A DNA stretch of 64,000 bases from Psychrobacter sp. PL19 (lineage in GTDB: Bacteria; Pseudomonadota; Gammaproteobacteria; Pseudomonadales; Moraxellaceae). Below the pieces are notes generated by a model, which saw only the letters and a list, made by a program, of their open reading frames with translations, ran no database searches and was not told the DNA's origin. Of this stretch, positions 1 through 64,000 are shown one piece after another (within the stretch, counting starts at the first letter, position 1; every line of letters begins with the position of its first letter). A program made the position numbers and the translations under genes. The stretch covers positions 620,001 through 684,000 of the forward strand of contig NZ_JAGING010000001.1 in the NCBI RefSeq assembly GCF_017875835.1. The letters run 5' to 3'.

Positions 1-756
1 GGTATTAAGCGGGTAGTGATTGCTGGTCTTGATCCCAATCCACAAGTTGCCGGTCGTGGAGTAGCCCTGTTAAAACAGGCTGGCATTGAGGTTATAGTTG
101 GGACATTAAATGCTCAGGCAGAAGCGTTAAATAAAGGGTTTTTAAAGGCCATGCGTACGCAAATGCCTTATGTGCGACTCAAGATTGCGACCAGTCTTGA
201 TGGTCGTACCGCGATGGCGACAGGCGAGTCAAAATGGATTACTTCAGCAGCCGCACGAGAAGATGTGCAGAAACTGCGTGCGCAAAGTGGCGCTATCATT
301 ACCGGAAGCTCGACTGTCATCGCGGATGATCCACAGTTAAATGTACGCTCTACCCAGTTAGGGGTAGCTCCTGAGCAAGTGCCTGTACCACTAATTGTGG
401 TACTTGATCGACGCAAGCGTTTAATACACGATGCGCAATCTTCTTATCGGTTATGCCGCCAACCAAAGACTTTATACTGGCGTGAAGACAATCTGCACCA
501 GCTACTACAAACGTTAGTCAGTGAGCACCAGTGCTATGAGGTATTAGTAGAGGCGGGTGCTAGTGTCGCAGGAAGTTTTTTGAGTCAGCAGCTAGTAGAT
601 GAGTTGATTGTTTATCAAGCGCCTTGCTTATTAGGCGCGCAAGCTCGAGCAATGGTTGAATTCAACCCCCTATCTTTAGCGCAGCAACTGCGTTTTGATT
701 ATCACAGCCATGAGCCAGTCGGTACTGATATTAAACTTACCTTACTGCCCCTCTAA
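1..756 (+). CDS. ribD: Bifunctional riboflavin deaminase/reductase RibD (5' truncated by window)
   Basis: RibD carries out the second and third steps of riboflavin synthesis: deamination of the pyrimidine, then NADPH reduction of the ribosyl side chain. The frame is open from base 1 (GIKRVVIAGLDPNP), so the gene starts outside the window and the internal GTG at 16 is not the start. What remains is the end of the deaminase domain (DPNPQVAGRG, then AGIEVIVG) and the whole reductase domain, starting near PYVRLKIATSLDGR and including TGSSTVIADDPQLNVR and a C-terminal VEAGASVAGSFL segment. The zinc-binding N-terminal portion, roughly 90-110 residues in this family, is missing. ribE lies 1 kb downstream on the same strand, separated by origin-like DNA, so the two are unlikely to share a simple transcript. 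Confidence 0.95.
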   Translation, partial: GIKRVVIAGLDPNPQVAGRGVALLKQAGIEVIVGTLNAQAEALNKGFLKAMRTQMPYVRLKIATSLDGRTAMATGESKWITSAAAREDVQKLRAQSGAIITGSSTVIADDPQLNVRSTQLGVAPEQVPVPLIVVLDRRKRLIHDAQSSYRLCRQPKTLYWREDNLHQLLQTLVSEHQCYEVLVEAGASVAGSFLSQQLVDELIVYQAPCLLGAQARAMVEFNPLSLAQQLRFDYHSHEPVGTDIKLTLLPL

Positions 757-856
757 ATAGCTAATATATCTAAATCAGCTGTGCATAAGTGCTTGGTTAT
801 CCACAATATTATCAAGTTGTGCTATAAATGTGGATAACTCCACTACTTTAAGTTAA

Positions 857-870
857 GTTTCACATGAAAC
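857..870. promoter_or_regulatory. parS-like site 1
   Basis: GTTTCACATGAAAC matches 13 of 14 bases of the chromosomal ParB-binding core GTTTCACGTGAAAC; the central G is A. It lies between DnaA boxes of the candidate origin. Confidence 0.65.
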
Positions 871-893
871 TGTGTATAACTTTATATAGTTAT

Positions 894-907
894 GTTTCAC
901 ATGAAAC
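894..907. promoter_or_regulatory. parS-like site 2
   Basis: A second GTTTCACATGAAAC, again 13 of 14 bases of the parS core, 37 bp after site 1 and in the same orientation. The pair flanks the start of the AT-rich core of the candidate origin. Confidence 0.65.
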
Positions 908-1239
908 TTTTAAATAACTAATAAACCGCTAATTCATAAAATAACCTTCTATTAATCAATGGTTTATCTAATAACCTGTACAGCCGTCACTCTATATATT
1001 AACAAGTGGATAGCTTGTGGATAACTATATGATAATAATGGTTTTAAATTAAAACAGTACACACAGTAAGTACTTATCCACAGTCCATTCCTGCTAGCTG
1101 CTTCGTTAAGTGTTAAATATACTTAGTTTTAAATTGAAAGCATTAGCCGACAGAGCCAAGTGAATCAAACATAGCCGCTGATTTAGTAATAACTGTCCTT
1201 AATGACGGGTATTAATGATTATAAGCAATAATATTTAGC

Positions 1240-1314
1240 TATAGTCTGTTCAACATAAAAGACAGTCGTTCATAGCAATAACCTTGTATCCTTTTTTAAA
1301 TTGGATCGACTATA
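1240..1314 (+). repeat. 75-bp deleted member of the TATAGT repeat family (146-bp subfamily)
   Basis: Begins TATAGTCTGTTCAACATAAAAG and ends TTTTTTAAATTGGATCGACTATA. Both ends match the 146-bp copy at 1587-1732, but the central hairpin (CTGCTGG...CCAGCAG) is missing. It therefore looks like an internally deleted derivative. Confidence 0.8.
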
Positions 1315-1332
1315 TGGCTGCTCAATCAGTGG

Positions 1333-1470
1333 TATAGTTAAAATACCTTAAAAACGCGACGGTACTGCTGGTATAAGCCTTTTGCAGCCTCTATCTGCGT
1401 AGGCACAGCAAGCAAGAAAAACTCATGCCAGCAGTAGGTTATGTATCGATATTACTTTTCATTGACTATA
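1333..1470 (-). repeat. 138-bp TATAGT repeat, copy 1
   Basis: One of five near-identical 138-bp copies in the window; this one is inverted relative to the copies at 16824, 47768 and 57830. It begins TATAGTTAAAATACC and ends CATTGACTATA. The centre is a long imperfect hairpin bounded by CTGCTGG and CCAGCAG. It has no coding capacity. Confidence 0.92.
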
Positions 1471-1586
1471 GTAGATTGTTAGAATAACCAATATTGATAA
1501 TTGGTAGATCTTGTTATTAATGTACGAGTGTAGTGCTATGCTAATGAGTAGTTATCATAAATTATCAGCTATTAAAAATGAGTTGT

Positions 1587-1732
1587 TATAGTCGGTTCAA
1601 AATAAAAGACAGTCGTTTATAGCAATGTGCTGCTGGTATACGTTTTTTTCGCTTGCTGTTCGCAGGCGTGACAGAGCCTACAAAAAATCCGTACCAGCAG
1701 GACTGTGTCCCTTTTAAATTGAATTAACTATA
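1587..1732 (+). repeat. 146-bp TATAGT repeat, copy 1
   Basis: Starts TATAGTCGGTTCAAAATAAAAG and ends CTTTTAAATTGAATTAACTATA. The ends are imperfect inverted repeats of about 25 bp (TATAGT..TTCAA..TAAAAG shared). The core contains the same CTGCTGG...CCAGCAG hairpin as the 138-bp family. It ends 26 bp before the ribE start, so it must lie in or next to the ribE promoter or leader. Confidence 0.88.
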
Positions 1733-1758
1733 TCAACAACCAATAAAAAGAGGTTTAT

Positions 1759-2442
1759 ATGTTTACAGGAATTATTGAAAGTGTGGGTAAAATTAAAGCT
1801 ATGGATCCCGTTGGTGGTGATATTCGCTTAATGATTGAATCTGACGACTTGGACTTTAGTGATGTGTCATTAGGTGATTCTATTGCTTCTAATGGTATCT
1901 GTCTCACGGTAGTAGATTTGGGTAGTAACTATTATGCTGTTGATGTTTCACGTGAAACTATTGCTTGCACTGCGCTAAAAGATTTAAAACCAGGTCATGT
2001 GGTGAATTTAGAAAAAGCCATGCTGCCAACCACACGTTTTGGTGGTCATATCGTTGCCGGTCACGTTGATGGCGTTGGTACTGTCAGTAAGCTTGAAAAA
2101 GATGCGCGTTCTATTTATATAGAAATCGAATTACCGCAAGAGTTGGCACATTATACCGCCACCAAAGGATCTATTACGCTCGACGGCATTAGTCTGACAA
2201 CCAATTTAGTACGTGACAATATTGTCTGTTTAAATATCATCCCACACACTGCTCAGATAACTAATATTTCTAAGCATTGGTTGTTAGGCGACAAGGTTAA
2301 TATTGAGGTAGATATTGTGGCACGCTACCTAGAACGCCTGTTAAACAAGTCGCAAACGGGAACAATGAATGCGGATACTGTAACGAGTCCGCAAAACCCT
2401 ATTACTGATGCTTTTTTAGCGGATAACGGCTTTATGAAGTAA
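1759..2442 (+). CDS. ribE: Riboflavin synthase, alpha subunit
   Basis: Converts two molecules of 6,7-dimethyl-8-ribityllumazine to riboflavin and the ribityl-uracil precursor. The 227 residues contain the two tandem lumazine-binding barrels typical of the family: the first opens with the invariant MFTGIIE at residue 1, the second with HIVAGHVDGVG near residue 97. A C-terminal tail of about 25 residues (SQTGTMNADTV...) lies beyond the second barrel. The AGAGG at about 1750 supports this ATG. The usual ribBA/ribH neighbours are not here. The codons for VDVSRETI contain a perfect parS core (1945-1958). An FMN riboswitch was looked for upstream and not seen; instead a 146-bp repeat sits there. 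Confidence 0.97.
   Translation: MFTGIIESVGKIKAMDPVGGDIRLMIESDDLDFSDVSLGDSIASNGICLTVVDLGSNYYAVDVSRETIACTALKDLKPGHVVNLEKAMLPTTRFGGHIVAGHVDGVGTVSKLEKDARSIYIEIELPQELAHYTATKGSITLDGISLTTNLVRDNIVCLNIIPHTAQITNISKHWLLGDKVNIEVDIVARYLERLLNKSQTGTMNADTVTSPQNPITDAFLADNGFMK
1945..1958. promoter_or_regulatory. parS site 3 (perfect core) inside ribE
   Basis: GTTTCACGTGAAAC is a perfect 14-base palindrome identical to the conserved ParB-binding core. With flanks it is 15 of 16 to TGTTTCACGTGAAACA. It is embedded in coding sequence, as many chromosomal parS sites are, and lies about 0.9 kb from the DnaA boxes. Confidence 0.85.
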
Positions 2443-2458
2443 CAAACAGTATGGTCAG

Positions 2459-2604
2459 TATAGCCAGTTTAAAATAAAGCAGATACATTTGTGTCAGTGG
2501 ACTACTGGTATAAACTTTTCTTGCTTACTGTTCGAATGCGTGACAGAGGCTGCGAAAAATTCATAACAGCAGCACTGTATGGTTTTTAAATTGGAGTCAC
2601 TATA
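2459..2604 (+). repeat. 146-bp TATAGT repeat, copy 2
   Basis: Starts TATAGCCAGTTTAAAATAAAG and ends TTTTTAAATTGGAGTCACTATA, with the family's central hairpin (TACTGGTATAA...TAACAGCAGCA). It is the same length as the copy at 1587-1732 but has diverged. It lies between the convergent ends of ribE and the histidine kinase gene, where a hairpin could act as a terminator. Confidence 0.85.
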
Positions 2605-2652
2605 TGACGTATCCTATCAACAACAGTAGCTTGCTGTCGTAAGGCTTATTTA

Positions 2653-5493
2653 TCAAACTTTAATTAGGTCTTGCAAGATAGCTTGTAGCTTCAATTTATC
2701 TATTGGTTTAGATAGAAATTCGTCCATTCCTACGGCAATACAAGCATCGCGATCCTCTGTAGTATTGTTGGCAGTGAGCGCCACGATAGGAATATCATCA
2801 CCTTGCGCGCGAATAGCTTGGGTGGCCTGCAAACCGTCCATAACCGGCATACGGCAGTCCATTAAGATCAGTGCAATATCTTGGCGCTGAACCTGTAGCT
2901 GATCTAAAGCTTGTTGACCGTCTTCTGCTACCACCGTACGATAGCCAAACTTACTTAATAATTTACAAATGATTTTTTGGTTGGTCAAACTATCTTCTAC
3001 TACTAAAATTAACGGTAATAAAAGATCATCTACAGGGTTATTTAACCTTATAGATAGTTCACTGTTATTATTCTTAAAATTTTGTTTGTGTGCTATTGGC
3101 CGCATTACTGGTTGGGTTAACCGCATTAGCTCAGATAGTAACAAGGCGCTATCTAAAGGCTTGCTTAAAAACCCATTAAATTTATCCAAGAGGGTAGAAG
3201 ATATACGACGCTCAGGCTTCATGCTGAGTAATATCTTAGGCAGCGATGTGACAGCGAGTAGGCTGTCTAATGCTTTTTGGCTATCAATGTCAATCGCTGT
3301 TTTATTACTGTCTTCTGATAGGTTAGATAACTCCATAACACTGGTTTCATAATCTAATAGCAATATAGGTGACAGCGTTTTTTTATTTTGCGCTAGCTGT
3401 TCGGTGAGCTGCTGTAGGGTCGCCTTGTCTACTGAGGTATAAATACTAACAGGCATTGATAAATATTGACACAGCCGTTGCAGACTCGTAGCGTAAAGCT
3501 TATGGCTGACGATAGCGAACAAGTGAATGTGAGTCAAATTAGTATTAAAATGATACACCGGCTGATAATTTGGACGACGACAAGGCAGGTATAGCGTAAA
3601 AATATTAACTTCATTATAGGTATTATTAATGTAGGTACTATTAATATAGGTACTATTAATATAAATACTGTCAAGATAGGTACTGTCAAGCTCAATAAAG
3701 CCTCCTAATAAATGAGCAAAACTATTAGAAGTAGCCAGACCCGATCCTATATCATCAAAAGGTTGGCTAGCTTGGATTCTAGCTTGACTAAAGTAAGTAG
3801 ACAGCAGCTGCTGTCTAGCAGGGATTATACCTATTCCGGTATCTTGTACGCTAAACCGAATCCAGTGAGGCACGCTACTGTCCACAATGTCAGGGGTAGT
3901 GACCGTTAGTCTTTGCTCTAATTTTTGGGTTTGAGACCAATGTTCAGTAGTAATAGGTTCGATGATCAGCGCGACATAACCCGAGGTGGTAAATTTGATG
4001 GCGTTATCTAATAAGTTGAGTAGAATTTGGCGCAAACGGTCGCCATCGGTATCGATATAGCGTGGACTGTAAGGATCAAAAGTATACAGTAGCTCAAGCC
4101 CTTGCCGACGAGTGCTATCTGTCATTAAATCGCTAATATCTTGTCCAAGCTTAAAGATATCTACAGGCTCATTAGTAATAGGTTTTTTCCCTGTTTCTGT
4201 ATTCACCATATCCAATATATCATTAAGCATTGCGAGCATAGAGTGGCTTGACTGCGTTAACATGGACAGTACTTCACGCTGCTTAGCCGATAAAGTATTA
4301 GGGTTTATTTGTTCAAGTATCACAATAATGGCATCTAGCGGTGCACGCAGTTTATGACCAATAACGGATTTAAGCTGATTAGACTCAGTAAGCTTTTGTT
4401 GTAGCTGCTGATTTTGTTGTTGTAATTGATCAGTATGGCTGACGAGCTCATTAACACTATTAAGAAGCACGGTAAAACCATGGACCTGTCCGTGTTCACC
4501 GAACCATGGGGTAATATGTAGTTGGTAAGCTTGCTTGTTCTCTATACCGTAGACCAATAAAGTACGGGTAACGCGCTGGGTTATTAGTTTTTGTAGTAAT
4601 AGTTGAGTCGATTCATCTTTACCGTTGACAAAGTCAGTCAGTTGATAATTGGCATCACTCTGGAATGAGGTGGAAAATATTTGCTCAAAACGTTGATTAA
4701 AAAAACTAATCTGACCGTGACGCATAATCATCAGCATCGGCAGTGGTGCTTGATCGACTAAGCGCTCTAAGCGATGGCTGAGATTTTTAATACGACGATG
4801 ATTGTTATGTAGCTGATAATTGACACGGCTCAGGGCGTGACCTAAACGAGAGAACTCAGAGGTAGCTGTGGTCTCAATAAATGGCGGTGGGGCATAAGCG
4901 TCTTTCGCAGTGGTCGTTAACGCTTCGGTATATTGTAGTAGCTGTACCCAATTGGTATGGCGTTTGAGCATATAAATTAGCGCTAGTATAAATAGCATAA
5001 TAGCAGCCATTAACGGCAACCAAAGTTGATACGATAGCCAGTCTATTTTAGCTGGTTGGTGACGCAGTACAATGTACACCTGATGGCCACTTTTAAGTTT
5101 AATCGTGCTTGTTAACGTATTATTAGTGAGAGTATAGGCATCATTGATATTTGCGAATGGTGATGCCAGGGTGGGCAAGGTGATATTAGCAAATTTATAC
5201 CTATAAGGCCGTTTATAGCGATATACGTAAGTCTGTCCAGAAGGTAGGGTAAAAATCAGCTGATAACTGATATCTTGAAAAAATGACTTAGTGAGTATTG
5301 TTTCAATTTCAATATTCGTTGGTACGGAATGCTCAATCAATTCATGTTTTAGCGCATTAAAAACAACTTTGCTGTGCTGCTGACTTTGGCTTTCAAGTGC
5401 CAAAAGCAACATGACATAATATAAGATCAGCATAATCAGCAGCGTGAAGGTATAAAATAAAAGCAGGCGTTTTAAAGACTGAAACTGTTCCAT
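2653..5493 (-). CDS. Hybrid sensor histidine kinase, GacS/BarA-like
   Basis: A 946-residue inner-membrane two-component kinase. In order: TM1 (about 10-33), a periplasmic sensor region (34-155), TM2 (157-176), a linker with a PAS-like segment (about 245-345), coiled coil, HisKA with phospho-accepting H380 (GHKLRAPLD), HATPase with N493/N497 and D551 (QDTGIGI), a weak G2 box (GSGLATS 583-589), a degenerate receiver (about 655-795; D714 and K778 present, acidic pair absent) and a true C-terminal receiver (E833/D834, D879, K929). Unlike BarA/GacS it ends without an HPt domain, so phosphotransfer would need a separate HPt protein. A 15-bp tandem repeat (3617-3691) adds STYIN-type units after the ATPase domain. 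The ligand is unknown. GacS orthology is likely but not proven. Confidence 0.9.
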   Translation of the reverse strand: MEQFQSLKRLLLFYTFTLLIMLILYYVMLLLALESQSQQHSKVVFNALKHELIEHSVPTNIEIETILTKSFFQDISYQLIFTLPSGQTYVYRYKRPYRYKFANITLPTLASPFANINDAYTLTNNTLTSTIKLKSGHQVYIVLRHQPAKIDWLSYQLWLPLMAAIMLFILALIYMLKRHTNWVQLLQYTEALTTTAKDAYAPPPFIETTATSEFSRLGHALSRVNYQLHNNHRRIKNLSHRLERLVDQAPLPMLMIMRHGQISFFNQRFEQIFSTSFQSDANYQLTDFVNGKDESTQLLLQKLITQRVTRTLLVYGIENKQAYQLHITPWFGEHGQVHGFTVLLNSVNELVSHTDQLQQQNQQLQQKLTESNQLKSVIGHKLRAPLDAIIVILEQINPNTLSAKQREVLSMLTQSSHSMLAMLNDILDMVNTETGKKPITNEPVDIFKLGQDISDLMTDSTRRQGLELLYTFDPYSPRYIDTDGDRLRQILLNLLDNAIKFTTSGYVALIIEPITTEHWSQTQKLEQRLTVTTPDIVDSSVPHWIRFSVQDTGIGIIPARQQLLSTYFSQARIQASQPFDDIGSGLATSNSFAHLLGGFIELDSTYLDSIYINSTYINSTYINNTYNEVNIFTLYLPCRRPNYQPVYHFNTNLTHIHLFAIVSHKLYATSLQRLCQYLSMPVSIYTSVDKATLQQLTEQLAQNKKTLSPILLLDYETSVMELSNLSEDSNKTAIDIDSQKALDSLLAVTSLPKILLSMKPERRISSTLLDKFNGFLSKPLDSALLLSELMRLTQPVMRPIAHKQNFKNNNSELSIRLNNPVDDLLLPLILVVEDSLTNQKIICKLLSKFGYRTVVAEDGQQALDQLQVQRQDIALILMDCRMPVMDGLQATQAIRAQGDDIPIVALTANNTTEDRDACIAVGMDEFLSKPIDKLKLQAILQDLIKV
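3617..3691. repeat. 5 x 15-bp tandem repeat inside the kinase gene
   Basis: Five 15-bp units of the type TAGGTACTATTAATA (units 2 and 3 identical, the others 3-4 changes). The frame is kept, giving repeats of the pattern S/N-T-Y-I/L-N/D in the protein between the ATPase domain and the degenerate receiver. Confidence 0.9.
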
Positions 5494-5985
5494 AGAAGCA
5501 TGATCCTATACCGGCACGACAAAACAAAGTGAACCAACGATAAGCCTATTACGGTGGTAGGTACTATTTAATATACTTGCGTTGATCAATTAGCCGTAGT
5601 TTTCAATTGGTATCCAGCCTTATGTTTGAGATTCACTATAGTAGCGGAGCCGTAGTATGGCGCGATTTGTTATATGGACATATCGTAATAATACAGATAG
5701 TGTGATTAAAAGTATTCTGATAAGCATATTTTCATAAAAGGTATTATGATGATATATCATTTTCACGATAACGAAATTACCGTAGCAGTCATTGTAACAA
5801 ATCGTGTGTCGAAGACCTTATAGTAAAGGCCTCATTGGTAATATCCGTTTTATTATAAATATAGGCAGCGCTATTATGACGTTAAACGGCGCTATCTGTA
5901 AGTCGGCTCAAGCGCTATCACAATCATGGCGAAACGCAGAAAACTCGCCTATAATAGGCCCATCAATTATATGTAATACGCTGCT
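5494..5985. other. 492-bp intergenic region between the kinase gene and fmt
   Basis: Holds the divergent upstream regions of the minus-strand kinase gene and fmt. A short open frame at 5804-5989 has no recognisable features and no good ribosome site. An ACTATA end at 5635-5640 may be a remnant of the TATAGT repeat family but is too decayed to call. No def gene is present. Confidence 0.5.
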
Positions 5986-7104
5986 ATGACTACATTTGTT
6001 TCTTCTTCCGATATATCTATTGCTACCACAACTCAACACCAGCCAGCTATTGGCCGATTGCGAGTAGTATTTGCAGGTACACCTGAGTTTGCCGCTATAA
6101 GCCTTGAAGCTTTAATTAGCCAGCAAGAGGCACTCAATATAGACATTGTGGCAGTGTACAGCCAGCCGGATCGCAAGGCAGGTCGTGGACAAAAGCTGGC
6201 TGCCTCTGCCGTCAAACAAGTCGCATTATCGCATGATATTCCAGTTGAGCAACCTGCTACCTTTAAAAAATCAAGCACTGAAGGTCTTGCCGCTAGAGAA
6301 ACCTTGCGAACCTATCAGCCTGCTGTCATGGTAGTCGCTGCCTATGGGCTTATTTTGCCTATTGGGGTTTTGACTATTCCGACCTATGGCTGTTTAAATA
6401 TTCATGGCTCATTATTACCGCGCTGGCGCGGCGCAGCACCTATTCATCGAGCACTACTAGCAGGTGACGCCGAGACTGGCATTACTATTATGCAAATGGA
6501 TAAAGGTTTAGATACTGGCGATATGCTGCATAAAGTTAGCTGCGTTATTGAGCCAAACGATAGCGCTGCTAGCCTACATGATAAGCTGGCAGAATTGGGT
6601 GCAAAGGCTATCAGTACGGTGCTCCGGGACTTACCCAATTATCAGGCGCAGGCTATCTCGCAAAATGATAATGAGGCTAACTATGCCGAAAAACTTATCA
6701 AAACAGAAGGCGCTATCGATTGGACGCAATCTGCTACTATCATCGAACGAAAGATTCGTGGCTTAACGCCGTGGCCAGGTGCTTATACTTTTTTAAACGA
6801 TCAGCGCGTCAAAATTTTAGCCAACTTGCCCGTTAATGATACTCAGCAAACCAAACAGCCTGCTGGTACGGTTATCAGTGTTGGCCGTAAAGCAATTTTG
6901 GTGGCGTGCGGCAAAGACCAACAGCAAGCAGATGACATAGAGCAGGCAGGCGAAGGTCAACAACCCAATAGTACAGCACAGCAAACCAGTACTTTAGCGA
7001 TAACCACATTGCAGTTTGCTGGTAGCAAGCCCATCAACGCCGAGCAAATTTGTCAGGGCAATCAACTGAATGATGGCGACCGATTCACCACTGAATCAAA
7101 CTAA
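5986..7104 (+). CDS. fmt: Methionyl-tRNA formyltransferase
   Basis: Formylates initiator Met-tRNA using 10-formyl-tetrahydrofolate. The Rossmann-like formyltransferase domain starts at RVVFAGTPEFA (residues 26-36). Catalytic N138, H140 (LNIHGSLLP) and D176 (GLDTGD) are present, with SLLPRWRGAAPIHRA between. The C-terminal tRNA-binding domain follows from about 235 and carries a Q-rich insert around 308-330. At 372 residues it is longer than the usual about 315, because of that insert and about 24 extra N-terminal residues. A TTG at 6058 would give a conventional N terminus, so the start is uncertain and no clear ribosome site decides it. def, the usual upstream partner, is missing; rsmB follows after 57 bp, so fmt-rsmB is probably an operon. 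Confidence 0.95.
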   Translation: MTTFVSSSDISIATTTQHQPAIGRLRVVFAGTPEFAAISLEALISQQEALNIDIVAVYSQPDRKAGRGQKLAASAVKQVALSHDIPVEQPATFKKSSTEGLAARETLRTYQPAVMVVAAYGLILPIGVLTIPTYGCLNIHGSLLPRWRGAAPIHRALLAGDAETGITIMQMDKGLDTGDMLHKVSCVIEPNDSAASLHDKLAELGAKAISTVLRDLPNYQAQAISQNDNEANYAEKLIKTEGAIDWTQSATIIERKIRGLTPWPGAYTFLNDQRVKILANLPVNDTQQTKQPAGTVISVGRKAILVACGKDQQQADDIEQAGEGQQPNSTAQQTSTLAITTLQFAGSKPINAEQICQGNQLNDGDRFTTESN

Positions 7105-7161
7105 TACTTCAAATTAATCAGCTAACGCAGATGCCCTAATAGGCATAGGAAATTAAGTAAT

Positions 7162-8736
7162 ATGAGACAACCCGCAACCGCATCTAATAGCCCTAGAAAC
7201 AATAAGAACAAGCCATCAAGCAACCTTAAAATGACTGGTAGCGTGCGCGTGCGTGTCATACGTACTTTACTTGCGATTCAAAATGGTCAGTCACTATCCA
7301 GCGTACTTGACCCCTTATTAAACAGTCTGCACGAGGGAGATAAAGGCTTTGCTCATGCGCTGTTATTGACAACATTGCGTCAGTGGTACGCTCTTGAACG
7401 TTTGCTTGATAGCTTGGCGGATAATAATATCGATGAGATCGAAGTCCGCACGACCATTCAAGTGGGGTTAACCCAGCTGTTATATTTGCAAGTTGCTGAT
7501 CATGCGGCGATTCATGAAACAGTTGAGGCGGTGAAAGAGATTGACTTTGCCCATGCCTCTGGTCTGGTTAATGCGATTTTGCGAAAAGTCGTTAAAAATA
7601 CCAATAAATTCCGTAAAAAATGTGATAAAAATCATAGTCTGCCTAATTGGCTTGCCTATCAGCTCAAGCAAGATTGGAGTGAAGAGTATCCAGCATTAAC
7701 TCAGGGATTACGCCAGCCTGCACCGATGTTTTTACGAGTCAATACTAATATTAATACTGTTGATGCCTATCAAGCAGCTTTAGAGCACGCCGATATCGAT
7801 GCTGAACTCGTTGAGTTGGTTAGCGATTTAAAACTACCAACTTCAGCGACGTCAGCTGATATCGCAAATACTAGCATCACCACTCAAGCATTGCGTCTAG
7901 GACAAACTATGGCCGTTAGTGGTTTGCCGTCATTTGCTGAAGGAGCGGTCAGTATTCAAGACATGAATGCTCAGCTCGCCGCGTCACTGATCAATCAAGC
8001 ACTTATTAATAAAGTAAGCTTAGATGGTAATACTACTGACATTCAGGTTTTAGATGCCTGTGCGGCACCTGGTGGTAAGCTCGCCCATTGGTTAGAGTTG
8101 CTAAATGCAGACAAGCAATCGCCACTGTTTCATGTGAAACATGATGGCAATAACAATAATGAAAGCGATGATAAAGATGCTTCGGTGGGCAGTCATGCAA
8201 TCAAGCTAACGGCTATCGATAATGAAGCGCCACGTATTGGGCGTATTCATGAGAATTTAGAGCGCCTACAATTAGAGTATTCTGAGCAGGTTGAACTTAA
8301 TATCGCTTGTGCTGATGCGACCAGATGGCAAGGAATAAGCAACAAAGCAGATAAAAACGAACCCGTATTTGACGCTATTCTACTCGATTCACCCTGTACT
8401 GCCACTGGAGTGATTCGTCGTCATCCTGACATTAGCTTATTGCGCGCTGAAGAAGATGTTGAGCAAACGGCGGCATTACAAGCAGAAATATTAGATAATC
8501 TATGGCCACAAGTAAAAGCTGGCGGCTATTTGTTATATATTACTTGTTCGATATTGAAGCAAGAAAACGTAGAACAGATGCAAGCCTTTTTAAACCATCA
8601 TACAGATGCAGCGGCTATTGAATTTACTGAAGCCTGCAGCTGGGGTATCGCTCAAGACATTGGTCGCCAATGTTTGCCTATTGATAGGGAAGGCGGTGAT
8701 GGTTTTTATTATGCATTGCTACATAAGACAGCTTAA
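7162..8736 (+). CDS. rsmB: 16S rRNA (cytosine-967-C5)-methyltransferase
   Basis: SAM-dependent m5C methyltransferase acting on C967 of 16S rRNA. The N-terminal NusB-like RNA-binding domain covers about 25-165 (DKGFAHALLLTTLRQW, HASGLVNAILRKV). The C-terminal Rossmann domain has the SAM loop DACAAPGGK (298-306), the conserved C412 in LLDSPCTATG, and catalytic C462 in YITCSI. At 524 residues it is longer than the usual about 430; the extra length is a basic N terminus and an N/D-rich insert at about 315-348. That insert contains a parS-like sequence (8126-8141) encoding LFHVKHD. AGGAAA lies about 12 bases upstream of the ATG. Confidence 0.95.
   Translation: MRQPATASNSPRNNKNKPSSNLKMTGSVRVRVIRTLLAIQNGQSLSSVLDPLLNSLHEGDKGFAHALLLTTLRQWYALERLLDSLADNNIDEIEVRTTIQVGLTQLLYLQVADHAAIHETVEAVKEIDFAHASGLVNAILRKVVKNTNKFRKKCDKNHSLPNWLAYQLKQDWSEEYPALTQGLRQPAPMFLRVNTNINTVDAYQAALEHADIDAELVELVSDLKLPTSATSADIANTSITTQALRLGQTMAVSGLPSFAEGAVSIQDMNAQLAASLINQALINKVSLDGNTTDIQVLDACAAPGGKLAHWLELLNADKQSPLFHVKHDGNNNNESDDKDASVGSHAIKLTAIDNEAPRIGRIHENLERLQLEYSEQVELNIACADATRWQGISNKADKNEPVFDAILLDSPCTATGVIRRHPDISLLRAEEDVEQTAALQAEILDNLWPQVKAGGYLLYITCSILKQENVEQMQAFLNHHTDAAAIEFTEACSWGIAQDIGRQCLPIDREGGDGFYYALLHKTA
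8126..8141. promoter_or_regulatory. parS-like site 4 inside rsmB
   Basis: TGTTTCATGTGAAACA matches 15 of 16 bases of the parS consensus TGTTTCACGTGAAACA. It lies in the segment encoding a variable, low-complexity insert of RsmB, where the protein tolerates an imposed DNA sequence. Confidence 0.75.
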
Positions 8737-8812
8737 TAACTTAATAAATAGGTACACATTTATATAGGTATATATTTACATAATCAGTTTAATTTAAAAA
8801 ACACAGTGTGAC

Positions 8813-8876
8813 TGGGAGAAAACTATGTAGCTGCTAGAGTGGCATAGCTACATAGCAATTGAGAGGTTTTCTCCCA
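8813..8876 (+). ncRNA. Nested hairpin upstream of thrC (possible leader RNA element)
   Basis: An outer 11-bp perfect stem (TGGGAGAAAAC 8813-8823 with GTTTTCTCCCA 8866-8876) encloses a perfect 10-bp hairpin (CTATGTAGCT 8823-8832 with AGCTACATAG 8846-8855). The two stems share base C8823, so they would stack or compete. No U-tract follows, so this is not an ordinary terminator. It ends 67 bp before the thrC ATG. No threonine-rich leader peptide is visible. The function is unknown: it may be a cis-acting leader, a processing site or an inverted-repeat element. Confidence 0.5.
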
Positions 8877-8943
8877 CTCGTATGTGACTATAAACGGCCT
8901 TATTTCTAAAATATTAAAAAATCATTACAGGTAGGAAAATGCT

Positions 8944-10365
8944 ATGAAGTATATCAGTACCCGTGGTCAGACAGCACCGATAGATTTTAGTGATGTGCTG
9001 TTAATGGGGCTCGCGCCTGATGGTGGCTTAATGCTACCTGAGCATTATCCGCTGATTGACAACGCCACGCTTGATGAATGGCGTACGCTCAGTTATCCCA
9101 AGCTTGCTCTAGCAGTGATGCAGCGCTTTGCCACTGATATTCCTTATGCTGACCTGCAAGACATCGTTGAGCGTACTTATACCGCTGAAGTATTTGGTAG
9201 CGCAGAGATTGTTCCGGTTCGTAAGCTTGAAGACAACTTATATATTTTAGGCTTGTCGAATGGGCCTACCTTAGCCTTTAAAGATGTAGCGATGCAATTT
9301 TTAGGTAATACTTTCGAATATGTACTCAAACAAAAAGATGCCCGAATTACTATTATTGGCGCGACCAGTGGTGATACTGGCAGTGCCGCTGAATACGCCC
9401 TCCGTGGTAAAGACAATATCGAAGTCTTTATGTTATCGCCATATGGCAAGATGAGTGAGTTCCAGCGTGCGCAGATGTACAGCCTGACTGATGATAATAT
9501 TCATAATATCGCTATCGATGGTATGTTTGATGATTGCCAAGATATCGTTAAAGCCTTACAACAAGATGCTGAATTTAAAGCGGCCTATAATTTAGGAACG
9601 GTTAATTCTATCAATTGGGGACGGATACTGGCGCAGATTGTTTATTATTTTAAAGCTTATTTTGCCGTGACTAGCAGTAACGATCAGCAGGTTAGCTTTA
9701 GTATTCCATCAGGCAACTTTGGTAATATTTGTGCTGGTCATATTGCCCGTGAAATGGGCTTGCCGATTGGGCGCTTAATAGTTGCTACTAACGAAAATGA
9801 CGTGCTCAACGACTTCTTTAATAAAGGGGCTTATCAGCCGCGTCCGACGGATAAAACCTATATCACTTCTAGTCCATCAATGGATATCTCTAAAGCCTCT
9901 AACTTTGAGCGCTTTGTTTACATGCTGCTAGATAGAGACAGCGCGCGTGTTCATGAGTTATTTGAAGGGGTAAAATCAGGACAAGGTTTTGATTTATCAG
10001 ATTTGCTGGAAGCAGTAAATTCACGTTACGGCTTTGCAGCCGGTAAATCTAATCATAGCGACCGTCTGAAAACTATAAAAGCGCTATATGAACAACATGG
10101 CGAACTGGTCGATCCACATACTGCAGATGGCATCAAAGTCGCTAAAGAATTACAGCAAGAGGGCGAGATTATAGTTTGTGCTGAGACGGCATTGCCCGTT
10201 AAATTTTCTGAGACTATTATCGAAGCTATTGGCCAGATAGATATTGCACGTCCTGCCCATACCGAAGGCTTAGAGGATTTACCGCAGCATGTGGTGATTC
10301 TAGATAATGATGCGCAATTGGTCGCTGAACGAATACGTCAGCGTGTCACACCAAACCCAGCATAA
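8944..10365 (+). CDS. thrC: Threonine synthase
   Basis: PLP enzyme making L-threonine from O-phospho-L-homoserine. The 473 residues fit the long bacterial class. N-terminal MKYISTRGQTAPIDFSDVLL is typical. The PLP lysine is K113 in LAFKDVAMQF, and GATSGDTGSAA binds the cofactor phosphate. AGGTAGGA upstream supports the ATG. hom is not adjacent. A nested hairpin lies upstream and a 58-bp palindrome immediately downstream (10376-10433). Confidence 0.97.
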   Translation: MKYISTRGQTAPIDFSDVLLMGLAPDGGLMLPEHYPLIDNATLDEWRTLSYPKLALAVMQRFATDIPYADLQDIVERTYTAEVFGSAEIVPVRKLEDNLYILGLSNGPTLAFKDVAMQFLGNTFEYVLKQKDARITIIGATSGDTGSAAEYALRGKDNIEVFMLSPYGKMSEFQRAQMYSLTDDNIHNIAIDGMFDDCQDIVKALQQDAEFKAAYNLGTVNSINWGRILAQIVYYFKAYFAVTSSNDQQVSFSIPSGNFGNICAGHIAREMGLPIGRLIVATNENDVLNDFFNKGAYQPRPTDKTYITSSPSMDISKASNFERFVYMLLDRDSARVHELFEGVKSGQGFDLSDLLEAVNSRYGFAAGKSNHSDRLKTIKALYEQHGELVDPHTADGIKVAKELQQEGEIIVCAETALPVKFSETIIEAIGQIDIARPAHTEGLEDLPQHVVILDNDAQLVAERIRQRVTPNPA

Positions 10366-10375
10366 ATTTAGAAAG

Positions 10376-10433
10376 TGCCATTAACAACAAGGGCTTTGTT
10401 TCACATGAAACAAAGCCCTTGTTGTTAATGGCA
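10376..10433 (+). terminator. 58-bp palindrome after thrC with a parS-like tip (site 5)
   Basis: Near-perfect inverted repeat with 28-base arms (from TGCCATTAACAACAAGGGC to its complement) and a single central CA mismatch. The apex GTTTCACATGAAAC (10398-10411) is 13 of 14 to the parS core. It starts 10 bp after the thrC stop, where it could end transcription or protect the 3' end, though only a short A/T tail follows. DNA hairpin and ParB-site functions may be superimposed here. Confidence 0.75.
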
Positions 10434-10701
10434 GAAAATTAAGTCAATTTAATATTAGAGAATAAGCTTAACAACCTTAACAAGCTTAAGCTTTTGCAAA
10501 ACAGCGTTTGGTATTGTGCTATGGTTCATATCATTGTAAACTCAAAAAGCACTACTTTTAAGTATTGGTTTGAACACTGCTATAGAAACAAGATCTATAA
10601 AAACAAGCTCAGATAAATGCGTGCTTTGTGTTAATAGCTAATGATGGTTGATAATTAATCAGTGGTAACCACAACAGCCTCAACGCTATATTTTACCCAT
10701 T

Positions 10702-11811
10702 ATGGATATGATAATGAAAATAAGCCTAAACGGTATGGCAAAAGCGCTGCTGATCACCATATTTAGTAGTGTAATATTGATCCCTACTGCCTATGCTAAC
10801 AATCCACTGCCAACTATCAAAGCAGATGCGCCCAATCGCTATACGGTCAAAAAAGGCGATACTTTATGGGATATCTCTGGTCGTTATTTAGACAGTCCAT
10901 GGCGTTGGAAAGAAATTTGGGCGACTAATAAACAAATCAAGAATCCTAATCTTATTTATCCTAACGATATTCTTATCTTATGCGTAATTCAGGGCAAGAC
11001 CTTAATTGGTGTTGACACTGGTGAAGGCTGTGCAGGGGTAGAAAAACAACTGACTGGTAATATGGTCGCTAGCAGCGTAACGATTACCTCGACTGCCAAT
11101 AGTATTCCAGCGATTCCAATGACGGCAATCCAACATTGGCTTGATAAAACCATCATTGTTAATCCCAAAGATTTTAATACCACACCCTATGTGCTAGCGT
11201 CTAAAACACGCAACCTTATTACAGCTAGTGGTGATAAAATTTATGCCAAGGGTGTACCGCTTATCGTTGGTCAGCGCTATGGGGTCTACCGCGAAGGCGA
11301 GATGTACGTCGATCCTAGGACTCAAAAAATCATCGGCTTAGAAGTGACACAAGTGGCGACTGGCTTGGCCACTAACGTGGCAAGTAACGGCGTAACCAGC
11401 TTGCAGCTCACTGACAGCTATGACAAAGAAGTACGTGAAGGTGATCGCGTTTTTGTTGAGTTAGACAATGCTATTCCACCGGTGTTTTATCCGACGCCTG
11501 CTACCGTCAATCGTGGTGGTATGATCGTACGCGTGATGGACTCCATTAGCTCAGCGGCGCGTGGCAGTGTGGTCGCTATTAACTTGGGTAGCATTCATGG
11601 TGCCAAACCAGGTGATGTATTGACGGTTTACCAGAAAGGACCGCTAGTGCGCGATACCATCGATAATGACACCCCAGTACGTTTGCCAAGCGAACCGACT
11701 GGTATGGTGATGGTATTTAATACCTTTGATGATATCAGTTATGCGTATGTGCTGAGCTCTGAGTTACCCCTTAATGTCGGTGATCAGTTGCTACCGCCAC
11801 CTTACTTATAG
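10702..11811 (+). CDS. Secreted LysM-domain protein, TsaP-like
   Basis: A 369-residue exported protein with a signal peptide (hydrophobic stretch [17 protein letters not shown], cleavage likely after AYA near residue 32). A LysM peptidoglycan-binding domain follows (about 47-95: [17 protein letters not shown]...[11 protein letters not shown]). The remainder is a beta-rich region that carries no motif I can name. Its place before dprA and tsaC matches the Pseudomonas LysM gene whose relatives (TsaP) anchor the type IV pilus secretin to peptidoglycan. That role is inference from synteny and architecture. A start at the ATG at 10714 (MKISLNG) would give a more typical signal peptide; neither start has a strong ribosome site. 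Confidence 0.85.
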
Positions 11812-11872
11812 GCGTTTATAATCTACTAATACGAATTATTCAATACGAGCTAGCCAATACGAGCAGACAATT

Positions 11873-13159
11873 ATGCCGGTAACTTCATCTCTCTTCTCCG
11901 ACAATCAGCGCGCCGTATTGGCATTATGGTATGAGGTCAATGCGTCGTTATCCGCTTATCATAAGCTTATCAGTACCTTTGGTAGCGCGCAGCAAGCATG
12001 GACCACTAAGACTGAGGGCTGGCGGCAACTGGGTATCCATCATACTCATATTAAGCGCCACGAGCAGCAAGATCAGACCATAGCCAGTATTGAAGTTATT
12101 GAGCAAGCGCTAAAGGCTGGGAATTATCAGTTACTTTTTGCTGATCAGCCTGACTATCCGGCACAGTTGCTGCAAATATACTATCCACCGCCACTTTTAT
12201 TTTATCGTGGTAATAGCGCGTTGCTCCATCAAGCGCAAATCGCTATCGTTGGTAGCCGAAAACCCAGTAACCATGCGCAAAAGATTACCTTTGATATAGC
12301 ACAATATCTGGCGCAAGCGGGGTATGTTATCACTAGCGGTTTGGCAATTGGCGTGGACAAGCGGGCGCATTTAGGCGCTTTGGCACAAACTGATTCTGAC
12401 TACCAGGGTCGCACGATTGGTGTGATGGGTACTGGTATCAATGTTTGTTACCCCAATCATCATGATAAATTGTTTGATCAAATTATCGATCAGGGTGGCT
12501 GTCTTGTCAGTGAGTTATTGCCACATACCCAGCCACATAAGCATACTTTTCCACGGCGTAATCGCTTGGTTGCTGGACTCAGTTTGGCAACCATTGTCAC
12601 TGAGGCCACCATTAAAAGTGGCTCGCTGATTACTGCGCGGCTCACCTCTGATCAGGGCAAACAAGTTTTTGCCGTTCCAAGTCATATCGATAACAGTAAT
12701 GCTGAAGGCTGCCATCATCTGATCCGTGAAGGCGCAACGTTGATATATCATCCTCATCAAGTGCTGGACGACGTCAGTACGCAACTACCGAATCACAGTC
12801 TAACGAATCACAGCCTACCGAATCATAATTTACCGAATCATAATTTACCGAATCACAGTCAGCCTAGCAACTATGCGCATAGCTCTTCTGAAAACAACCT
12901 ATCTAAAGATAATGTTTATTCGCTAGCCCTAGCCAATACCGAGCAACTTGCAAATGCTAGGCAAAAAACATCGCCTCTTAACGTTACTATACCTAAGCAT
13001 CTAGATGCTGTTTTTAGTCAACTTGACTGGCATGGACAAGATCTAGATGCCTTATTGATGTCCACAGGATTATCACCACCACAATTGATCGGGCAGCTGA
13101 TGGAGCTTGAGTTATTAGGGGTTATCAGTGAACAAGGTGGGCGTTATTTACGGGTATAG
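11873..13159 (+). CDS. dprA: DNA-processing protein DprA (Smf)
   Basis: Single-stranded DNA-binding protein that loads RecA during natural transformation. The Rossmann-like core has IAIVGSRKPS (122-132), VITSGLAIGVD (152-162), VMGTGIN and SGSLITARLTSDQGKQVFAVPS (249-270). The C-terminal winged-helix domain covers about 372-428. Between them lies a hydrophilic linker with five units of P/TNHSL/NL type (about 305-330), encoded by a 15-bp tandem repeat. The N terminus (about 10-60) resembles the usual SAM-like region. 428 residues is somewhat longer than average because of the linker. comM at 29.9 kb is another competence gene in this window. Confidence 0.95.
   Translation: MPVTSSLFSDNQRAVLALWYEVNASLSAYHKLISTFGSAQQAWTTKTEGWRQLGIHHTHIKRHEQQDQTIASIEVIEQALKAGNYQLLFADQPDYPAQLLQIYYPPPLLFYRGNSALLHQAQIAIVGSRKPSNHAQKITFDIAQYLAQAGYVITSGLAIGVDKRAHLGALAQTDSDYQGRTIGVMGTGINVCYPNHHDKLFDQIIDQGGCLVSELLPHTQPHKHTFPRRNRLVAGLSLATIVTEATIKSGSLITARLTSDQGKQVFAVPSHIDNSNAEGCHHLIREGATLIYHPHQVLDDVSTQLPNHSLTNHSLPNHNLPNHNLPNHSQPSNYAHSSSENNLSKDNVYSLALANTEQLANARQKTSPLNVTIPKHLDAVFSQLDWHGQDLDALLMSTGLSPPQLIGQLMELELLGVISEQGGRYLRV
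12787..12861. repeat. 5 x 15-bp tandem repeat inside dprA
   Basis: Units of the form ACCGAATCACAGTCT / ACCGAATCATAATTT; units 3 and 4 are identical. The frame is kept and encodes PNHSL/PNHNL repeats in the linker before the winged-helix domain. Confidence 0.92.
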
Positions 13160-13295
13160 TTGTTTGTTTTAATAGCGACAATTGCTTACTTAGTATTGAT
13201 TGCTTATGGTTATTATTCATTCTTAATATTGTGCAGACCTTAGTTTTTTTGAGGACAATTTTAAAGACTACTTTTTGAGGCTTCAAGCGTAGATT

Positions 13296-14015
13296 ATGAA
13301 ATCATCCAAGTCTTATTCCACGCCGTTAATGACTAAATCTACCACCCAAGCCGCTCAATGGCTGAGTGCAGGGCAGCTGCTCGTTTATCCGACCGAAAGT
13401 GTTTGGGGTATTGGCTGTGACGCTTTTAATCAGCGGGCAGTACAGCAATTACTCACTATCAAGCAGCGTCCAGTAGACAAAGGAATGATTGTGGTGACTG
13501 ATAGCGTTGACCGTATCGCGCCTTTATTAGAGGCCTTAAGCACTGAACAGCGTCAAACCGTTCTTGATAGCTGGGATACCGCGCCTAATACGGTATCACA
13601 GCAAGCGCATACCTGGTTATTACCTTTGCCTCAGTCATTATCTCAATCATTACCTCAATCATTATCTCAATCATTATCTCAATCGTCGTCTCGACCATTA
13701 TTTAATGCACTTGCGGTACCTATTCCAGCTTGGATTAGCGGGGCTCATAATAGCGTGGCGGTACGTGTTATTAGTCACCCTTTGATTCAACAGCTGTGTG
13801 CCCAAGTAGTTTCAGCAGCCAATCCTTACGGTTTTATCGTCTCGACCAGCTGTAATCTTTCAAGTCAGCCACCAGCGTTATCGTTAGCCCAAGCCCAAGC
13901 TTATTTTATGAGTAGTGATTTTTCTACTCACGTCGGTTATTTAGAAGGGGAGACCTTAGGCTACCAGCTACCTAGCCAAATCGGAGATGCACTGACTGGG
14001 CGGATTATTCGTTAA
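13296..14015 (+). CDS. tsaC: L-threonylcarbamoyladenylate synthase TsaC (Sua5/YciO/YrdC)
   Basis: Makes threonylcarbamoyl-AMP from threonine, bicarbonate and ATP for t6A modification of tRNA. Seen: LLVYPTESVWGIGCDAFN (near 28-45), IKQRPVDKGMIVV, a central region ending in WISGAHNSVAVRV, and the nucleotide-binding SAANPYGFIVSTSC. The internal ATG 36 bases downstream (MTKSTTQAAQWL) fits the usual N terminus better. A 12-bp repeat adds a QSL-rich loop (about 112-131). The 239 residues exceed the usual about 185-190 because of these two extensions. The position after dprA is conserved in Pseudomonas-type genomes. Confidence 0.93.
   Translation: MKSSKSYSTPLMTKSTTQAAQWLSAGQLLVYPTESVWGIGCDAFNQRAVQQLLTIKQRPVDKGMIVVTDSVDRIAPLLEALSTEQRQTVLDSWDTAPNTVSQQAHTWLLPLPQSLSQSLPQSLSQSLSQSSSRPLFNALAVPIPAWISGAHNSVAVRVISHPLIQQLCAQVVSAANPYGFIVSTSCNLSSQPPALSLAQAQAYFMSSDFSTHVGYLEGETLGYQLPSQIGDALTGRIIR
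13629..13688. repeat. 5 x 12-bp tandem repeat inside tsaC
   Basis: Units TCTCAATCATTA / CCTCAATCATTA (third base pairs vary), encoding SQSL/PQSL repeats in a surface loop of TsaC. The frame is preserved because the unit is a multiple of three. Confidence 0.9.
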
Positions 14016-14183
14016 GGCAAATTACTCTGTTTTCTTGGGATAGATAAGACAGTGACTATTAAGTTAAATGAGTTAAATTATAGTAAAACCTATGATAGTG
14101 ATTTTATATTTCAAGTTTTCCTTGATACTTTATGATTTAGTTTTTAATAGCAATAGAATAATAGTGAAAGCCAATCATTCAGT

Positions 14184-14321
14184 TATAGTTAAAATACCTT
14201 AAAAACGCGACGGTACTACTGGTATAAGCTTTTTGTAGCCTCTGTCTGCGTAGGCACAGCAAGCAAGAAAAACTTATGCCAGCAGTATGTTATGTATCGA
14301 TATTACTTTTCATTGACTATA
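14184..14321 (-). repeat. 138-bp TATAGT repeat, copy 2
   Basis: Near-identical to the copy at 1333-1470 and in the same orientation: begins TATAGTTAAAATACC, ends CATTGACTATA. It fills much of the 478-bp gap between tsaC and the epimerase gene; nothing else is recognisable in that gap. Confidence 0.92.
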
Positions 14322-14493
14322 GCTTAGATTGACCCAGAATGTGGTCGTATGCGGCTCGTGCCTAGTTAAAGGGTCTGCTTACCTTACCAAAAGCATGTAA
14401 AACCAGTTTTGACAACCCATCTAAAAAAGGCCACGATATTTATTAAGGGCTATATTAGTTTGGATGTCTATAAATAACCATAAGGAAGCGAAT

Positions 14494-15471
14494 ATGAATA
14501 TTTTAATCAGTGGTGGATCAGGGTTTTTAGGCAGCGCGTTTAGTGATGAGCTCATGAAACGTCATAATGATACTGACAGAGATTTAGGCATCACCTGGTT
14601 AACACGTGATAGCAGTCAGGCACACCCCAGTATGATTAATATGATGACTTATGATGAGCTGGCGCAGACGGACAAAAGCTTTGATGTCATCTTAAATCTC
14701 GCTGGTGCTGGTATTGCTGACTCACGTTGGAGTGATAGCCGCAAAGAGCAACTGCTCGCCAGTCGTATCAAGCCTACCGAGTCGTTAATAGCATTTATAG
14801 CGCGTACCAGCCTCAAGCCTAAATTATTGGTTAGTGGTTCAGCGATTGGCTGGTATGGTACGCAAGGTGACAAGCCACTAACTGAGAGCAGTGCCTCTGA
14901 GACCGACTTTTCGCATCGCTTATGTGATGAATGGGAGCAATTGGCCCTAACAGCAACTGAGTACGGCGTACCAGTCGCTATCGTACGAACGGGTGTGGTT
15001 ATTCACCCTAAAGGCGGTATGCTTGGTAAGCTGCTATTGCCATTTAAGCTAGGACTTGGTGGACAATTGAGTGATGGTAAGCAAATCATGAGCTGGGTTA
15101 GCCGTGACGATTGGGTAGGGGCGACCATTTTTATTATTGAACAACATCTGACAGAAAAAACTGACACTCAGCAGAGCGATAGCATAACCACTGCTGAGAA
15201 TACTATAAGCTCAGAAAATTCTACGTCAGCAGTGGTATATAACTTGACGGCGCCCAATCCAGTGACCAATCATACCTTCACCAAAGACGTTGGCGCGTGG
15301 TTGCATCGCCCCACCTTCTTTACCTTACCAAGTCCTTTGCTAAAGCTTATGTTTGGTGAGATGTCGACCTTACTGATTGATGGACAGAAGGTATTGCCAC
15401 AAGCACTGGATAATGCTGGTTATGAATTTAAGCAACCGACGCTCAAACAAGCATTAGAACAACAGGAATAG
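14494..15471 (+). CDS. NAD(P)-dependent epimerase-like protein, YfcH/TIGR01777 family
   Basis: A 325-residue extended short-chain dehydrogenase-fold protein. The N-terminal nucleotide-binding motif is MNILISGGSGFLGSAF. SGSAIGWYGTQGD, the active-site-type YG region and the C-terminal family signature (VYNLTAPNPVTNHTF, then LPSPLLKLMFGEMS) identify the family, whose substrate is unknown. AAGGAAG at 14481-14487 points to the ATG at 14494; the ATG at 14464 lies upstream of this ribosome site and is rejected. A variable insert (about 225-245) is rich in T, S, E and D. Confidence 0.9.
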   Translation: MNILISGGSGFLGSAFSDELMKRHNDTDRDLGITWLTRDSSQAHPSMINMMTYDELAQTDKSFDVILNLAGAGIADSRWSDSRKEQLLASRIKPTESLIAFIARTSLKPKLLVSGSAIGWYGTQGDKPLTESSASETDFSHRLCDEWEQLALTATEYGVPVAIVRTGVVIHPKGGMLGKLLLPFKLGLGGQLSDGKQIMSWVSRDDWVGATIFIIEQHLTEKTDTQQSDSITTAENTISSENSTSAVVYNLTAPNPVTNHTFTKDVGAWLHRPTFFTLPSPLLKLMFGEMSTLLIDGQKVLPQALDNAGYEFKQPTLKQALEQQE

Positions 15472-15486
15472 TAGGAATTAAAATGA

Positions 15487-15520
15487 GCAATGTTTCATGT
15501 GAAACATTGCGGGTTTTCTT
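15487..15520 (+). terminator. Rho-independent-like terminator whose stem is parS-like site 6
   Basis: GCAATGTTTCATGTGAAACATTGC (15487-15510) is a 24-base palindrome with only its central TG unpaired, 16 bp after the epimerase stop and followed by a T-rich stretch (GGGTTTTCTT). Its centre TGTTTCATGTGAAACA (15491-15506) is 15 of 16 to the parS consensus. Confidence 0.75.
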
Positions 15521-15711
15521 CCTTTAATACTGATGAAATAAACAGCCTAATAACATCTAAGCGCAACCCCAAGAGCACCAGTAATGCGAGCAGTTGATGA
15601 CTATAATTTTAGTGCAAAAATGCTGAATTTTTAAACAGAAACATCAGAGTAGTAGAGGTTTGAGGCAACCTATCATAAGATAAGGCTATCTTTATATAAT
15701 CAGAATTTATT

Positions 15712-16806
15712 ATGTGGCTCTTTATTGTCTTGACCCAGTTACTGGCTGTAACAACCAGCGTTATTCTATGGTGGTTGATCCAACCAAAACGTCCCGTCAG
15801 TAAAATTATTATCGTCTTGAGCATTTTTATCGTCAATAACCTCGCTCTCATTTATGGACTGAGTGAGTTTTGGCGTGAGCGCTTCTACGTCTATTTAGTG
15901 GTCAGTATATTGCAAGGTTTTATGGTGTATGCCGCCTTGATAACCGCTGCTGTCGCCCTATTCTATAGTCAGATTATCAAACGACCCTCTCGCCCCAAGC
16001 TTATACGCGCTATTGCCGCCCTGAGTTATATGGGTATCGTTGGTTTAGCGGTATTTAATGCGTACTCTCCAGTGGTTCATCGTCTAACTGTGACTACGGA
16101 TAAGCCTTTAGATAAACCCATGACTATGGCGTTAGTCTCTGATACACATTTGGGTAGGTGGTTTGGCAATCGACAGTTGGACCAGCTGGTTAGTCTCATC
16201 GATGCACAAAATCCTGATGTGGTGGTGCTGGCAGGCGATATTATGAATGACAGTACTGCTGCTTATGATAAGACTAATATGCACGCGTACTTATCAAAGC
16301 TACAGGCGCCACTGGGGGTCTATGCGGTATTGGGCAATCATGATTATTCAGGTAATCAAGTCGCAATTGCTACAGCGATTACGCGCGCTGGAATCAAGGT
16401 GATTGATAATAAGAGTGTGTATTTAGATGATGCCGTATGGTTGGTTGGCCGTTCCGATGCTACCGATCCCAAGCCCCGCAAACTAGCGGCAGATCTGCTA
16501 ACACCGATTGATACCGATAAGCCGGTGATATTTTTGGAACATGCCCTTTGGTCGATCAATGAGATAAGTGCCTTACCAATAGACTTGCATCTGTCGGGGC
16601 ATACTCATGGTGGACAAATGTTTCCGTTAACGGAACTGATTCAGATGTTTACGCCATTAGTTTATGGTGCCAAGTCGATTGATGATACGCAATTTTTAGT
16701 AACCTCAGGTTATGGGTTTGGTGCTGTACCCTTTAGACTGGGTACTCGCGCTGAAATTTGGCTAATTACGTTACAGTCAACTATATCGCCCCCTTTAAAA
16801 AGTTAA
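15712..16806 (+). CDS. Membrane-anchored metallophosphoesterase (paralogue 1)
   Basis: 364 residues. About four N-terminal hydrophobic segments (residues 1-125) are followed by a calcineurin-like phosphoesterase domain facing either side of the membrane. Metal-binding motifs are all present: SDTHLGR (D-x-H), AGDIMND (GD), GNHDYSG (GNHD) and SGHTHGGQMFP (GHxH). The family resembles YaeI/YkuE-type enzymes, some of which hydrolyse UDP-diacylglucosamine or other phosphoesters; the substrate here is not known. The next gene is a clear paralogue with the same topology, separated by a 138-bp repeat. The start has only a weak ribosome site. Confidence 0.88.
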   Translation: MWLFIVLTQLLAVTTSVILWWLIQPKRPVSKIIIVLSIFIVNNLALIYGLSEFWRERFYVYLVVSILQGFMVYAALITAAVALFYSQIIKRPSRPKLIRAIAALSYMGIVGLAVFNAYSPVVHRLTVTTDKPLDKPMTMALVSDTHLGRWFGNRQLDQLVSLIDAQNPDVVVLAGDIMNDSTAAYDKTNMHAYLSKLQAPLGVYAVLGNHDYSGNQVAIATAITRAGIKVIDNKSVYLDDAVWLVGRSDATDPKPRKLAADLLTPIDTDKPVIFLEHALWSINEISALPIDLHLSGHTHGGQMFPLTELIQMFTPLVYGAKSIDDTQFLVTSGYGFGAVPFRLGTRAEIWLITLQSTISPPLKS

Positions 16807-16823
16807 CGTTATGATAATGAATA

Positions 16824-16961
16824 TATAGTCAATGAAAAGTAATATCGATACATAACCTACTGCTGGCATAAGTTTTTCTTGCTTGCTGTGCCTACGCAGA
16901 CAGAGGCTGCAAAAAGCGTATACCAGCAGTACCATAGCGTTTTTAAGGTATTTTAACTATA
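16824..16961 (+). repeat. 138-bp TATAGT repeat, copy 3
   Basis: Begins TATAGTCAATGAAAAG, ends AAGGTATTTTAACTATA; the inverse orientation of copies 1 and 2. It lies between the two metallophosphoesterase paralogues. Confidence 0.92.
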
Positions 16962-17008
16962 GAGTGGTTGTCATAATAAATATGGAATAATTATAGATAG
17001 GACAGAGT

Positions 17009-18154
17009 ATGCGCTACGTATTTTTCACAGTCATTATTGTCTTACTACAGCTGTTTAGTCTGGGTGCGGCGCTAAGCTTACAATGGTGGCTGCAGCCTTG
17101 GATGTCATCAACACTGCAAACCATAGTATGGATTACAGTATTTGTCATCACCAATGGCTTATTGCTACTGAGCGTCAGTAAGCTACTTGCTAATAGCTAT
17201 CGTTGGGTAAGTGGCTGGCTGCTAGTATTGCACTTTATGATGCTCGCTGCTCTAGCAACCTGGTTGTTGTATGGCAGCTATTTATTGATAATGTTTCTGA
17301 GTGATATTCCTAACTACTCTGAGACCCTTGCTTTTGGACTACGAGTATTGGCTTTAATAGTATTTGTGGGTCTGTTCGTTTACGCCTTATATAGCGCTTA
17401 TGTCCCAGTAGTGCGCCATCGAACTATCAATATCAATAAACTCATGCAAGGGCAACTACGTATCGCCGTGGCAAGCGACTTACATCTAGGGCGCCTATTC
17501 GGTAGTGGTGCTATTGATAGATTGCGGCATCTTGTTACCCGTCATCAGGCTGATATGCTCTTGATGCCAGGTGATATTATGGATGACAATACCCAGGCGT
17601 TCATGGCTTATAATATGATGGAAAATTTAGTCAATTTGGGTGCTGGTCTGCCATATGGTATTTATGCCACGCTAGGCAATCACGACTTATATGGTCATGA
17701 ACAAAGCATTAGCAGCACCCTACGCGACGCGGGTGTGCAGTTATTAAATGATGACGTGCTGCGAATAGAGCATCAAGGCCAAGCGATTTGGTTAGTGGGT
17801 CGCTTTGACAACCACAAACACCAGCGGGTGGCGACCACTGAGCTATTAGCACAGGTTAATATCACTGAGCCAGTAATAATGTTAGACCATAGACCTAGCG
17901 ATATTACTGAGCATAGTAAACTACCGATTGATTTACAGGTCTCAGGACATACTCATAACGGGCAAGTATTCCCTGCTAACTTTATTGTCAAAGCTATCAA
18001 TCGTTTGGGCTATGGCTACGAAGCCATTGGTCAAGGACACTTTGTGGTGTCATCTGGTTACGGCTTTTGGGGCATACCGTTTCGCCTAGGATCAAGATCT
18101 GAGATTTGGTTATTAACTGTTCAGACCGCGCCGTCGGTTGCCGTACAAAGCTGA
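17009..18154 (+). CDS. Membrane-anchored metallophosphoesterase (paralogue 2)
   Basis: 381 residues with the same plan as the preceding gene: four hydrophobic segments up to about residue 135, then a phosphoesterase domain with ASDLHLGRLF, MPGDIMDDN, LGNHDLYGHE and SGHTHNGQVFP. All metal ligands are kept, so both copies are probably active. The GGACAGAG upstream of the ATG is a fair ribosome site. The last 34 bp overlap the 3' end of the convergent esterase gene. The N-terminal regions have diverged more than the catalytic domains, which suggests an old tandem duplication. Confidence 0.88.
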   Translation: MRYVFFTVIIVLLQLFSLGAALSLQWWLQPWMSSTLQTIVWITVFVITNGLLLLSVSKLLANSYRWVSGWLLVLHFMMLAALATWLLYGSYLLIMFLSDIPNYSETLAFGLRVLALIVFVGLFVYALYSAYVPVVRHRTININKLMQGQLRIAVASDLHLGRLFGSGAIDRLRHLVTRHQADMLLMPGDIMDDNTQAFMAYNMMENLVNLGAGLPYGIYATLGNHDLYGHEQSISSTLRDAGVQLLNDDVLRIEHQGQAIWLVGRFDNHKHQRVATTELLAQVNITEPVIMLDHRPSDITEHSKLPIDLQVSGHTHNGQVFPANFIVKAINRLGYGYEAIGQGHFVVSSGYGFWGIPFRLGSRSEIWLLTVQTAPSVAVQS

Positions 18155-19398
18155 TGCACAAAGTTAGCAAACTCATCAATAATATAATCAGTCTCGCACC
18201 CGATACCTTGATGAACGCTCATTAAATGAATAAAGCCATGCGGCGCGCCAAGCACAGTATGAGTTTGCACGTTAATGCCCTTATCTTGTAGCTGCTGGGC
18301 ATAAACCAATGCTTCATCTCGCAAGATATCCAGTTCAGCCGCAACGATATAGCTTGGACACATTTGTGTGTGGCCACCATGAATCACTGACACCAGAGGA
18401 TGCGATTGGGGTAAGTTACTGTGCTTAATGTAAGCGGTATTAAATACTTCAGCATCTTCGTGATCGAGTAGCAATCCTTGGCCGTAAAGCGCCCAGCTTG
18501 AATATTCGGCGTCATAGTCAGTAACAGGATAGAGTGGCAGCTGTGCTAGTGGTGTTGGTAAATTCTGAACCAAGGCTCTAAAAGCCTCATCGACCGTCTG
18601 ATCTTCATCAATATTTTGCCACAGGGCATCAATAGGCTTGATGACTTGCTGTGCGACTAATGCGGCCAAGCAACCACCTGCGCTATCACCTGATAACACA
18701 ATACGCGATGGTGACGCACCAAGCGTTTGGCAGTGCTCAGTGAGCCATGCATAAGCTGCGATACAGTCTTTGAGGGCTGTTGGGGCGGTGTGTTCAGGTG
18801 CTAATCGATAATCAACACTGACTACCGCCCAGCCGGTTTGGGTACAGACGGTATGGCAAAACTCATGATGGGTATCAAGATCTCCGATACAAAATCCACC
18901 ACCATGAAAAAACAGCATAACGACTTCATCAAGGTTCTGTTTATGCTTTTGGATAGTGTCAGATCCAGCTTGATAACAGCGAACAGTCATATCACCGCCA
19001 TCGGCATCAGCAATAGTTTCGTCTTGCCAGCTCACACTACTAATATTTTTACCATTACTTTTTTGCTGCCAGACGTTAGGCGCTTGCAATGAGACTGCGT
19101 CAGCACCAAATTTCCTTCTTAACTTAGACAAGTTGTCGAGCGTTAATGGCCGCTTGAGCTTGTTGCTAATAGCCAGTATCAGGCGCAAATGGGCATCAGC
19201 ATGAGGATATTGCTCAGCAGCTGATGCTTTTAGATGGTAGTTAAGACGTTCAAGCGCGGGTGTCGGTAGCTTACCCAATCCTTTCAATATATAGTGCATG
19301 GCATGCTGTTGATAGGTACGTGCAGGTATCTTAGTTTTGGCAGTCTCAACTGTTTTTGTCACTAAGGTATTGAGTGATGATATCGGTAGAATAGGCAT
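18121..19398 (-). CDS. Alpha/beta hydrolase, hormone-sensitive lipase (family IV) esterase
   Basis: 425 residues. The oxyanion motif HGGGF lies at 165-169, the nucleophile S239 in LSGDSAGG, the acid D357 in AELDILRDE and the catalytic H387 in GAPHGFIH. This is the complete catalytic set of the HSL/bacterial family IV carboxylesterases. An N-terminal cap of about 130 residues precedes the core. No signal peptide is evident, so it is probably cytoplasmic. The physiological ester is unknown. The gene converges on and overlaps the metallophosphoesterase by 34 bp. Confidence 0.92.
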   Translation of the reverse strand: MPILPISSLNTLVTKTVETAKTKIPARTYQQHAMHYILKGLGKLPTPALERLNYHLKASAAEQYPHADAHLRLILAISNKLKRPLTLDNLSKLRRKFGADAVSLQAPNVWQQKSNGKNISSVSWQDETIADADGGDMTVRCYQAGSDTIQKHKQNLDEVVMLFFHGGGFCIGDLDTHHEFCHTVCTQTGWAVVSVDYRLAPEHTAPTALKDCIAAYAWLTEHCQTLGASPSRIVLSGDSAGGCLAALVAQQVIKPIDALWQNIDEDQTVDEAFRALVQNLPTPLAQLPLYPVTDYDAEYSSWALYGQGLLLDHEDAEVFNTAYIKHSNLPQSHPLVSVIHGGHTQMCPSYIVAAELDILRDEALVYAQQLQDKGINVQTHTVLGAPHGFIHLMSVHQGIGCETDYIIDEFANFVHQLCTATDGAV

Positions 19399-19707
19399 AA
19401 CGTTCCTTGTTTAATCAATATTTAATCAGTTTTAGTACTATTTGATGATACCAGTAGCACGTTGCCATAAACGACTCTTTTTTATTGTGAACTGATTGTA
19501 TTATTGTCGATGCTAGGGGAGTGCTTACTTAGTTGTTAATTGCGTCAGTTGCTATTTATATTTTAAATAGAATAACTATTTCAGCTAAAGTAAAAAATTC
19601 ATCACCCTTAGGCTTGAAATTCATCCTCATCACCTTTATCAAGCAGCTATTGAGTCCTCTTTAGAAGACGTAAGTATAATAATCATCATAAAACATAAGG
19701 AGTTATC
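19399..19707. other. 309-bp intergenic region upstream of grpE
   Basis: Divergent promoter region for the esterase gene and grpE. Apart from the heat-shock-like promoter listed separately, nothing is recognised. Confidence 0.5.
19613..19640 (+). promoter_or_regulatory. Possible sigma-32 promoter of grpE
   Basis: CTTGAAA (19613-19619) matches the sigma-32 -35 element exactly. CACCTTTAT about 12 bases later is only a partial match to CCCCATNTA. Position (about 70 bp before the grpE start) and target fit; the -10 match is weak. Confidence 0.4.
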
Positions 19708-20313
19708 ATGAGCGAGCAAGCCCCAAACCAAGAATTTGACACCCAAGAGCCAAAAACGGTACAAAGTAACATTGATCGCGAAGAAAGTGTGTTAGCAGAA
19801 ACTTTAGAAGAGTTTGACCCTGAAAACAACTCAGCTGAGAGCGTGACTATCGACAATGACATTGATCTTCAGGCTTTTGCAGCTCGTATCGCTGAGCTAG
19901 AAGGCGAAGTGAAGCAAGCTAAAGAAGGCACGGCGCGTGCCAATGCCGAAGCTTATAATGCGCAAAAACGTATGGAACAAGAAGCGGATAAAAGTAAAAA
20001 ATTCGCGTTACAGAAGTTTGCCAGAGAGCTGTTAGAAGTAGTCGATAACCTAGAGCGTGCGGTTGAGAATGCGGATGCTAATGATCCCGTCGCCGAAGGG
20101 GTGACACTCACTCACAAAGCACTGCTCAGTGTACTCAATAAAAATGGCGTTGATGTGGTTGATCCACAAGGCGAGAAGTTCAACGCTGATTTTCATGAAG
20201 CGGTGGGTATTGATCCAGACGCTGAAGCCGACACCGTCGGTACGGTTTTGCAAAAAGGCTACAGCTTAAATGGCCGCCTACTACGTCCGGCTATGGTACG
20301 TGTCGGTCAATAA
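19708..20313 (+). CDS. grpE: Nucleotide exchange factor GrpE
   Basis: Co-chaperone that releases ADP from DnaK. 201 residues: an acidic, disordered N terminus (1-50), a long coiled-coil helix (about 52-105, AARIAELEGEVKQAKEGTARANAEAYNAQKR-type heptads) and the C-terminal beta domain with the family signature ending GYSLNGRLLRPAMVRVG. AAGGAG lies 7 bases before the ATG. dnaK follows after 288 bp with its own promoter-like sequence. Confidence 0.97.
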   Translation: MSEQAPNQEFDTQEPKTVQSNIDREESVLAETLEEFDPENNSAESVTIDNDIDLQAFAARIAELEGEVKQAKEGTARANAEAYNAQKRMEQEADKSKKFALQKFARELLEVVDNLERAVENADANDPVAEGVTLTHKALLSVLNKNGVDVVDPQGEKFNADFHEAVGIDPDAEADTVGTVLQKGYSLNGRLLRPAMVRVGQ

Positions 20314-20408
20314 GCGTCACATTCAGAGCAACAAAACTAACAAACCCTATTAAAAGTAAGGGTATTGACAAAACTTCACATAAAAGAAAATATTTGTAGG
20401 GTCATTGA

Positions 20409-20438
20409 CTTGAAAAAACGACCGTGCAAACCGATATA
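20409..20438 (+). promoter_or_regulatory. Possible sigma-32 promoter of dnaK
   Basis: CTTGAAA (20409-20415), a 15-base spacer, then CCGATATA (20431-20438), resembling the sigma-32 pattern CTTGAAA-N12-15-CCCCATNT. It lies in the 288-bp grpE-dnaK gap, about 165 bp before the dnaK start, so the leader would be long. Confidence 0.5.
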
Positions 20439-20601
20439 AAGCAGCAAGTGACCCGTTACGGTCTGATATGCCAAGCCAAGTGCAGGCAGTACGCTCTAAC
20501 AAGCATAGGTAATAAGCTTAGTTAAAGGGGCGTAGATACCTTAGTACGGCTGGCAATACATATAAACATTGAACCATCAAAACAAATTGGAGTAATTAAT
20601 T

Positions 20602-22551
20602 ATGGGTAAAGTAATAGGTATTGATTTAGGTACAACTAACTCATGTGTGGCAGTGATGGAAGGCGATAAAGTCAAAATCATTGAAAATGCTGAAGGCACA
20701 CGTACTACCCCCTCAATTGTCGCTTATAAAGACGATGAGATCTTGGTCGGTCAGTCAGCCAAGCGCCAAGCAGTAACCAACCCGAACAAAACCTTATTTG
20801 CGATTAAGCGTCTGATTGGTCGTCGTTTTGATGACAAAGTCGTGCAAAAAGATATCGGCATGGTTCCTTATAAAATTGTCAAAGCTGACAATGGTGATGC
20901 TTGGGTCGAGATTAATGATAAAAAATTAGCGCCACCACAGGTGTCTGCTGAAATCTTGAAAAAAATGAAAAAGACCGCTGAAGACTATCTGGGCGAAGCC
21001 GTTACCGAAGCCGTCGTTACCGTTCCTGCTTACTTTAATGACTCACAGCGTCAAGCGACTAAAGATGCGGGTAAAATTGCCGGTCTTGATGTAAAACGTA
21101 TTATCAACGAACCAACTGCCGCCGCTCTTGCTTACGGCATGGACAAAAAAGAAGGCGATCGCACTATCGCTGTCTATGACTTAGGTGGTGGTACTTTTGA
21201 CGTATCAATCATCGAAATCGCTGACGTTGATGGCGAGCAGCAGTTTGAAGTACTGGCAACTAACGGTGATACCTTCCTTGGCGGCGAAGACTTTGATTCA
21301 GCATTGATTGATTATTTAGTAAGCGAATTCAAAAAAGATCAAGACGTGAACCTAAAAGGTGACTCGTTAGCGATGCAGCGTCTCAAAGAAGCCGCAGAAA
21401 AAGCGAAAATTGAGTTATCAAGTGCCCAAAGCACTGAAGTTAACCTGCCATATATTACCGCTGACAGCAATGGTCCTAAGCATTTAGTAGTAACAATCAG
21501 CCGTTCAAAATTAGAGAGCCTAACCGAAGCATTGGTTGAGCGTACCATGGGCCCTTGTAAGATTGCTATTGATGACGCTGGGCTAAAAACCAGTGAAATT
21601 GATGATGTTATTTTAGTGGGTGGCCAGACTCGTATGCCACTAGTACAGCAAAAAGTACAAGAATTCTTCGGTCAAGAGCCACGCAAAGACGTGAACCCTG
21701 ACGAAGCAGTCGCTGCTGGTGCCGCGATTCAAGGTGCGGTATTGTCTGGTGAAAAAACGGATGTTCTATTGCTTGATGTGACGCCATTGACCCTTGGTAT
21801 CGAAACCATGGGTGGGGTGCTAACGCCAATCATTGAGAAGAACACCATGATTCCGACTAAGAAATCACAGGTATTCTCAACGGCTGAAGACAACCAGCCA
21901 GCGGTGACTATTCAGGTGTTCCAAGGTGAGCGCAAGATTGCTCAGCAGAATAAACAGCTTGGCCGTTTTGACTTGACTGATATTCCACCAGCACCACGTG
22001 GCCTGCCACAAATCGAAGTGACTTTTGATATCAACGCTGATGGCATCATGAATATTTCAGCGACCGATAAAGGTACTGGTAAAGCACAAAGCATCCAGAT
22101 TAAAGCGGATTCTGGCTTGTCGGACGAAGAAGTCGAACAAATGGTACAAGACGCTGAAGCTAATGCGGCTGAAGATGAAAAATTCGCCAACCTAGCTCAA
22201 GTTCGTAACGAAGCGGATGGTCGTATCCATGCGATACAAAAAGCGTTAAAAGATGCGGAAGACAAAGTATCTGAAGACGAGAAATCAGCAGTAGAGACGG
22301 CTATCTCTGAGCTTGAAATGGCTGCCAAAGAAGACGATCATGATGATATCAAAGCCAAGCTCGAAGCATTGGACAATGCCTTCTTGCCGGTCAGCCAAAA
22401 GATTTATGGTGATGCCAGCGCGGGTGCTGAAGGTATGGATCCAAGCCAGTTCCAAGACGGCGCAGATGCAACAGCTGATGACAATCAAGCTGATGATGAC
22501 GTGGTTGATGCTGAGTTCACTGAAGTGGACGAAGAAGAGAAGAAGAAGTAG
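20602..22551 (+). CDS. dnaK: Molecular chaperone DnaK (Hsp70)
   Basis: ATP-dependent chaperone working with GrpE and DnaJ. 649 residues: ATPase domain with [13 protein letters not shown] (5-17), phosphate loops [13 protein letters not shown] and [11 protein letters not shown], the hydrophobic linker [17 protein letters not shown], substrate domain (about 390-500), helical lid and an acidic C-terminal tail ending in [14 protein letters not shown] precedes the ATG. dnaJ does not follow; a terminator and a decayed repeat do, so dnaJ must be elsewhere. Confidence 0.99.
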
Positions 22552-22608
22552 TCTTTTAAAAAAGCTTGTTTTCTAAAAGTCAGTATTTAACAGTTATACA
22601 TTAAGAAT

Positions 22609-22640
22609 AAAAAAACGCACTTCTCGAGGTGCGTTTTTTT
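22609..22640 (+). terminator. Rho-independent terminator of dnaK
   Basis: AAAAACGCAC (22611-22620), 8-base loop, GTGCGTTTTTTT (22629-22640); about 60 bp after the dnaK stop. The A-tract makes it usable from both strands. Confidence 0.9.
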
Positions 22641-22788
22641 ATGGCTGTTTTAAAAAGTGAAATGGTAAGTTATATGGTTACGTATGGCAGGTGACATTTT
22701 TCTCGTTTGCTGTGTGACCGCGTCATTTTTCGAGCCTGCAAAAATTTCTCCCAGCCATACTGACTCTTTCTTAAAGTGGGGCAGCTAT
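22640..22788 (+). repeat. Decayed member of the TATAGT repeat family
   Basis: TATGGCTGTTTTAAAAAG at the left and CTTAAAGTGGGGCAGCTAT at the right match the ends of the 146-bp elements. The centre TCTCGTTTGCTGTG...CGAGCCTGCAAAAA matches their hairpin arms. Many substitutions are present. The bioC stop codon (CTA on the plus strand at 22785-22787) lies inside its right end. Confidence 0.65.
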
Positions 22789-23702
22789 GCCTTAATCGCA
22801 TTAATTATTAGCACTTCATAGGTCAAATTGACGCAAGGCTGACCACTCTCATCTTGTCCCGAAAACTGCTGCCAATAGTCCACTTCAAACTGTTGTAGTC
22901 GTGCCCTTGTCCATCTGAACGGCTTGGTATTTTCTGAGGTATTGTTTGCTGAAATACTGCTTGGTGAATGAACTTGCATTGGTGTCAGTGTCTGTACTTG
23001 AGTTCGATTGGTCGAAACGCCGGTGAGCTTCATGTGTTTAAGCACATCGTAAGGGCGGGAAAATTGTAAATCAAAGCGTTGGATGGATAATTGGCTATTT
23101 TCAAAACCAGCGTTGTCCAATGCCAGTTGCCATGCCTCGTTAGAGGGATATGTTAATCCCTGACCTGTTAGCGCTTTTATTTGCAAAAAGTTATTCGGGG
23201 TAAACGTATTAAATAGCAACTGTCCACCAGACTGTAGGCGACTAAATGATTGCTGTATAACCCTCAAAGGGTCATCGAACCACTGCACGGCATTAGCACT
23301 AATAATTAAGCTGTGCATATCATTCAACGTACCACCTAAATTCATAGTTTCAGCATCGCCAATCGCTATCTTGGCTGTTGGTAATAGTAACTGTAGGGTC
23401 GCTGTTTGCTGAGCAGATAGCTCGTTAATGGTCCATTGCGTGCTCTTTAGGTGGGCCGCTAGTAGGCGGGTCATCTGTCCTGTACCTGCGCCAATCTCTA
23501 GCACGCTTTCTTGATTATGGTGGGCAATATTGGCTAATAAAAGCTGACAAACCTTCTGCTGAACATCGGCATGCCGCTCATAATCGTTAGCACGAGCAAA
23601 ATGATGAGCGATAGTTTGCTTTCTGACACTAAGACCGCACTGTGCGCTTTTATATGACATAGAGTGTGTTTTATCCAAATAAATTTGTTGGGTCAATAAC
23701 AT
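22785..23702 (-). CDS. bioC: Malonyl-[acyl-carrier protein] O-methyltransferase BioC
   Basis: SAM-dependent methylation of malonyl-ACP, which starts pimelate synthesis for biotin. 305 residues of class I methyltransferase fold: HFARANDYERHADVQ near the N terminus (the family's typical start region), SAM loop VLEIGAGTGQMTRLL (about 59-73), ANAVQWFDDP, and a C-terminal family region. The start is uncertain: the ATG 42 bases inside (MSYKSAQCG) is also possible and neither has a ribosome site. bioF lies just upstream on the same strand, so bioF-bioC are probably cotranscribed. The stop codon lies inside a repeat element. Confidence 0.88.
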   Translation of the reverse strand: MLLTQQIYLDKTHSMSYKSAQCGLSVRKQTIAHHFARANDYERHADVQQKVCQLLLANIAHHNQESVLEIGAGTGQMTRLLAAHLKSTQWTINELSAQQTATLQLLLPTAKIAIGDAETMNLGGTLNDMHSLIISANAVQWFDDPLRVIQQSFSRLQSGGQLLFNTFTPNNFLQIKALTGQGLTYPSNEAWQLALDNAGFENSQLSIQRFDLQFSRPYDVLKHMKLTGVSTNRTQVQTLTPMQVHSPSSISANNTSENTKPFRWTRARLQQFEVDYWQQFSGQDESGQPCVNLTYEVLIINAIKA

Positions 23703-23745
23703 AAGTCATGTAAATGCTAAGGCGTTTAAACACTGAGGCTTTCAA

Positions 23746-23820
23746 TTGTAGAACACCCAATCGTAGAATACCCAATCGTAGAACACCCAATCGTAGAATA
23801 CCTAATCACAGAATAGCTAA
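23746..23820. repeat. 5 x 15-bp tandem repeat between bioF and bioC
   Basis: Five units of the type TCGTAGAATACCCAA (with TA/CA alternation) that fill the bioF-bioC gap right up to the bioF stop codon at 23821. The unit length and copy number equal those of the repeats inside the kinase gene and dprA, although the sequences differ. Confidence 0.92.
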
Positions 23821-25080
23821 TTATAAATGCTTTATCAGCCGCTGGCAGTCCTCGTCAGTCAGCGCCGCGTTCATCACCAATCGGATGCGCGCAGTATTTG
23901 CAGGAACAGTAGGCGGTCTAATGGGCAAGGCATAAAACCCAGCATCTTGTAGCTGTTGAGCCTTGGCTATAGTGCTGGCGTTATCCCCTAATATATAGGG
24001 CACGATAGGTGAGTCATAACTCATTTGTGGAATGAATGAGGCGTCGTCGTGTTGCTGATTGACCGCTTGTCTGACATGCTGACTGAGCTGTAATGATAAC
24101 CTTGCCAAGTGCTGGCGCTGATTATTTAACTGCGGCATTTTTGCCAAAATAAAGCGCGTCCAAGCATGGTTGATGGGTGGTAGCGCGGTACTAAATATAA
24201 GCGGACGCATATGGTTAATCAGCCATTGTCTAACCACGTCATCACAAAGAATATAAGCCCCCACTGAGGTAAAAGCTTTACCAAAAGTACCCACTAAATA
24301 ATCGATATCTATTAGGGTCTGCGTTTCTTCTGCCAACCCTAAGCCTTGATTGCCTAGGACTCCAGTGGCATGTGCCTCATCTACATACAGTTCAATGCGG
24401 CTATCTACAGCTTTTAATTGTATTAATTTGTGTAAGTCGGCGCGGTCGCCATCCATACTAAAGATGCTTTCTGTTACGATAATGATCCGTTCAACGGTAG
24501 CGTCAGCTCGTTCAATCATAAGTGCTAACTGTTGATAATCATTATGTCGATAACGCCGATAGGCACACAACTTGCTTTGGCTGAGGCGTATTCCATCGAT
24601 GATACTGGCATGTACCAATTTGTCAGCTAAGATGAGCGTTTTGACGGGCAAAGCGGTCAGTGCTGGCAGGATACCAATATTGGCATGATAGCCACTGTTG
24701 ATTACCAGAGCAGATTTTGAAGGGGTTTTTGAAAGAGACTTATCCTGTAACGGGTCTGCTGCTGCCTGATACCACTGCTGTAACTCAGCTTCAAGTGCTT
24801 GTAATTGCTCATCGTTACCCGTCAGTAGCCGCGAAGAAGTGGCACTCATTTTAGGCATTGGTCGCAGTGATGGCTGTTGTATCTGTGTCAGAAATTCTAC
24901 CTGCAACTCACTATCGCCACCTAAGCCTAGATAATCATTACTGGCAACATTAAGCAGCTTCTTGCCCTTATCAATAATATAGGGGCCTTGATGCTCAAGA
25001 TTAGGTAATTGGCGGTATTGCTGAGAGACCTTGAGAGAATCAAGCGCTTCTTGTAAACGAGTCGTGATTGGATTGGCCAT
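23821..25080 (-). CDS. bioF: 8-amino-7-oxononanoate synthase
   Basis: PLP enzyme joining pimeloyl-ACP and L-alanine in biotin synthesis. Using the start at 25080 (MANPITTRLQEAL), 419 residues: SNDYLGLG (47-54), SSRLLTGND, DEAHATGVLG (234-243) and the PLP lysine K268 in GTFGKAFTS. C-terminal RPPTVPANTARIRL binds the substrate. GAAGGGC lies upstream of the 25080 ATG, whereas the ATG at 25119 has no ribosome site, so the shorter form is chosen. An extra segment (about 105-123) is absent from typical BioF. Confidence 0.93.
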   Translation of the reverse strand: MANPITTRLQEALDSLKVSQQYRQLPNLEHQGPYIIDKGKKLLNVASNDYLGLGGDSELQVEFLTQIQQPSLRPMPKMSATSSRLLTGNDEQLQALEAELQQWYQAAADPLQDKSLSKTPSKSALVINSGYHANIGILPALTALPVKTLILADKLVHASIIDGIRLSQSKLCAYRRYRHNDYQQLALMIERADATVERIIIVTESIFSMDGDRADLHKLIQLKAVDSRIELYVDEAHATGVLGNQGLGLAEETQTLIDIDYLVGTFGKAFTSVGAYILCDDVVRQWLINHMRPLIFSTALPPINHAWTRFILAKMPQLNNQRQHLARLSLQLSQHVRQAVNQQHDDASFIPQMSYDSPIVPYILGDNASTIAKAQQLQDAGFYALPIRPPTVPANTARIRLVMNAALTDEDCQRLIKHL

Positions 25081-25382
25081 TTTTTGTTGCCCTTCGATAT
25101 TTTCTCTATTTTCACACATTATGACTATTAAAATATCGTTGAATAGACAGAGATTTATTACATAAATCTAGCGGTTGTAACAAAAGATTTCATATCTAGG
25201 CCTTTGTAACTTGAGTGCTGACAAACACTTGCAAAAATTAACTGTCATACCATCAAACACTGACAGAGTATAAGAAATACTTTGTTACTATGTATACATC
25301 GTTAGCAAACAAGGCGATATGGCTATAACAGCCTGTATAAATAAATAACTTGTTTGTCAAAATTGATTTTAAGGAGATGACG

Positions 25383-25916
25383 ATGAAAACTCTACAAAAA
25401 ACTTTACTCGCCCTAGCAGCTGGTTCTTTATTGAGTGTTAGCGCACAAGCGGCCGTCTCTTATGGTAATGGCTATACGGGTCAACCGTACGTCGGTGTAA
25501 AAGTAGGTCAGTTTGACTTAGACCGTTCTGGTACCGATGATCCAACAGCTTACGGTGTGTATGGTGGTTATAATTTTGACCCTAATTTCGGTGTTGAAGC
25601 TGAATATCTAGGTTCAAACGACGCTGATTATGGAATAAACGGTGAAGTTGACGCCAAGACTTATGGCTTATACGGTACTTATCGTTACGCATTCCCAAAT
25701 ACTGGGCTATATGCTAAAGGTAAACTAGGTGTTGCTAAGACTGAGGTAGAAGGTTCTGGAGTTGGAGTACTAAACTTCTCAGACAGTGATACCAGTCTGG
25801 CTGGTGGTGTTGGTCTAGGTTATGCAGTAAACCCTGACTTTAGTGTCGAAGCTGAGTATGACATGTTAGGCAGCGACGCAGATCTTATGACTGTTGGTGC
25901 ACATCTAAAATTCTAA
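25383..25916 (+). CDS. Small outer-membrane beta-barrel protein (opacity/OmpA-barrel type)
   Basis: 177 residues. A signal peptide (MKTLQKTLLALAAGSLLSVSAQA, cleavage after AQA) is followed by alternating amphipathic strands rich in G/Y (VGVKVGQFDL, YGVYGGYNF, VEAEYLG, YGLYGTYRYAF, LAGGVGLGYAV). The terminal aromatic (AHLKF) is typical of BAM substrates. It probably forms an 8-stranded barrel. The exact role is unknown: adhesion, membrane stability or a porin-like function are all possible. AAGGAG (25371-25376) sets the ATG at 25383 rather than the upstream TTG. A strong terminator follows, so the gene is monocistronic. Confidence 0.88.
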   Translation: MKTLQKTLLALAAGSLLSVSAQAAVSYGNGYTGQPYVGVKVGQFDLDRSGTDDPTAYGVYGGYNFDPNFGVEAEYLGSNDADYGINGEVDAKTYGLYGTYRYAFPNTGLYAKGKLGVAKTEVEGSGVGVLNFSDSDTSLAGGVGLGYAVNPDFSVEAEYDMLGSDADLMTVGAHLKF

Positions 25917-25980
25917 GTTTATTAGCATAGATTATCTTAAAGGTAATCATATTATTTAATAAATAAGATTTTAGAAACCA

Positions 25981-26013
25981 AAAAACGATCACTTTAGGTG
26001 GTCGTTTTTTTTT
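25981..26013 (+). terminator. Rho-independent terminator of the outer-membrane protein gene
   Basis: ACGATCAC (25985-25992), loop TTTAG, GTGGTCGT (25998-26005) with one G-U pair, followed by eight more Ts. Confidence 0.9.
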
Positions 26014-26171
26014 GCGTGTATTTTTGAGTATGAACACTTTACAAAATTATTTAATACGCAGTAGGTCAAACTAAACTGGCGATACACGAGTAATATTGAC
26101 CTAAAAGTCAATATTCGCTGTGAAATTATGCTACATTAAAGCTTGGGTTTGTGAAGAAAAAGGAGACGACA

Positions 26172-26804
26172 ATGATTGATACTATGTGGATTATTGAGCC
26201 ATGGCATTGGCTGATACTAGGATTCTTATTATTAATTGTTGAGATGTTTATTCTGACCTTTGCTACCCTTTGGTTTGGCGTGGCTGCTGTGATTGTCGCA
26301 GCATTGTCATGGCTATTGCCTATTCCTATACTGTGGCAAGTACTTATTTGGCTAGTTTTATCCGTCATATTTATGTTTGCCTGGTTCAAATATATCAAAC
26401 CATTATCAGTGGACCGTACCAAGGCAGGATTGGGTGGCAGTATCATTATCGGTGAGACCGGAATGATCGTGGTCAAACCGCATTTAGATAAGCTCGGACG
26501 GGTGCGTTTTAGTGTACCGATTGTAGGAGCGGATGAATGGTTCTGCCGCACGCATGACGAAGAGGTTGAAGTAGGCGACCGAGTGGTAGTAACGGATATT
26601 ATCGGTAATGAGCTTATCGTTGCGCCGACTCAACGAACGACACCTATTAAACAGATTGCAGCGCCGGTTACTGCTAATGGTCCAGTTATTAATAAACTTA
26701 AAATTAATGATATTGATCATCATGAAATTAAGCACAATAAGCTGAGTTTGAATAAAGGAGGTCTTGATAGAGCTCGCCTTGAGAAAAAGTTTACCGACAA
26801 TTAA
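26172..26804 (+). CDS. NfeD-family membrane protein
   Basis: 210 residues with three transmembrane segments in the first about 75 residues (WLILGFLLLIVEMFILTFATLW, then two more) and a soluble OB-fold domain (about 85-150; GETGMIVVKPHLDKLGRVRF). NfeD-type proteins pair with SPFH/stomatin proteins and are thought to regulate membrane microdomains or proteolysis; the next gene is such an SPFH protein, which supports the pairing. AAGGAG at 26159-26164 selects the ATG at 26172 over the one at 26151. The C-terminal tail (about 165-210) is hydrophilic with no known motif. Confidence 0.9.
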   Translation: MIDTMWIIEPWHWLILGFLLLIVEMFILTFATLWFGVAAVIVAALSWLLPIPILWQVLIWLVLSVIFMFAWFKYIKPLSVDRTKAGLGGSIIIGETGMIVVKPHLDKLGRVRFSVPIVGADEWFCRTHDEEVEVGDRVVVTDIIGNELIVAPTQRTTPIKQIAAPVTANGPVINKLKINDIDHHEIKHNKLSLNKGGLDRARLEKKFTDN

Positions 26805-26919
26805 GCCAATATACTCTCGTTCAGCATAACCAAGACTTACAGCACTTCAGAATGATAGATATACAACAAACACAACATTGCCGCAGCATACATAGACAGC
26901 AATGATTGAGGAGAACATC

Positions 26920-27801
26920 ATGAACAGCATCCTAAGTATCATGAACAGCGTTAATATCGTTATACTGATACTAGTAGCCCTAATTGCCTTGACAGTCTTT
27001 AAAGGGGTACGTATTGTCCCACAAGGCTATAAATGGATCGTGCAGCGATTAGGGAAGTACAACGAAACGCTTGAACCAGGCTTAAACTTGATCATTCCTT
27101 TCGTTGATAACGTTGCCTATAAAGTAACTACCAAAGATATCGTACTTGATATTCCTTCTCAGGAAGTGATTACTCGTGATAACGTAGTAATAATCGCTAA
27201 TGCGGTCGCTTACATTAATATTGTGCGCCCTGATAAAGCGGTTTATGGTATCGAAGACTATGAATATGGTATTCGTAATCTAGTGCAGACCTCTTTGCGT
27301 TCAATCATTGGTGAGATGGATTTGGATAATGCCCTGTCTAGCCGCGATGAAATTAAAGCCAAGCTAAAACACGCCATCTCGGAAGATATTTCTGACTGGG
27401 GTATTACGTTAAAAACGGTAGAAATTCAAGACATTAACCCTTCTCCGACCATGCAAATGGCGATGGAAGAGCAAGCAGCCGCTGAACGTCAGCGCCGTGC
27501 AACGGTTACTCGTGCCGATGGTCAAAAGCAAGCTGCTATCTTAGAAGCTGATGGTCGCTTAGAAGCATCAAGACGTGATGCTGAAGCTCAAGTCGTACTC
27601 GCTAAAGGTTCTGAAGAGTCTATTCGACTCATTACTGGTGCGGTGGGAGAGGAAGATATGCCGATTATTTACTTGCTTGGTGAGCAATATATCAAAGCGA
27701 TTAAAGATTTGGCTGAGTCTGATAACTCGAAAATGGTGGTCATCCCTGCTGATATCTTAAGTACGGTTAAAGGTATGGTAGGTGATAAGTTAAAAGCATA
27801 G
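26920..27801 (+). CDS. SPFH/Band 7 (stomatin-like) protein, QmcA type
   Basis: 293 residues: one N-terminal transmembrane segment (VNIVILILVALIALTVF), the Band 7 domain (about 25-190, starting VRIVPQGYKWIVQRLGKY and including EVITRDNVV) and a coiled-coil region rich in A/E/R (EEQAAAERQRRATVTRADGQKQAAI) that drives oligomer formation. It is predicted to form membrane-associated rings with the NfeD protein encoded upstream. GAGGAG at 26908-26913 fixes the start at 26920 rather than 26902. The symbol qmcA would fit but paralogues are common, so it is left out. Confidence 0.92.
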   Translation: MNSILSIMNSVNIVILILVALIALTVFKGVRIVPQGYKWIVQRLGKYNETLEPGLNLIIPFVDNVAYKVTTKDIVLDIPSQEVITRDNVVIIANAVAYINIVRPDKAVYGIEDYEYGIRNLVQTSLRSIIGEMDLDNALSSRDEIKAKLKHAISEDISDWGITLKTVEIQDINPSPTMQMAMEEQAAAERQRRATVTRADGQKQAAILEADGRLEASRRDAEAQVVLAKGSEESIRLITGAVGEEDMPIIYLLGEQYIKAIKDLAESDNSKMVVIPADILSTVKGMVGDKLKA

Positions 27802-27840
27802 AAAATGTTAATTTAACTACATCCTAGCTCGTTAATCTCT

Positions 27841-27880
27841 AAAATAGTCAGTTAGCATCTCATGCGCTGACTATTTTTTT
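27841..27880 (+). terminator. Rho-independent terminator of the nfeD-SPFH operon
   Basis: AAAATAGTCAG (27841-27851) pairs with CTGACTATTTT (27867-27877), with an inner GC/GC pair, and a T-run follows. The A-tract on the other side lets it serve hemN on the minus strand as well. Confidence 0.88.
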
Positions 27881-27957
27881 GTCTATAAGTTAACAACAAA
27901 CTGGTATTTATATTACTTTTTAATGACGATGACTTTTCTATTACTCATAGCATCAAG

Positions 27958-29514
27958 TTAAATAACTTTAGAAAAACGGTTGCTATGATTTTTCTCAATA
28001 TATTCATCAAATACCATGGCTACATTACGAGCTAGCAAACGACCCTTGGGTAAAATCCGAATGCCCGCTATATCCATATCGATAAGCTTGTCTTTTTGCA
28101 TCTCACCGAGCTGTTGAATTTCATCAATAAAGTAAGTAACAGCATCGATACCAAAATTTTGATTGACGTCTTTAAAGTCGATATAGTCATGACACAATAA
28201 ATTCATGATTACATACTCACGTAAGCGATCCTTGATCGAGGTTTTGATAACCTTGACCGCCGGCATGATAGTAGGATTGTTGTGCGCTGCGTTAATATTA
28301 TCTTGATACACCTGTAAATCAGTAGGGTTCTGTAGAATATAACTGCTATTAGCATTAATGATTTGGCTGATTGCTGACACCCCAAAACCTAATAAATCAC
28401 AGTCGCCCATGATGGTATAACCCTGAAAATTACGATGGAGATGACCTTCACGCTGTGCTACCGCCAGCTCATCATCAGGCTTAGCAAAGTGATCAATACC
28501 AATATATTGATAACCAGATTCGGTCAAGGTGTTGATGGTATTACCGAGCATACTGAGCTTGGCTGCTGGGTCCGGTAGGTCTGCATCTTTTATCTGACGC
28601 TGAGCTTTAAAGCGCTCAGGCAAATGCGCGTAGTTAAACACTGATAAACGATCTGGTGACATTTCAATAATACGTCGTACGGTCTTATCCAAGGTTGCCG
28701 GAGTCTGATGTGGCAAACCATAAATCAAGTCGATATTGATAGAATGAAACCCTAAATCGCGGGCTTCATTTAAAATAGTGGCAATCATTTCTGCTGAATG
28801 TACCCGATTCACGGCGACTTGTACCGCTTCTTCTAAATCCTGCACACCTAAGCTAATCCGATTAAAGCCTAAGTCACGTAGAGTTTGTAAGGTTGAGTCA
28901 CCAAGCTCGCGCGGGTCAATCTCAATAGAGTAATCACCTTCATCTTCTGGCAAAAATTCAAATTGAGTTTGTAAGAATTGCCAAAGCTGTACCAACTCTT
29001 CATCACGCAAAAATGTCGGTGTACCGCCACCTAAATGTAGCTGCTTAACCAGCGGTTTTTCATTGTTCTTTAATGTGGGCAATAAGCTACGCTTGTGCTT
29101 AATTTCAGCGATAAGATACTGCAGGTAGTCCCCTGAGTCACTATTTTTTTTGGTGATAATTTTATTACAGGCACAGTAATAGCAAAGATGACGGCAAAAT
29201 GGAATATGAAAATATAGAGACAACGGTGTATGAGTCTCGTGGTTTTGTAGAATTTTTGCTTCTAGTCCGTCTGCTATTGGCGAGAGCTCTAAAGCAGTCG
29301 GGTAGGAGGTATAGCGTGGCCCTGAACGATTGTATTTATTAATAATTACTTCATCGAACGTTGGCAGTTGTTTGCTAGCCTGAGCACCGCGAAGGCTGGC
29401 ATAAGGGCTAGTCTGCTGCACAACGGGGCGCACAGTAGTGGCCTGCTCGTGAGGCTGCGTGTTTGCATTGCTAGGTGGCTGCTGGGTGTTTTGATACTCT
29501 GAGTCTTCTGACAT
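27958..29514 (-). CDS. hemN: Oxygen-independent coproporphyrinogen III oxidase
   Basis: Radical-SAM enzyme that decarboxylates coproporphyrinogen III without oxygen in haem synthesis. 518 residues: the cluster motif CRHLCYYCAC (C107, C111, C114, plus C116 of the HemN-specific CX3CX2CXC form) is complete, and YFHIPFC, HLGGGTPTFL, INIDLIYGLPHQT and FNYAHLPERF are present. An N-terminal Q/N-rich extension of about 50 residues is unusual and probably disordered. GAGGAAAG precedes the ATG. The gene diverges from comM. No FNR box was found in the 350-bp gap. Confidence 0.96.
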   Translation of the reverse strand: MSEDSEYQNTQQPPSNANTQPHEQATTVRPVVQQTSPYASLRGAQASKQLPTFDEVIINKYNRSGPRYTSYPTALELSPIADGLEAKILQNHETHTPLSLYFHIPFCRHLCYYCACNKIITKKNSDSGDYLQYLIAEIKHKRSLLPTLKNNEKPLVKQLHLGGGTPTFLRDEELVQLWQFLQTQFEFLPEDEGDYSIEIDPRELGDSTLQTLRDLGFNRISLGVQDLEEAVQVAVNRVHSAEMIATILNEARDLGFHSINIDLIYGLPHQTPATLDKTVRRIIEMSPDRLSVFNYAHLPERFKAQRQIKDADLPDPAAKLSMLGNTINTLTESGYQYIGIDHFAKPDDELAVAQREGHLHRNFQGYTIMGDCDLLGFGVSAISQIINANSSYILQNPTDLQVYQDNINAAHNNPTIMPAVKVIKTSIKDRLREYVIMNLLCHDYIDFKDVNQNFGIDAVTYFIDEIQQLGEMQKDKLIDMDIAGIRILPKGRLLARNVAMVFDEYIEKNHSNRFSKVI

Positions 29515-29864
29515 GCGACTTTCCTCGTTTTGATCCTATTTATTACTGTTTTTCATGTTGTTAGTGCATCATTATTCAAAAATTGTTCGTAGTCTGGCTA
29601 AACGGTACTAATGATAGATTTTATTAGCGATAGCTAAGTAAATTAAAGCCATGCATTTACTATAACTTTTATTGTGATAGTGATGGTTAAATAAATAATG
29701 ATTATTATAACAAATCCTTTTTATTAGTAGGGCTTTAGGAGGGTTTTTTACATGTGATGTCGTTCGTTTTTCTGTTTAATAGACTCGCCAATAGTAAGAC
29801 ATGAGATTTGCGTGCAGATAGCTGATGCTCTATCATTAATAATTCCCTATATCAGGAAGTTCTC
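29515..29864. other. 350-bp divergent intergenic region hemN/comM
   Basis: AT-rich promoter region for two divergent genes. No tandem repeat, TATAGT element, FNR box or RNA structure was recognised. Confidence 0.4.
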
Positions 29865-31394
29865 ATGTCGTTTGCTCAGGTGTCCACTCGTTCGGTCGTT
29901 GGTTTGCACGCGCCGTCAGTTATTATTGAGGTCCACCTATCATCAGGTTTGCCGGCCCTGACTATCGTGGGTTTGCCAGCAGCGTCAGTTCGTGAGAGCA
30001 AAGATCGAGTACGCTCCGCTATTCTAAATTCCGGCTTTCAGTTTCCTAATCGACGCCTCACCATCAATTTAGCACCTGCGGACTTGCCAAAAGATGGCGC
30101 GCGGTTAGATCTACCTATTGCGATTGGTATTTTGGCCGCCAGTGATCAGCTTGATCCAGAAGCGCTGTCAGCGTTTGAGTTTATCGGGGAGTTAGCACTG
30201 AATGGTGAGTTGAGACAAGTGACGGGTAGCTTAGCCATAGCGCGGGCGATGAAAGCGGAGTCGCTGACATTAGGAGAGTTACAAGCGCAGCGGCAATTGG
30301 TTGTGCCAACAGATAATGGTGCTGAGGCCAGTCGGGTTGAAGGAGTGACTGTTTTAGCAGCAAAAAGTCTAAAAGCAGTCTGCGATCATCTAAAGTCATT
30401 AGCAGACCCCAAGGCGACGGATGCACGTTTGGCTGTTGTACCCCTCAGCCGCATCCAAGCCAATGCCGTCTACCAGGTAGATTTAGTAGATGTTAAGGGT
30501 CAGCATCATGCGCGGCGAGCGTTAGAAATTGCGGCGGCAGGTGGGCATTCGTTATTATTCACTGGACCGCCCGGTTCTGGTAAGACGCTAATGGCATCAC
30601 GGCTACCGACTATCTTGCCGGATTTGAGCCCAGAAGATGCGTTAGAAGTTGCTAGCACCTATTCGGTCGCGGACAGTGATTACGATTATGGTACGCGTCC
30701 TTTTCGACAAGTCCATCACACGATATCGGCCGTCGCACTAGTTGGCGGTGGCTCAAAGCCAAAACCTGGAGAGATTACTCTAGCTAATAAAGGTGTATTG
30801 TTCTTAGACGAGTTACCTGAGTTCGACCGCAGTGTGTTGGAGGTACTGCGTCAGCCGTTAGAAGCCAAGCAAATCACTATTAGCCGTGCCAATTCGCAAA
30901 TAACTTTTCCTGCAAACTTTCAGTTGATTGCAGCGATGAATCCTTGTCCCTGTGGCTATTATGGCGATACGTCAGAGCGTTGTCGCTGTCGTCCTGAACA
31001 GATTAAGCGCTATCAAGATAAGCTATCAGGACCGCTACTTGATCGGATCGATTTACACATTACTGTGCCTGCATTACCGATTGCTGATTTGCAAAATAGT
31101 AGCGCTGGTGAAACTTCCGAGCAAGTACGTGCTCGCGTTTCAGTTGCTCATAAGCGTCAACTTGCGCGGCAACAAAAAGTCAATAATGAGTTAAGTCCTA
31201 GTGATCTTGATAAACACGTAACACTAGGCGAGGGCGAGCAACAATTATTACAGATGGCACAGCAGCGCCTTAATCTATCGGCCCGTGGCTATCACCGGGT
31301 ATTGCGAGTCGCCCGTACGATTGCTGATCTGGCAGATAGTTTAGATATTACTAGCGCTCATGTGTCAGAAGCGCTTAGCTATCGGAGTAAATAG
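29865..31394 (+). CDS. comM: ComM (YifB) Mg-chelatase-like AAA+ ATPase
   Basis: Hexameric branch-migration helicase that promotes integration of DNA taken up by natural transformation. 509 residues: an N-terminal Lon-protease-like fold domain (about 1-190; LPALTIVGLPAASVRESKDRVRSA), Walker A GPPGSGKTLMAS (about 234-245), Walker B GVLFLDELPEF, and the cysteine-rich MNPCPCGYYG...CRC segment typical of the family. The C terminus has the SARGYHRVLRVARTIADL signature. AGGAAG precedes the ATG. With dprA at 11.9 kb it suggests that the organism is or was naturally transformable. Confidence 0.95.
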   Translation: MSFAQVSTRSVVGLHAPSVIIEVHLSSGLPALTIVGLPAASVRESKDRVRSAILNSGFQFPNRRLTINLAPADLPKDGARLDLPIAIGILAASDQLDPEALSAFEFIGELALNGELRQVTGSLAIARAMKAESLTLGELQAQRQLVVPTDNGAEASRVEGVTVLAAKSLKAVCDHLKSLADPKATDARLAVVPLSRIQANAVYQVDLVDVKGQHHARRALEIAAAGGHSLLFTGPPGSGKTLMASRLPTILPDLSPEDALEVASTYSVADSDYDYGTRPFRQVHHTISAVALVGGGSKPKPGEITLANKGVLFLDELPEFDRSVLEVLRQPLEAKQITISRANSQITFPANFQLIAAMNPCPCGYYGDTSERCRCRPEQIKRYQDKLSGPLLDRIDLHITVPALPIADLQNSSAGETSEQVRARVSVAHKRQLARQQKVNNELSPSDLDKHVTLGEGEQQLLQMAQQRLNLSARGYHRVLRVARTIADLADSLDITSAHVSEALSYRSK

Positions 31395-31422
31395 TATTGA
31401 TTTTCTTTGCAGACAGTGTCGT

Positions 31423-33132
31423 CTAGAATAATCCAGTAATATTGCCAGCGTCGTCCACATCAATGCGTTCGGCTGAAGGACGTTTGGGTAGACCTGGCAT
31501 TTTCATGATAGGCCCGCAGATAACCACAATAAATCCTGCACCGGATGAGATGTTAATGTCACGCACATGGATATCAAAGCCGGTAGGCCGTCCGAGTAGC
31601 TTGGCATCATCGCTTAGTGAATATTGAGTCTTGGCGATACAGATAGGCATTTTATCTAGATTGAGCGTTTCTAATTGGCGGATTTTAGATTGCGCAAGTC
31701 TACTGATATCAATATCCTTGGCGCCATAAATACGTTGCGCAACCGTACGAATTTTATGCTCAATGCTATTGTCACTGTCATAAGCCAAACGGAATTGGCT
31801 GGGTTGGTTCTCTTTATCTTTGAGTAGCTTAAGCAGTGCATTCGCTAACGCTTCCCCGCCAGCACCGCCTTTTTCCCACACTTGAGTTAAAGCAACTTCC
31901 ACACCTTTTTCCCGGCACGCTTGTCGTACCATTTCTATTTCGGCATCGGTATCGCTGACAAACTGGTTAATGGCGACTACTACTGATAAGCCGTATACCT
32001 CTTGCATATTCTCGATGTGTTTGAATAAGTTGGGTAGACCTTGTGCAAGCGCTGGCAAGTTTTCAGCGGTCAGCTCATTTTTAGCAACGCCACCATTATA
32101 CTTTAGTGCTCGAATGGTGGCCACGATAACGGCAGCATCTGGCGTGAGACCTGATAGTCTGCATTTAATATCACAAAACTTCTGCGCACCAAGGTCAGCG
32201 CCAAAGCCAGCTTCAGTGAGAGTGTAATCTGCCAAATGCATGGCAACGCGGGTAGCAATTACCGAATTACAGCCATGAGCGATATTCGCAAAAGGACCGC
32301 CATGAACAATGGCTGGCGTGCCCTCAATGGTTTGCACCAAGTTGGGCTTGAGCGCCTCTTTTAGTAAGGCGGTCATAGCACCATGGGCATTGAGGTCTCT
32401 GGCATAAACGGGCTGTTTGTCTTTGTTGTACGCAACTAAAATATTACCCAAGCGCTGCTTTAAATCGGCCAAATCCGTCGCTAAGCAAAAAATAGCCATA
32501 ACTTCAGAGGCAACAGTGATATCAAAGCCATCTTCACGCATGACGCCATCGGTGGTTTTGCCCAGACCACTAATAATATTGCGCAGCTGGCGGTCGTTCA
32601 TATCCACTGCCCGCCGCCAAAATACCTGTTTGGGGTCAATATCTAGCTCATTGCCTTGATAAATGTGATTATCTAGCATTGCGGCCAGTAAGTTATTTGC
32701 CGCACTAATAGCATGAAAATCACCGGTAAAATGTAGATTAATATCTTCCATTGGTAACACTTGCGCATAACCACCACCAGCCGCACCACCTTTCATACCA
32801 AACACTGGGCCTAATGAAGGCTCACGTAAGGCAACCATCGTTAGCTCAGCAGAGTTTTGCTGTTGATGCACGCGGTTTAAAGCATCAGCTAGACCAATCG
32901 TTACTGTAGTTTTACCTTCACCGGCAGGCGTCGGATTAATGGCAGTAACTAATATTAATTTGCTGCGTTTGGCTTTAGCAGGTTTGGCAAATACATCATT
33001 GGGGTTTATCTTCGCCTTGTAGTGGCCGTAAGGTTCTATATTATTGGTGGATAGGCCGATTTTTTCGGCAATGCTATTGATTGATTGTAAAGTTGCGCTC
33101 TGGGCGATGGCAATATCGCTAGGTACGGTCAT
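31423..33132 (-). CDS. fhs: Formate--tetrahydrofolate ligase
   Basis: ATP-dependent formation of 10-formyl-THF from formate and THF, linking formate to one-carbon metabolism (including the Fmt substrate). 569 residues with the P-loop-like [18 protein letters not shown] (about 67-84), [38 protein letters not shown] region, and C-terminal [15 protein letters not shown]. Length matches the family (about 555). It converges on comM with only 28 bp between stops. It appears monocistronic. Confidence 0.97.
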
Positions 33133-33284
33133 GTTAAAGGTCTCTTTAGTAGTTATATCACTTTAATACTATTTTATATTGGGCCCAAAAAAACAACCTC
33201 AGCAAACTCGCTATGTTAATCTTTGGGAGCGGTATGATATGGGCATGTCGTCGAGACTTTTGGCGTTCATATTTTTAATTAGAG

Positions 33285-33326
33285 CACCAAAAGCTAGACA
33301 CCAAAAACTAGACACTAAAAACTAGG
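33285..33326. repeat. 3 x 14-bp tandem repeat upstream of fhs
   Basis: Units CACCAAAAGCTAGA, CACCAAAAACTAGA, CACTAAAAACTAGG in the fhs-gph intergenic region (33133-33337). The unit is not a multiple of three, as expected outside coding sequence. Confidence 0.85.
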
Positions 33327-33337
33327 ACGCGACAAGT

Positions 33338-34012
33338 TTATTTGTTTATAAGATAAGCAAGCAAATCTGCGAAATTATCAAATGCCTGATTTGGCTCACT
33401 GTCACGGATATCTTTGCCGTAATTATAACCATAAGACAATCCGATAGTATCGATGCCTGCATTCTTGCCAGCTGAGATATCATTGATAGAATCACCAATC
33501 ATAAATGCTTGGTTTGGGTCAAATTTAAGGGTCTCGCAGACATGCAGTAGCGGGGCAGGATCAGGTTTTTTAACCGGTAAGCTATCACCACCTAACACTA
33601 TATCAAATAGTGGCGTCCAGCCTAAGCCCTCCAAAATCTTAGGGACAAAGCGAATGGGCTTATTAGTGACTAATGCTAAGGTAAAGCCCGCCTCTTTTAA
33701 TTGTCTCAAACCTTGGTCAACATTAGGATAAGCAGTGGTTTTGCTAGAGTCATGGGCACCATATGCCGCAAAGAATAAGCGTTCAGCGGCTTCCACTTCT
33801 GCTACAGATAAGCTTATATCAACTTCAATACTACCTGATAGAGCGCGTTCAACCAGTGATCGTGCACCATTACCTACCCATTCTTTTATGGTATCAATCG
33901 GATAAGTCGGTTTGCCCAATTGTGTGAGCATAATATTAGTGGCATCAGCCAAGTCAGGGACGCTATCAATTAAGGTGCCATCAAAATCAAAAATCAAAAG
34001 TTTTTTAGTCAT
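33338..34012 (-). CDS. gph: Phosphoglycolate phosphatase (HAD superfamily)
   Basis: 224 residues. HAD motif I is IFDFDGTLID (nucleophile D9, acid D11), motif II is LALVTNKP, motif III has the lysine in KKPDPAPLLH, and motif IV is MIGDSINDI. An alpha-helical cap (about 17-90) is consistent with Gph-type phosphatases that clear 2-phosphoglycolate. Other HAD substrates cannot be excluded from sequence alone. It is followed by a 205-bp gap before fhs on the same strand. Confidence 0.9.
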   Translation of the reverse strand: MTKKLLIFDFDGTLIDSVPDLADATNIMLTQLGKPTYPIDTIKEWVGNGARSLVERALSGSIEVDISLSVAEVEAAERLFFAAYGAHDSSKTTAYPNVDQGLRQLKEAGFTLALVTNKPIRFVPKILEGLGWTPLFDIVLGGDSLPVKKPDPAPLLHVCETLKFDPNQAFMIGDSINDISAGKNAGIDTIGLSYGYNYGKDIRDSEPNQAFDNFADLLAYLINK

Positions 34013-34144
34013 TATTTAATCTCATTGTAGCTTGTAGTATGAAAGGGTGGCGTAACGTGTTGTTCTAAGCGTATTGGTTCTTACCTTAGCACAGCGGGCT
34101 ATTGAGTCTAAAATTATTATAGTTTATTTTGTGACTTGCCGTCG

Positions 34145-34499
34145 TTATTCAACCTCTTGATAGCGTTGTCGATGCTCAGCTTTCATAGCAAGATAATCTT
34201 TGTTTTTTCGGCAACAATCCCATTTTTGTTCAAAGATACGTGCGGACTCAGTCTTAATGGGATCTTCTGGTTGGCATGGCAGCTCTTCACGGCCATGTGC
34301 GCCACTTTGGCCCTTCTTTATCGTCAGGTATAACGCCTTTATACTTCTTGCCACCTCTATGATTGGCATAACGCCGCGCCCGTGTGTAACCTATTTGGAT
34401 GAACTTACGTGCCATATCCGCACCGACAAAGTCATCAGCGGCTAGATACAAACAACAGCCCAATAGTGTTATACAAGCGTATCGTAGGTTTTTAAGCAA
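34145..34499 (-). pseudogene. Small gene broken by a frameshift (hypothetical protein)
   Basis: Two overlapping minus-strand frames read like one protein. The first (34499 down) encodes MLKNLRYACITLLGC...ARKFIQIGYTRARRYANHRGGKKYKG. The second (from about 34330 down to 34145) encodes REELPCQPEDPIKTESARIFEQKWD...HRQRYQEVE. They are offset by one base and switch near 34312-34330, around GATAAAGAAGGGCC. A basic, aromatic 'ARRYANH.GGKKY' segment followed by 'DPIKTESARIF' looks like a conserved small Moraxellaceae protein, but I cannot name the family. Either a real inactivation or a single-base sequence error would explain it. Confidence 0.6.
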
Positions 34500-34510
34500 T
34501 AATCTATAAG

Positions 34511-34552
34511 CATAAAAAAACCCCCAAACGTGAACGTTTAGGGGTCTTTTAT
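34511..34552 (-). terminator. Rho-independent terminator of tRNA-Phe
   Basis: Minus strand: CCCCTAAACG, loop TTCA, CGTTTGGGGG, then seven Ts. It lies about 30 bp after the tRNA 3' end. Confidence 0.9.
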
Positions 34553-34580
34553 TTAATATTTCCTAGAATCTAGTAACGAA

Positions 34581-34656
34581 TGGTGGCTCGAGGCAGGTTC
34601 GAACTGCCGACACACGGATTTTCAATCCGTTGCTCTACCGACTGAGCTATCGAGCC
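34581..34656 (-). tRNA. tRNA-Phe (anticodon GAA)
   Basis: Minus strand 76 nt with encoded CCA (34581-34583). Acceptor stem GGCTCGA/TCGAGCC, D arm TAGCTCAGTCGGTAGAGCA, anticodon stem ACGGA/TCCGT with loop TTGAAAA, and T arm with GTTCGAAC. Anticodon GAA reads UUC/UUU. It has its own promoter and terminator, so it is a single-gene transcript. Confidence 0.98.
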
Positions 34657-34673
34657 GTCTTCGTTGAGGCGTC

Positions 34674-34702
34674 ATTAAACTAAATATAGGCGTTACTGTC
34701 AA
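34674..34702 (-). promoter_or_regulatory. Sigma-70 promoter of tRNA-Phe
   Basis: Minus strand: perfect -35 TTGACA (34702-34697), 17-base spacer, -10 TTTAAT (34679-34674), 18 bases upstream of the mature tRNA 5' end. Confidence 0.8.
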
Positions 34703-34787
34703 GCTGTTTTTGCTTTATTTGCTATAAAAGATAAGAAACAGCCTGCTAATTCAAAATATTTTACCTTATTCTACAAAATAATCGCTT

Positions 34788-35210
34788 TTAGTTTTTGATA
34801 CTTAGCAGATCGTATTCACTCATGATGTGGTGGATATCGCTATCAACGGGCACGAACTGGCGGACACCTTTTTTGACTTCGGCATCATAGACCAACTTGA
34901 TAAACTTTGCATCAATCGCACGATTACGGTTTTCTGGATGCACTGTTAAATATTGCAGGCGTTTGGCATCAGTCTGCCCATCATCAAAGCAGCCTACCGC
35001 AGCGATAGGTTTGTCATTGAACATGCCAACATATAGACACTGCCCACGTTTAAACCCTTGTTCTACAATCCCCAAAACTTCTGCGCCATTGGGATGTTTA
35101 TCATCAGTATCATACAGGGCCTGCAAGCGTTCGGCTAATTCATGTTCGCGAGCTGGCTTTTGAATAAGGGGGGCATCTAAGCTATTGATAGCAATGGCTT
35201 CTAAAGGCAT
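34788..35210 (-). CDS. GNAT-fold protein, possibly PanZ-like
   Basis: 140 residues with a GNAT core: YVGMFNDKPIAAVGCFDD (beta strands 2-3), KRLQYLTVHPENRNRAIDAKFI (beta 4 and the acetyl-CoA-binding turn, though the usual Q/RxxGxG/A loop is replaced by ENRNRAID) and a C-terminal strand. The altered loop suggests weak or absent catalysis. PanZ-type acetyl-CoA sensors that control aspartate decarboxylase look similar, but the assignment is tentative. AGGAA precedes the ATG. The gene diverges from hisB. Confidence 0.65.
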   Translation of the reverse strand: MPLEAIAINSLDAPLIQKPAREHELAERLQALYDTDDKHPNGAEVLGIVEQGFKRGQCLYVGMFNDKPIAAVGCFDDGQTDAKRLQYLTVHPENRNRAIDAKFIKLVYDAEVKKGVRQFVPVDSDIHHIMSEYDLLSIKN

Positions 35211-35570
35211 CGTTAGTTCCTATTGTCTAGTAAGGAGTGTCTAGTAGGGCGTATCATCAACTTGCTAGAGCGTAACATCAAATGGTAAGCGTGCGGCAAT
35301 GATTGATAAAACTTAATCCACTATTTTAGCAGAATTGCGCGAATTTACGCGTGGTTTACTGCTTGGTCGTGGCAGTAAATCTTAGGGTTTGCTATGATGA
35401 GGTTAGATAACGCTCGGTCTGTCTTAATTCTAGTGTTTCTAGATAAATTAGGATAGATTTTAGCCAACTCATACCTATTAAAACTTTAGTGTTCTCATGT
35501 TGAGGACACGTTGGGTTAATTTTTTAGCCCCATCTCTATTGAATGTTTTTATACTTAACAGAGGATAGCC
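35211..35570. other. 360-bp divergent intergenic region GNAT gene/hisB
   Basis: Promoter region for hisB-hisH. No histidine-rich leader peptide, attenuator hairpin or repeat element was recognised. Confidence 0.4.
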
Positions 35571-36242
35571 ATGACAGCCAATTCTACTTCACAAGCTCAA
35601 GATCAAGATCAAAGCACCGCTTCATCATCAGGCCACAACCTACATGGTCGTGCCGCACGTATCGCAACCGTTGAGCGTATTACTGCTGAGACCCAAGTAA
35701 CCTGTACAGTCAATCTTGATGGTACGGGTCAAGGTACTGTAGACACCGGTGTGCCATTCTTAGACCATATGATCGATCAAATTAAGCGTCACGGTCTTTT
35801 CGATTTGGAGATTAAGTGCACTGGCGATACTTTCCTTGACGATCACCATAGTGTTGAAGATACGGGTATTACTCTTGGCCAAGCCTTTGCTAAAGCGCTA
35901 GGCGACAAAAAAGGTATTCGTCGTTACGGACACTTTTATGCGCCATTAGACGAAGCCTTAAGCCGTGCGGTCGTTGATCTCTCGGGCCGTCCAGGACTAC
36001 ATATGGATGTTCCATTTACTCGCTCGCATGTGGGTAGATTTGATGTCGACCTGTTTAGTGAATTTTTCTATGGATTTGTCAATCATTCGTGGATGACTGT
36101 GCATCTAGATAACCTAAAAGGTAAAAATAGCCATCACCAAATCGAGAGTACCTTTAAAGCTTTTGCCCGTTCGCTACGTATGGCTTGCGAGTATGATGAG
36201 CGCGCGCTAAATACCTTGCCATCGACCAAAGAGGCGTTCTAA
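35571..36242 (+). CDS. hisB: Imidazoleglycerol-phosphate dehydratase
   Basis: Manganese enzyme of histidine synthesis. 223 residues, monofunctional (no phosphatase domain). Motifs: [17 protein letters not shown] and [11 protein letters not shown], the two metal-binding repeats, with the second half [19 protein letters not shown]. The first about 27 residues are a Q/S-rich extension. AGAGGA precedes the ATG. hisH starts at the base right after the stop codon, so translation is probably coupled. Confidence 0.97.
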
Positions 36243-36887
36243 ATGGGCAGAGCGACAAAGATTGCGTTATTAGATTATGGTATGGGTAATTTACACTCAG
36301 CCAGTAAAGCACTGTCAGCCGTCGGCGCTGATGTTTCTATCACCAATGACCCCAAAATCGTCGCTGCTGCCGATAAGATTTTCTTTCCGGGTGTTGGTGC
36401 GATGCGTGCTTGTATTGCTGGCATGCACGAGGCAGGTATTGATGATGTAATACGCCATGCAGTGTTTAATAAGCCAGTCATGGCCATCTGTGTGGGTATG
36501 CAGGCGTTATTTACTGAGTCTGCCGAAAATGATGGTACGCCTTGTCTGGATATTTTAGACGGGCAAGTAAAAGCCTTTGATCCAGCATGGACCGATGAAA
36601 AAGATGCGCTGATTAAAGTGCCGCATATGGGCTGGAATACTATAAACAGTATGGATTTTGAGCACCCACTATGGCATGGCATTGCTGACAATTCGCACTT
36701 TTACTTTGTGCACAGCTATTATTGCGAACCAGCAGACAGTACGCAAGTCGCTGCTGTTTGTGATTATGGTCAGCCGTTTTGTGCCAGTATCTTGCAAGAT
36801 AACCTATTTGCCACTCAGTTTCATCCAGAAAAAAGCCATAGTGCAGGCTTGCAGCTATTAAAGAACTTTGTAGAGTGGGATATTTAG
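36243..36887 (+). CDS. hisH: Imidazole glycerol phosphate synthase, glutaminase subunit
   Basis: Provides ammonia from glutamine to HisF. 214 residues of class I glutamine amidotransferase: [10 protein letters not shown] at the N terminus, FPGVGAM, the nucleophile C83 in [10 protein letters not shown], and H194/E196 in QFHPEKS. The ATG touches the hisB stop. hisA and hisF usually follow, but here hisA is 18 kb away and hisF is not in the window. Confidence 0.97.
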
Positions 36888-36981
36888 ACAAACGTGGATT
36901 AACTACTTACTTCAGCAATAGGGTAGGCAAACACTCTTTTATTCTTAGTTATTTTCTACTCTCTGACACGCGGAAAATACA

Positions 36982-37350
36982 GTGGATTTTTATATCTTGA
37001 AGATCGGCATTATGAATGCCACAGGACTAGAAAAAGATGCCCTACATATGTATGTGGGCATCAGCGTTTATCTATTGAGTTTAATCCTGCTGCGTCCAAT
37101 TTTTAGAAAATATAGTATTAGATCGTTTATCGCTTTAATCATGGTGACCTGTATTGCCATACTAGGCGAGTATTTAGACAATCGCCATACTATTACAGAG
37201 TTAGGTATCTCTGGCATACGAAGTGTAGAGCTAAAGGCCAGCATCCATGATCTTATCAATACTTGTCTGCTCTCTTACGTGCTCTATGCGCTCACAATGT
37301 GGACAAAGGTTTTTCAATCAGTTACCAAACCAACCAGATTGTTAAAATAA
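36982..37350 (+). CDS. Small membrane protein of unknown function
   Basis: 122 residues from a GTG start with CGGAAA nearby; ATG at 37012 is an alternative. Three likely membrane helices are visible (about 23-40 ISVYLLSLILLRPIF, 46-62 FIALIMVTCIAILGEYL, 93-110 TCLLSYVLYALTMW). A conserved-looking GEYLDNRH sits after helix 2. I do not recognise the family. It follows hisH by 94 bp and may be read through from that operon. Confidence 0.6.
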   Translation: MDFYILKIGIMNATGLEKDALHMYVGISVYLLSLILLRPIFRKYSIRSFIALIMVTCIAILGEYLDNRHTITELGISGIRSVELKASIHDLINTCLLSYVLYALTMWTKVFQSVTKPTRLLK

Positions 37351-37449
37351 CGACCTTAGACTGGGTTAGTCTTAGTCTATTTTGAAACGAGCTTAAGTAG
37401 GATAGCCCCGAATTGGTGCTAGCCTACTTCTTATCATACAACTCACGTA

Positions 37450-38805
37450 TCACTTCACCAATGACTTATCATATAACTCGCGTACCACGTCCCCAATCAC
37501 CTTAATACCATCAATCAGGGTCTGCTCATCAGCAGCAATACTCATGCGAATACATTCATGCGCATGTTTATAGTTATCGACATCGATACCGGGGAAGAAG
37601 TATTGGCTCGGCACAATCAACGTGCCTTTTTCCTTAAGAATCTCGTATAGCTCAAGGGTAGTAACAGGCAAGTCTTTAAACCACAACCACAAGAATATCG
37701 CCCCTTCTGGCTTATGAATGGATAAGGGATAATCACCTAAGGCTTCTTTTAATAAACGTACCGCGGTATTGGCTTGCTGCTGATAAAATGGCTTAATAGC
37801 CTCATCAGATAATTGCTTAATACGATCATCTTTCACTAGAGGTGTAGCAAGCGCGGCACCAAAGCGGGTAGGGGCCAGATTGACTACGGCATTCATTGAG
37901 CTTACTGCAGAGATGACTTCAGGAGCAGCCACGATGATACCAGTACGCACGCCTGGCAAACCGATTTTAGACAAGCTAAAGCATAAAATGGTATTGGTAT
38001 CCCAGTTCAGGTGCGCGTCAGAATAAATAATATTAGGAAACGGCATACCATAGGCGTTATCAATAATCAGCGGCACCTCATAGCGTTTGGCAATATCAGC
38101 TAAACGGCTCATTTCTTCATCGGTTAGCACGTTGCCGGTTGGGTTGGTTGGGCGTGAGCAGCAAATCGCGCCGATACGACCTTCAACCAGGGCGGGCAGG
38201 TTTTCAAGTGCCTCAAAGTCCACTCGATATTTAAAGAACCCTGCCTCACCGTCATGAGTAACCTCATCAATATGCGGTAATACCGCCGCAAAATGCTGAC
38301 CATCGACATGCACATCACTGTAGCCAATATATTCAGGTGCTAATGGCAGCAGAATTGATTTATCTATCGATTGGTTCTGCTCATCTGTAAACGCGCCACC
38401 AAACAGATTGAATAAGTAAAAAAAGGCATTTTGTGAGCCATTGGTCAGAGCAATATTATCAGCGCTTAAGTTCCAATCATAATGACGATTGAAGAAGCCA
38501 ACTAACGCATCGATAAAGGCAGCATCACCTTGCGGGTTGGAGTAGTTACTCATACTAGTGATGGCAGTGCTTGCTGTTCCGTCAGCGGCCTCTTTATCAG
38601 AACCCTTCTTATCAAAGATACCGTCACTACCAAGCGCTTGATAGGTCTGCAAAAATAACTCATTGACTGCCTCGATACGAGCAGGGTTACCACCACCCAG
38701 CATATTGACTGGTTGATCGCTTTTTAAGGCATCGCCCAAATCATCCATTAACTGAGAAATACCGGTTGGCTGGGTAAATTTTTGACCAAATTTTGAGAAA
38801 TTCAT
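37450..38805 (-). CDS. avtA: Valine--pyruvate aminotransferase
   Basis: PLP transaminase (fold type I) interconverting valine/2-oxoisovalerate with alanine/pyruvate. 451 residues: N-terminal NFSKFGQKFTQPTGISQLMDDLG and NMLGGGNPA are characteristic of AvtA. SNPQGD and NGSQNAFFYLFNLFGG lie in the cofactor site, RPTNPTGNVLTDEE binds PLP, and K280 (CFSLSKIGLPG) is the Schiff-base lysine; VRTG follows. It stands alone with gaps on both sides. Confidence 0.95.
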   Translation of the reverse strand: MNFSKFGQKFTQPTGISQLMDDLGDALKSDQPVNMLGGGNPARIEAVNELFLQTYQALGSDGIFDKKGSDKEAADGTASTAITSMSNYSNPQGDAAFIDALVGFFNRHYDWNLSADNIALTNGSQNAFFYLFNLFGGAFTDEQNQSIDKSILLPLAPEYIGYSDVHVDGQHFAAVLPHIDEVTHDGEAGFFKYRVDFEALENLPALVEGRIGAICCSRPTNPTGNVLTDEEMSRLADIAKRYEVPLIIDNAYGMPFPNIIYSDAHLNWDTNTILCFSLSKIGLPGVRTGIIVAAPEVISAVSSMNAVVNLAPTRFGAALATPLVKDDRIKQLSDEAIKPFYQQQANTAVRLLKEALGDYPLSIHKPEGAIFLWLWFKDLPVTTLELYEILKEKGTLIVPSQYFFPGIDVDNYKHAHECIRMSIAADEQTLIDGIKVIGDVVRELYDKSLVK

Positions 38806-39030
38806 AAGGTTACTCTAGGGTTATAAAGTGATATAAAATAAATCATTTAGAGGTTAGTATAACAAATAGCAAACTTTAAGTAAGTCTATACCAACCCTAA
38901 AATAAAGATATGATCGTTAGACTTTTGGAGCCTAACAATCTTAGTGTTGGGTCGCTCAATATAGGTCTTGATCGTTATCTATAAATTGGCTGCAAGTTAG
39001 CTTTAAGTTTTTAGCAATACTATAAAACCC

Positions 39031-41679
39031 TTAAATCATTGCCCGTACTCGCGCCATAATTCCGCGGCCAATAACCAAGCGCACATAGATAATCGAAATG
39101 CTAAATAATAATGCTAATAATACTAGGCTGCCAATACCTATACTGGCCCACGGCATACTAAACTGTAAATCAAACCAGTAAGTAATAACTGCCCAAGCAC
39201 CAAGACTAGCGATAGTCACCGCAAATGCCGCAGCACTAATACCTAATAATCCAAGCTCTAAAATATTGAGCATATACAAGTCGCGCTTTTGCATCCCTAA
39301 CAGACGGAACGAGGCGCTTTCTTGCATGCGATCTTGTGAGGTAGATAGTAATGAGCTGATTAATACCATAACCCCAGTCAACAGCGCAAGTAGGGTAAAG
39401 ATATACACCAAACGGCTCATCTGCATGACTAGACTTTGTATTTGTTGAGCAATCGCCGTACCATCAATAGTGGTAATCGCAGGAAAGCGCCGCACAATTT
39501 TGCTTTGTAGCTCTGGGATTTCATCGGCTATAACGTGAGCTGTAGCAAACTGAATCTGCGGGGCCGAAGACAATACAGATGACTCAAATAAGAAGTAAAA
39601 ATAGGGACTTGGCCCGCGCTCATAGCGCGAACGAATACTGGTAATCTGGCCAATAATCTCGATGCCTTGAATATTAAAGCGTATCTGATCGCCCATCTCA
39701 ACGTTAAGCATACCTGCTGCCGTATCTAAGATAGAGAGCGGATGCACTTGCTGTGCAGGTTGTTGACTTGATTGTTGTTCTATCTGTTGATCTGTCTGTA
39801 GGGTCGGATTAGTAATAGGTGCATAAAGGGCACCATCTTGTACTGCAGAAGTAACAAATTCAGTATCCATGACCGTATCTGCATAGCTTAAGTTAAATAC
39901 CCGCGTTGGGTCATCAAAACCATCGGCAGGCTCAATGTCCTGTGCTAGGACCTCGTTAGCGGTCACAACGCGTGCCCGAATGACAGGATAATAACTGACC
40001 GGTGCCTCAATCATGGAGTCAATGTCATCATGTTGATCGCTTTGGATATCTAATAGAAAAATATTGGGCGCGTCTTCAGGATAGGCATTCACAAACTGTG
40101 CATTGATACTATGATTTAGCGTAGTGATTAGGGTCAGTACGGCTACCGAAAGCGATAAGGTAACGAAGAATAATGCAGATTGATTGCCCTTGCGGGCAAG
40201 GTTATGGATGGCAATACGCGGCATCCAGCCTATTTTTGAGAGCATGGCAATGCGCGAAAGTAACCACAACCAACCGCGTGCCAATGCCCAAAATATGGCA
40301 ATGAATACTATTAAGCCGATAAGCAACTGCGCGCTCAATTTCCATGACTGTACTTCGTAAGCAAAAAATCCATACAGTCCAGCCAGCAGTAGTCCATACC
40401 ACAATATCGGTAGGCGCTTGTACCAGGTTAGGCGCTGTGATTGTTGACTGGCCCCTTGGTTGAGTAAAGTAGCAGGCTTGGTATGATTGAGCGCACTAAG
40501 GCCGCGCTGTGTAATTAATGCCGTTAGTACTAACGCAATCACAACGGTTTTAACCGCACTGATAGGTTTAATGATCAAGCCAATATCTGCTGGTAAGATA
40601 GCTACAAGATAGGGTTGACCAATCTTCAGTAGCGCAAAGCTAAGCAATACTGCCGCGATGCAAGCGATTATAGCCGTTCCCATCAGCAGTTGATAATAGC
40701 TACGTTTGAGTGATCCAATAGGCTCACCCACGGCCAAACGAATGGCATTATTAGACTGCTGCTTGGTGACAAAGGCGGTAATAACACCATACATCGCCAC
40801 GGCTGATAACAGCAATACTGCAATGACCAGCAGCTTTAAAAACATCAATACATTGTCGGAGATGCGCGAGACCGAGGTATCTGCTGACTCGGCATCGGAC
40901 AGCTCAATATCGGGATAGTTCGCAATTATTGTGGTCAATTGCTCGCGTTGGGTCGCCATCAACTCAGGGTCACCTGCCAGCTCAATACGATAGCTCACTC
41001 GGCTACGTTGCCCTAATAGATTGGTTGCCGCAAGCGCGTCTTGTTGCATGAGCACTCGACCACCAAAACCAAACGCGGTCAACGGACGATCGGGCTCTTT
41101 AATCAGCTCATCTGCAATGGTAAATTGAGCCTCACCAATCGTAATACGGTCCCCAACGCGGACGTTTAAGCTGGTCAGCACCTCAGGAGCAACTATCACG
41201 CTGTCAGACGTCAATTGTTGCGCTAATGGTTGTCCAGACGCCAGCTCTACCTCGCCATATAAGGGGTAAGCAGCTGATATTGCCTTCACCCGGGCCAGCA
41301 CAGTCTGCTCATCGGTGACCACCATCACATTGAACTGATAGTCATACACCGACTGCGAATCTACCACTGTCTCTACTTGGGTCACAACCTCTGCTGGCCA
41401 GTCCTGATTACTGGTCAATACCAAATCGCCACCAACTAGTGCCCGTTGATTGTCGTTGATATAGGTATTCACTGACTGTTGAATAGAGTCGAGAGTTAGG
41501 TAAGTGGCTAGCGATAACGTTAGAGTCAGTAGGAACAACACTGGATATACCCAGCGTCGCCACCAGCTACGACTTAGCGCTTTGGTACCTAGGTTGCGGC
41601 CAAAAATTTGACTCATTATGCCTTGAGACTGCTCGGTTGATAGCTTTGAAGGTTGCTTATCCATTAACTCATTATCCAT
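39031..41679 (-). CDS. ABC transporter permease, FtsX/YbbP-type
   Basis: 882-residue inner-membrane permease with the two-FtsX-domain plan of YbbP: TM near 45-65, a large periplasmic domain (about 70-270), a TM group near 280-420, TM segments around 430-475 and 505, a second periplasmic domain (about 530-755) and a final TM group (760-870). A Q-rich insert (TDQQIEQQSSQQPAQQ) lies in the second extracellular domain. It is translationally coupled to the ATPase gene upstream (stop and start share one base, TAATG). Members of this class probably extract or release envelope lipids or lipoproteins; the E. coli substrate is unsettled. Confidence 0.9.
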   Translation of the reverse strand: MDNELMDKQPSKLSTEQSQGIMSQIFGRNLGTKALSRSWWRRWVYPVLFLLTLTLSLATYLTLDSIQQSVNTYINDNQRALVGGDLVLTSNQDWPAEVVTQVETVVDSQSVYDYQFNVMVVTDEQTVLARVKAISAAYPLYGEVELASGQPLAQQLTSDSVIVAPEVLTSLNVRVGDRITIGEAQFTIADELIKEPDRPLTAFGFGGRVLMQQDALAATNLLGQRSRVSYRIELAGDPELMATQREQLTTIIANYPDIELSDAESADTSVSRISDNVLMFLKLLVIAVLLLSAVAMYGVITAFVTKQQSNNAIRLAVGEPIGSLKRSYYQLLMGTAIIACIAAVLLSFALLKIGQPYLVAILPADIGLIIKPISAVKTVVIALVLTALITQRGLSALNHTKPATLLNQGASQQSQRLTWYKRLPILWYGLLLAGLYGFFAYEVQSWKLSAQLLIGLIVFIAIFWALARGWLWLLSRIAMLSKIGWMPRIAIHNLARKGNQSALFFVTLSLSVAVLTLITTLNHSINAQFVNAYPEDAPNIFLLDIQSDQHDDIDSMIEAPVSYYPVIRARVVTANEVLAQDIEPADGFDDPTRVFNLSYADTVMDTEFVTSAVQDGALYAPITNPTLQTDQQIEQQSSQQPAQQVHPLSILDTAAGMLNVEMGDQIRFNIQGIEIIGQITSIRSRYERGPSPYFYFLFESSVLSSAPQIQFATAHVIADEIPELQSKIVRRFPAITTIDGTAIAQQIQSLVMQMSRLVYIFTLLALLTGVMVLISSLLSTSQDRMQESASFRLLGMQKRDLYMLNILELGLLGISAAAFAVTIASLGAWAVITYWFDLQFSMPWASIGIGSLVLLALLFSISIIYVRLVIGRGIMARVRAMI

Positions 41680-42401
41680 TAGGCTAAAATCTGCCCATCA
41701 TGCATAGTTATAACGCGATCGGCCATCTTGGCCAAGGTCGCATCATGGGTTACTACTACTAATGCGGAGCCAACTTGCTCCCTTAGGTCTAACAATAGCT
41801 GCATAACTTGTGCCGCGTTTTGTTCATCCAAATTGCCGGTCGGCTCATCAGCAAATACAATCTTTGGACGTGATACTAGCGCCCGCGCTACGGCGGTACG
41901 TTGTTGCTCACCACCTGATAGTTGACTGGGCAAGCTATTACGCCTATCACCCAGTCCAACTGCTTCAATCAGTTCAGTCACTCTTAATTTATCAGGACGA
42001 CGAGCAATATCGAGCGGGAAAGCGATATTTTCAGCGACTGTTAAGGTTGGTAGCAGGTGAAACGACTGAAACACAAAGCCCATATCACGCTGACGGATAA
42101 CCGCTAGCGCATCCTCATCTAAGGTATTCAATGCTTGATCGGCTAAGGTCACTGATCCGCTATCGGGATAATCTAAAGCCGCTAACAATCCCAGCAAGGT
42201 AGATTTTCCTGAGCCTGACTTACCCATAATCACTACGAACTCGCCAGCATTCACATGAATGTTTACGTCTTTAATGATGGACAGTGTTTGTTCACCAACA
42301 TGGACGGTTTTGTTTAATTGTACGGCGGTAAGTAATGCATCATTGCTAGATGCTGACGTTAAGGCTGCTTCTGATGAAGCGGGTGAGTCTAGTAAGGTCA
42401 T
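41679..42401 (-). CDS. ABC transporter ATP-binding protein, YbbA-type
   Basis: 240-residue ATPase partner of the FtsX-type permease. Walker A GKSGSGKSTLL (about 60-70), Q-loop FVFQSFHLLPTLT, signature LSGGEQQRTAVARAL, Walker B IVFADEPTGNLD and the H-switch VVVTHD are all intact. Its first 25 residues are a poorly conserved S/A-rich tail. It overlaps tesA upstream by four bases (ATGA) and the permease downstream by one, giving a tightly coupled three-gene unit. Confidence 0.95.
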   Translation of the reverse strand: MTLLDSPASSEAALTSASSNDALLTAVQLNKTVHVGEQTLSIIKDVNIHVNAGEFVVIMGKSGSGKSTLLGLLAALDYPDSGSVTLADQALNTLDEDALAVIRQRDMGFVFQSFHLLPTLTVAENIAFPLDIARRPDKLRVTELIEAVGLGDRRNSLPSQLSGGEQQRTAVARALVSRPKIVFADEPTGNLDEQNAAQVMQLLLDLREQVGSALVVVTHDATLAKMADRVITMHDGQILA

Positions 42402-43261
42402 TGCGTAGTCTCAGTTGGCGTGGCTATTTTTGTATTTGCTGACGTATTTGCTGACGTATTTGCTGGCCCTGATAAATCTTGTTGATTCGCTTTTATCTGC
42501 TCAAGCTCAGGTTTTAATATCGGTAAGATATTATTATTAACAATGATGGTATAGCCCTCGCTAGTAGGGTGGATAGCGTCAGCTTGATTAAGCTTTGGAT
42601 CTGCGGCTACCCCTTCTAATATAAACGGGATAAGTGTGACGTTCATATCTTCGGCTATCTTTGGATACATGGCGGCAAAGGCTTGCACATAATCAGAGCC
42701 TAGGTTGTCATAAATCTGCATACCACCTAGGATCACCTGGCTGCCGTTATCTTGTAAGCGCTTAACTGCTGTGCGAATATTGGCGTCAACGGTGGCCACA
42801 TCGATACCGCGAATGGCATCATTGGCACCAACTGTTAAAATAGTAATGTCAGGTTTAGTCTGTAATACCCAGTCCAAGCGATTGACTAAACCAGTACTGG
42901 TTTCACCGCTCAAACCGGAGTTGATAACCTTGGCATTCTTATAGCCCAGTTCTTGTAGGCGTGCTTGCAACTGAGCCGGATAATTTTCATCACTTGCTAC
43001 CCCAAGACCTTCAGTAAGTGAGTCGCCTAGCGCCAATATCGTCAGTGATTCACTATTTTGTTGCTGGCCGACCTGCGTCGAGGTCTCAGTCGTGGTTTGA
43101 TTGGTCGCAACTTGAGTATTAGTCGCTTGAGTGTCAGTTGATTCAGGCTCTTTTTGGCAACCACTTAGCACCATCGTTACCAGTAGCAGCACAGCTGCTA
43201 CACAATGATAAGAGCCTTGTGTTGCCGAGCGTAGAATTGAACTAAAAGAGAAGCTTGTCAT
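42398..43261 (-). CDS. tesA: SGNH-family esterase/lysophospholipase TesA-like, lipoprotein
   Basis: 287 residues. The signal ends in lipobox LSGC with C35, so it is probably an outer-membrane or periplasmic lipoprotein, unlike soluble E. coli TesA. A T/Q-rich linker (40-70) is followed by the SGNH hydrolase: block I ALGDSLTEG (S81), block II glycine in GLSGETSTG, block III VGANDAIRG, block V DAIHPTSEGY (D and H). The C terminus carries a 12-bp repeat encoding ANTS units. tesA is divergent from ybbA-ybbP in E. coli; here all three lie in one operon. Confidence 0.92.
   Translation of the reverse strand: MTSFSFSSILRSATQGSYHCVAAVLLLVTMVLSGCQKEPESTDTQATNTQVATNQTTTETSTQVGQQQNSESLTILALGDSLTEGLGVASDENYPAQLQARLQELGYKNAKVINSGLSGETSTGLVNRLDWVLQTKPDITILTVGANDAIRGIDVATVDANIRTAVKRLQDNGSQVILGGMQIYDNLGSDYVQAFAAMYPKIAEDMNVTLIPFILEGVAADPKLNQADAIHPTSEGYTIIVNNNILPILKPELEQIKANQQDLSGPANTSANTSANTKIATPTETTQ
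42432..42467. repeat. 3 x 12-bp tandem repeat at the tesA 3' end
   Basis: GTATTTGCTGAC repeated twice exactly, then GTATTTGCTGGC; on the minus strand it encodes ANTSANTS-type residues near the C terminus. Confidence 0.88.
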
Positions 43262-43302
43262 GATTATCTTGTCCTATATACCAGCAGTCCAGTGTAGCAA
43301 AT

Positions 43303-43360
43303 AATAAGGCGCGTTAAACATTCAACAAAGGCTATTTGTGAATATTTAACGCGCCTTATT
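43303..43360 (-). terminator. Long inverted repeat between the MFS gene and tesA
   Basis: AATAAGGCGCGTTAAA (43303-43318) pairs perfectly with TTTAACGCGCCTTATT (43345-43360), and the stem continues ATTCA/TGAAT after one mismatch. It lies 130 bp after the MFS stop and 42 bp before the tesA start. No long T-run follows on either strand, so a terminator role is only probable; an operator or leader hairpin for tesA is an alternative. Confidence 0.55.
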
Positions 43361-43491
43361 TAACAAACTTTGGGGTAACCTATAATGTGTAATCAAAGTG
43401 CAATCTTAGCGAATATTGATGCCCAATAGTACAGGTAAACAGTTAGTCTATTGCAACCAATATAAGCCTATCTGTCACAAGTCTACATGCC

Positions 43492-44811
43492 TTATATTTG
43501 TTTACCGTCAACCATCACTGGACGACTGACCATCCAGGCAATGACAACGTTACCAATCATTAAAATTAACATGATTAATAAAGGTAAGTCCCAAGTGCCA
43601 GTCGCTTGGTGTAGCCAGCCAGTACCGAGTGGACCAAAAAATGCAATGATATAACCGACTGCTTGCGCCATACCCGATAGCTCACTGGCCTGATTGGCAG
43701 TGTAAGTTCGCAGAGAAAACAGCATCATACTCAAGGTGAAAATCGCCGAACAACCAACCCCCATGATTCCTGACCATAACCAAGCTAAGTCAGTAGACAG
43801 ATAACTGAGGCCTAGTAAACCAATAACGTTCAATACTGCTGCAAATACTGCCAAGGCCTGAATCGGGCGTCCGCGGTTGATTAGCCAAGTTAAACTCAAA
43901 ATGGATACTGGCGCCATAAACTGGAATACCGAGCCCATCTGTCCTGCTGTCACTGCTGACAAGCCTTTGCTCACCAAAATAGAGGGCAAAAAACTAGCCA
44001 CTGTATAAAACAGCAAGGACTGGACACCCATAAAGATCGCAATATGCCAAGCAAATGGCGTTCGCCACATAGAAATATTAGACGATCCAGATGACGCAAC
44101 AGCAACGGCTTGATTGGTAGATGAGCCCAAACGCAAACGTAAAAATATCCAAATAACAATCGCAAAGAGACCTAAAAATGACCAACCGCCCAGTGCCCAT
44201 TGCCAGCCGATACTCTCCGACAATGGTAGTACCACTCCGGCAACGATGCCTGCGGTCACGGTCATGGTCAGGCTGAATAAACCCGTCACGAGTGGGATAT
44301 GGTCGGGCGTACGCTGTTTAATCACTGGCGCTGCCAAAGTATTGGCAAACCCGATGGCTAAGGTAAGAATCAGTGTGCCACTCAAAAATCCAATCCAGGT
44401 CGGAATGATGGTACGAATAATCATACCAATGGTCAAAAAGACAATCATTGCAATGAGGGTGTTTTCCAGACCAAAACGCTTGCCAATCGCTGGCGCAATA
44501 AGTGCACCAACTGCAAAGGTTAGCATTGGCACCGCGCCCAGCCAACCGATCTGGGTCTCAGATATATTGAGTGCTGCTTGCACCACGGGTGCAATAGAGC
44601 CAAGCGCGACAATGGGCGCACGCATGTTGGTGCCTAGTAAAATCATGGCACATAATACGAGCCAAAAAGTAAATCTAGAAGAAGGAAGGTTAAACGGTTG
44701 CGCCGAATCCGAGCTGGGCTTGGACGGTAAATCAGAAGGGGTGGACATAGCAGCACGACTATCAGAATGAGAAAAAATACATATCATTAGAGAGCGCTGG
44801 TGAACCACCAC
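43492..44811 (-). CDS. MFS transporter, CynX/NimT (cyanate transporter-like) family
   Basis: 439 residues with 12 predicted membrane helices beginning at FWLVLCAMILLGTNMRAPIVALG. The LGTNMRAP motif and PVVQAALNISETQIGWLGAVPMLTFAVGAL are typical of the CynX/NimT-like branch of the major facilitator superfamily. The transported compound is not predictable. The first about 20 residues look non-conserved, and the ATG at 44748 (MSTPSDLPSKP) is a likely alternative start. Neither start has a clear ribosome site. Confidence 0.88.
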   Translation of the reverse strand: MVVHQRSLMICIFSHSDSRAAMSTPSDLPSKPSSDSAQPFNLPSSRFTFWLVLCAMILLGTNMRAPIVALGSIAPVVQAALNISETQIGWLGAVPMLTFAVGALIAPAIGKRFGLENTLIAMIVFLTIGMIIRTIIPTWIGFLSGTLILTLAIGFANTLAAPVIKQRTPDHIPLVTGLFSLTMTVTAGIVAGVVLPLSESIGWQWALGGWSFLGLFAIVIWIFLRLRLGSSTNQAVAVASSGSSNISMWRTPFAWHIAIFMGVQSLLFYTVASFLPSILVSKGLSAVTAGQMGSVFQFMAPVSILSLTWLINRGRPIQALAVFAAVLNVIGLLGLSYLSTDLAWLWSGIMGVGCSAIFTLSMMLFSLRTYTANQASELSGMAQAVGYIIAFFGPLGTGWLHQATGTWDLPLLIMLILMIGNVVIAWMVSRPVMVDGKQI

Positions 44812-45211
44812 TCATAAAATAACACCCAAAAAATTTCACCAAGACGGTGATTTTGATACATTAAATTAGAATTAGAAAAAAACGCATATCACTGGTAGGA
44901 AGCAGATAATAAAATATTGAACAAGGCAGTTGAATAAAGCTGTTTATCAAGGTTAACTAATAAAGATAAGGCATCAAAATATATAGTAAGCATGAGTATC
45001 GCAGAAAGCGACTGAGATTATCTAGTCTAAATAGAGTTTGAATAAGATTTAACACTATTATGAGGTCAGTAGTAGACAACGACTACTAGCGTATGGTAAC
45101 CATTGGCCGTCGTGGCGAGCTAAGCAACATTATGAAAAGATAGCATAGCGTGTTACTTAGCGCTGGTTACTTGTGTCTAGCAGGTCGATAAACGTTGAAT
45201 AATAAAACAAG
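44812..45211. other. 400-bp intergenic region between nqrM and the MFS gene
   Basis: A weak terminator-like hairpin on the minus strand (ATCACC-GTCTT-GGTGA followed by six Ts, 44830-44852) is the only structure seen; the rest has no gene, repeat or motif I recognise. Confidence 0.4.
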
Positions 45212-45460
45212 TTATAGTGCAGAACTGCCCAACTGAGCTGCTTTAACAGAATCTATCTGCTGATTATCACTTATAGAGTCACATTTATTGGGATCATCAC
45301 CACAATACGAGCATTTTTCATTGCCCATTAATTTGGCAACACCACCGCAAGAACCTCTAAGTGGTTGTTTCTTGAACATATAACCAACACCCATAAAGAT
45401 AAAAAACAGTACAAATACGGTAAAGGTGATGGCTAGCATGGGAAGTAATTGGCTAAGCAT
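45212..45460 (-). CDS. nqrM: Na+-NQR maturation factor NqrM
   Basis: 82 residues: one N-terminal membrane helix (LAITFTVFVLFFIFMGVGYMF) and a short cysteine-rich tail with C34 (GSCGG), C46, C49 and C56 (KCSYCGDDPNKCDS). NqrM is needed to insert the iron centre between NqrD and NqrE, and the cysteines are thought to carry the iron. GAGG lies upstream of the ATG. It follows apbE by 109 bp on the same strand, 8 kb from nqrE. Confidence 0.93.
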   Translation of the reverse strand: MLSQLLPMLAITFTVFVLFFIFMGVGYMFKKQPLRGSCGGVAKLMGNEKCSYCGDDPNKCDSISDNQQIDSVKAAQLGSSAL

Positions 45461-45569
45461 GGGGCAACCTCGTGTTTAAAAAATGAACCAGTCATTTATA
45501 ACAATGACTGCTACCAGTATAGCAAAAATTTGCCCTGCCTGTTTGTGATCAAAAGTTTATTGTTAACGC

Positions 45570-46712
45570 TTAGGGCTTTTTGTCAGCGCGTAGTTGTTGC
45601 ATAGCTGGGGTTTGGATTATTTGCCAATCATCAATAGTGTCAGCTGCCGACCCGGCTTGGACCCCATCGGCCAGTATTACAAATAATGCCGCAATATCTT
45701 GTTCTTTGGCGGTCGCTAAGGCTTTAGCATAAGGCATGGCTGTCAATGCAGTGGCCCAAGCATCAGCGAGTGCGACTGAGTCGGCAGCAACCGTTACCGA
45801 GGGCACACCACCAACGATAGGCTCACCAGTAGTGGGATCAATCGTATGACTATAATGCTTGCCTGCGAACACGATAGAGTTGCGATAGTTGCCAGAGGTC
45901 GCCAAGTGCATTTTATTGCCGTTATTCATAGGTTGACGAATAGCAGCAATCGTTTGGCGCGCGCTAACAGTACTACCTTCAATAGGGGCATCAATAGCGA
46001 TTTGCCATGGCTGTTGCTGACTGCTAACTCCTGATGTTGCAACTTCTCCACCAATCTCAACCATATAGTTGCGAATTTGATAGCGGTCTTTGAGGACATC
46101 AGCAATCACATCGACGCCATAGCCTTTAGCGACTGCCGAAAAATCAAGACCGATACCGTCTTTGGTTTTATGGATGGTCTGATCTTTTTGCACCACACCT
46201 TCAAAATCTACTAGGGCAAGCGCTTGCGCTATTTCACTAGCGCTGGGTGGGCTCTGCAAACGCTCAACGGTCATAGTGCTGCCAAAACCCCAGGTATCAA
46301 CAAGTGGCATTACTGTGGGGTCAAAGGTACCGCCGGATTGCTCGTAGACTTGACGTGAGACCTTAAGCACACGGCTGAAGTCAGCATCAATGATTATCGG
46401 CATCTCTTTTCTCAACTGATTGAATTTTGAGATGGTCGAGTCATCTTGATAGGTAGACATACTGTCATTAATTTGTTGCAGGCGTTCATCAATGGCAGTT
46501 TGAATGTCTGCTTCATTTGTATTTTCAGGTAATTGATAACTGATATGATAGCTAGTACCCATGGTTTCGCCACTCAGATAGTTGTAGTCAGGCGTTTGCT
46601 GACAAGCGCTGAGGCTTAAAAGACTGGCAACACCAAGCGCGCCAAAGATAGTTTTATTACTAACGGCGCTATTGAGTATAGGAGAGGGGGAGAACTGCGT
46701 TAAATTTGGCAT
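45570..46712 (-). CDS. apbE: FAD:protein FMN transferase ApbE, lipoprotein
   Basis: Attaches FMN covalently to threonines of NqrB and NqrC. From the ATG at 46712 the protein has 380 residues with a lipobox LSAC (about residue 37), so it is exported and lipidated. Family motifs: GTSYHISY, FDPTVMPLVDTWGFG, LDFSAVAKGYGVD, ATSGNYRNS and HTIDPTTGEPI, followed by ADSVALADAWATALTAM, which holds the Mg site. The ATG at 46763 would add 17 residues (MECICNPTH...) that look unlike a signal. Neither start has a strong ribosome site. Confidence 0.94.
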   Translation of the reverse strand: MPNLTQFSPSPILNSAVSNKTIFGALGVASLLSLSACQQTPDYNYLSGETMGTSYHISYQLPENTNEADIQTAIDERLQQINDSMSTYQDDSTISKFNQLRKEMPIIIDADFSRVLKVSRQVYEQSGGTFDPTVMPLVDTWGFGSTMTVERLQSPPSASEIAQALALVDFEGVVQKDQTIHKTKDGIGLDFSAVAKGYGVDVIADVLKDRYQIRNYMVEIGGEVATSGVSSQQQPWQIAIDAPIEGSTVSARQTIAAIRQPMNNGNKMHLATSGNYRNSIVFAGKHYSHTIDPTTGEPIVGGVPSVTVAADSVALADAWATALTAMPYAKALATAKEQDIAALFVILADGVQAGSAADTIDDWQIIQTPAMQQLRADKKP

Positions 46713-46876
46713 AAGTATCACAAATAAGAGTAAGGAATGAGTGGGATTGCAAATGCATTCCACCTATCTTACACCCCTTAACTCTAATAAATACAATAAG
46801 CGAAAGGCAAATTTTGTGTTTCTATTATTTTGCTTAATTATTTAACTCAGTTGTTCAAGGTAGTTATTTAAGTTGG

Positions 46877-47677
46877 CTATTTAACTTGAGACTCACGGAT
46901 CAGTTTATAAAGCTTGGGTGGCGATAATCGATTGACTCTCATTGCCAGTTTTTCTTTTTGACCCGCGATAACAATATATTCCTCGCCTTTAATTAATGCT
47001 TTGCTGGCTTGCTTAGCAAATTCTTTGGCGGTTAAGCCCTTATTGGTAGCGTCATCCATAGTACCTTGCGCTGTACCATCGCCAGTTAAGGCATTGATAG
47101 AGACATTGGTTTGGATGAACCCTGGGAAAATATTCGCCACTTCTATCCCTTGATGGTGCAATTCAGCTCGCAGACTGTTTGCCCACATGTGGATAGCGGC
47201 CTTGGCTGCGCCATATGCTCCGCGGTATTGCGACCCAAGTAGACCGGCCACACTTGATATCATCACCACCTTACCGCGCCCTTGATCGATCATGTCTGGC
47301 AACACCAATCGGGTAAGACGGGTTTGCGCAAAGTAATCTATTTCCATTAATTGACGTTCAACTTCTTCGGTAGTTTCCATAATTAATGAGCGTTGACTGA
47401 CGCCAGCATTATTAATCAGCCAATCAATATGTGTTGCTTGTTCTTTTGCAGAGTAATAGGCTTGTTTTGTTTGATCGACGTCACTGATATCAAAAGGCAC
47501 TACGATATGTTTTTTTGACTGTTTGCAGCGTTTTTTGACCGCTTCTAGTTTTTCACTGTTACGACCGCTGAGAATAATTCTTGCACCTCGTCCGGCAAGT
47601 TCCACCGCTAGGGCTTCACCAATACCGCTTGAGGCACCCGTTATCCAAATGGTCAAGTTTTTATATTTTACTTTCAT
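46877..47677 (-). CDS. Short-chain dehydrogenase/reductase
   Basis: 266 residues of classical SDR: cofactor motif TGASSGIGEALA (about 14-25), NNAGVS, catalytic serine in MISSVAG, and Y-x-x-x-K in YGAAKAAIHM. R-rich loops after beta 2 (SGRNSEKLEAVKKR) suggest NADP. The tail KEKLAMRVNRLSPPKLYKLI resembles DHRS7/YqjQ-like members. The substrate is unknown. AAGGA lies 8 bases before the ATG. It sits between nqrF and apbE, where such a gene is not usual. Confidence 0.9.
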   Translation of the reverse strand: MKVKYKNLTIWITGASSGIGEALAVELAGRGARIILSGRNSEKLEAVKKRCKQSKKHIVVPFDISDVDQTKQAYYSAKEQATHIDWLINNAGVSQRSLIMETTEEVERQLMEIDYFAQTRLTRLVLPDMIDQGRGKVVMISSVAGLLGSQYRGAYGAAKAAIHMWANSLRAELHHQGIEVANIFPGFIQTNVSINALTGDGTAQGTMDDATNKGLTAKEFAKQASKALIKGEEYIVIAGQKEKLAMRVNRLSPPKLYKLIRESQVK

Positions 47678-47767
47678 AAGAGTCCTTCCTTAAGGTAATA
47701 GATCATTCATAGTATAAGAGAGGGCAATCAACTTACTATTTAGATTTGTAATATCAAAATTCAAAGC

Positions 47768-47905
47768 TATAGTCAATGAAAAGTAATATCGATATATAAC
47801 CTACTGCTGGCATACGTTTTTCTTGCTTGCTGTGCCTACGCAGACAGAGGCTACAAAAAGCTTATACCAGCAGTACCGTCGCGTTTTTAAGGTATTTTAA
47901 CTATA
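47768..47905 (+). repeat. 138-bp TATAGT repeat, copy 4
   Basis: TATAGTCAATGAAAAG to AAGGTATTTTAACTATA, near-identical to copies 3 and 5. It lies downstream of nqrF and 90 bp upstream of the SDR start, in a 340-bp gap that also holds the nqr terminator and a tandem repeat. Confidence 0.92.
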
Positions 47906-47923
47906 GATTTAAATCAGAGACAC

Positions 47924-47953
47924 AAAAAAAGAGCCTCAATTGAGACTCTTGAT
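47924..47953 (-). terminator. Rho-independent terminator of the nqr operon
   Basis: Minus strand: AAGAGTCTCAATTGAGGCTCTT (one mismatch pair), then a run of seven Ts, about 65 bp after the nqrF stop. Confidence 0.88.
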
Positions 47954-47965
47954 TGGATAACTATT

Positions 47966-48013
47966 CATAAGTGTATGGTGTCATAAGCGTATGGTGTCAT
48001 AAGCATATGGTGT
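47966..48013. repeat. 3 x 16-bp tandem repeat after nqrF
   Basis: CATAAGTGTATGGTGT, CATAAGCGTATGGTGT, CATAAGCATATGGTGT, directly downstream of the nqrF stop codon. Confidence 0.88.
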
Positions 48014-48017
48014 TTGT

Positions 48018-49253
48018 CTAACCACCAAAGTCATCTAGCGCGATATTCTCGTCTTCCACACCCATGCTGTGCAACATGTCGATTACTGCCGCATTCATCA
48101 TTGGCGGCCCACACATGTAATATTCACAGTCTTCTGGATTTGGATGATCTTTTAGATACTCTTCCAACAAGACATTATGGATAAAGCCAGTATAGCCATC
48201 CCAGTTGTCTTCTGGTAGTGGATCAGACAAGGCCACATGCCATTTGAAGTTAGAGAATTTTTCTTGCAGCTGGTCATAATCTTCCACGTAGAACATCTCG
48301 CGAATAGAACGTGCACCGTACCAAAAAGTAATTTTACGATCCGTGTTTAAGCGTTTAAGTTGATCGAAAATGTGCGAGCGCATGGGGGCCATACCGGCAC
48401 CACCACCCACAAAGATCATCTCAGCTTCAGTCTCTTTAGCGAAGAACTCACCATAAGGACCAGATACCGTCACTTTATCACCAGGTTTCAAGCTAAACGT
48501 CCACGAAGACATTTTACCTGGTGGAATACCATCAGGGCCACGTGGTGGCGGACTAGCAATACGAATATTAAACTTAATTAAGCCGCGTTCGTCTGGATAA
48601 TTGGCCATTGAATAGGCACGAATGACCGGCTCATCAACTTTTGAGACGTAATTAAAGATGCCGAATTTTTCCCAATCCTCTTTATACTCTTCATCAATAT
48701 CAAAGTCTTTGTAATGTACCTCATGCGGTGGCGCTTCTAACTGTACGTAGCCACCCGCGCGAAATTTCACTTCTTCGCCTTCTGGAATCTTAAGTATCAA
48801 TTCTTTAATAAAGGTTGCTACGTTATCGTTAGAGACAACCTCACATTCCCATTTTTGTACATCAAAGAATTCAGGATCAATCTCAATCTGCATGTCTTGC
48901 TTAACAGCGACCTGACAAGCGAGGCGCATATGATTGCGAATCTCACCTTGAGTAAAGTAGCCTTCTTCTGTGGGTAAAATAGACCCACCACCTTCTATGA
49001 CACGGCAGCGACATTGCGCACACGTACCACCACCACCACAGGCTGAAGATAAAAATATACCTTCACCAGCAAGAGTTTGGAGTAGTTTACCGCCTGCTGG
49101 CGTCACTACGTCATTGTCGGGGTTCTCATTGATATGAATGGTAACATCGCCTGAACTGACCAGTCTTGAGCGCGCCGCCAAAATAATGGCAACCAAGCCC
49201 ATGATGATCAAGGTAAACATAGCAACGCCACCAATCGCCGTAGCATAATCCAT
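48018..49253 (-). CDS. nqrF: Na+-translocating NADH:quinone reductase subunit F
   Basis: Electron entry subunit: oxidises NADH via FAD and a 2Fe-2S cluster. From the ATG at 49253 it has 411 residues: one N-terminal membrane helix ([20 protein letters not shown]), ferredoxin domain with C72, C78, C81 ([13 protein letters not shown]) and C113 (RLACQ), FAD domain (RAYSMANYP) and NADH domain ([25 protein letters not shown]). AAGGA precedes this ATG; the ATG at 49301 adds a non-conserved 16 residues. Last gene of nqrABCDEF. Confidence 0.98.
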
Positions 49254-49377
49254 GATATGTATCCTTAATCTATGGGGTAGGGATGAGGGGATAGGCAACA
49301 ATGCTTGTCCCCGAACCGCTACCTAATAAATGAATTAAATAGGTCAAATACCTAAGTATGGTTTTAAGCACAATGTC

Positions 49378-49986
49378 TTAAATTGTCATGCCACCGAAAG
49401 ACATAAAGCCCAGGGACATGAGACCAACTGTAATAAAGGTAATACCAAGACCTCGCAGCGGCGCTGGAATGTCTGAGTACTTGAGTTTCTCACGAATACC
49501 CGCTAATACGGTAATGGCAAGTGCCCAACCAAAACCAGCACCAACACCATACACCACGGATTCACTAAAGTTATAGTCACGCTCAACCATAAATAGCACA
49601 CCACCTAAAATGGCACAGTTGACCGTAATCAGTGGCAAGAATACCCCAAGCGCGTTGTACAGACTTGGGACAAACTTGTCGAGGAACATCTCTAGAATCT
49701 GCACCACAGCAGCAATGAGACCGATATAACTGAGCAAGCCTAAAAAGCTCAAATTGATATCAGGGAAACCTGCCCATGCCAATGCGCCATCTTTGAGGAT
49801 GAACTGGAACAATAGGTTGTTCAGCGGTACGGTGAGCGCCATAACAAAAATGACCGCCACGCCAAGGCCAATAGCGGTGGAAACTTTTTTCGATACCGCC
49901 AAAAAAGTACACATGCCTAAGAAATAGGCCAGCGCCATATTTTCGATAAAGACTGAGGTTATAAATAAACTAACATAATGTCCCAT
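49378..49986 (-). CDS. nqrE: Na+-NQR subunit E
   Basis: 202-residue membrane subunit with six helices in the inverted half-repeat topology shared with NqrD. C26 (GMCTFLAV) and C124 (VNCAILGG) match the cysteines that bind the intramembrane iron centre at the NqrD/NqrE interface. AAGGAGG overlaps the end of nqrD, and the stop and start share a base (TAATG), so the two are coupled. Confidence 0.98.
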
Positions 49987-50657
49987 TAGTGACCGCCTCC
50001 TTGTGCCATGCCTTTAGATTGCGGCTTCATTACGAACTCCGCATCTTCGACCTGTTCAGGTTTCCAAATACGCACAATGACGATAAATAAGGAAATAATA
50101 AAGAACGCTGACGGTGGCAATAATAATAAGCCATTGGGTACATACCAGCCGCCATCAGTAGTTGTTTGTAATAATGTAAAGCCAAACCAGCTGCCTGAGC
50201 CTAATATTTCACGAATAGTGGCCACAAATAATAATACGGCAGAGTAGCCTAAACCGTTACCAATACCATCTAAAAAGCTGGGAACTGGTGGATTGCTCAT
50301 CGCAAAGGCTTCTGCACGACCCATCACGATACAGTTAGTGATAATTAAGCCTACGAATACCGACAGTCCCTTACTGACATCATAAGCGACGGCTTTTAAT
50401 ACCTGATCGACTAAGATAACCAAGGAGGCAATAATAGTCATCTGTACGATAATACGGATGCTTGACGGAATTTGTTTACGGATAATCGAGATAAAGAAGC
50501 TTGAAAATGCGGTTACCAAGGTCAACGCCACACTCATAACCATCGCATTAGCGACGGTAGTAGTCACGGCCAGTGCCGAACAAATGCCTAATATTTGCAA
50601 GCCAATCGGGTTATTATCAAAAACAGGGGAAACTAAAATACTTTTTGTATCAGCCAC
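49986..50657 (-). CDS. nqrD: Na+-NQR subunit D
   Basis: 223 residues, six membrane helices. C26 (GICSALAV) and C109 (TNCIVMGR) are the iron-ligand cysteines, paired with those of NqrE. Starts at GTG (GTG GCT GAT) with AAGGAGG upstream. Directly follows nqrC with one base between the stop and the start codons. Confidence 0.98.
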
Positions 50658-50658
50658 G

Positions 50659-51600
50659 TTAAGCCTCCTTGCCGTGTACTACTGGTGCTATTGATGCCAG
50701 CTCGGTTACGGGGTGCGTCTGTTGTTGAGCTAGGTGTGGAGTTGGATTTTGACCTAGCTTTTTGTAAGAGACTGGCTTTGCTCGTGCGTTAGTATTGTCA
50801 ATGGTCTGACCGGTTTCTTCACGCACTTGATCTAAATAAGGCTTGTAACCTTGCTCACCTAACCAAAACTGAATCATGTTACTGACACCGCGGCTGGTCA
50901 GAGTTGCACCACTAATCCCATCGACCCAGTTTTCTTTTGAACCTGAAGTAGATACACCCGTGGCAACCTCGCCACTCTCATCATAAGAATGGATACCCGT
51001 CCACATCGCACGCCATTTAGGCTCTTCTATACGAGCCCCTAAGCCTGGGGTTTCTTTATGCTCATAAAAACTAATACCTTTGATGGTATTCATATCGCCT
51101 TCAAGAGTCAAGAAACCATAGATAGTACCCCACAGGCCGTAGCCTTGGATTGGCAGCACCACCATTTCAGGTTTACCGGCATCGTCATTTTTTACATAGA
51201 CTTTAGCGTATTTAGGCTTGCGACCGATACTGGCAGGATCGTTACTGCCTAAGTCGTCGCTCAGAGCCTGATTCTTAGTTGCTTGACTGATGTCATAAGT
51301 ATTACGATCGGCAATACCAACAGCCTTTAAGGCCTCATCATCTAAGTAATTGCCTTTGTTTAAGTTAACAATTTTGATATCGAAGTCTTTAAAACGCTCA
51401 GCGACATCTTCATTGGTATCAGAAGCCGAGTCAAACATACCAGCAGCGACCAAGATATTCTTATTGCGATCCAATCGAGCATTCTCGACTTGCGACGGTT
51501 TTAGACCGACGGCTGCTGCTGAAACCAATACTGAACACACCAAGCATAGCGTTAACGCCACGCTGATAGTTTTCTTGTTATTACTTTTGGGCTTCGACAT
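50659..51600 (-). CDS. nqrC: Na+-NQR subunit C
   Basis: 313 residues, one N-terminal membrane helix and a periplasmic FMN-binding domain. The flavinylation motif [10 protein letters not shown] gives T233 as the FMN attachment site, modified by ApbE. The C terminus (about 265-313) is a longer, Q/T-rich tail than in most NqrC proteins. GGAGG precedes the ATG. The start lies 20 bp inside the end of nqrB. Confidence 0.98.
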
Positions 51601-52816
51601 AACGAACCCTCCGTGCAGTTTGGCGTTTGATATTTGCTTGGGTCACAAAGTAGTCAAACAGTGGGGCAAATAAGTTGGCAAAAAGAATAGCGAGCATGAT
51701 GCCTTCTGGAAATGCTGGGTTGATTACCCGAATCAATACGGTCATAAAGCCAATCAAAATACCATAGGCCCAGCGGCCTTTATTGGTATGTGCGGCTGAC
51801 ACAGGGTCGGTTGCCATAAATACAGCACCGAAGGCAAAACCACCAATGACTAAGTGCCAGTAGAAGGGCATATTCATCATTGAATTGGTTTCAGAGCCAA
51901 TCATATTAAAGACAGAGGACGTGATAATAAGACCAATCACGCAGCCTGATATGATTCGCCATGAGGCAATACGCATTGACAGTAGAACGACAGCGCCAAG
52001 TAGAATGGCCAGCGTTGATACTTCACCAATACTTCCTTGGATATTGCCTAAAAAAGCATCGCCCCAAGTGATGGCGTTACCATACACATTTATGAATTTT
52101 TCTGGAGTGACCCCAATCGCTGCTAGGCCAAGAGGTGTGGCCCCTGAAAAGCCGTCGACTGCGGTCCATACTGAATCGCCTGACATATAAGCTGGATAGG
52201 CGAAATATAAGAATGCACGACCCGATAGCGCAGGGTTGAGGAAGTTCTTGCCTGTACCGCCGAATACTTCTTTAGCAACGACTACCCCGAAGATAATACC
52301 TAAGGCGACTTGCCATAATGGAATATCTGGTGGCATGATCAGCGCATAGAGTACTGAAGTGACAAAGAAACCTTCGTTTACCTCATGGCCACGAACCACA
52401 GCAAATATAATCTCACAAGTGATACCGACCACAAAGGTGACGATATAAATCGGTAAAAATTGCATCGCGCCATAGACAAAGCAGGCCCAGATATTTTCTG
52501 GGTTATAGCCTACCATGCTAGTAATAACAGTACGCCAGCTATCAGGTTGTAGCCCAAGTTGTTCCACTGCTGTCAGTGCTTGATGGCCAACGTTGTACAT
52601 GCCCCAGAACATCGCTGGGAAGGTGCACATCCATACGGTAATCATAATACGCTTAAGGTCAATACCATCGCGTACGTGTGACGAAGTAAAAGTGGTTGAG
52701 CTTGGTTGACGCAAAAAAGTATCGAACATCTCAAAGATGGCATAATACTTTTCGTGCTTGCCACCCTTAGCGAAGGACGGCTCCATACGATCGAACATAT
52801 TGTGGAAAAATTTCAT
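51581..52816 (-). CDS. nqrB: Na+-NQR subunit B
   Basis: 411-residue main membrane subunit (about 10 helices) carrying a covalent FMN, riboflavin and the sodium path. FMN attachment motif [10 protein letters not shown] with T227. The cofactor-side segments [18 protein letters not shown] and [16 protein letters not shown] are conserved. GGAGGGC precedes the ATG, 5 bp from the nqrA stop. Confidence 0.98.
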
Positions 52817-52821
52817 CGTGG

Positions 52822-54174
52822 TTAGCCCTCCAGTTCAATGCGCGTTAAGTTATCACGCAAAATATCACTGTATTCATACTTACCAGGAGAAACGAAAGTG
52901 CATAGTGCTAAATCTTCTTCATCCAATTCAAGGACCCCTAAATCAACTGCAGTGATCATATCTTCGATGATCAGTGCGCGTAGTAATTGCGTAGGCAGAT
53001 AGTCTTGCGGCATAATATTTTCATAAACCCCAATCGGCACCATCGCGCGCGGCGAGCCATTAGTTGTGGTGGTAAAAGCATATTTTTTCTTACGAAAGAA
53101 ATGTGAGATATAAATTGGTAATTGAGAAAAACGGTTTTTGCCTGCGCGTAAGAAATGGAATGCAGGACGCTCATGACCTTCAGTTAATACGCTGATTTGG
53201 TCATGAAAGCGGCCAAGATATGAGATATTGGGAAACAGTTTACGACCAGAGAGCACAGAGCCTGAGATAATACGGTTGTCGCCATTGACCAGCTGACCCT
53301 TGGTCAAAGCGGTAACATCAGCACCGCGTTCGGTGGCGATAAGGTGCGGGTCTTTGACTGCAGGTCCCGCTAAGCTTAGCAGACGACGAGTATATAAACG
53401 ACCGGTGGTAAATAGCTTGCCGATAGCAATCACGTCTTGATAACCAATTGTCCAGACGCTTACACCGCGAGCAATAGGATGCAAAAAGTGAATATGCGTG
53501 CCAGCAAGACCGGCTGGATGCTTACCAGAAAAGCTATGATACTCAGTAGCATTATTAGCAGCCGTTTTTGGCGCTGGCGTCAGCTGAGCATCGCCATGAT
53601 GGCAGACAAAGGTTTTTGGGCTGAGGGTCGATAACACAGACAGTCCATCATTGAACGCTTGAAACTGTTCAGTAATCAGCAGCATAGGGTCAAATGCTAA
53701 TGGATTCGTATCTATAGCAGTGACAAAAATGGCGTGCGGACGGGCGCCGATATCAGGGGAGCGGCTAAAAGGACGCGTGCGAAACGCCGTCCACTCGCCA
53801 GAGGCAAGTAGTTGGGTTTCAACGATTTTAGAATCTAAGTCAGCAAGCTGCCGGGAGTCATAGCTCTGAAATTCTATTTCTTCACCGTTGGGGTCAACCT
53901 GAATCACAAGACTTTCAAACACCCGACGTTCGCCGCGGTTGAGAGCGACGACCTTGCCAGCAGCAGGAGCCGTATAAATAACTCCGGCTCGTTTTTTATC
54001 TTCAAAAACGGGCTGACCCTTTGCTACGATGTCACCTTCTTTGACGTTCATAGTAGGCTTCATGCCTACATAATCGTAAGCAACCAGTGCCACACGTGCA
54101 GGTCTGTGCTCAGATATCTCGCGTGAGGGTTCACCAGTGATGGGCAAATCCAAACCTTTCTTGATGGTAATCAT
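52822..54174 (-). CDS. nqrA: Na+-NQR subunit A
   Basis: 450-residue cytoplasmic subunit thought to be close to the quinone site. Begins [16 protein letters not shown] and contains [17 protein letters not shown] and [22 protein letters not shown] segments typical of NqrA. First gene of the operon; its promoter must lie in the long upstream gap. No ribosome site is obvious before the ATG. Confidence 0.97.
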
Positions 54175-55140
54175 AAGCGAAAACTTAGTCCATAGTCTGA
54201 AACGATACCAGACGTCCTGTTTGGCACATCGGCAGTATAGATATTGGCATTATAAGAACCTTTAACCAGCCATTCCTTATAACAGGGAACTGGTAAAGAC
54301 CTTTAAAAATAACGCTTATCATAACTGCAAGTAAGAGTATTAACGCTGACCTTAGACTCCTTAACAACACGTTAATGTCTTATTCGAATGACCAAAGTGG
54401 CGACTGGCTACCAAGGTGTATATTAAATCTATCAAACTTAAGAGAACCCTTGAAGCTAGTCGCTAAAAGTGATTGCTATTAAGTAATAGACAGTTTTATA
54501 TACGTTTGTTAAAATTTTAAAACTTGTAAGACCAAGGTTTATCATTCAATGACAAACTGGTCAAAAGATAACCTAGTGAAGTGACTGACGCAAACCTTGC
54601 TAACCAATCTGTTAATTATCTAGGGGTGGACGACTTGGTGATACCTTATGAAAAGGTATCTAACCTGCATTTAATAACCTATGATAGCGTTTTAAACGTT
54701 GCATATTGAAATCGTTAATTGGGCCATTTACTAAAGTGACTGTCAATATCGCCAATATTACGTAACATCATGACTGACTGTGCCTCATTTTATTGCGTTA
54801 TTCTGGCTGCGCACAAAGTAGTACGCGTCACTAAAGTATCTATTGCTCGATGTAAAACATTTATATTATGAGTAGATACCAAGGAGTAGATGCCAGGCTT
54901 TTTTTAAACAGAAACAAATGTAAATTTGCCTAGGATTATACGCTAAATTAACCTAAAATTGCCAGTTAGTAATTGAATATTGCTTAATATTAGCGCTGAT
55001 TGTCGATGTCAAAACTTACAGTCATGAGTATCTTATTTTACAATCGTCAGTATTTTATTCTAGGTAATATTTAAATCTATTATTTATCTACTTTTATTCT
55101 CTAAATCATTTTTTGAGTGGTGTTTTTCAATTATTGTTTT
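54175..55140. other. Long non-coding region between nqrA and hisA
   Basis: About 970 bp, strongly AT-rich, with divergent promoters to serve nqrA (minus) and hisA (plus). A perfect 8-bp hairpin GATACCTT-ATGAA-AAGGTATC lies at 54640-54660, and a looser inverted pair (GCGACTGGCTACCAAGG with CCCTTGAAGCTAGTCGC) near 54398-54463. No gene or known RNA was recognised. Confidence 0.5.
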
Positions 55141-55176
55141 ATTTTTGATGTTATTTTTGATGTTATTTTTGATGTC
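55141..55176. repeat. 3 x 12-bp tandem repeat upstream of hisA
   Basis: ATTTTTGATGTT twice, then ATTTTTGATGTC, 21 bp before the hisA ATG, just ahead of its ribosome site. Confidence 0.88.
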
Positions 55177-55197
55177 ACGTTTTATAAGGAGCGCTAT

Positions 55198-55944
55198 ATG
55201 TGTGCTGTGCCTGTAATTATTCCTGCTATTGATCTAAAAGATGGTAAATGTGTCCGCTTAAAACAAGGTCGTATGGAAGACGACACGGTGTTTTCTGATG
55301 ACCCAGTAGCCATAGCGGCGCGTTGGGTAAAAGAAGGGGCAAGGCGCTTACACTTGGTCGATTTAAATGGCGCTTTTGATGGCGTACCAGTACATAAGCG
55401 CGTGGTTCATGATATTGCTAAAGCCTTTCCTAAATTACCCATTCAGCTTGGCGGTGGCGTTCGTAACTTGCATACTATTGAGCAGTATATCACTGCTGGT
55501 CTGACTTATATTATCATCGGCACCAAGGCGGTCGAGGATCCTGAGTTTGTTGCTGAAGCTTGCCGCGAATTCGCTGGGCATATTATTGTTGGCATTGATG
55601 CCAAAGATGGCATGGTTGCTACTCACGGCTGGGCGAATGTTACCGATACTAAAGCGACAGAGTTAGCCAAGCGCTTTGCCGATGTGGGTGTATCTTCAAT
55701 TGTCTATACTGACATCGCTCGTGATGGCATGATGCAAGGTGTTAATGTTGAGCAAACGGTCAATTTGGCACGTGAAGGTGGTTTACCGGTTATTGCTTCT
55801 GGTGGTGTAACTGATATGCAAGATATTAAATTACTTAAGCCTTATGGCGACTGTATCGAAGGTATCATCACTGGTCGTGCTATCTATGAAGGCACACTAG
55901 ACTTGGGCGAGGCGCAGACCTACTTGGACAGTAAAAAGCCTTAA
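55198..55944 (+). CDS. hisA: ProFAR isomerase (phosphoribosylformimino-AICAR-P isomerase)
   Basis: TIM-barrel Amadori isomerase of histidine synthesis. 248 residues: N-terminal [20 protein letters not shown] with the catalytic base D12, phosphate-binding loops LGGGVR and ASGGV, and [11 protein letters not shown] holding the second catalytic aspartate. AAGGAG (55186-55191) precedes the ATG at 55198; the upstream ATG at 55117 would read through a DNA tandem repeat and is rejected. It is separated from hisB-hisH by 18 kb. Confidence 0.97.
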
Positions 55945-56005
55945 ACAATCTATCGGTAACATTCTCTACGTTTATAGTATGAATAGATCACCATAAAGGA
56001 CACTT

Positions 56006-57694
56006 ATGGCCGCTTATCTTGATTGCTACTCTATACGCAGAAGTCTGCTAGTATGGGGTCAGCTGTTGCTATTAAGCATCACGTGCATTTTACCTGTCTA
56101 TGCTGCTGATGACAACGAGGCAGTCGAAACTAGGGTCTCAGATATTAGCAGTCTTGAAGCAATGGCTGAGTCCATCACGCCGCCTAACACTGCTAACAGT
56201 TCTGCTGAAAATACCACTGCTGACTATTCTAATAGCAACTCTGCTACTAACAGTGTTTCAGACAGCAGTGCGTTACCAGCAACCCCTGCGCCAATTGCGC
56301 CGCCACCTAGTATCGGTGGTGAGAGCACCAATAATGCCCGAATTGAAACCACACCTAAACTGCTAAAAGACAATGATATTCGTCAACGTATCAGTGGTAT
56401 TTTTTCTGAAATTGAAGGTCTGCAAGCTGTTAATGTTAGCGTCACTCAAGGTGTTGTTACTTTAACGGGTGAAACCCCTAACGAAAAAAAAGCCCAGCAG
56501 GCTATTAATTTAACTAACCGTCTAACTGATGTGGTGACGGTAGAAGATAAAATCAACCGCACTCTAGACGTGCAAGACAACGTCACGACCGTATATCAAG
56601 GCCTCAAAAATCAAAGTAAAACCTTGATTAAAGCGTTGCCATTGCTAGTGGTGGGCATTGTGATTTTTGGTATCATCACTTGGTTTGGTACCTGGCTATC
56701 CAATTGGCAAAAGATGTGGCAACGCCTGACGCCTAATCCATTCGTTGCTGAGCTGTTATCGCAAACCGTCAAGGTTATTTTTATTATCTTTGGTTTGATA
56801 TTAGCCTTAAGCCTAGTGGGGGCAGAGACCATACTAGGAACGCTGCTCGGTGGTGCAGGGGTGATTGGTATAGCCGTCGGTTTTGCGGTAAAAGACACGA
56901 TTGAAAACTACATTGCGTCATTGATGTTGAGTATTCGTCAGCCATTTCGTGCTCGTGACCAAATAGTCATTAATGGTAAAGAAGGAATCGTGGTGCGCCT
57001 TACTTCGCGGGCGACCATCTTGATGACTCTAGATGGTAATCAGCTACGTATTCCTAACGCTGAAGTTTTTAAAAGTACCATCCTAAACTATACTAAAAAC
57101 CCTGAACGCCGTTTTACCTTTGAGCTGGGCGTTGATGCTAACGATGATCCGCTTGCCGCCATTAAGGTTGGGATTGATGCTATATGTACCTTAGACTTTG
57201 TATTGGTTAAGCCTAAAGCCATTGCCATTATTACCGAGGTTGGTGATTCTAATATTCTTCTTGAGTTTCAAGTATGGGTCAACCAATCAGCAACCGACTT
57301 TTTAAAAGCCCGTAGTATTGCTATCCGCGAAACTAAGCATGCTCTAGAGAATGAAGGTTTTAGCTTACCTGAACCCATTTATCGGCTACGTTTTAATCAT
57401 AAATTAGAAGAAGCACTTGAGCACATGCAAAATGCTAACAATAGGGGTAAGGCTGACCCTGAAATTACCGTCACGTCTGCACAGACAGATGATATACCTG
57501 GTAATGAGAACACAGTTGATGATAGAGATAAAAAACAGGCTAAAGCACGTGCTAAATATATCTTGCAAGGACATGATGCTGATGATGTGCTCAGCGCTCG
57601 TCCTGATAAGAAACTGATGGAAAAAGTAGAACAAGAAATTGCTGAAAGTTCTGATGAGACTGATTTATTAGATAAAAATAGCCCACAAGAATAG
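56006..57694 (+). CDS. Mechanosensitive ion channel (MscS family) with BON domain
   Basis: 562 residues. A signal-like N terminus (LLVWGQLLLLSITCILPVYA) leads to a disordered S/T/N/P-rich segment (35-115), a BON domain (about 122-190: IRQRISGIFSEIEGLQAVNVSVTQGVVTLTGE), two to three membrane helices (about 205-305) with the pore-helix region LGTLLGGAGVIGIAVGFAVKDTIENYIAS, the MscS beta domain (RARDQIVINGKEG...RIPNAEVFKSTILNYT) and a charged tail. BON is rare in E. coli MscS but common in larger periplasmic channels. It probably acts in hypo-osmotic relief. AAAGGA precedes the ATG. Followed by a 138-bp repeat. Confidence 0.92.
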   Translation: MAAYLDCYSIRRSLLVWGQLLLLSITCILPVYAADDNEAVETRVSDISSLEAMAESITPPNTANSSAENTTADYSNSNSATNSVSDSSALPATPAPIAPPPSIGGESTNNARIETTPKLLKDNDIRQRISGIFSEIEGLQAVNVSVTQGVVTLTGETPNEKKAQQAINLTNRLTDVVTVEDKINRTLDVQDNVTTVYQGLKNQSKTLIKALPLLVVGIVIFGIITWFGTWLSNWQKMWQRLTPNPFVAELLSQTVKVIFIIFGLILALSLVGAETILGTLLGGAGVIGIAVGFAVKDTIENYIASLMLSIRQPFRARDQIVINGKEGIVVRLTSRATILMTLDGNQLRIPNAEVFKSTILNYTKNPERRFTFELGVDANDDPLAAIKVGIDAICTLDFVLVKPKAIAIITEVGDSNILLEFQVWVNQSATDFLKARSIAIRETKHALENEGFSLPEPIYRLRFNHKLEEALEHMQNANNRGKADPEITVTSAQTDDIPGNENTVDDRDKKQAKARAKYILQGHDADDVLSARPDKKLMEKVEQEIAESSDETDLLDKNSPQE

Positions 57695-57829
57695 CCGTCT
57701 TATGGAATGAAAATAGTTTTTTTATATAAGTAGGCACGAAAAATGTAGCATAGAGCTTGGTATCCAAGCGTAATCTTGGAAGTGATAGTCTCAAATATTA
57801 GAGAGAATCAACTATTATGGAGAGTTACC

Positions 57830-57967
57830 TATAGTCAATGAAAAGTAATATCGATACATAACCTACTGCTGGTATAAGTTTTTCTTGCTTGCTGTGCCTA
57901 CGCAGACAGAGGCTGCAAAAAGCTTATACCAGCAGTACCCTAGCGTTTTTAAGGTATTTTAACTATA
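57830..57967 (+). repeat. 138-bp TATAGT repeat, copy 5
   Basis: TATAGTCAATGAAAAG to AAGGTATTTTAACTATA, orientation as copies 3 and 4. It lies between the converging mscS-type gene and rnr, in a 464-bp gap that also holds a terminator. Confidence 0.92.
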
Positions 57968-58101
57968 TTACAGAGAGTTACCTATTAGAGAATACCCCTT
58001 GTTAAAGAGAAGGCAAACAGGTAACTTTGAGAGTCTATGAACGATGAAGTCTCGCGTTGTTTACAATATGATTGTGCAGACTATTATAAAGTTAAAGGCA
58101 T

Positions 58102-58133
58102 AAAAAAGGCTAACGATAACGTTAGCCTTTTTT
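58102..58133. terminator. Bidirectional terminator between the MscS-type gene and rnr
   Basis: A6-GGCTAACG (58108-58115), loop ATAA, CGTTAGCC (58120-58127)-T6. Symmetric, so it can end transcription from both sides; it lies 26 bp beyond the rnr stop. Confidence 0.92.
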
Positions 58134-58158
58134 ATAAGTATCTATTATGCAAATGGTA

Positions 58159-60414
58159 TTAGTCTTTTTTGCTATTACCGTTGCTATTACTACGACGCCG
58201 TTTTTTCTTAGCTGGGCTCGCTTCGGTTTGGTTCATCTGGCTCGCTTGTAGCTTAGCTTTCAAATCAAAGTCGATCTGTAGCAAGTCCATATTGACTCCA
58301 GCAACTTTTACTCGTACCGCATCACCAAGCCCAAACAATGTGCCTTTGTCTTTACCAATAAGCTGTTGCTGCTTTTCGTCATAAACAAAGAAATCATCAC
58401 CAACGTTAGAAATATGCACTAGACCATCAATATATAAGTCTTTTAGGGTCACGAACAGCCCAAAGTTAGTCACAGAAGTAACCACACCATCGAACTCTTC
58501 GCCGACGTGATCTTTCATGTAATGACACTTGAGCCAAGACTCTACAAAACGAGAGGCTTTTTCAGCGCGGCGCTCTGTGTCTGACGTTTGCGTTCCAGCG
58601 CCTTCAAGAGAGAACTCCATCTCTGGCTGTTTGCTGTTAGTGACCTTGGCTTTGAGTGCACGGTGTAACATCAAGTCAGGATAACGGCGAATCGGCGAGG
58701 TAAAGTGACTGTACTCGTCATAGGCTAGGCCAAAGTGACCGATGTTGTCAGGCGCGTAATTAGCCTGCATCATTGAGCGTAGCAGCATACTATGCACGCT
58801 AATCGCATCAGGACGGTCTTTAGTTGCTTCAATAATACGCTGATAATCTGCTTGCGTTGGGTTTTCTTCTGGGAAGCTTAAGCCAAAGTTTTTTGCATAT
58901 TCATGAATACGCATCGACTTTTCGCCATCAGGTTTATCATGGTTACGATACAACACGGGCAGTTCATTTTTTAGCGCAAAATTGGCCGCACAGGTATTGG
59001 CGAGTAGCATACACTCTTCGATAAGTTTATGCGCATCGCCACGAGTACGCGGTAAGATGGCCGCAATACCACCTTTTTCGTTGAATTGGATATAAGTCTC
59101 AACGGTCTCAAACTCCATCGCATGACGCTCTTCACGCTTTTTGAGGAGTAGGTCATATAGTTGATGCAAAGTATCGACAGACTTCTTAACCGCTTTATTT
59201 TCTGTTAACGACTTAGGAATACTGTCATCTTCTGGATCAGCAAAATAAGTATTCACTTGATCATAGGTCAGACGCGCTTGTGAATGCATAACCCCTGGAT
59301 AGAATTCATAACCGGTGACCTTGCCTGCACGCGATACTTTGATATCTGCCACCATACATAGACGGTCAACCTCTGGGTTCAGTGAACACAGACCGTTCGA
59401 CAGCACTTCAGGTAACATTGGAATCACGCGATGCGGGAAGTATACTGACGTACCACGTTCATAAGCATCTAGATCAAGTGGCGAGTTCGGTGTGACATAA
59501 TAGCTAACATCTGCAATAGCAACCAATACGCGATAGTTGCCACCACTGCGCTTTTCGGCGAATACCGCATCATCAAAGTCACGTGCATCCGCACCATCGA
59601 TAGTAACTAGCGGTAACTCACGTAAATCGGTACGACCTTTTAAGTCTTTTTTGCTAGGCTCGCGATAGTCACTGGCTTGTTTAAGTGCGGCTGCGCTAAA
59701 CTCAGAAGGAATATCGTAGTTGAGTAAAGTAGTCTCAATGATAAGCTCACGATCGTTTTCATCAGAGAGCACTTCAGTGATTTTACCAGTGGCAAATTCG
59801 TGTTGATTTGGCCAGTCAATCACATCTACTTTAACAGGAGAGCCTTGCTTAGCACCAAGGGCTTGTACATTGTCCTCAGTAACCGTAATCGGCTGATGAT
59901 TGTTCGGACTACTAAGCTCGACACAATAACCGTCTTCGTCTTTAGCAAGCGTGCCAATAAAATGGTTCTGATGGCGCTCAGTGACATCGACAATACGCCC
60001 TTCAGTACGTCCACGGTTGTCGGTAGACGTGCCAATAGCATCGACTTTATCGCCATTAAATACCCAGCGCATTTGTTTCTCATGCAAGAATAAATCAGGC
60101 ATATCACTTAACAATACAAAGCCAAAACCTTTAGGGTGAGCGGACACGGTACCGTTAACGATATCGTGCTGGGTCACTGTGCGATAGCGATAAGGACGCC
60201 CATCGCGGTTGATCTGACCGTCACGGACCATGGCTTTAAGGCGATTGCCTAAAGCATCAAATTGATCAGGGTCATCGATGTTAAAAGCTTTTGCTAGCTG
60301 CTGATGCGTGAGTTCACCTTGCTCGGTAATCGTGCTCAATATCAGCGCACGACTAGGGATAGGATTGTCATATTTTTGGGCTTCAGCCGAGGCGTTTGGA
60401 TCATTCCAACTCAT
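58159..60414 (-). CDS. rnr: Ribonuclease R
   Basis: 3'-5' exoribonuclease that degrades structured RNA, important in the cold. Taking the ATG at 60414 (MSWNDPNASAEAQKYDNPIPSR), 751 residues: N-terminal helix-turn-helix, two cold-shock domains (about 60-210), RNB catalytic domain with DGADARDFDDAVFAEKR and the LHRALKAKV region, S1 domain (GVVTSVTNFGLFVTLKDLYIDGLVHIS) and a basic tail (KKKRRRSNSNGNSKKD). The ATG at 60510 would add 32 unrelated residues. No ribosome site is strong at either. Monocistronic. Confidence 0.97.
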   Translation of the reverse strand: MSWNDPNASAEAQKYDNPIPSRALILSTITEQGELTHQQLAKAFNIDDPDQFDALGNRLKAMVRDGQINRDGRPYRYRTVTQHDIVNGTVSAHPKGFGFVLLSDMPDLFLHEKQMRWVFNGDKVDAIGTSTDNRGRTEGRIVDVTERHQNHFIGTLAKDEDGYCVELSSPNNHQPITVTEDNVQALGAKQGSPVKVDVIDWPNQHEFATGKITEVLSDENDRELIIETTLLNYDIPSEFSAAALKQASDYREPSKKDLKGRTDLRELPLVTIDGADARDFDDAVFAEKRSGGNYRVLVAIADVSYYVTPNSPLDLDAYERGTSVYFPHRVIPMLPEVLSNGLCSLNPEVDRLCMVADIKVSRAGKVTGYEFYPGVMHSQARLTYDQVNTYFADPEDDSIPKSLTENKAVKKSVDTLHQLYDLLLKKREERHAMEFETVETYIQFNEKGGIAAILPRTRGDAHKLIEECMLLANTCAANFALKNELPVLYRNHDKPDGEKSMRIHEYAKNFGLSFPEENPTQADYQRIIEATKDRPDAISVHSMLLRSMMQANYAPDNIGHFGLAYDEYSHFTSPIRRYPDLMLHRALKAKVTNSKQPEMEFSLEGAGTQTSDTERRAEKASRFVESWLKCHYMKDHVGEEFDGVVTSVTNFGLFVTLKDLYIDGLVHISNVGDDFFVYDEKQQQLIGKDKGTLFGLGDAVRVKVAGVNMDLLQIDFDLKAKLQASQMNQTEASPAKKKRRRSNSNGNSKKD

Positions 60415-60575
60415 AAAGTACCGTATCTGTTTTTTAAAATTATTAATGGGGACTATCTTAACACGAACAACGTGGCTTGACACCAATGCCGCAGCAATAT
60501 CTTGCATCAATGGACTTATAGGTATCCGCTAGCATCTGGCACTATTGTTCAATCAGTCACTGCTGTTAAGGTACT

Positions 60576-61820
60576 CTAAATATCAACATTACTAGAATCA
60601 GAGTTATCTGTTATCTTCTTACTGTCCAATTCTTTTGACACTTCAAGCACGGTAGTCTGATTCGATTTGTCTAAATATTTTTGCGCTTTATCTACTTCTG
60701 TGGTTAAGGTATTAACCGTTTGTTTCATGTTCTCTAGTGCTTCAACTTTATAATTACTAATCATATCCATAGTGTCATAGACATTATTAAAGGCGTTTTG
60801 TAATTTATCAAGCTCGATAGTACTACTGGTTGCTTGCTCATGAATCTCACCTGACTGGCGCTTAAGCATGGCAGAGGTAGACTCAATCAAACTACTGGTG
60901 GTTTTATTTAACGCTGTAATTTGGTCAAGCACTAGCTTTTGGTTGGTCATTGCTTGAGCAACGATTACCGCAGTACGTAATGCTGAGACCGTAGTAGTAG
61001 TGGCACGATCTACTCCCTTGATCAGCTCTAAGTTATTTTTGCGAATGGTATCAAGTGCTAAATAACCCTGTACATTCACTGCCAACTGAGTCAAGAAATC
61101 AGTGTTTTTTTGGCGTACATAGAACAGCATTTCTTCTTTAATAATACGCGCTTTTTCCGGATCAGTGGCTTCAATCGCATAGATTTTTTGCTCTAATTGC
61201 TCATCTATTTTCTTGCCAACATAAACGTATTGACGAATAGACTGCATCAAGTCCCACATGTTTATTTTTTCTTGCTCAATCATTGCATTGTCTTTGAGCA
61301 GCTCATCTTTACCATTATATAGACTGGTTACTACTGCATTGATATGTGATTGTGCTGATTCGTATTGGCGGAAATAATCTTGTACTTTATTGCCAAAAGG
61401 AATTAAACCAAACAGTTTGCGTGAGCTAGTCAGCTCTTTTTTACTGGGGTCCAAATCTTCGACAATGCCACGCAGCTCTGTTAACGACTTAGCAATGGGT
61501 GAGTTATCGAATAAGCTGTCATTCAGGCTTTTTGCAGGTAGCTCTAGCATCCGGTTAGAAACTTGTGCAGATTCACGAATTTCTTTATTACCTAAGTTAT
61601 GAATAGATTCGACGTTCTGTTTAAATTCAGGGCTGTGTACAGAGTTACTAATCACATGATCGACGAAAGCATCGACTTTGGCATCAAGCTCTGGAATTTG
61701 GCTTTCATCCAACGTGACCATCTGATCCGCCTCACTCTTTTGTACTTCTTTAACTGCTGAAGGGGGTGTTAATGAAATGCCTGGGACATTAGCGTTATTT
61801 GGTGGGGTCAACTCTTGCAT
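60576..61820 (-). CDS. TelA-family toxic anion resistance protein
   Basis: 414 residues, mostly alpha-helical with long amphipathic segments and no membrane helix. Family-typical stretches: LTELRGIVEDLDPSKKELTSSRKLFGLIPFGNKVQDYFRQYESAQSHI and LLKDNAMIEQEKINMWDLMQSI, ending in a coiled coil (VDKAQKYLDKSNQTT). TelA was named for tellurite resistance, but its biochemical role is unclear and many members probably act in envelope stress. AGGAAA precedes the ATG. A partner XpaC-like gene is not seen. Confidence 0.88.
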   Translation of the reverse strand: MQELTPPNNANVPGISLTPPSAVKEVQKSEADQMVTLDESQIPELDAKVDAFVDHVISNSVHSPEFKQNVESIHNLGNKEIRESAQVSNRMLELPAKSLNDSLFDNSPIAKSLTELRGIVEDLDPSKKELTSSRKLFGLIPFGNKVQDYFRQYESAQSHINAVVTSLYNGKDELLKDNAMIEQEKINMWDLMQSIRQYVYVGKKIDEQLEQKIYAIEATDPEKARIIKEEMLFYVRQKNTDFLTQLAVNVQGYLALDTIRKNNLELIKGVDRATTTTVSALRTAVIVAQAMTNQKLVLDQITALNKTTSSLIESTSAMLKRQSGEIHEQATSSTIELDKLQNAFNNVYDTMDMISNYKVEALENMKQTVNTLTTEVDKAQKYLDKSNQTTVLEVSKELDSKKITDNSDSSNVDI

Positions 61821-62185
61821 AAAGTTTCCTATAATTAACGATGGTCAGGGAAAATATGTTTTTAGGTAGCGGCCTTAACCTTATCCAGTGATAACCTTAT
61901 ATGGTGACCTTAACTATAGTTATATATAGCTTAGGTACACTACAGCTGTTTTATTTTAATTATTATAGTTAATACATCGTAACCAAGCGTTAAGATTACC
62001 GCGTTCTTAAGTGCGAATGAAGATTGGTTTTGTAAAGTAGTGCCAGACCAAAGCTATTTAGTGGTAAAAAGTGATCAAAAATCCTAAGTACATGCCAAAT
62101 AGCAAAAAACCATCAATATCCCGCAGCATATTGATGGCTAAAAAATATAAACACGTTATTCCGGCATCTAAAGCTGAGCATCTTC
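61821..62185. other. 365-bp region between infC and telA
   Basis: Contains the infC terminator (listed separately) and the telA promoter region. Nothing else is recognised. Confidence 0.5.
62104..62141 (-). terminator. Rho-independent terminator after infC
   Basis: Minus strand: CCATCAATAT (62137-62128), loop GCTGCGGG, ATATTGATGG (62119-62110), then six Ts, about 45 bp after the infC stop. rpmI and rplT, which usually follow infC, are not present on this side. Confidence 0.88.
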
Positions 62186-62707
62186 CTATTTTTTCTTCGT
62201 AGGCCCTAACAGCATACCCATTTGTCGACCTTCCATTTTTGGGTATTGTTCGACGTTTGAGATATCAGCAGTATCTTCGATAATACGATCGAGTTGTTTA
62301 CGACCGATATCTTGGTGTGCCATCTCGCGACCACGGAAACGGATGCTGATTTTAACCTTGTCTTGGTCTTCTAAGAAACTAACGATCTTCTTCAGTTTAA
62401 CCTGATAATCGGCTTCTTCAGTACTAGGACGTAGTTTCATCTCTTTGAGCTGAGTCTGCTTTTGGTTCTTTTTAGCTTCTTTAGCCTTTTGCTTTTGATC
62501 ATAGAGAAAATGTTTATAATCCATGATTTTACATACTGGTGGCTTGGCATCAGGGACTAGCTCAACTAAATCTAGATTGTCCTCACGTGCTGTTTTCATC
62601 GCGGTATCGATATCGACCACACCCATTTGCTCGCCGTCTTCTTTAACTAGACGGACTTCTTTAACGTTAATATCTTCGTTGATGTTCAAACGGTTTGACT
62701 GTTTAAT
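62186..62707 (-). CDS. infC: Translation initiation factor IF-3 (AUU start)
   Basis: Binds the 30S subunit and checks start-codon choice. 173 residues if read from ATT at 62707: [20 protein letters not shown] matches the usual IF-3 N terminus, with the N domain (about 1-80), lysine-rich linker ([13 protein letters not shown]) and C domain ending [19 protein letters not shown] at 62689 would cut off conserved residues. AGGAG lies 8 bases before ATT. An AUU start is a family hallmark that lets IF-3 limit its own synthesis. The start is 5 bases after the thrS stop, and the ribosome site overlaps the thrS 3' end, so the two are coupled. Confidence 0.96.
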
Positions 62708-62712
62708 AGGTA

Positions 62713-64000
62713 TTACTCCTGATCTGTTTTTGGATTCTGTCGGCCTTTTTCGGCGACAGCTGTCTGCACTAATGTAATAAATTCAGCGGCACTCATCACG
62801 CCTAGGTTTTCACCTTCGCGGGTTCGGACGTTGACGGTGCCTGATTCAACTTCTTTATCCCCTAATACTAGCATATAGGGAATACGTTCTAGTGTTTTCT
62901 CTCGTATCTTAAATCCAATTTTTTCGTTACGCAAGTCACTAATGGCGCGTAGACCTGCATTTTTCAACTCTTTAACCACATTTTCGCAGCTTTCAGCTTG
63001 TTTATCAGTGATATTCATCACCACTACTTGTTGCGGTGCCAACCAAACTGGCATCCAACCCGCGTAATGTTCGATAAGCATACCAATAAAGCGCTCAAAT
63101 GAACCTAAGATGGCGCGGTGCAACATAATCGGTACTTCACGCTCGCCATGTTCGTTAACAAACTCGGCATCAAGGCGCTCAGGCATATTAGGATCGACCT
63201 GAATAGTACCGCATTGCCAGACACGACCTAAACAGTCTTTAAGACTAAATTCAATTTTAGGACCATAAAACGCGCCTTCGCCAGGTAAATATTCCCAGTC
63301 CAGACCTGAATTATCAAGGGCCTCAGCCAACGCTTTTTCGGCAAAGTCCCACGCTTCTTCACTACCAACGCGCTTCTCTGGACGAGTAGACAGTTTCATA
63401 ATGATGTCTTTAAAACCAAAATCATCATAGACATCCAGCGTCAGCTGAATAAAGTCCGCCACTTCCTGCTGAATTTGCGCTTGAGTACAAAAGATATGGG
63501 CATCATCTTGAGTAAAACCACGTACCCGCATCAAGCCATGCAATGAGCCTGACGGTTCGTTACGGTGACATGAGCCAAATTCAGCCATGCGGAGTGGTAG
63601 ATCCCGATAAGATTTCAAACCTTGGTTAAATACCTGTACGTGACAAGGGCAGTTCATCGGTTTCACCGCATAATCACGGCTTTCACTAGAAGTGGTGAAC
63701 ATATTGGTCGCATAGTTACCCCAGTGACCAGAACGCTCCCACAAGCTACGATCAACAATTTGCGGCGTTTTAATTTCTTCATAGCCGTTATCATTTTGTA
63801 CTTTACGCATATACTGCTCAAGTACTTGATAAATGGTCCAGCCGTTTGGATGCCAGAACACCATTCCTGGCGCCTGCTCTTGCATATGGAATAGGTTTAA
63901 CGCTTTGCCGATTTTACGGTGATCACGCTTTTCGGCTTCTTCAATACGTTGGATATAAGCCTTTAGCTGTTTTTTATCTGCCCAAGCTGTGCCGTAAATA
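62713..64000 (-). CDS. thrS: Threonyl-tRNA synthetase (5' truncated by window)
   Basis: Class II synthetase charging tRNA-Thr. The minus-strand frame is open to the window edge ([35 protein letters not shown] upstream of the internal Met at 63885), so about 430 residues are visible and the TGS and editing domains lie outside. Motif 1 region [16 protein letters not shown], motif 2 [28 protein letters not shown] with zinc ligands C in MNCPCH and H in DDAHIF, motif 3 and the C-terminal anticodon-binding domain ([10 protein letters not shown]) are present. infC follows 5 bp after the stop. Confidence 0.97.

Follow-up and report, generated by a model that had tools for sequence, protein, structure and literature searches.

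Does the intergenic region between ribD and ribE of Psychrobacter sp. PL19 contain the chromosomal replication origin? The question is raised by a dense group of DnaA-type 9-mers in a 64,000-nucleotide stretch of this genome (hereafter the window), which corresponds to bases 620001–684000 of a single 3,119,997-bp contig. The original prediction placed a candidate origin there, within a riboflavin locus. The upstream gene is presumably ribD, judging from its protein family and the gene order, and the downstream gene is presumably ribE.

The cluster itself is a real and conserved element. Six matches to TTATNCACA, four of them exact copies of TTATCCACA, fall within 303 bp at positions 780–1082, just as had been reported, and the 64-kb window has no others on either strand. 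When the window was shuffled 1000 times with its dinucleotide content preserved, no 303-bp segment had more than three matches to TTATNCACA or more than two exact boxes. Similarly, the total number of TTATNCACA matches never exceeded three in 20,000 shuffles of the local 1,002-bp ribD–ribE gap. A chance cluster, already considered extremely unlikely in the original prediction, was therefore rejected. The other sequence features described for this region were also found (Table 1). GC content across 780–1082 is 0.287 compared to 0.43 in the window, the two ParB-like palindromes (hereafter parS-like) are both copies of GTTTCACATGAAAC, and the IHF-like site, AATCAATGGTTTA, fully matches the IHF consensus WATCAANNNNTTR.

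Table 1. Positions of features in and around the ribD–ribE gap of Psychrobacter sp. PL19 (window coordinates)
Feature	Position	Strand	Remarks
ribD (3′ part)	1..756	+	ORF; gene start about 300 bp left of the window
DnaA-box-like TTATGCACA	780..788	-	mean majority-base frequency 0.50 (unconserved in Psychrobacter)
DnaA box A, exact TTATCCACA	797..805	+	0–1 mismatch in register in 24/34 aligned Psychrobacter loci
DnaA box B, exact	829..837	-	0–1 mismatch in register in 25/34 Psychrobacter loci
parS-like palindrome 1, GTTTCACATGAAAC	857..870		0–1 mismatch in 31/34
DnaA box C, weak form TTATACACA	871..879	-	abuts parS-like palindrome 1; 0–1 mismatch to TTATACACA in 29/34
parS-like palindrome 2, GTTTCACATGAAAC	894..907		0–1 mismatch in 31/34
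IHF-like site AATCAATGGTTTA	954..966	+	full match to the consensus
DnaA box D, exact	1016..1024	-	exact in 33/34, one mismatch in 1/34
DnaA box E, exact	1074..1082	+	exact in 33/34, two mismatches in 1/34
Dispersed repeat, about 139 bp	1333..1471		outside the cluster
ribE (riboflavin synthase alpha), downstream gene	1759..2442	+	ORF; homologues found
parS-like TGTTTCACGTGAAAC inside ribE	1944..1958 (genome 621944–621958)	+	parS-like scan

The statement that there is no dnaA in sight holds for the window, but not beyond it. The dnaA gene (genome position 612232–613701, minus strand, start at 613701) lies about 7.1 kb to the left of the cluster, just outside the window. The leftward order, listed going left, is gyrB, recF, dnaN and dnaA, then a 585-bp gap to rpmH, and rightward from this gap come rpmH, rnpA, yidD, yidC, mnmE, nrdR, ribD, the cluster and ribE (gene names in this region are our presumptions from family resemblance and gene order). 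In PL19, the genes from rpmH to ribD are directed away from dnaA/rpmH. The dnaA/rpmH gap has an array of its own, consisting of four exact boxes plus variants, and two to five exact boxes are found there in each of 13 genomes. In an alignment of 12 such loci (11 from Psychrobacter and one from the genus group g7, which deviates in places), the gap keeps blocks such as CTGTGGATAACA, TTTTTTGNGGATAA and CCACAGNTTATCCACA along with AT-rich CCCAATAACAACAATA and TTATTAT blocks, and contains nearly invariant AT-rich stretches. Genome-wide, PL19 has 32 exact boxes versus 25 matches of a reversed-pattern control, and only two groups of four exact boxes within 500 bp, one at dnaA/rpmH and the other at ribD–ribE, plus one pair.

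Nucleotide skew points to the former site. Among twenty 20-kb stretches sampled across the PL19 genome, the six from 0 to 604 kb all have negative GC skew and the one at 604–624 kb has a slightly positive value; skew is positive in the nine between 700 kb and 2.22 Mb, and negative in the four between 2.4 and 3.02 Mb. Within 584–684 kb, the minimum of cumulative skew is at 614833. We then considered 57–70 kb stretches from PL19 and 12 relatives. In 12 of these 13 genomes, the minimum falls within a range of −0.5 to +3.5 kb relative to the dnaA start; G033 is the exception, with its minimum at the left edge of the stretch analyzed. In none of the 13 does the minimum coincide with ribD–ribE, where the original prediction would have it; in all of them it is at least 5.0 kb to the left of the end of ribD. 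A minimum next to dnaA is one of the outcomes that the original prediction named as refuting it. Skew at fourfold sites, a noisier measure than cumulative skew, is supportive. For plus-strand genes it is higher between rpmH and ribD than on the left arm in 10 of the 13 genomes, with one tie and two lower values. After pooling, the pattern is clear in the genus group g10 (between, 0.007; right, 0.015; left, −0.273), the two arms hardly differ in Psychrobacter (−0.001, −0.098 and −0.101, respectively), and in g7 the right arm is below the left (−0.061, −0.206 and −0.096). For minus-strand genes, each of the three pooled genera has higher coding-strand skew in the left arm than in the right arm, which fits the expectation if forks leave from dnaA/rpmH. 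DNA stability, on the other hand, does not discriminate between the two sites, as the most easily melted 60 bp of the ribD–ribE cluster are as unstable as those of dnaA/rpmH. Skew, gene orientation and the conserved array make dnaA/rpmH the likely oriC. Several boxes of the ribD–ribE cluster, whose high affinity is suggested by their sequence, would then lie outside oriC, as is typical of titration-type loci.

How widespread is the cluster? We counted it as present if at least three boxes with no more than one mismatch occurred within about 303 bp of the ribD–ribE gap. The group g1 was identified as Psychrobacter, the genus of the window, by loci identical to named records; g7 and g10 are presumably Moraxella-like and g15 is presumably Acinetobacter. 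The final set excludes five duplicate loci and also G052, which gave no match of any kind, control query included; it contains four g10 loci that were included at a later stage. The seven g7 rows represent six genomes (L067 is the same contig as one of genome G042). The conservation in related genomes that the original prediction called for was indeed observed: the cluster is present in 34 of 35 Psychrobacter loci, in 18 of 20 g10 loci and in all six g7 genomes. The only Psychrobacter exception, L028, is cut by a contig end and has two boxes visible. Outside these groups, the cluster was found in none of the 22 ribD–ribE loci from 11 other genera of the family (a subset of the 63 other-genus genomes in which ribE was matched; in loci lacking an identified ribD, coverage was limited to the 600 bp before ribE). 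Two exact boxes within 1 kb before ribE did not occur in any of 65 further loci, mostly from other gammaproteobacteria, among which two Photobacterium loci have three one-mismatch boxes each.

Psychrobacter loci have the boxes, insofar as present, arranged as A(+), B(−), C(−), D(−), E(+). In the 34 aligned loci, D and E are nearly invariant and keep both orientation and spacing, while the outer boxes A and B vary more. The same is evident at the level of alignment columns: mean majority-base frequency is 0.92–1.00 for D, E, C and both palindromes, 0.84 for A, 0.85 for B and 0.74 for the IHF-like site, compared to 0.48 for columns outside the elements between A and E (797–1082). The spacing between B and C is 42 in 27 of the 34 loci, and that between D and E is 57–59 in all of them. 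In the g7 and g10 loci having the D–E pair, the spacing is either 46–48 or 57–60, the two classes being about one helical turn apart. The IHF-like site is less constant, with a full match in register in 17 Psychrobacter loci, a loose match in 10 and neither in seven. None of the four aligned g10 loci has a full match in register, and two of them have a reverse match elsewhere in the gap.

The origin-proximal position of the cluster is conserved among these relatives, as would be expected of a datA-type locus. The distance from the end of rpmH to the end of ribD is 5.7–7.4 kb in the 13 genomes used for the skew analysis; an exception is G056 (about 31 kb). In this g7 genome, mnmE, nrdR, ribD and the cluster form one block at about 31 kb from rpmH, with another 4.5 kb to ribE. 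G050, also of g7, retains the cluster 3′ of ribD at about 6 kb from rpmH and has ribE on a different contig. Since the cluster stays with ribD in both cases, it is not tied to ribE. Two g10 genomes illustrate reduction: in G063 the ribD–ribE gap keeps two boxes, and in G036 it is 168 bp long and has no box, with six exact boxes at dnaA/rpmH. Loss of the cluster in G036 means that it cannot be the sole origin.

Several observations were made alongside. The genomes G036 and G063 (g10) and G050 and G056 (g7) contain 59–82 exact copies of TTATCCACA each, versus 4–10 for the reversed-pattern control; this genome-wide excess of DnaA-box 9-mers in g7 and g10 contrasts with the figures for PL19. The g7 contig BMPS01000009.1 (L067), titled Streptomyces cinereus JCM 3040, bears dnaA, rpmH, ribD and ribE resembling those of the window's family, and its species label looks wrong. 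In g15 genomes, arrays of TTTrAATTyAAA palindromes and scattered DnaA boxes are present 3′ of purK (L223:1515–2216; L227–L256), about 17 kb from rpmH in G110. At least eight palindromes were found in 24 of the 30 purK loci and at least three exact boxes in three. We considered these arrays as a possible analog of the ribD–ribE cluster; however, at least three exact boxes within 700 bp occur in just these three of 30 loci, so at that threshold there is no conserved equivalent. As for the gap itself, it is 1,005 bp long in the window versus 322–576 bp in complete gaps of other Psychrobacter. It is longer probably because of the repeat listed in Table 1 and a second repeat at 1587–1733, which is 74% like 2459–2605. 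The first repeat is MITE-like and has four further copies in the window (93–96% identity) and 15 copies (90–97%) in 10 of the 19 other sampled 20-kb stretches; it is probably a lineage-specific insertion in the species of the window.

We next focused on the parS-like sites. Box C is flanked by them on both sides, and this composite is present in all 34 spanned Psychrobacter loci. The first site directly abuts box C in 29 of the 34 loci and is separated from it by 6–11 bp in the other five; the gap after box C is 4–5 bp in 26 loci and 11–14 bp in eight. The spacing between C and the second site is 13–14 in 25 loci, 22–23 in six and different in three. In one species (L029), the unit is tandemly duplicated to parS–box–parS–box–parS. 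In PL19, the stretches covered at 564–636 kb contain fifteen parS-like 14-mers, two of which flank box C; the 17 other sampled 20-kb stretches contain none. Moreover, matches of a stricter genome-wide scan (15-mer, one mismatch) are confined to the same 564–636 kb. Across 13 origin regions, the density of parS-like sites is about 25-fold higher in the ribD–ribE gap (23 in 6,029 bp versus 116 in 767,164 bp). In addition, nine of 12 relatives have a parS-like site 0.3–0.5 kb to the right of the middle of the gap. Based on the clustering around the origin and the parS consensus, the palindromes may be expected to bind ParB. The genome has a single ParB-family match (2555533–2556081, at 2.556 Mb), which is not adjacent to oriC but about 1.2 Mb away along the shorter arc of the chromosome. 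The flanked-box composite is absent from every g7 and g10 locus tested, and several g10 clusters that retain boxes (L047, L051, L139, L146 and L259) have no parS-like sites. ParB input therefore cannot be general.

A literature search on the ribD–ribE locus returned nothing on it among the matches listed, with most subscription papers outside its scope, and the available portions of PMC7174414 and PMC10225481 do not mention it. We compared the cluster with loci known from other bacteria. E. coli datA is described in the cited passages as a non-coding DnaA-box cluster with a single IHF site, located near oriC, conserved in position and dispensable for viability (PMC4585315, PMC10950094, PMC5295017). 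Like datA, the Psychrobacter cluster is a group of DnaA boxes outside oriC, origin-proximal and conserved in position. Unlike datA, which maps to 94.7 min, it is 7 kb from the likely oriC, has embedded parS-like sites, and its IHF-like site is not universal. Extra DnaA-box clusters outside oriC are also present in B. subtilis and Streptomyces. In B. subtilis, removal of all six clusters was reported to cause early initiation, yet another passage of the same review denies them a significant role in initiation (PMC5295017); elsewhere, in the part cited, they are called analogous to datA (PMC10950094). In contrast to B. subtilis, the exact-box list of PL19 gives one such locus besides dnaA/rpmH, and this locus has a regular architecture, parS-like palindromes and an IHF-like site. 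Precedents for a DnaA-binding control locus can be seen, by analogy, in datA and in the clusters of B. subtilis and Streptomyces (PMC5295017, PMC10950094, PMC4585315).

For the parS part of the cluster, the nearest precedents, again by analogy, are parS of Caulobacter crescentus and rctA of Vibrio cholerae. According to the passage cited, Caulobacter parS is about 8 kb from Cori and is bound by DnaA, and DnaA-ATP is needed for partitioning (PMC6399470). As in Caulobacter, parS-like sites and DnaA boxes share one short segment near the origin in the 34 spanned Psychrobacter loci, although this is not general in g10. The differences are that the Psychrobacter cluster has more boxes, arranged in a regular register, that some related clusters have no parS-like site, and that 13 other parS-like sites surround the PL19 origin. 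At V. cholerae rctA/parS2-B, a near-origin site binds both the initiator and ParB, and ParB2 binding relieves its inhibitory effect (PMC3141006). However, that site belongs to a secondary chromosome whose initiator is RctB instead of DnaA.

Alternatives were also considered. One is that the locus is mainly a segregation element, a parS locus where DnaA acts on ParB–parS to license or trigger segregation, any effect on initiation being minor. The parS–box C–parS composite, invariably present in Psychrobacter, and the Caulobacter case as described in the cited part of PMC6399470, with its comparable distance to the origin, speak for it. Against it, four of the g10 clusters named above (L139, L146, L047 and L051) keep DnaA boxes without a parS-like site, and 12 of the 13 other parS-like sites around the PL19 origin have no DnaA box (up to one mismatch) within 40 bp. 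We consider this explanation rather unlikely. An auxiliary origin, in the sense of a second origin capable of firing or of half of a long-range bipartite oriC, has a similarly low probability in our estimate. P. aeruginosa is reported to have two autonomously replicating elements, only one of them essential in laboratory conditions, and the cluster resembles the second of them in being a second origin-like element (PMC4403523). The number of boxes, the AT-richness and a stretch that melts as easily as that of dnaA/rpmH would fit such a role. Nonetheless, the skew minimum is near dnaA/rpmH in 12 of the 13 genomes and never at ribD–ribE; furthermore, G036 lacks the cluster, and G056 has it 31 kb away from rpmH. 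Moreover, apart from the IHF-like site, we saw no conserved unwinding-type sequence between the boxes in the ribD–ribE alignment, whereas dnaA/rpmH keeps its CCCAATAACAACAATA and TTATTAT blocks.

The cluster might also be a DnaA-regulated promoter region of ribE that ties riboflavin synthesis to the cell cycle, given that it is upstream of ribE in most loci read. However, the distance from box E to ribE ranges from about 26 bp (L047) to 685 bp (the window), and G050 and G056 have the cluster next to ribD, apart from ribE. A scan of 700–1800 gave no excess of promoter-like sites (three versus 5.1 expected) and no terminator-like site. We regard this possibility as very improbable. A structured RNA or riboswitch was rejected as well, there being no Rfam match at E ≤ 1 over 700–1800. 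Finally, the box cluster, AT-rich core, IHF-like site and nearby parS-like sites notwithstanding, a primary chromosomal origin at ribD–ribE, as originally predicted, was rejected as very improbable in view of skew, gene orientation, the conserved dnaA/rpmH array, natural loss in G036 and the 31-kb separation in G056.

The explanation that we favor, and consider fairly probable, is that the cluster represents an oriC-proximal, non-origin DnaA-binding regulatory locus, similar to datA or to DnaA-box clusters, with ParB input in Psychrobacter. It builds on the observed sites, their conservation, orientation and spacing, the closeness to the likely oriC, the embedding of parS-like sites, and the loss or relocation in relatives; from these we infer binding, titration or hydrolysis, and ParB–DnaA crosstalk at the cluster. 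Counting against it are the inconstancy of the IHF-like site, the g10 clusters with boxes and no parS-like site, the variability of A and B, the loss in G036, the reduction in G063, and a lowest melting stability equal to that of dnaA/rpmH, which would suit an auxiliary origin part. The strong outer boxes, the weak inner box, the IHF-like site between them and the helically quantised spacing suggest a single nucleoprotein complex. An IHF-induced bend between C and D would help DnaA to form a single helically phased complex on boxes A–E, and this complex would sequester or inactivate DnaA in the manner of a DnaA-box cluster or datA. The genome encodes Hda and three HU/IHF-family genes without internal stops, among which HU and IHF are not told apart. 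Because the cluster is only 7 kb from oriC, it would be copied almost at once after initiation; its capacity would double and re-initiation would be restrained at the very time when removal or inactivation of DnaA is of most use. In Psychrobacter, loading of ParB onto the pair of parS-like sites could adjust DnaA occupancy at the weak box C, or DnaA could adjust ParB, and either way initiation would be linked to segregation. A more specific version, which we put forward only tentatively, is a ParB-gated DnaA switch. Here, a weak DnaA box within the origin-proximal cluster would be clamped between two parS sites in helical register, and ParB loading on the freshly replicated origin would set how much DnaA is held or inactivated.

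Few bacteria are known in which control loci that bind DnaA outside the origin have been characterized in detail. The present case also calls for caution in finding origins by box counting, as the one group of boxes seen in the window most likely does not mark the origin. If the ParB-gated switch is real, a single DNA element of a primary chromosome that is driven by DnaA would tie segregation to the following round of initiation. With its built-in, regularly spaced parS-like sites, this conserved Psychrobacter locus makes a link between replication control and ParB-mediated segregation testable, in an environmental laboratory strain, by small deletions.
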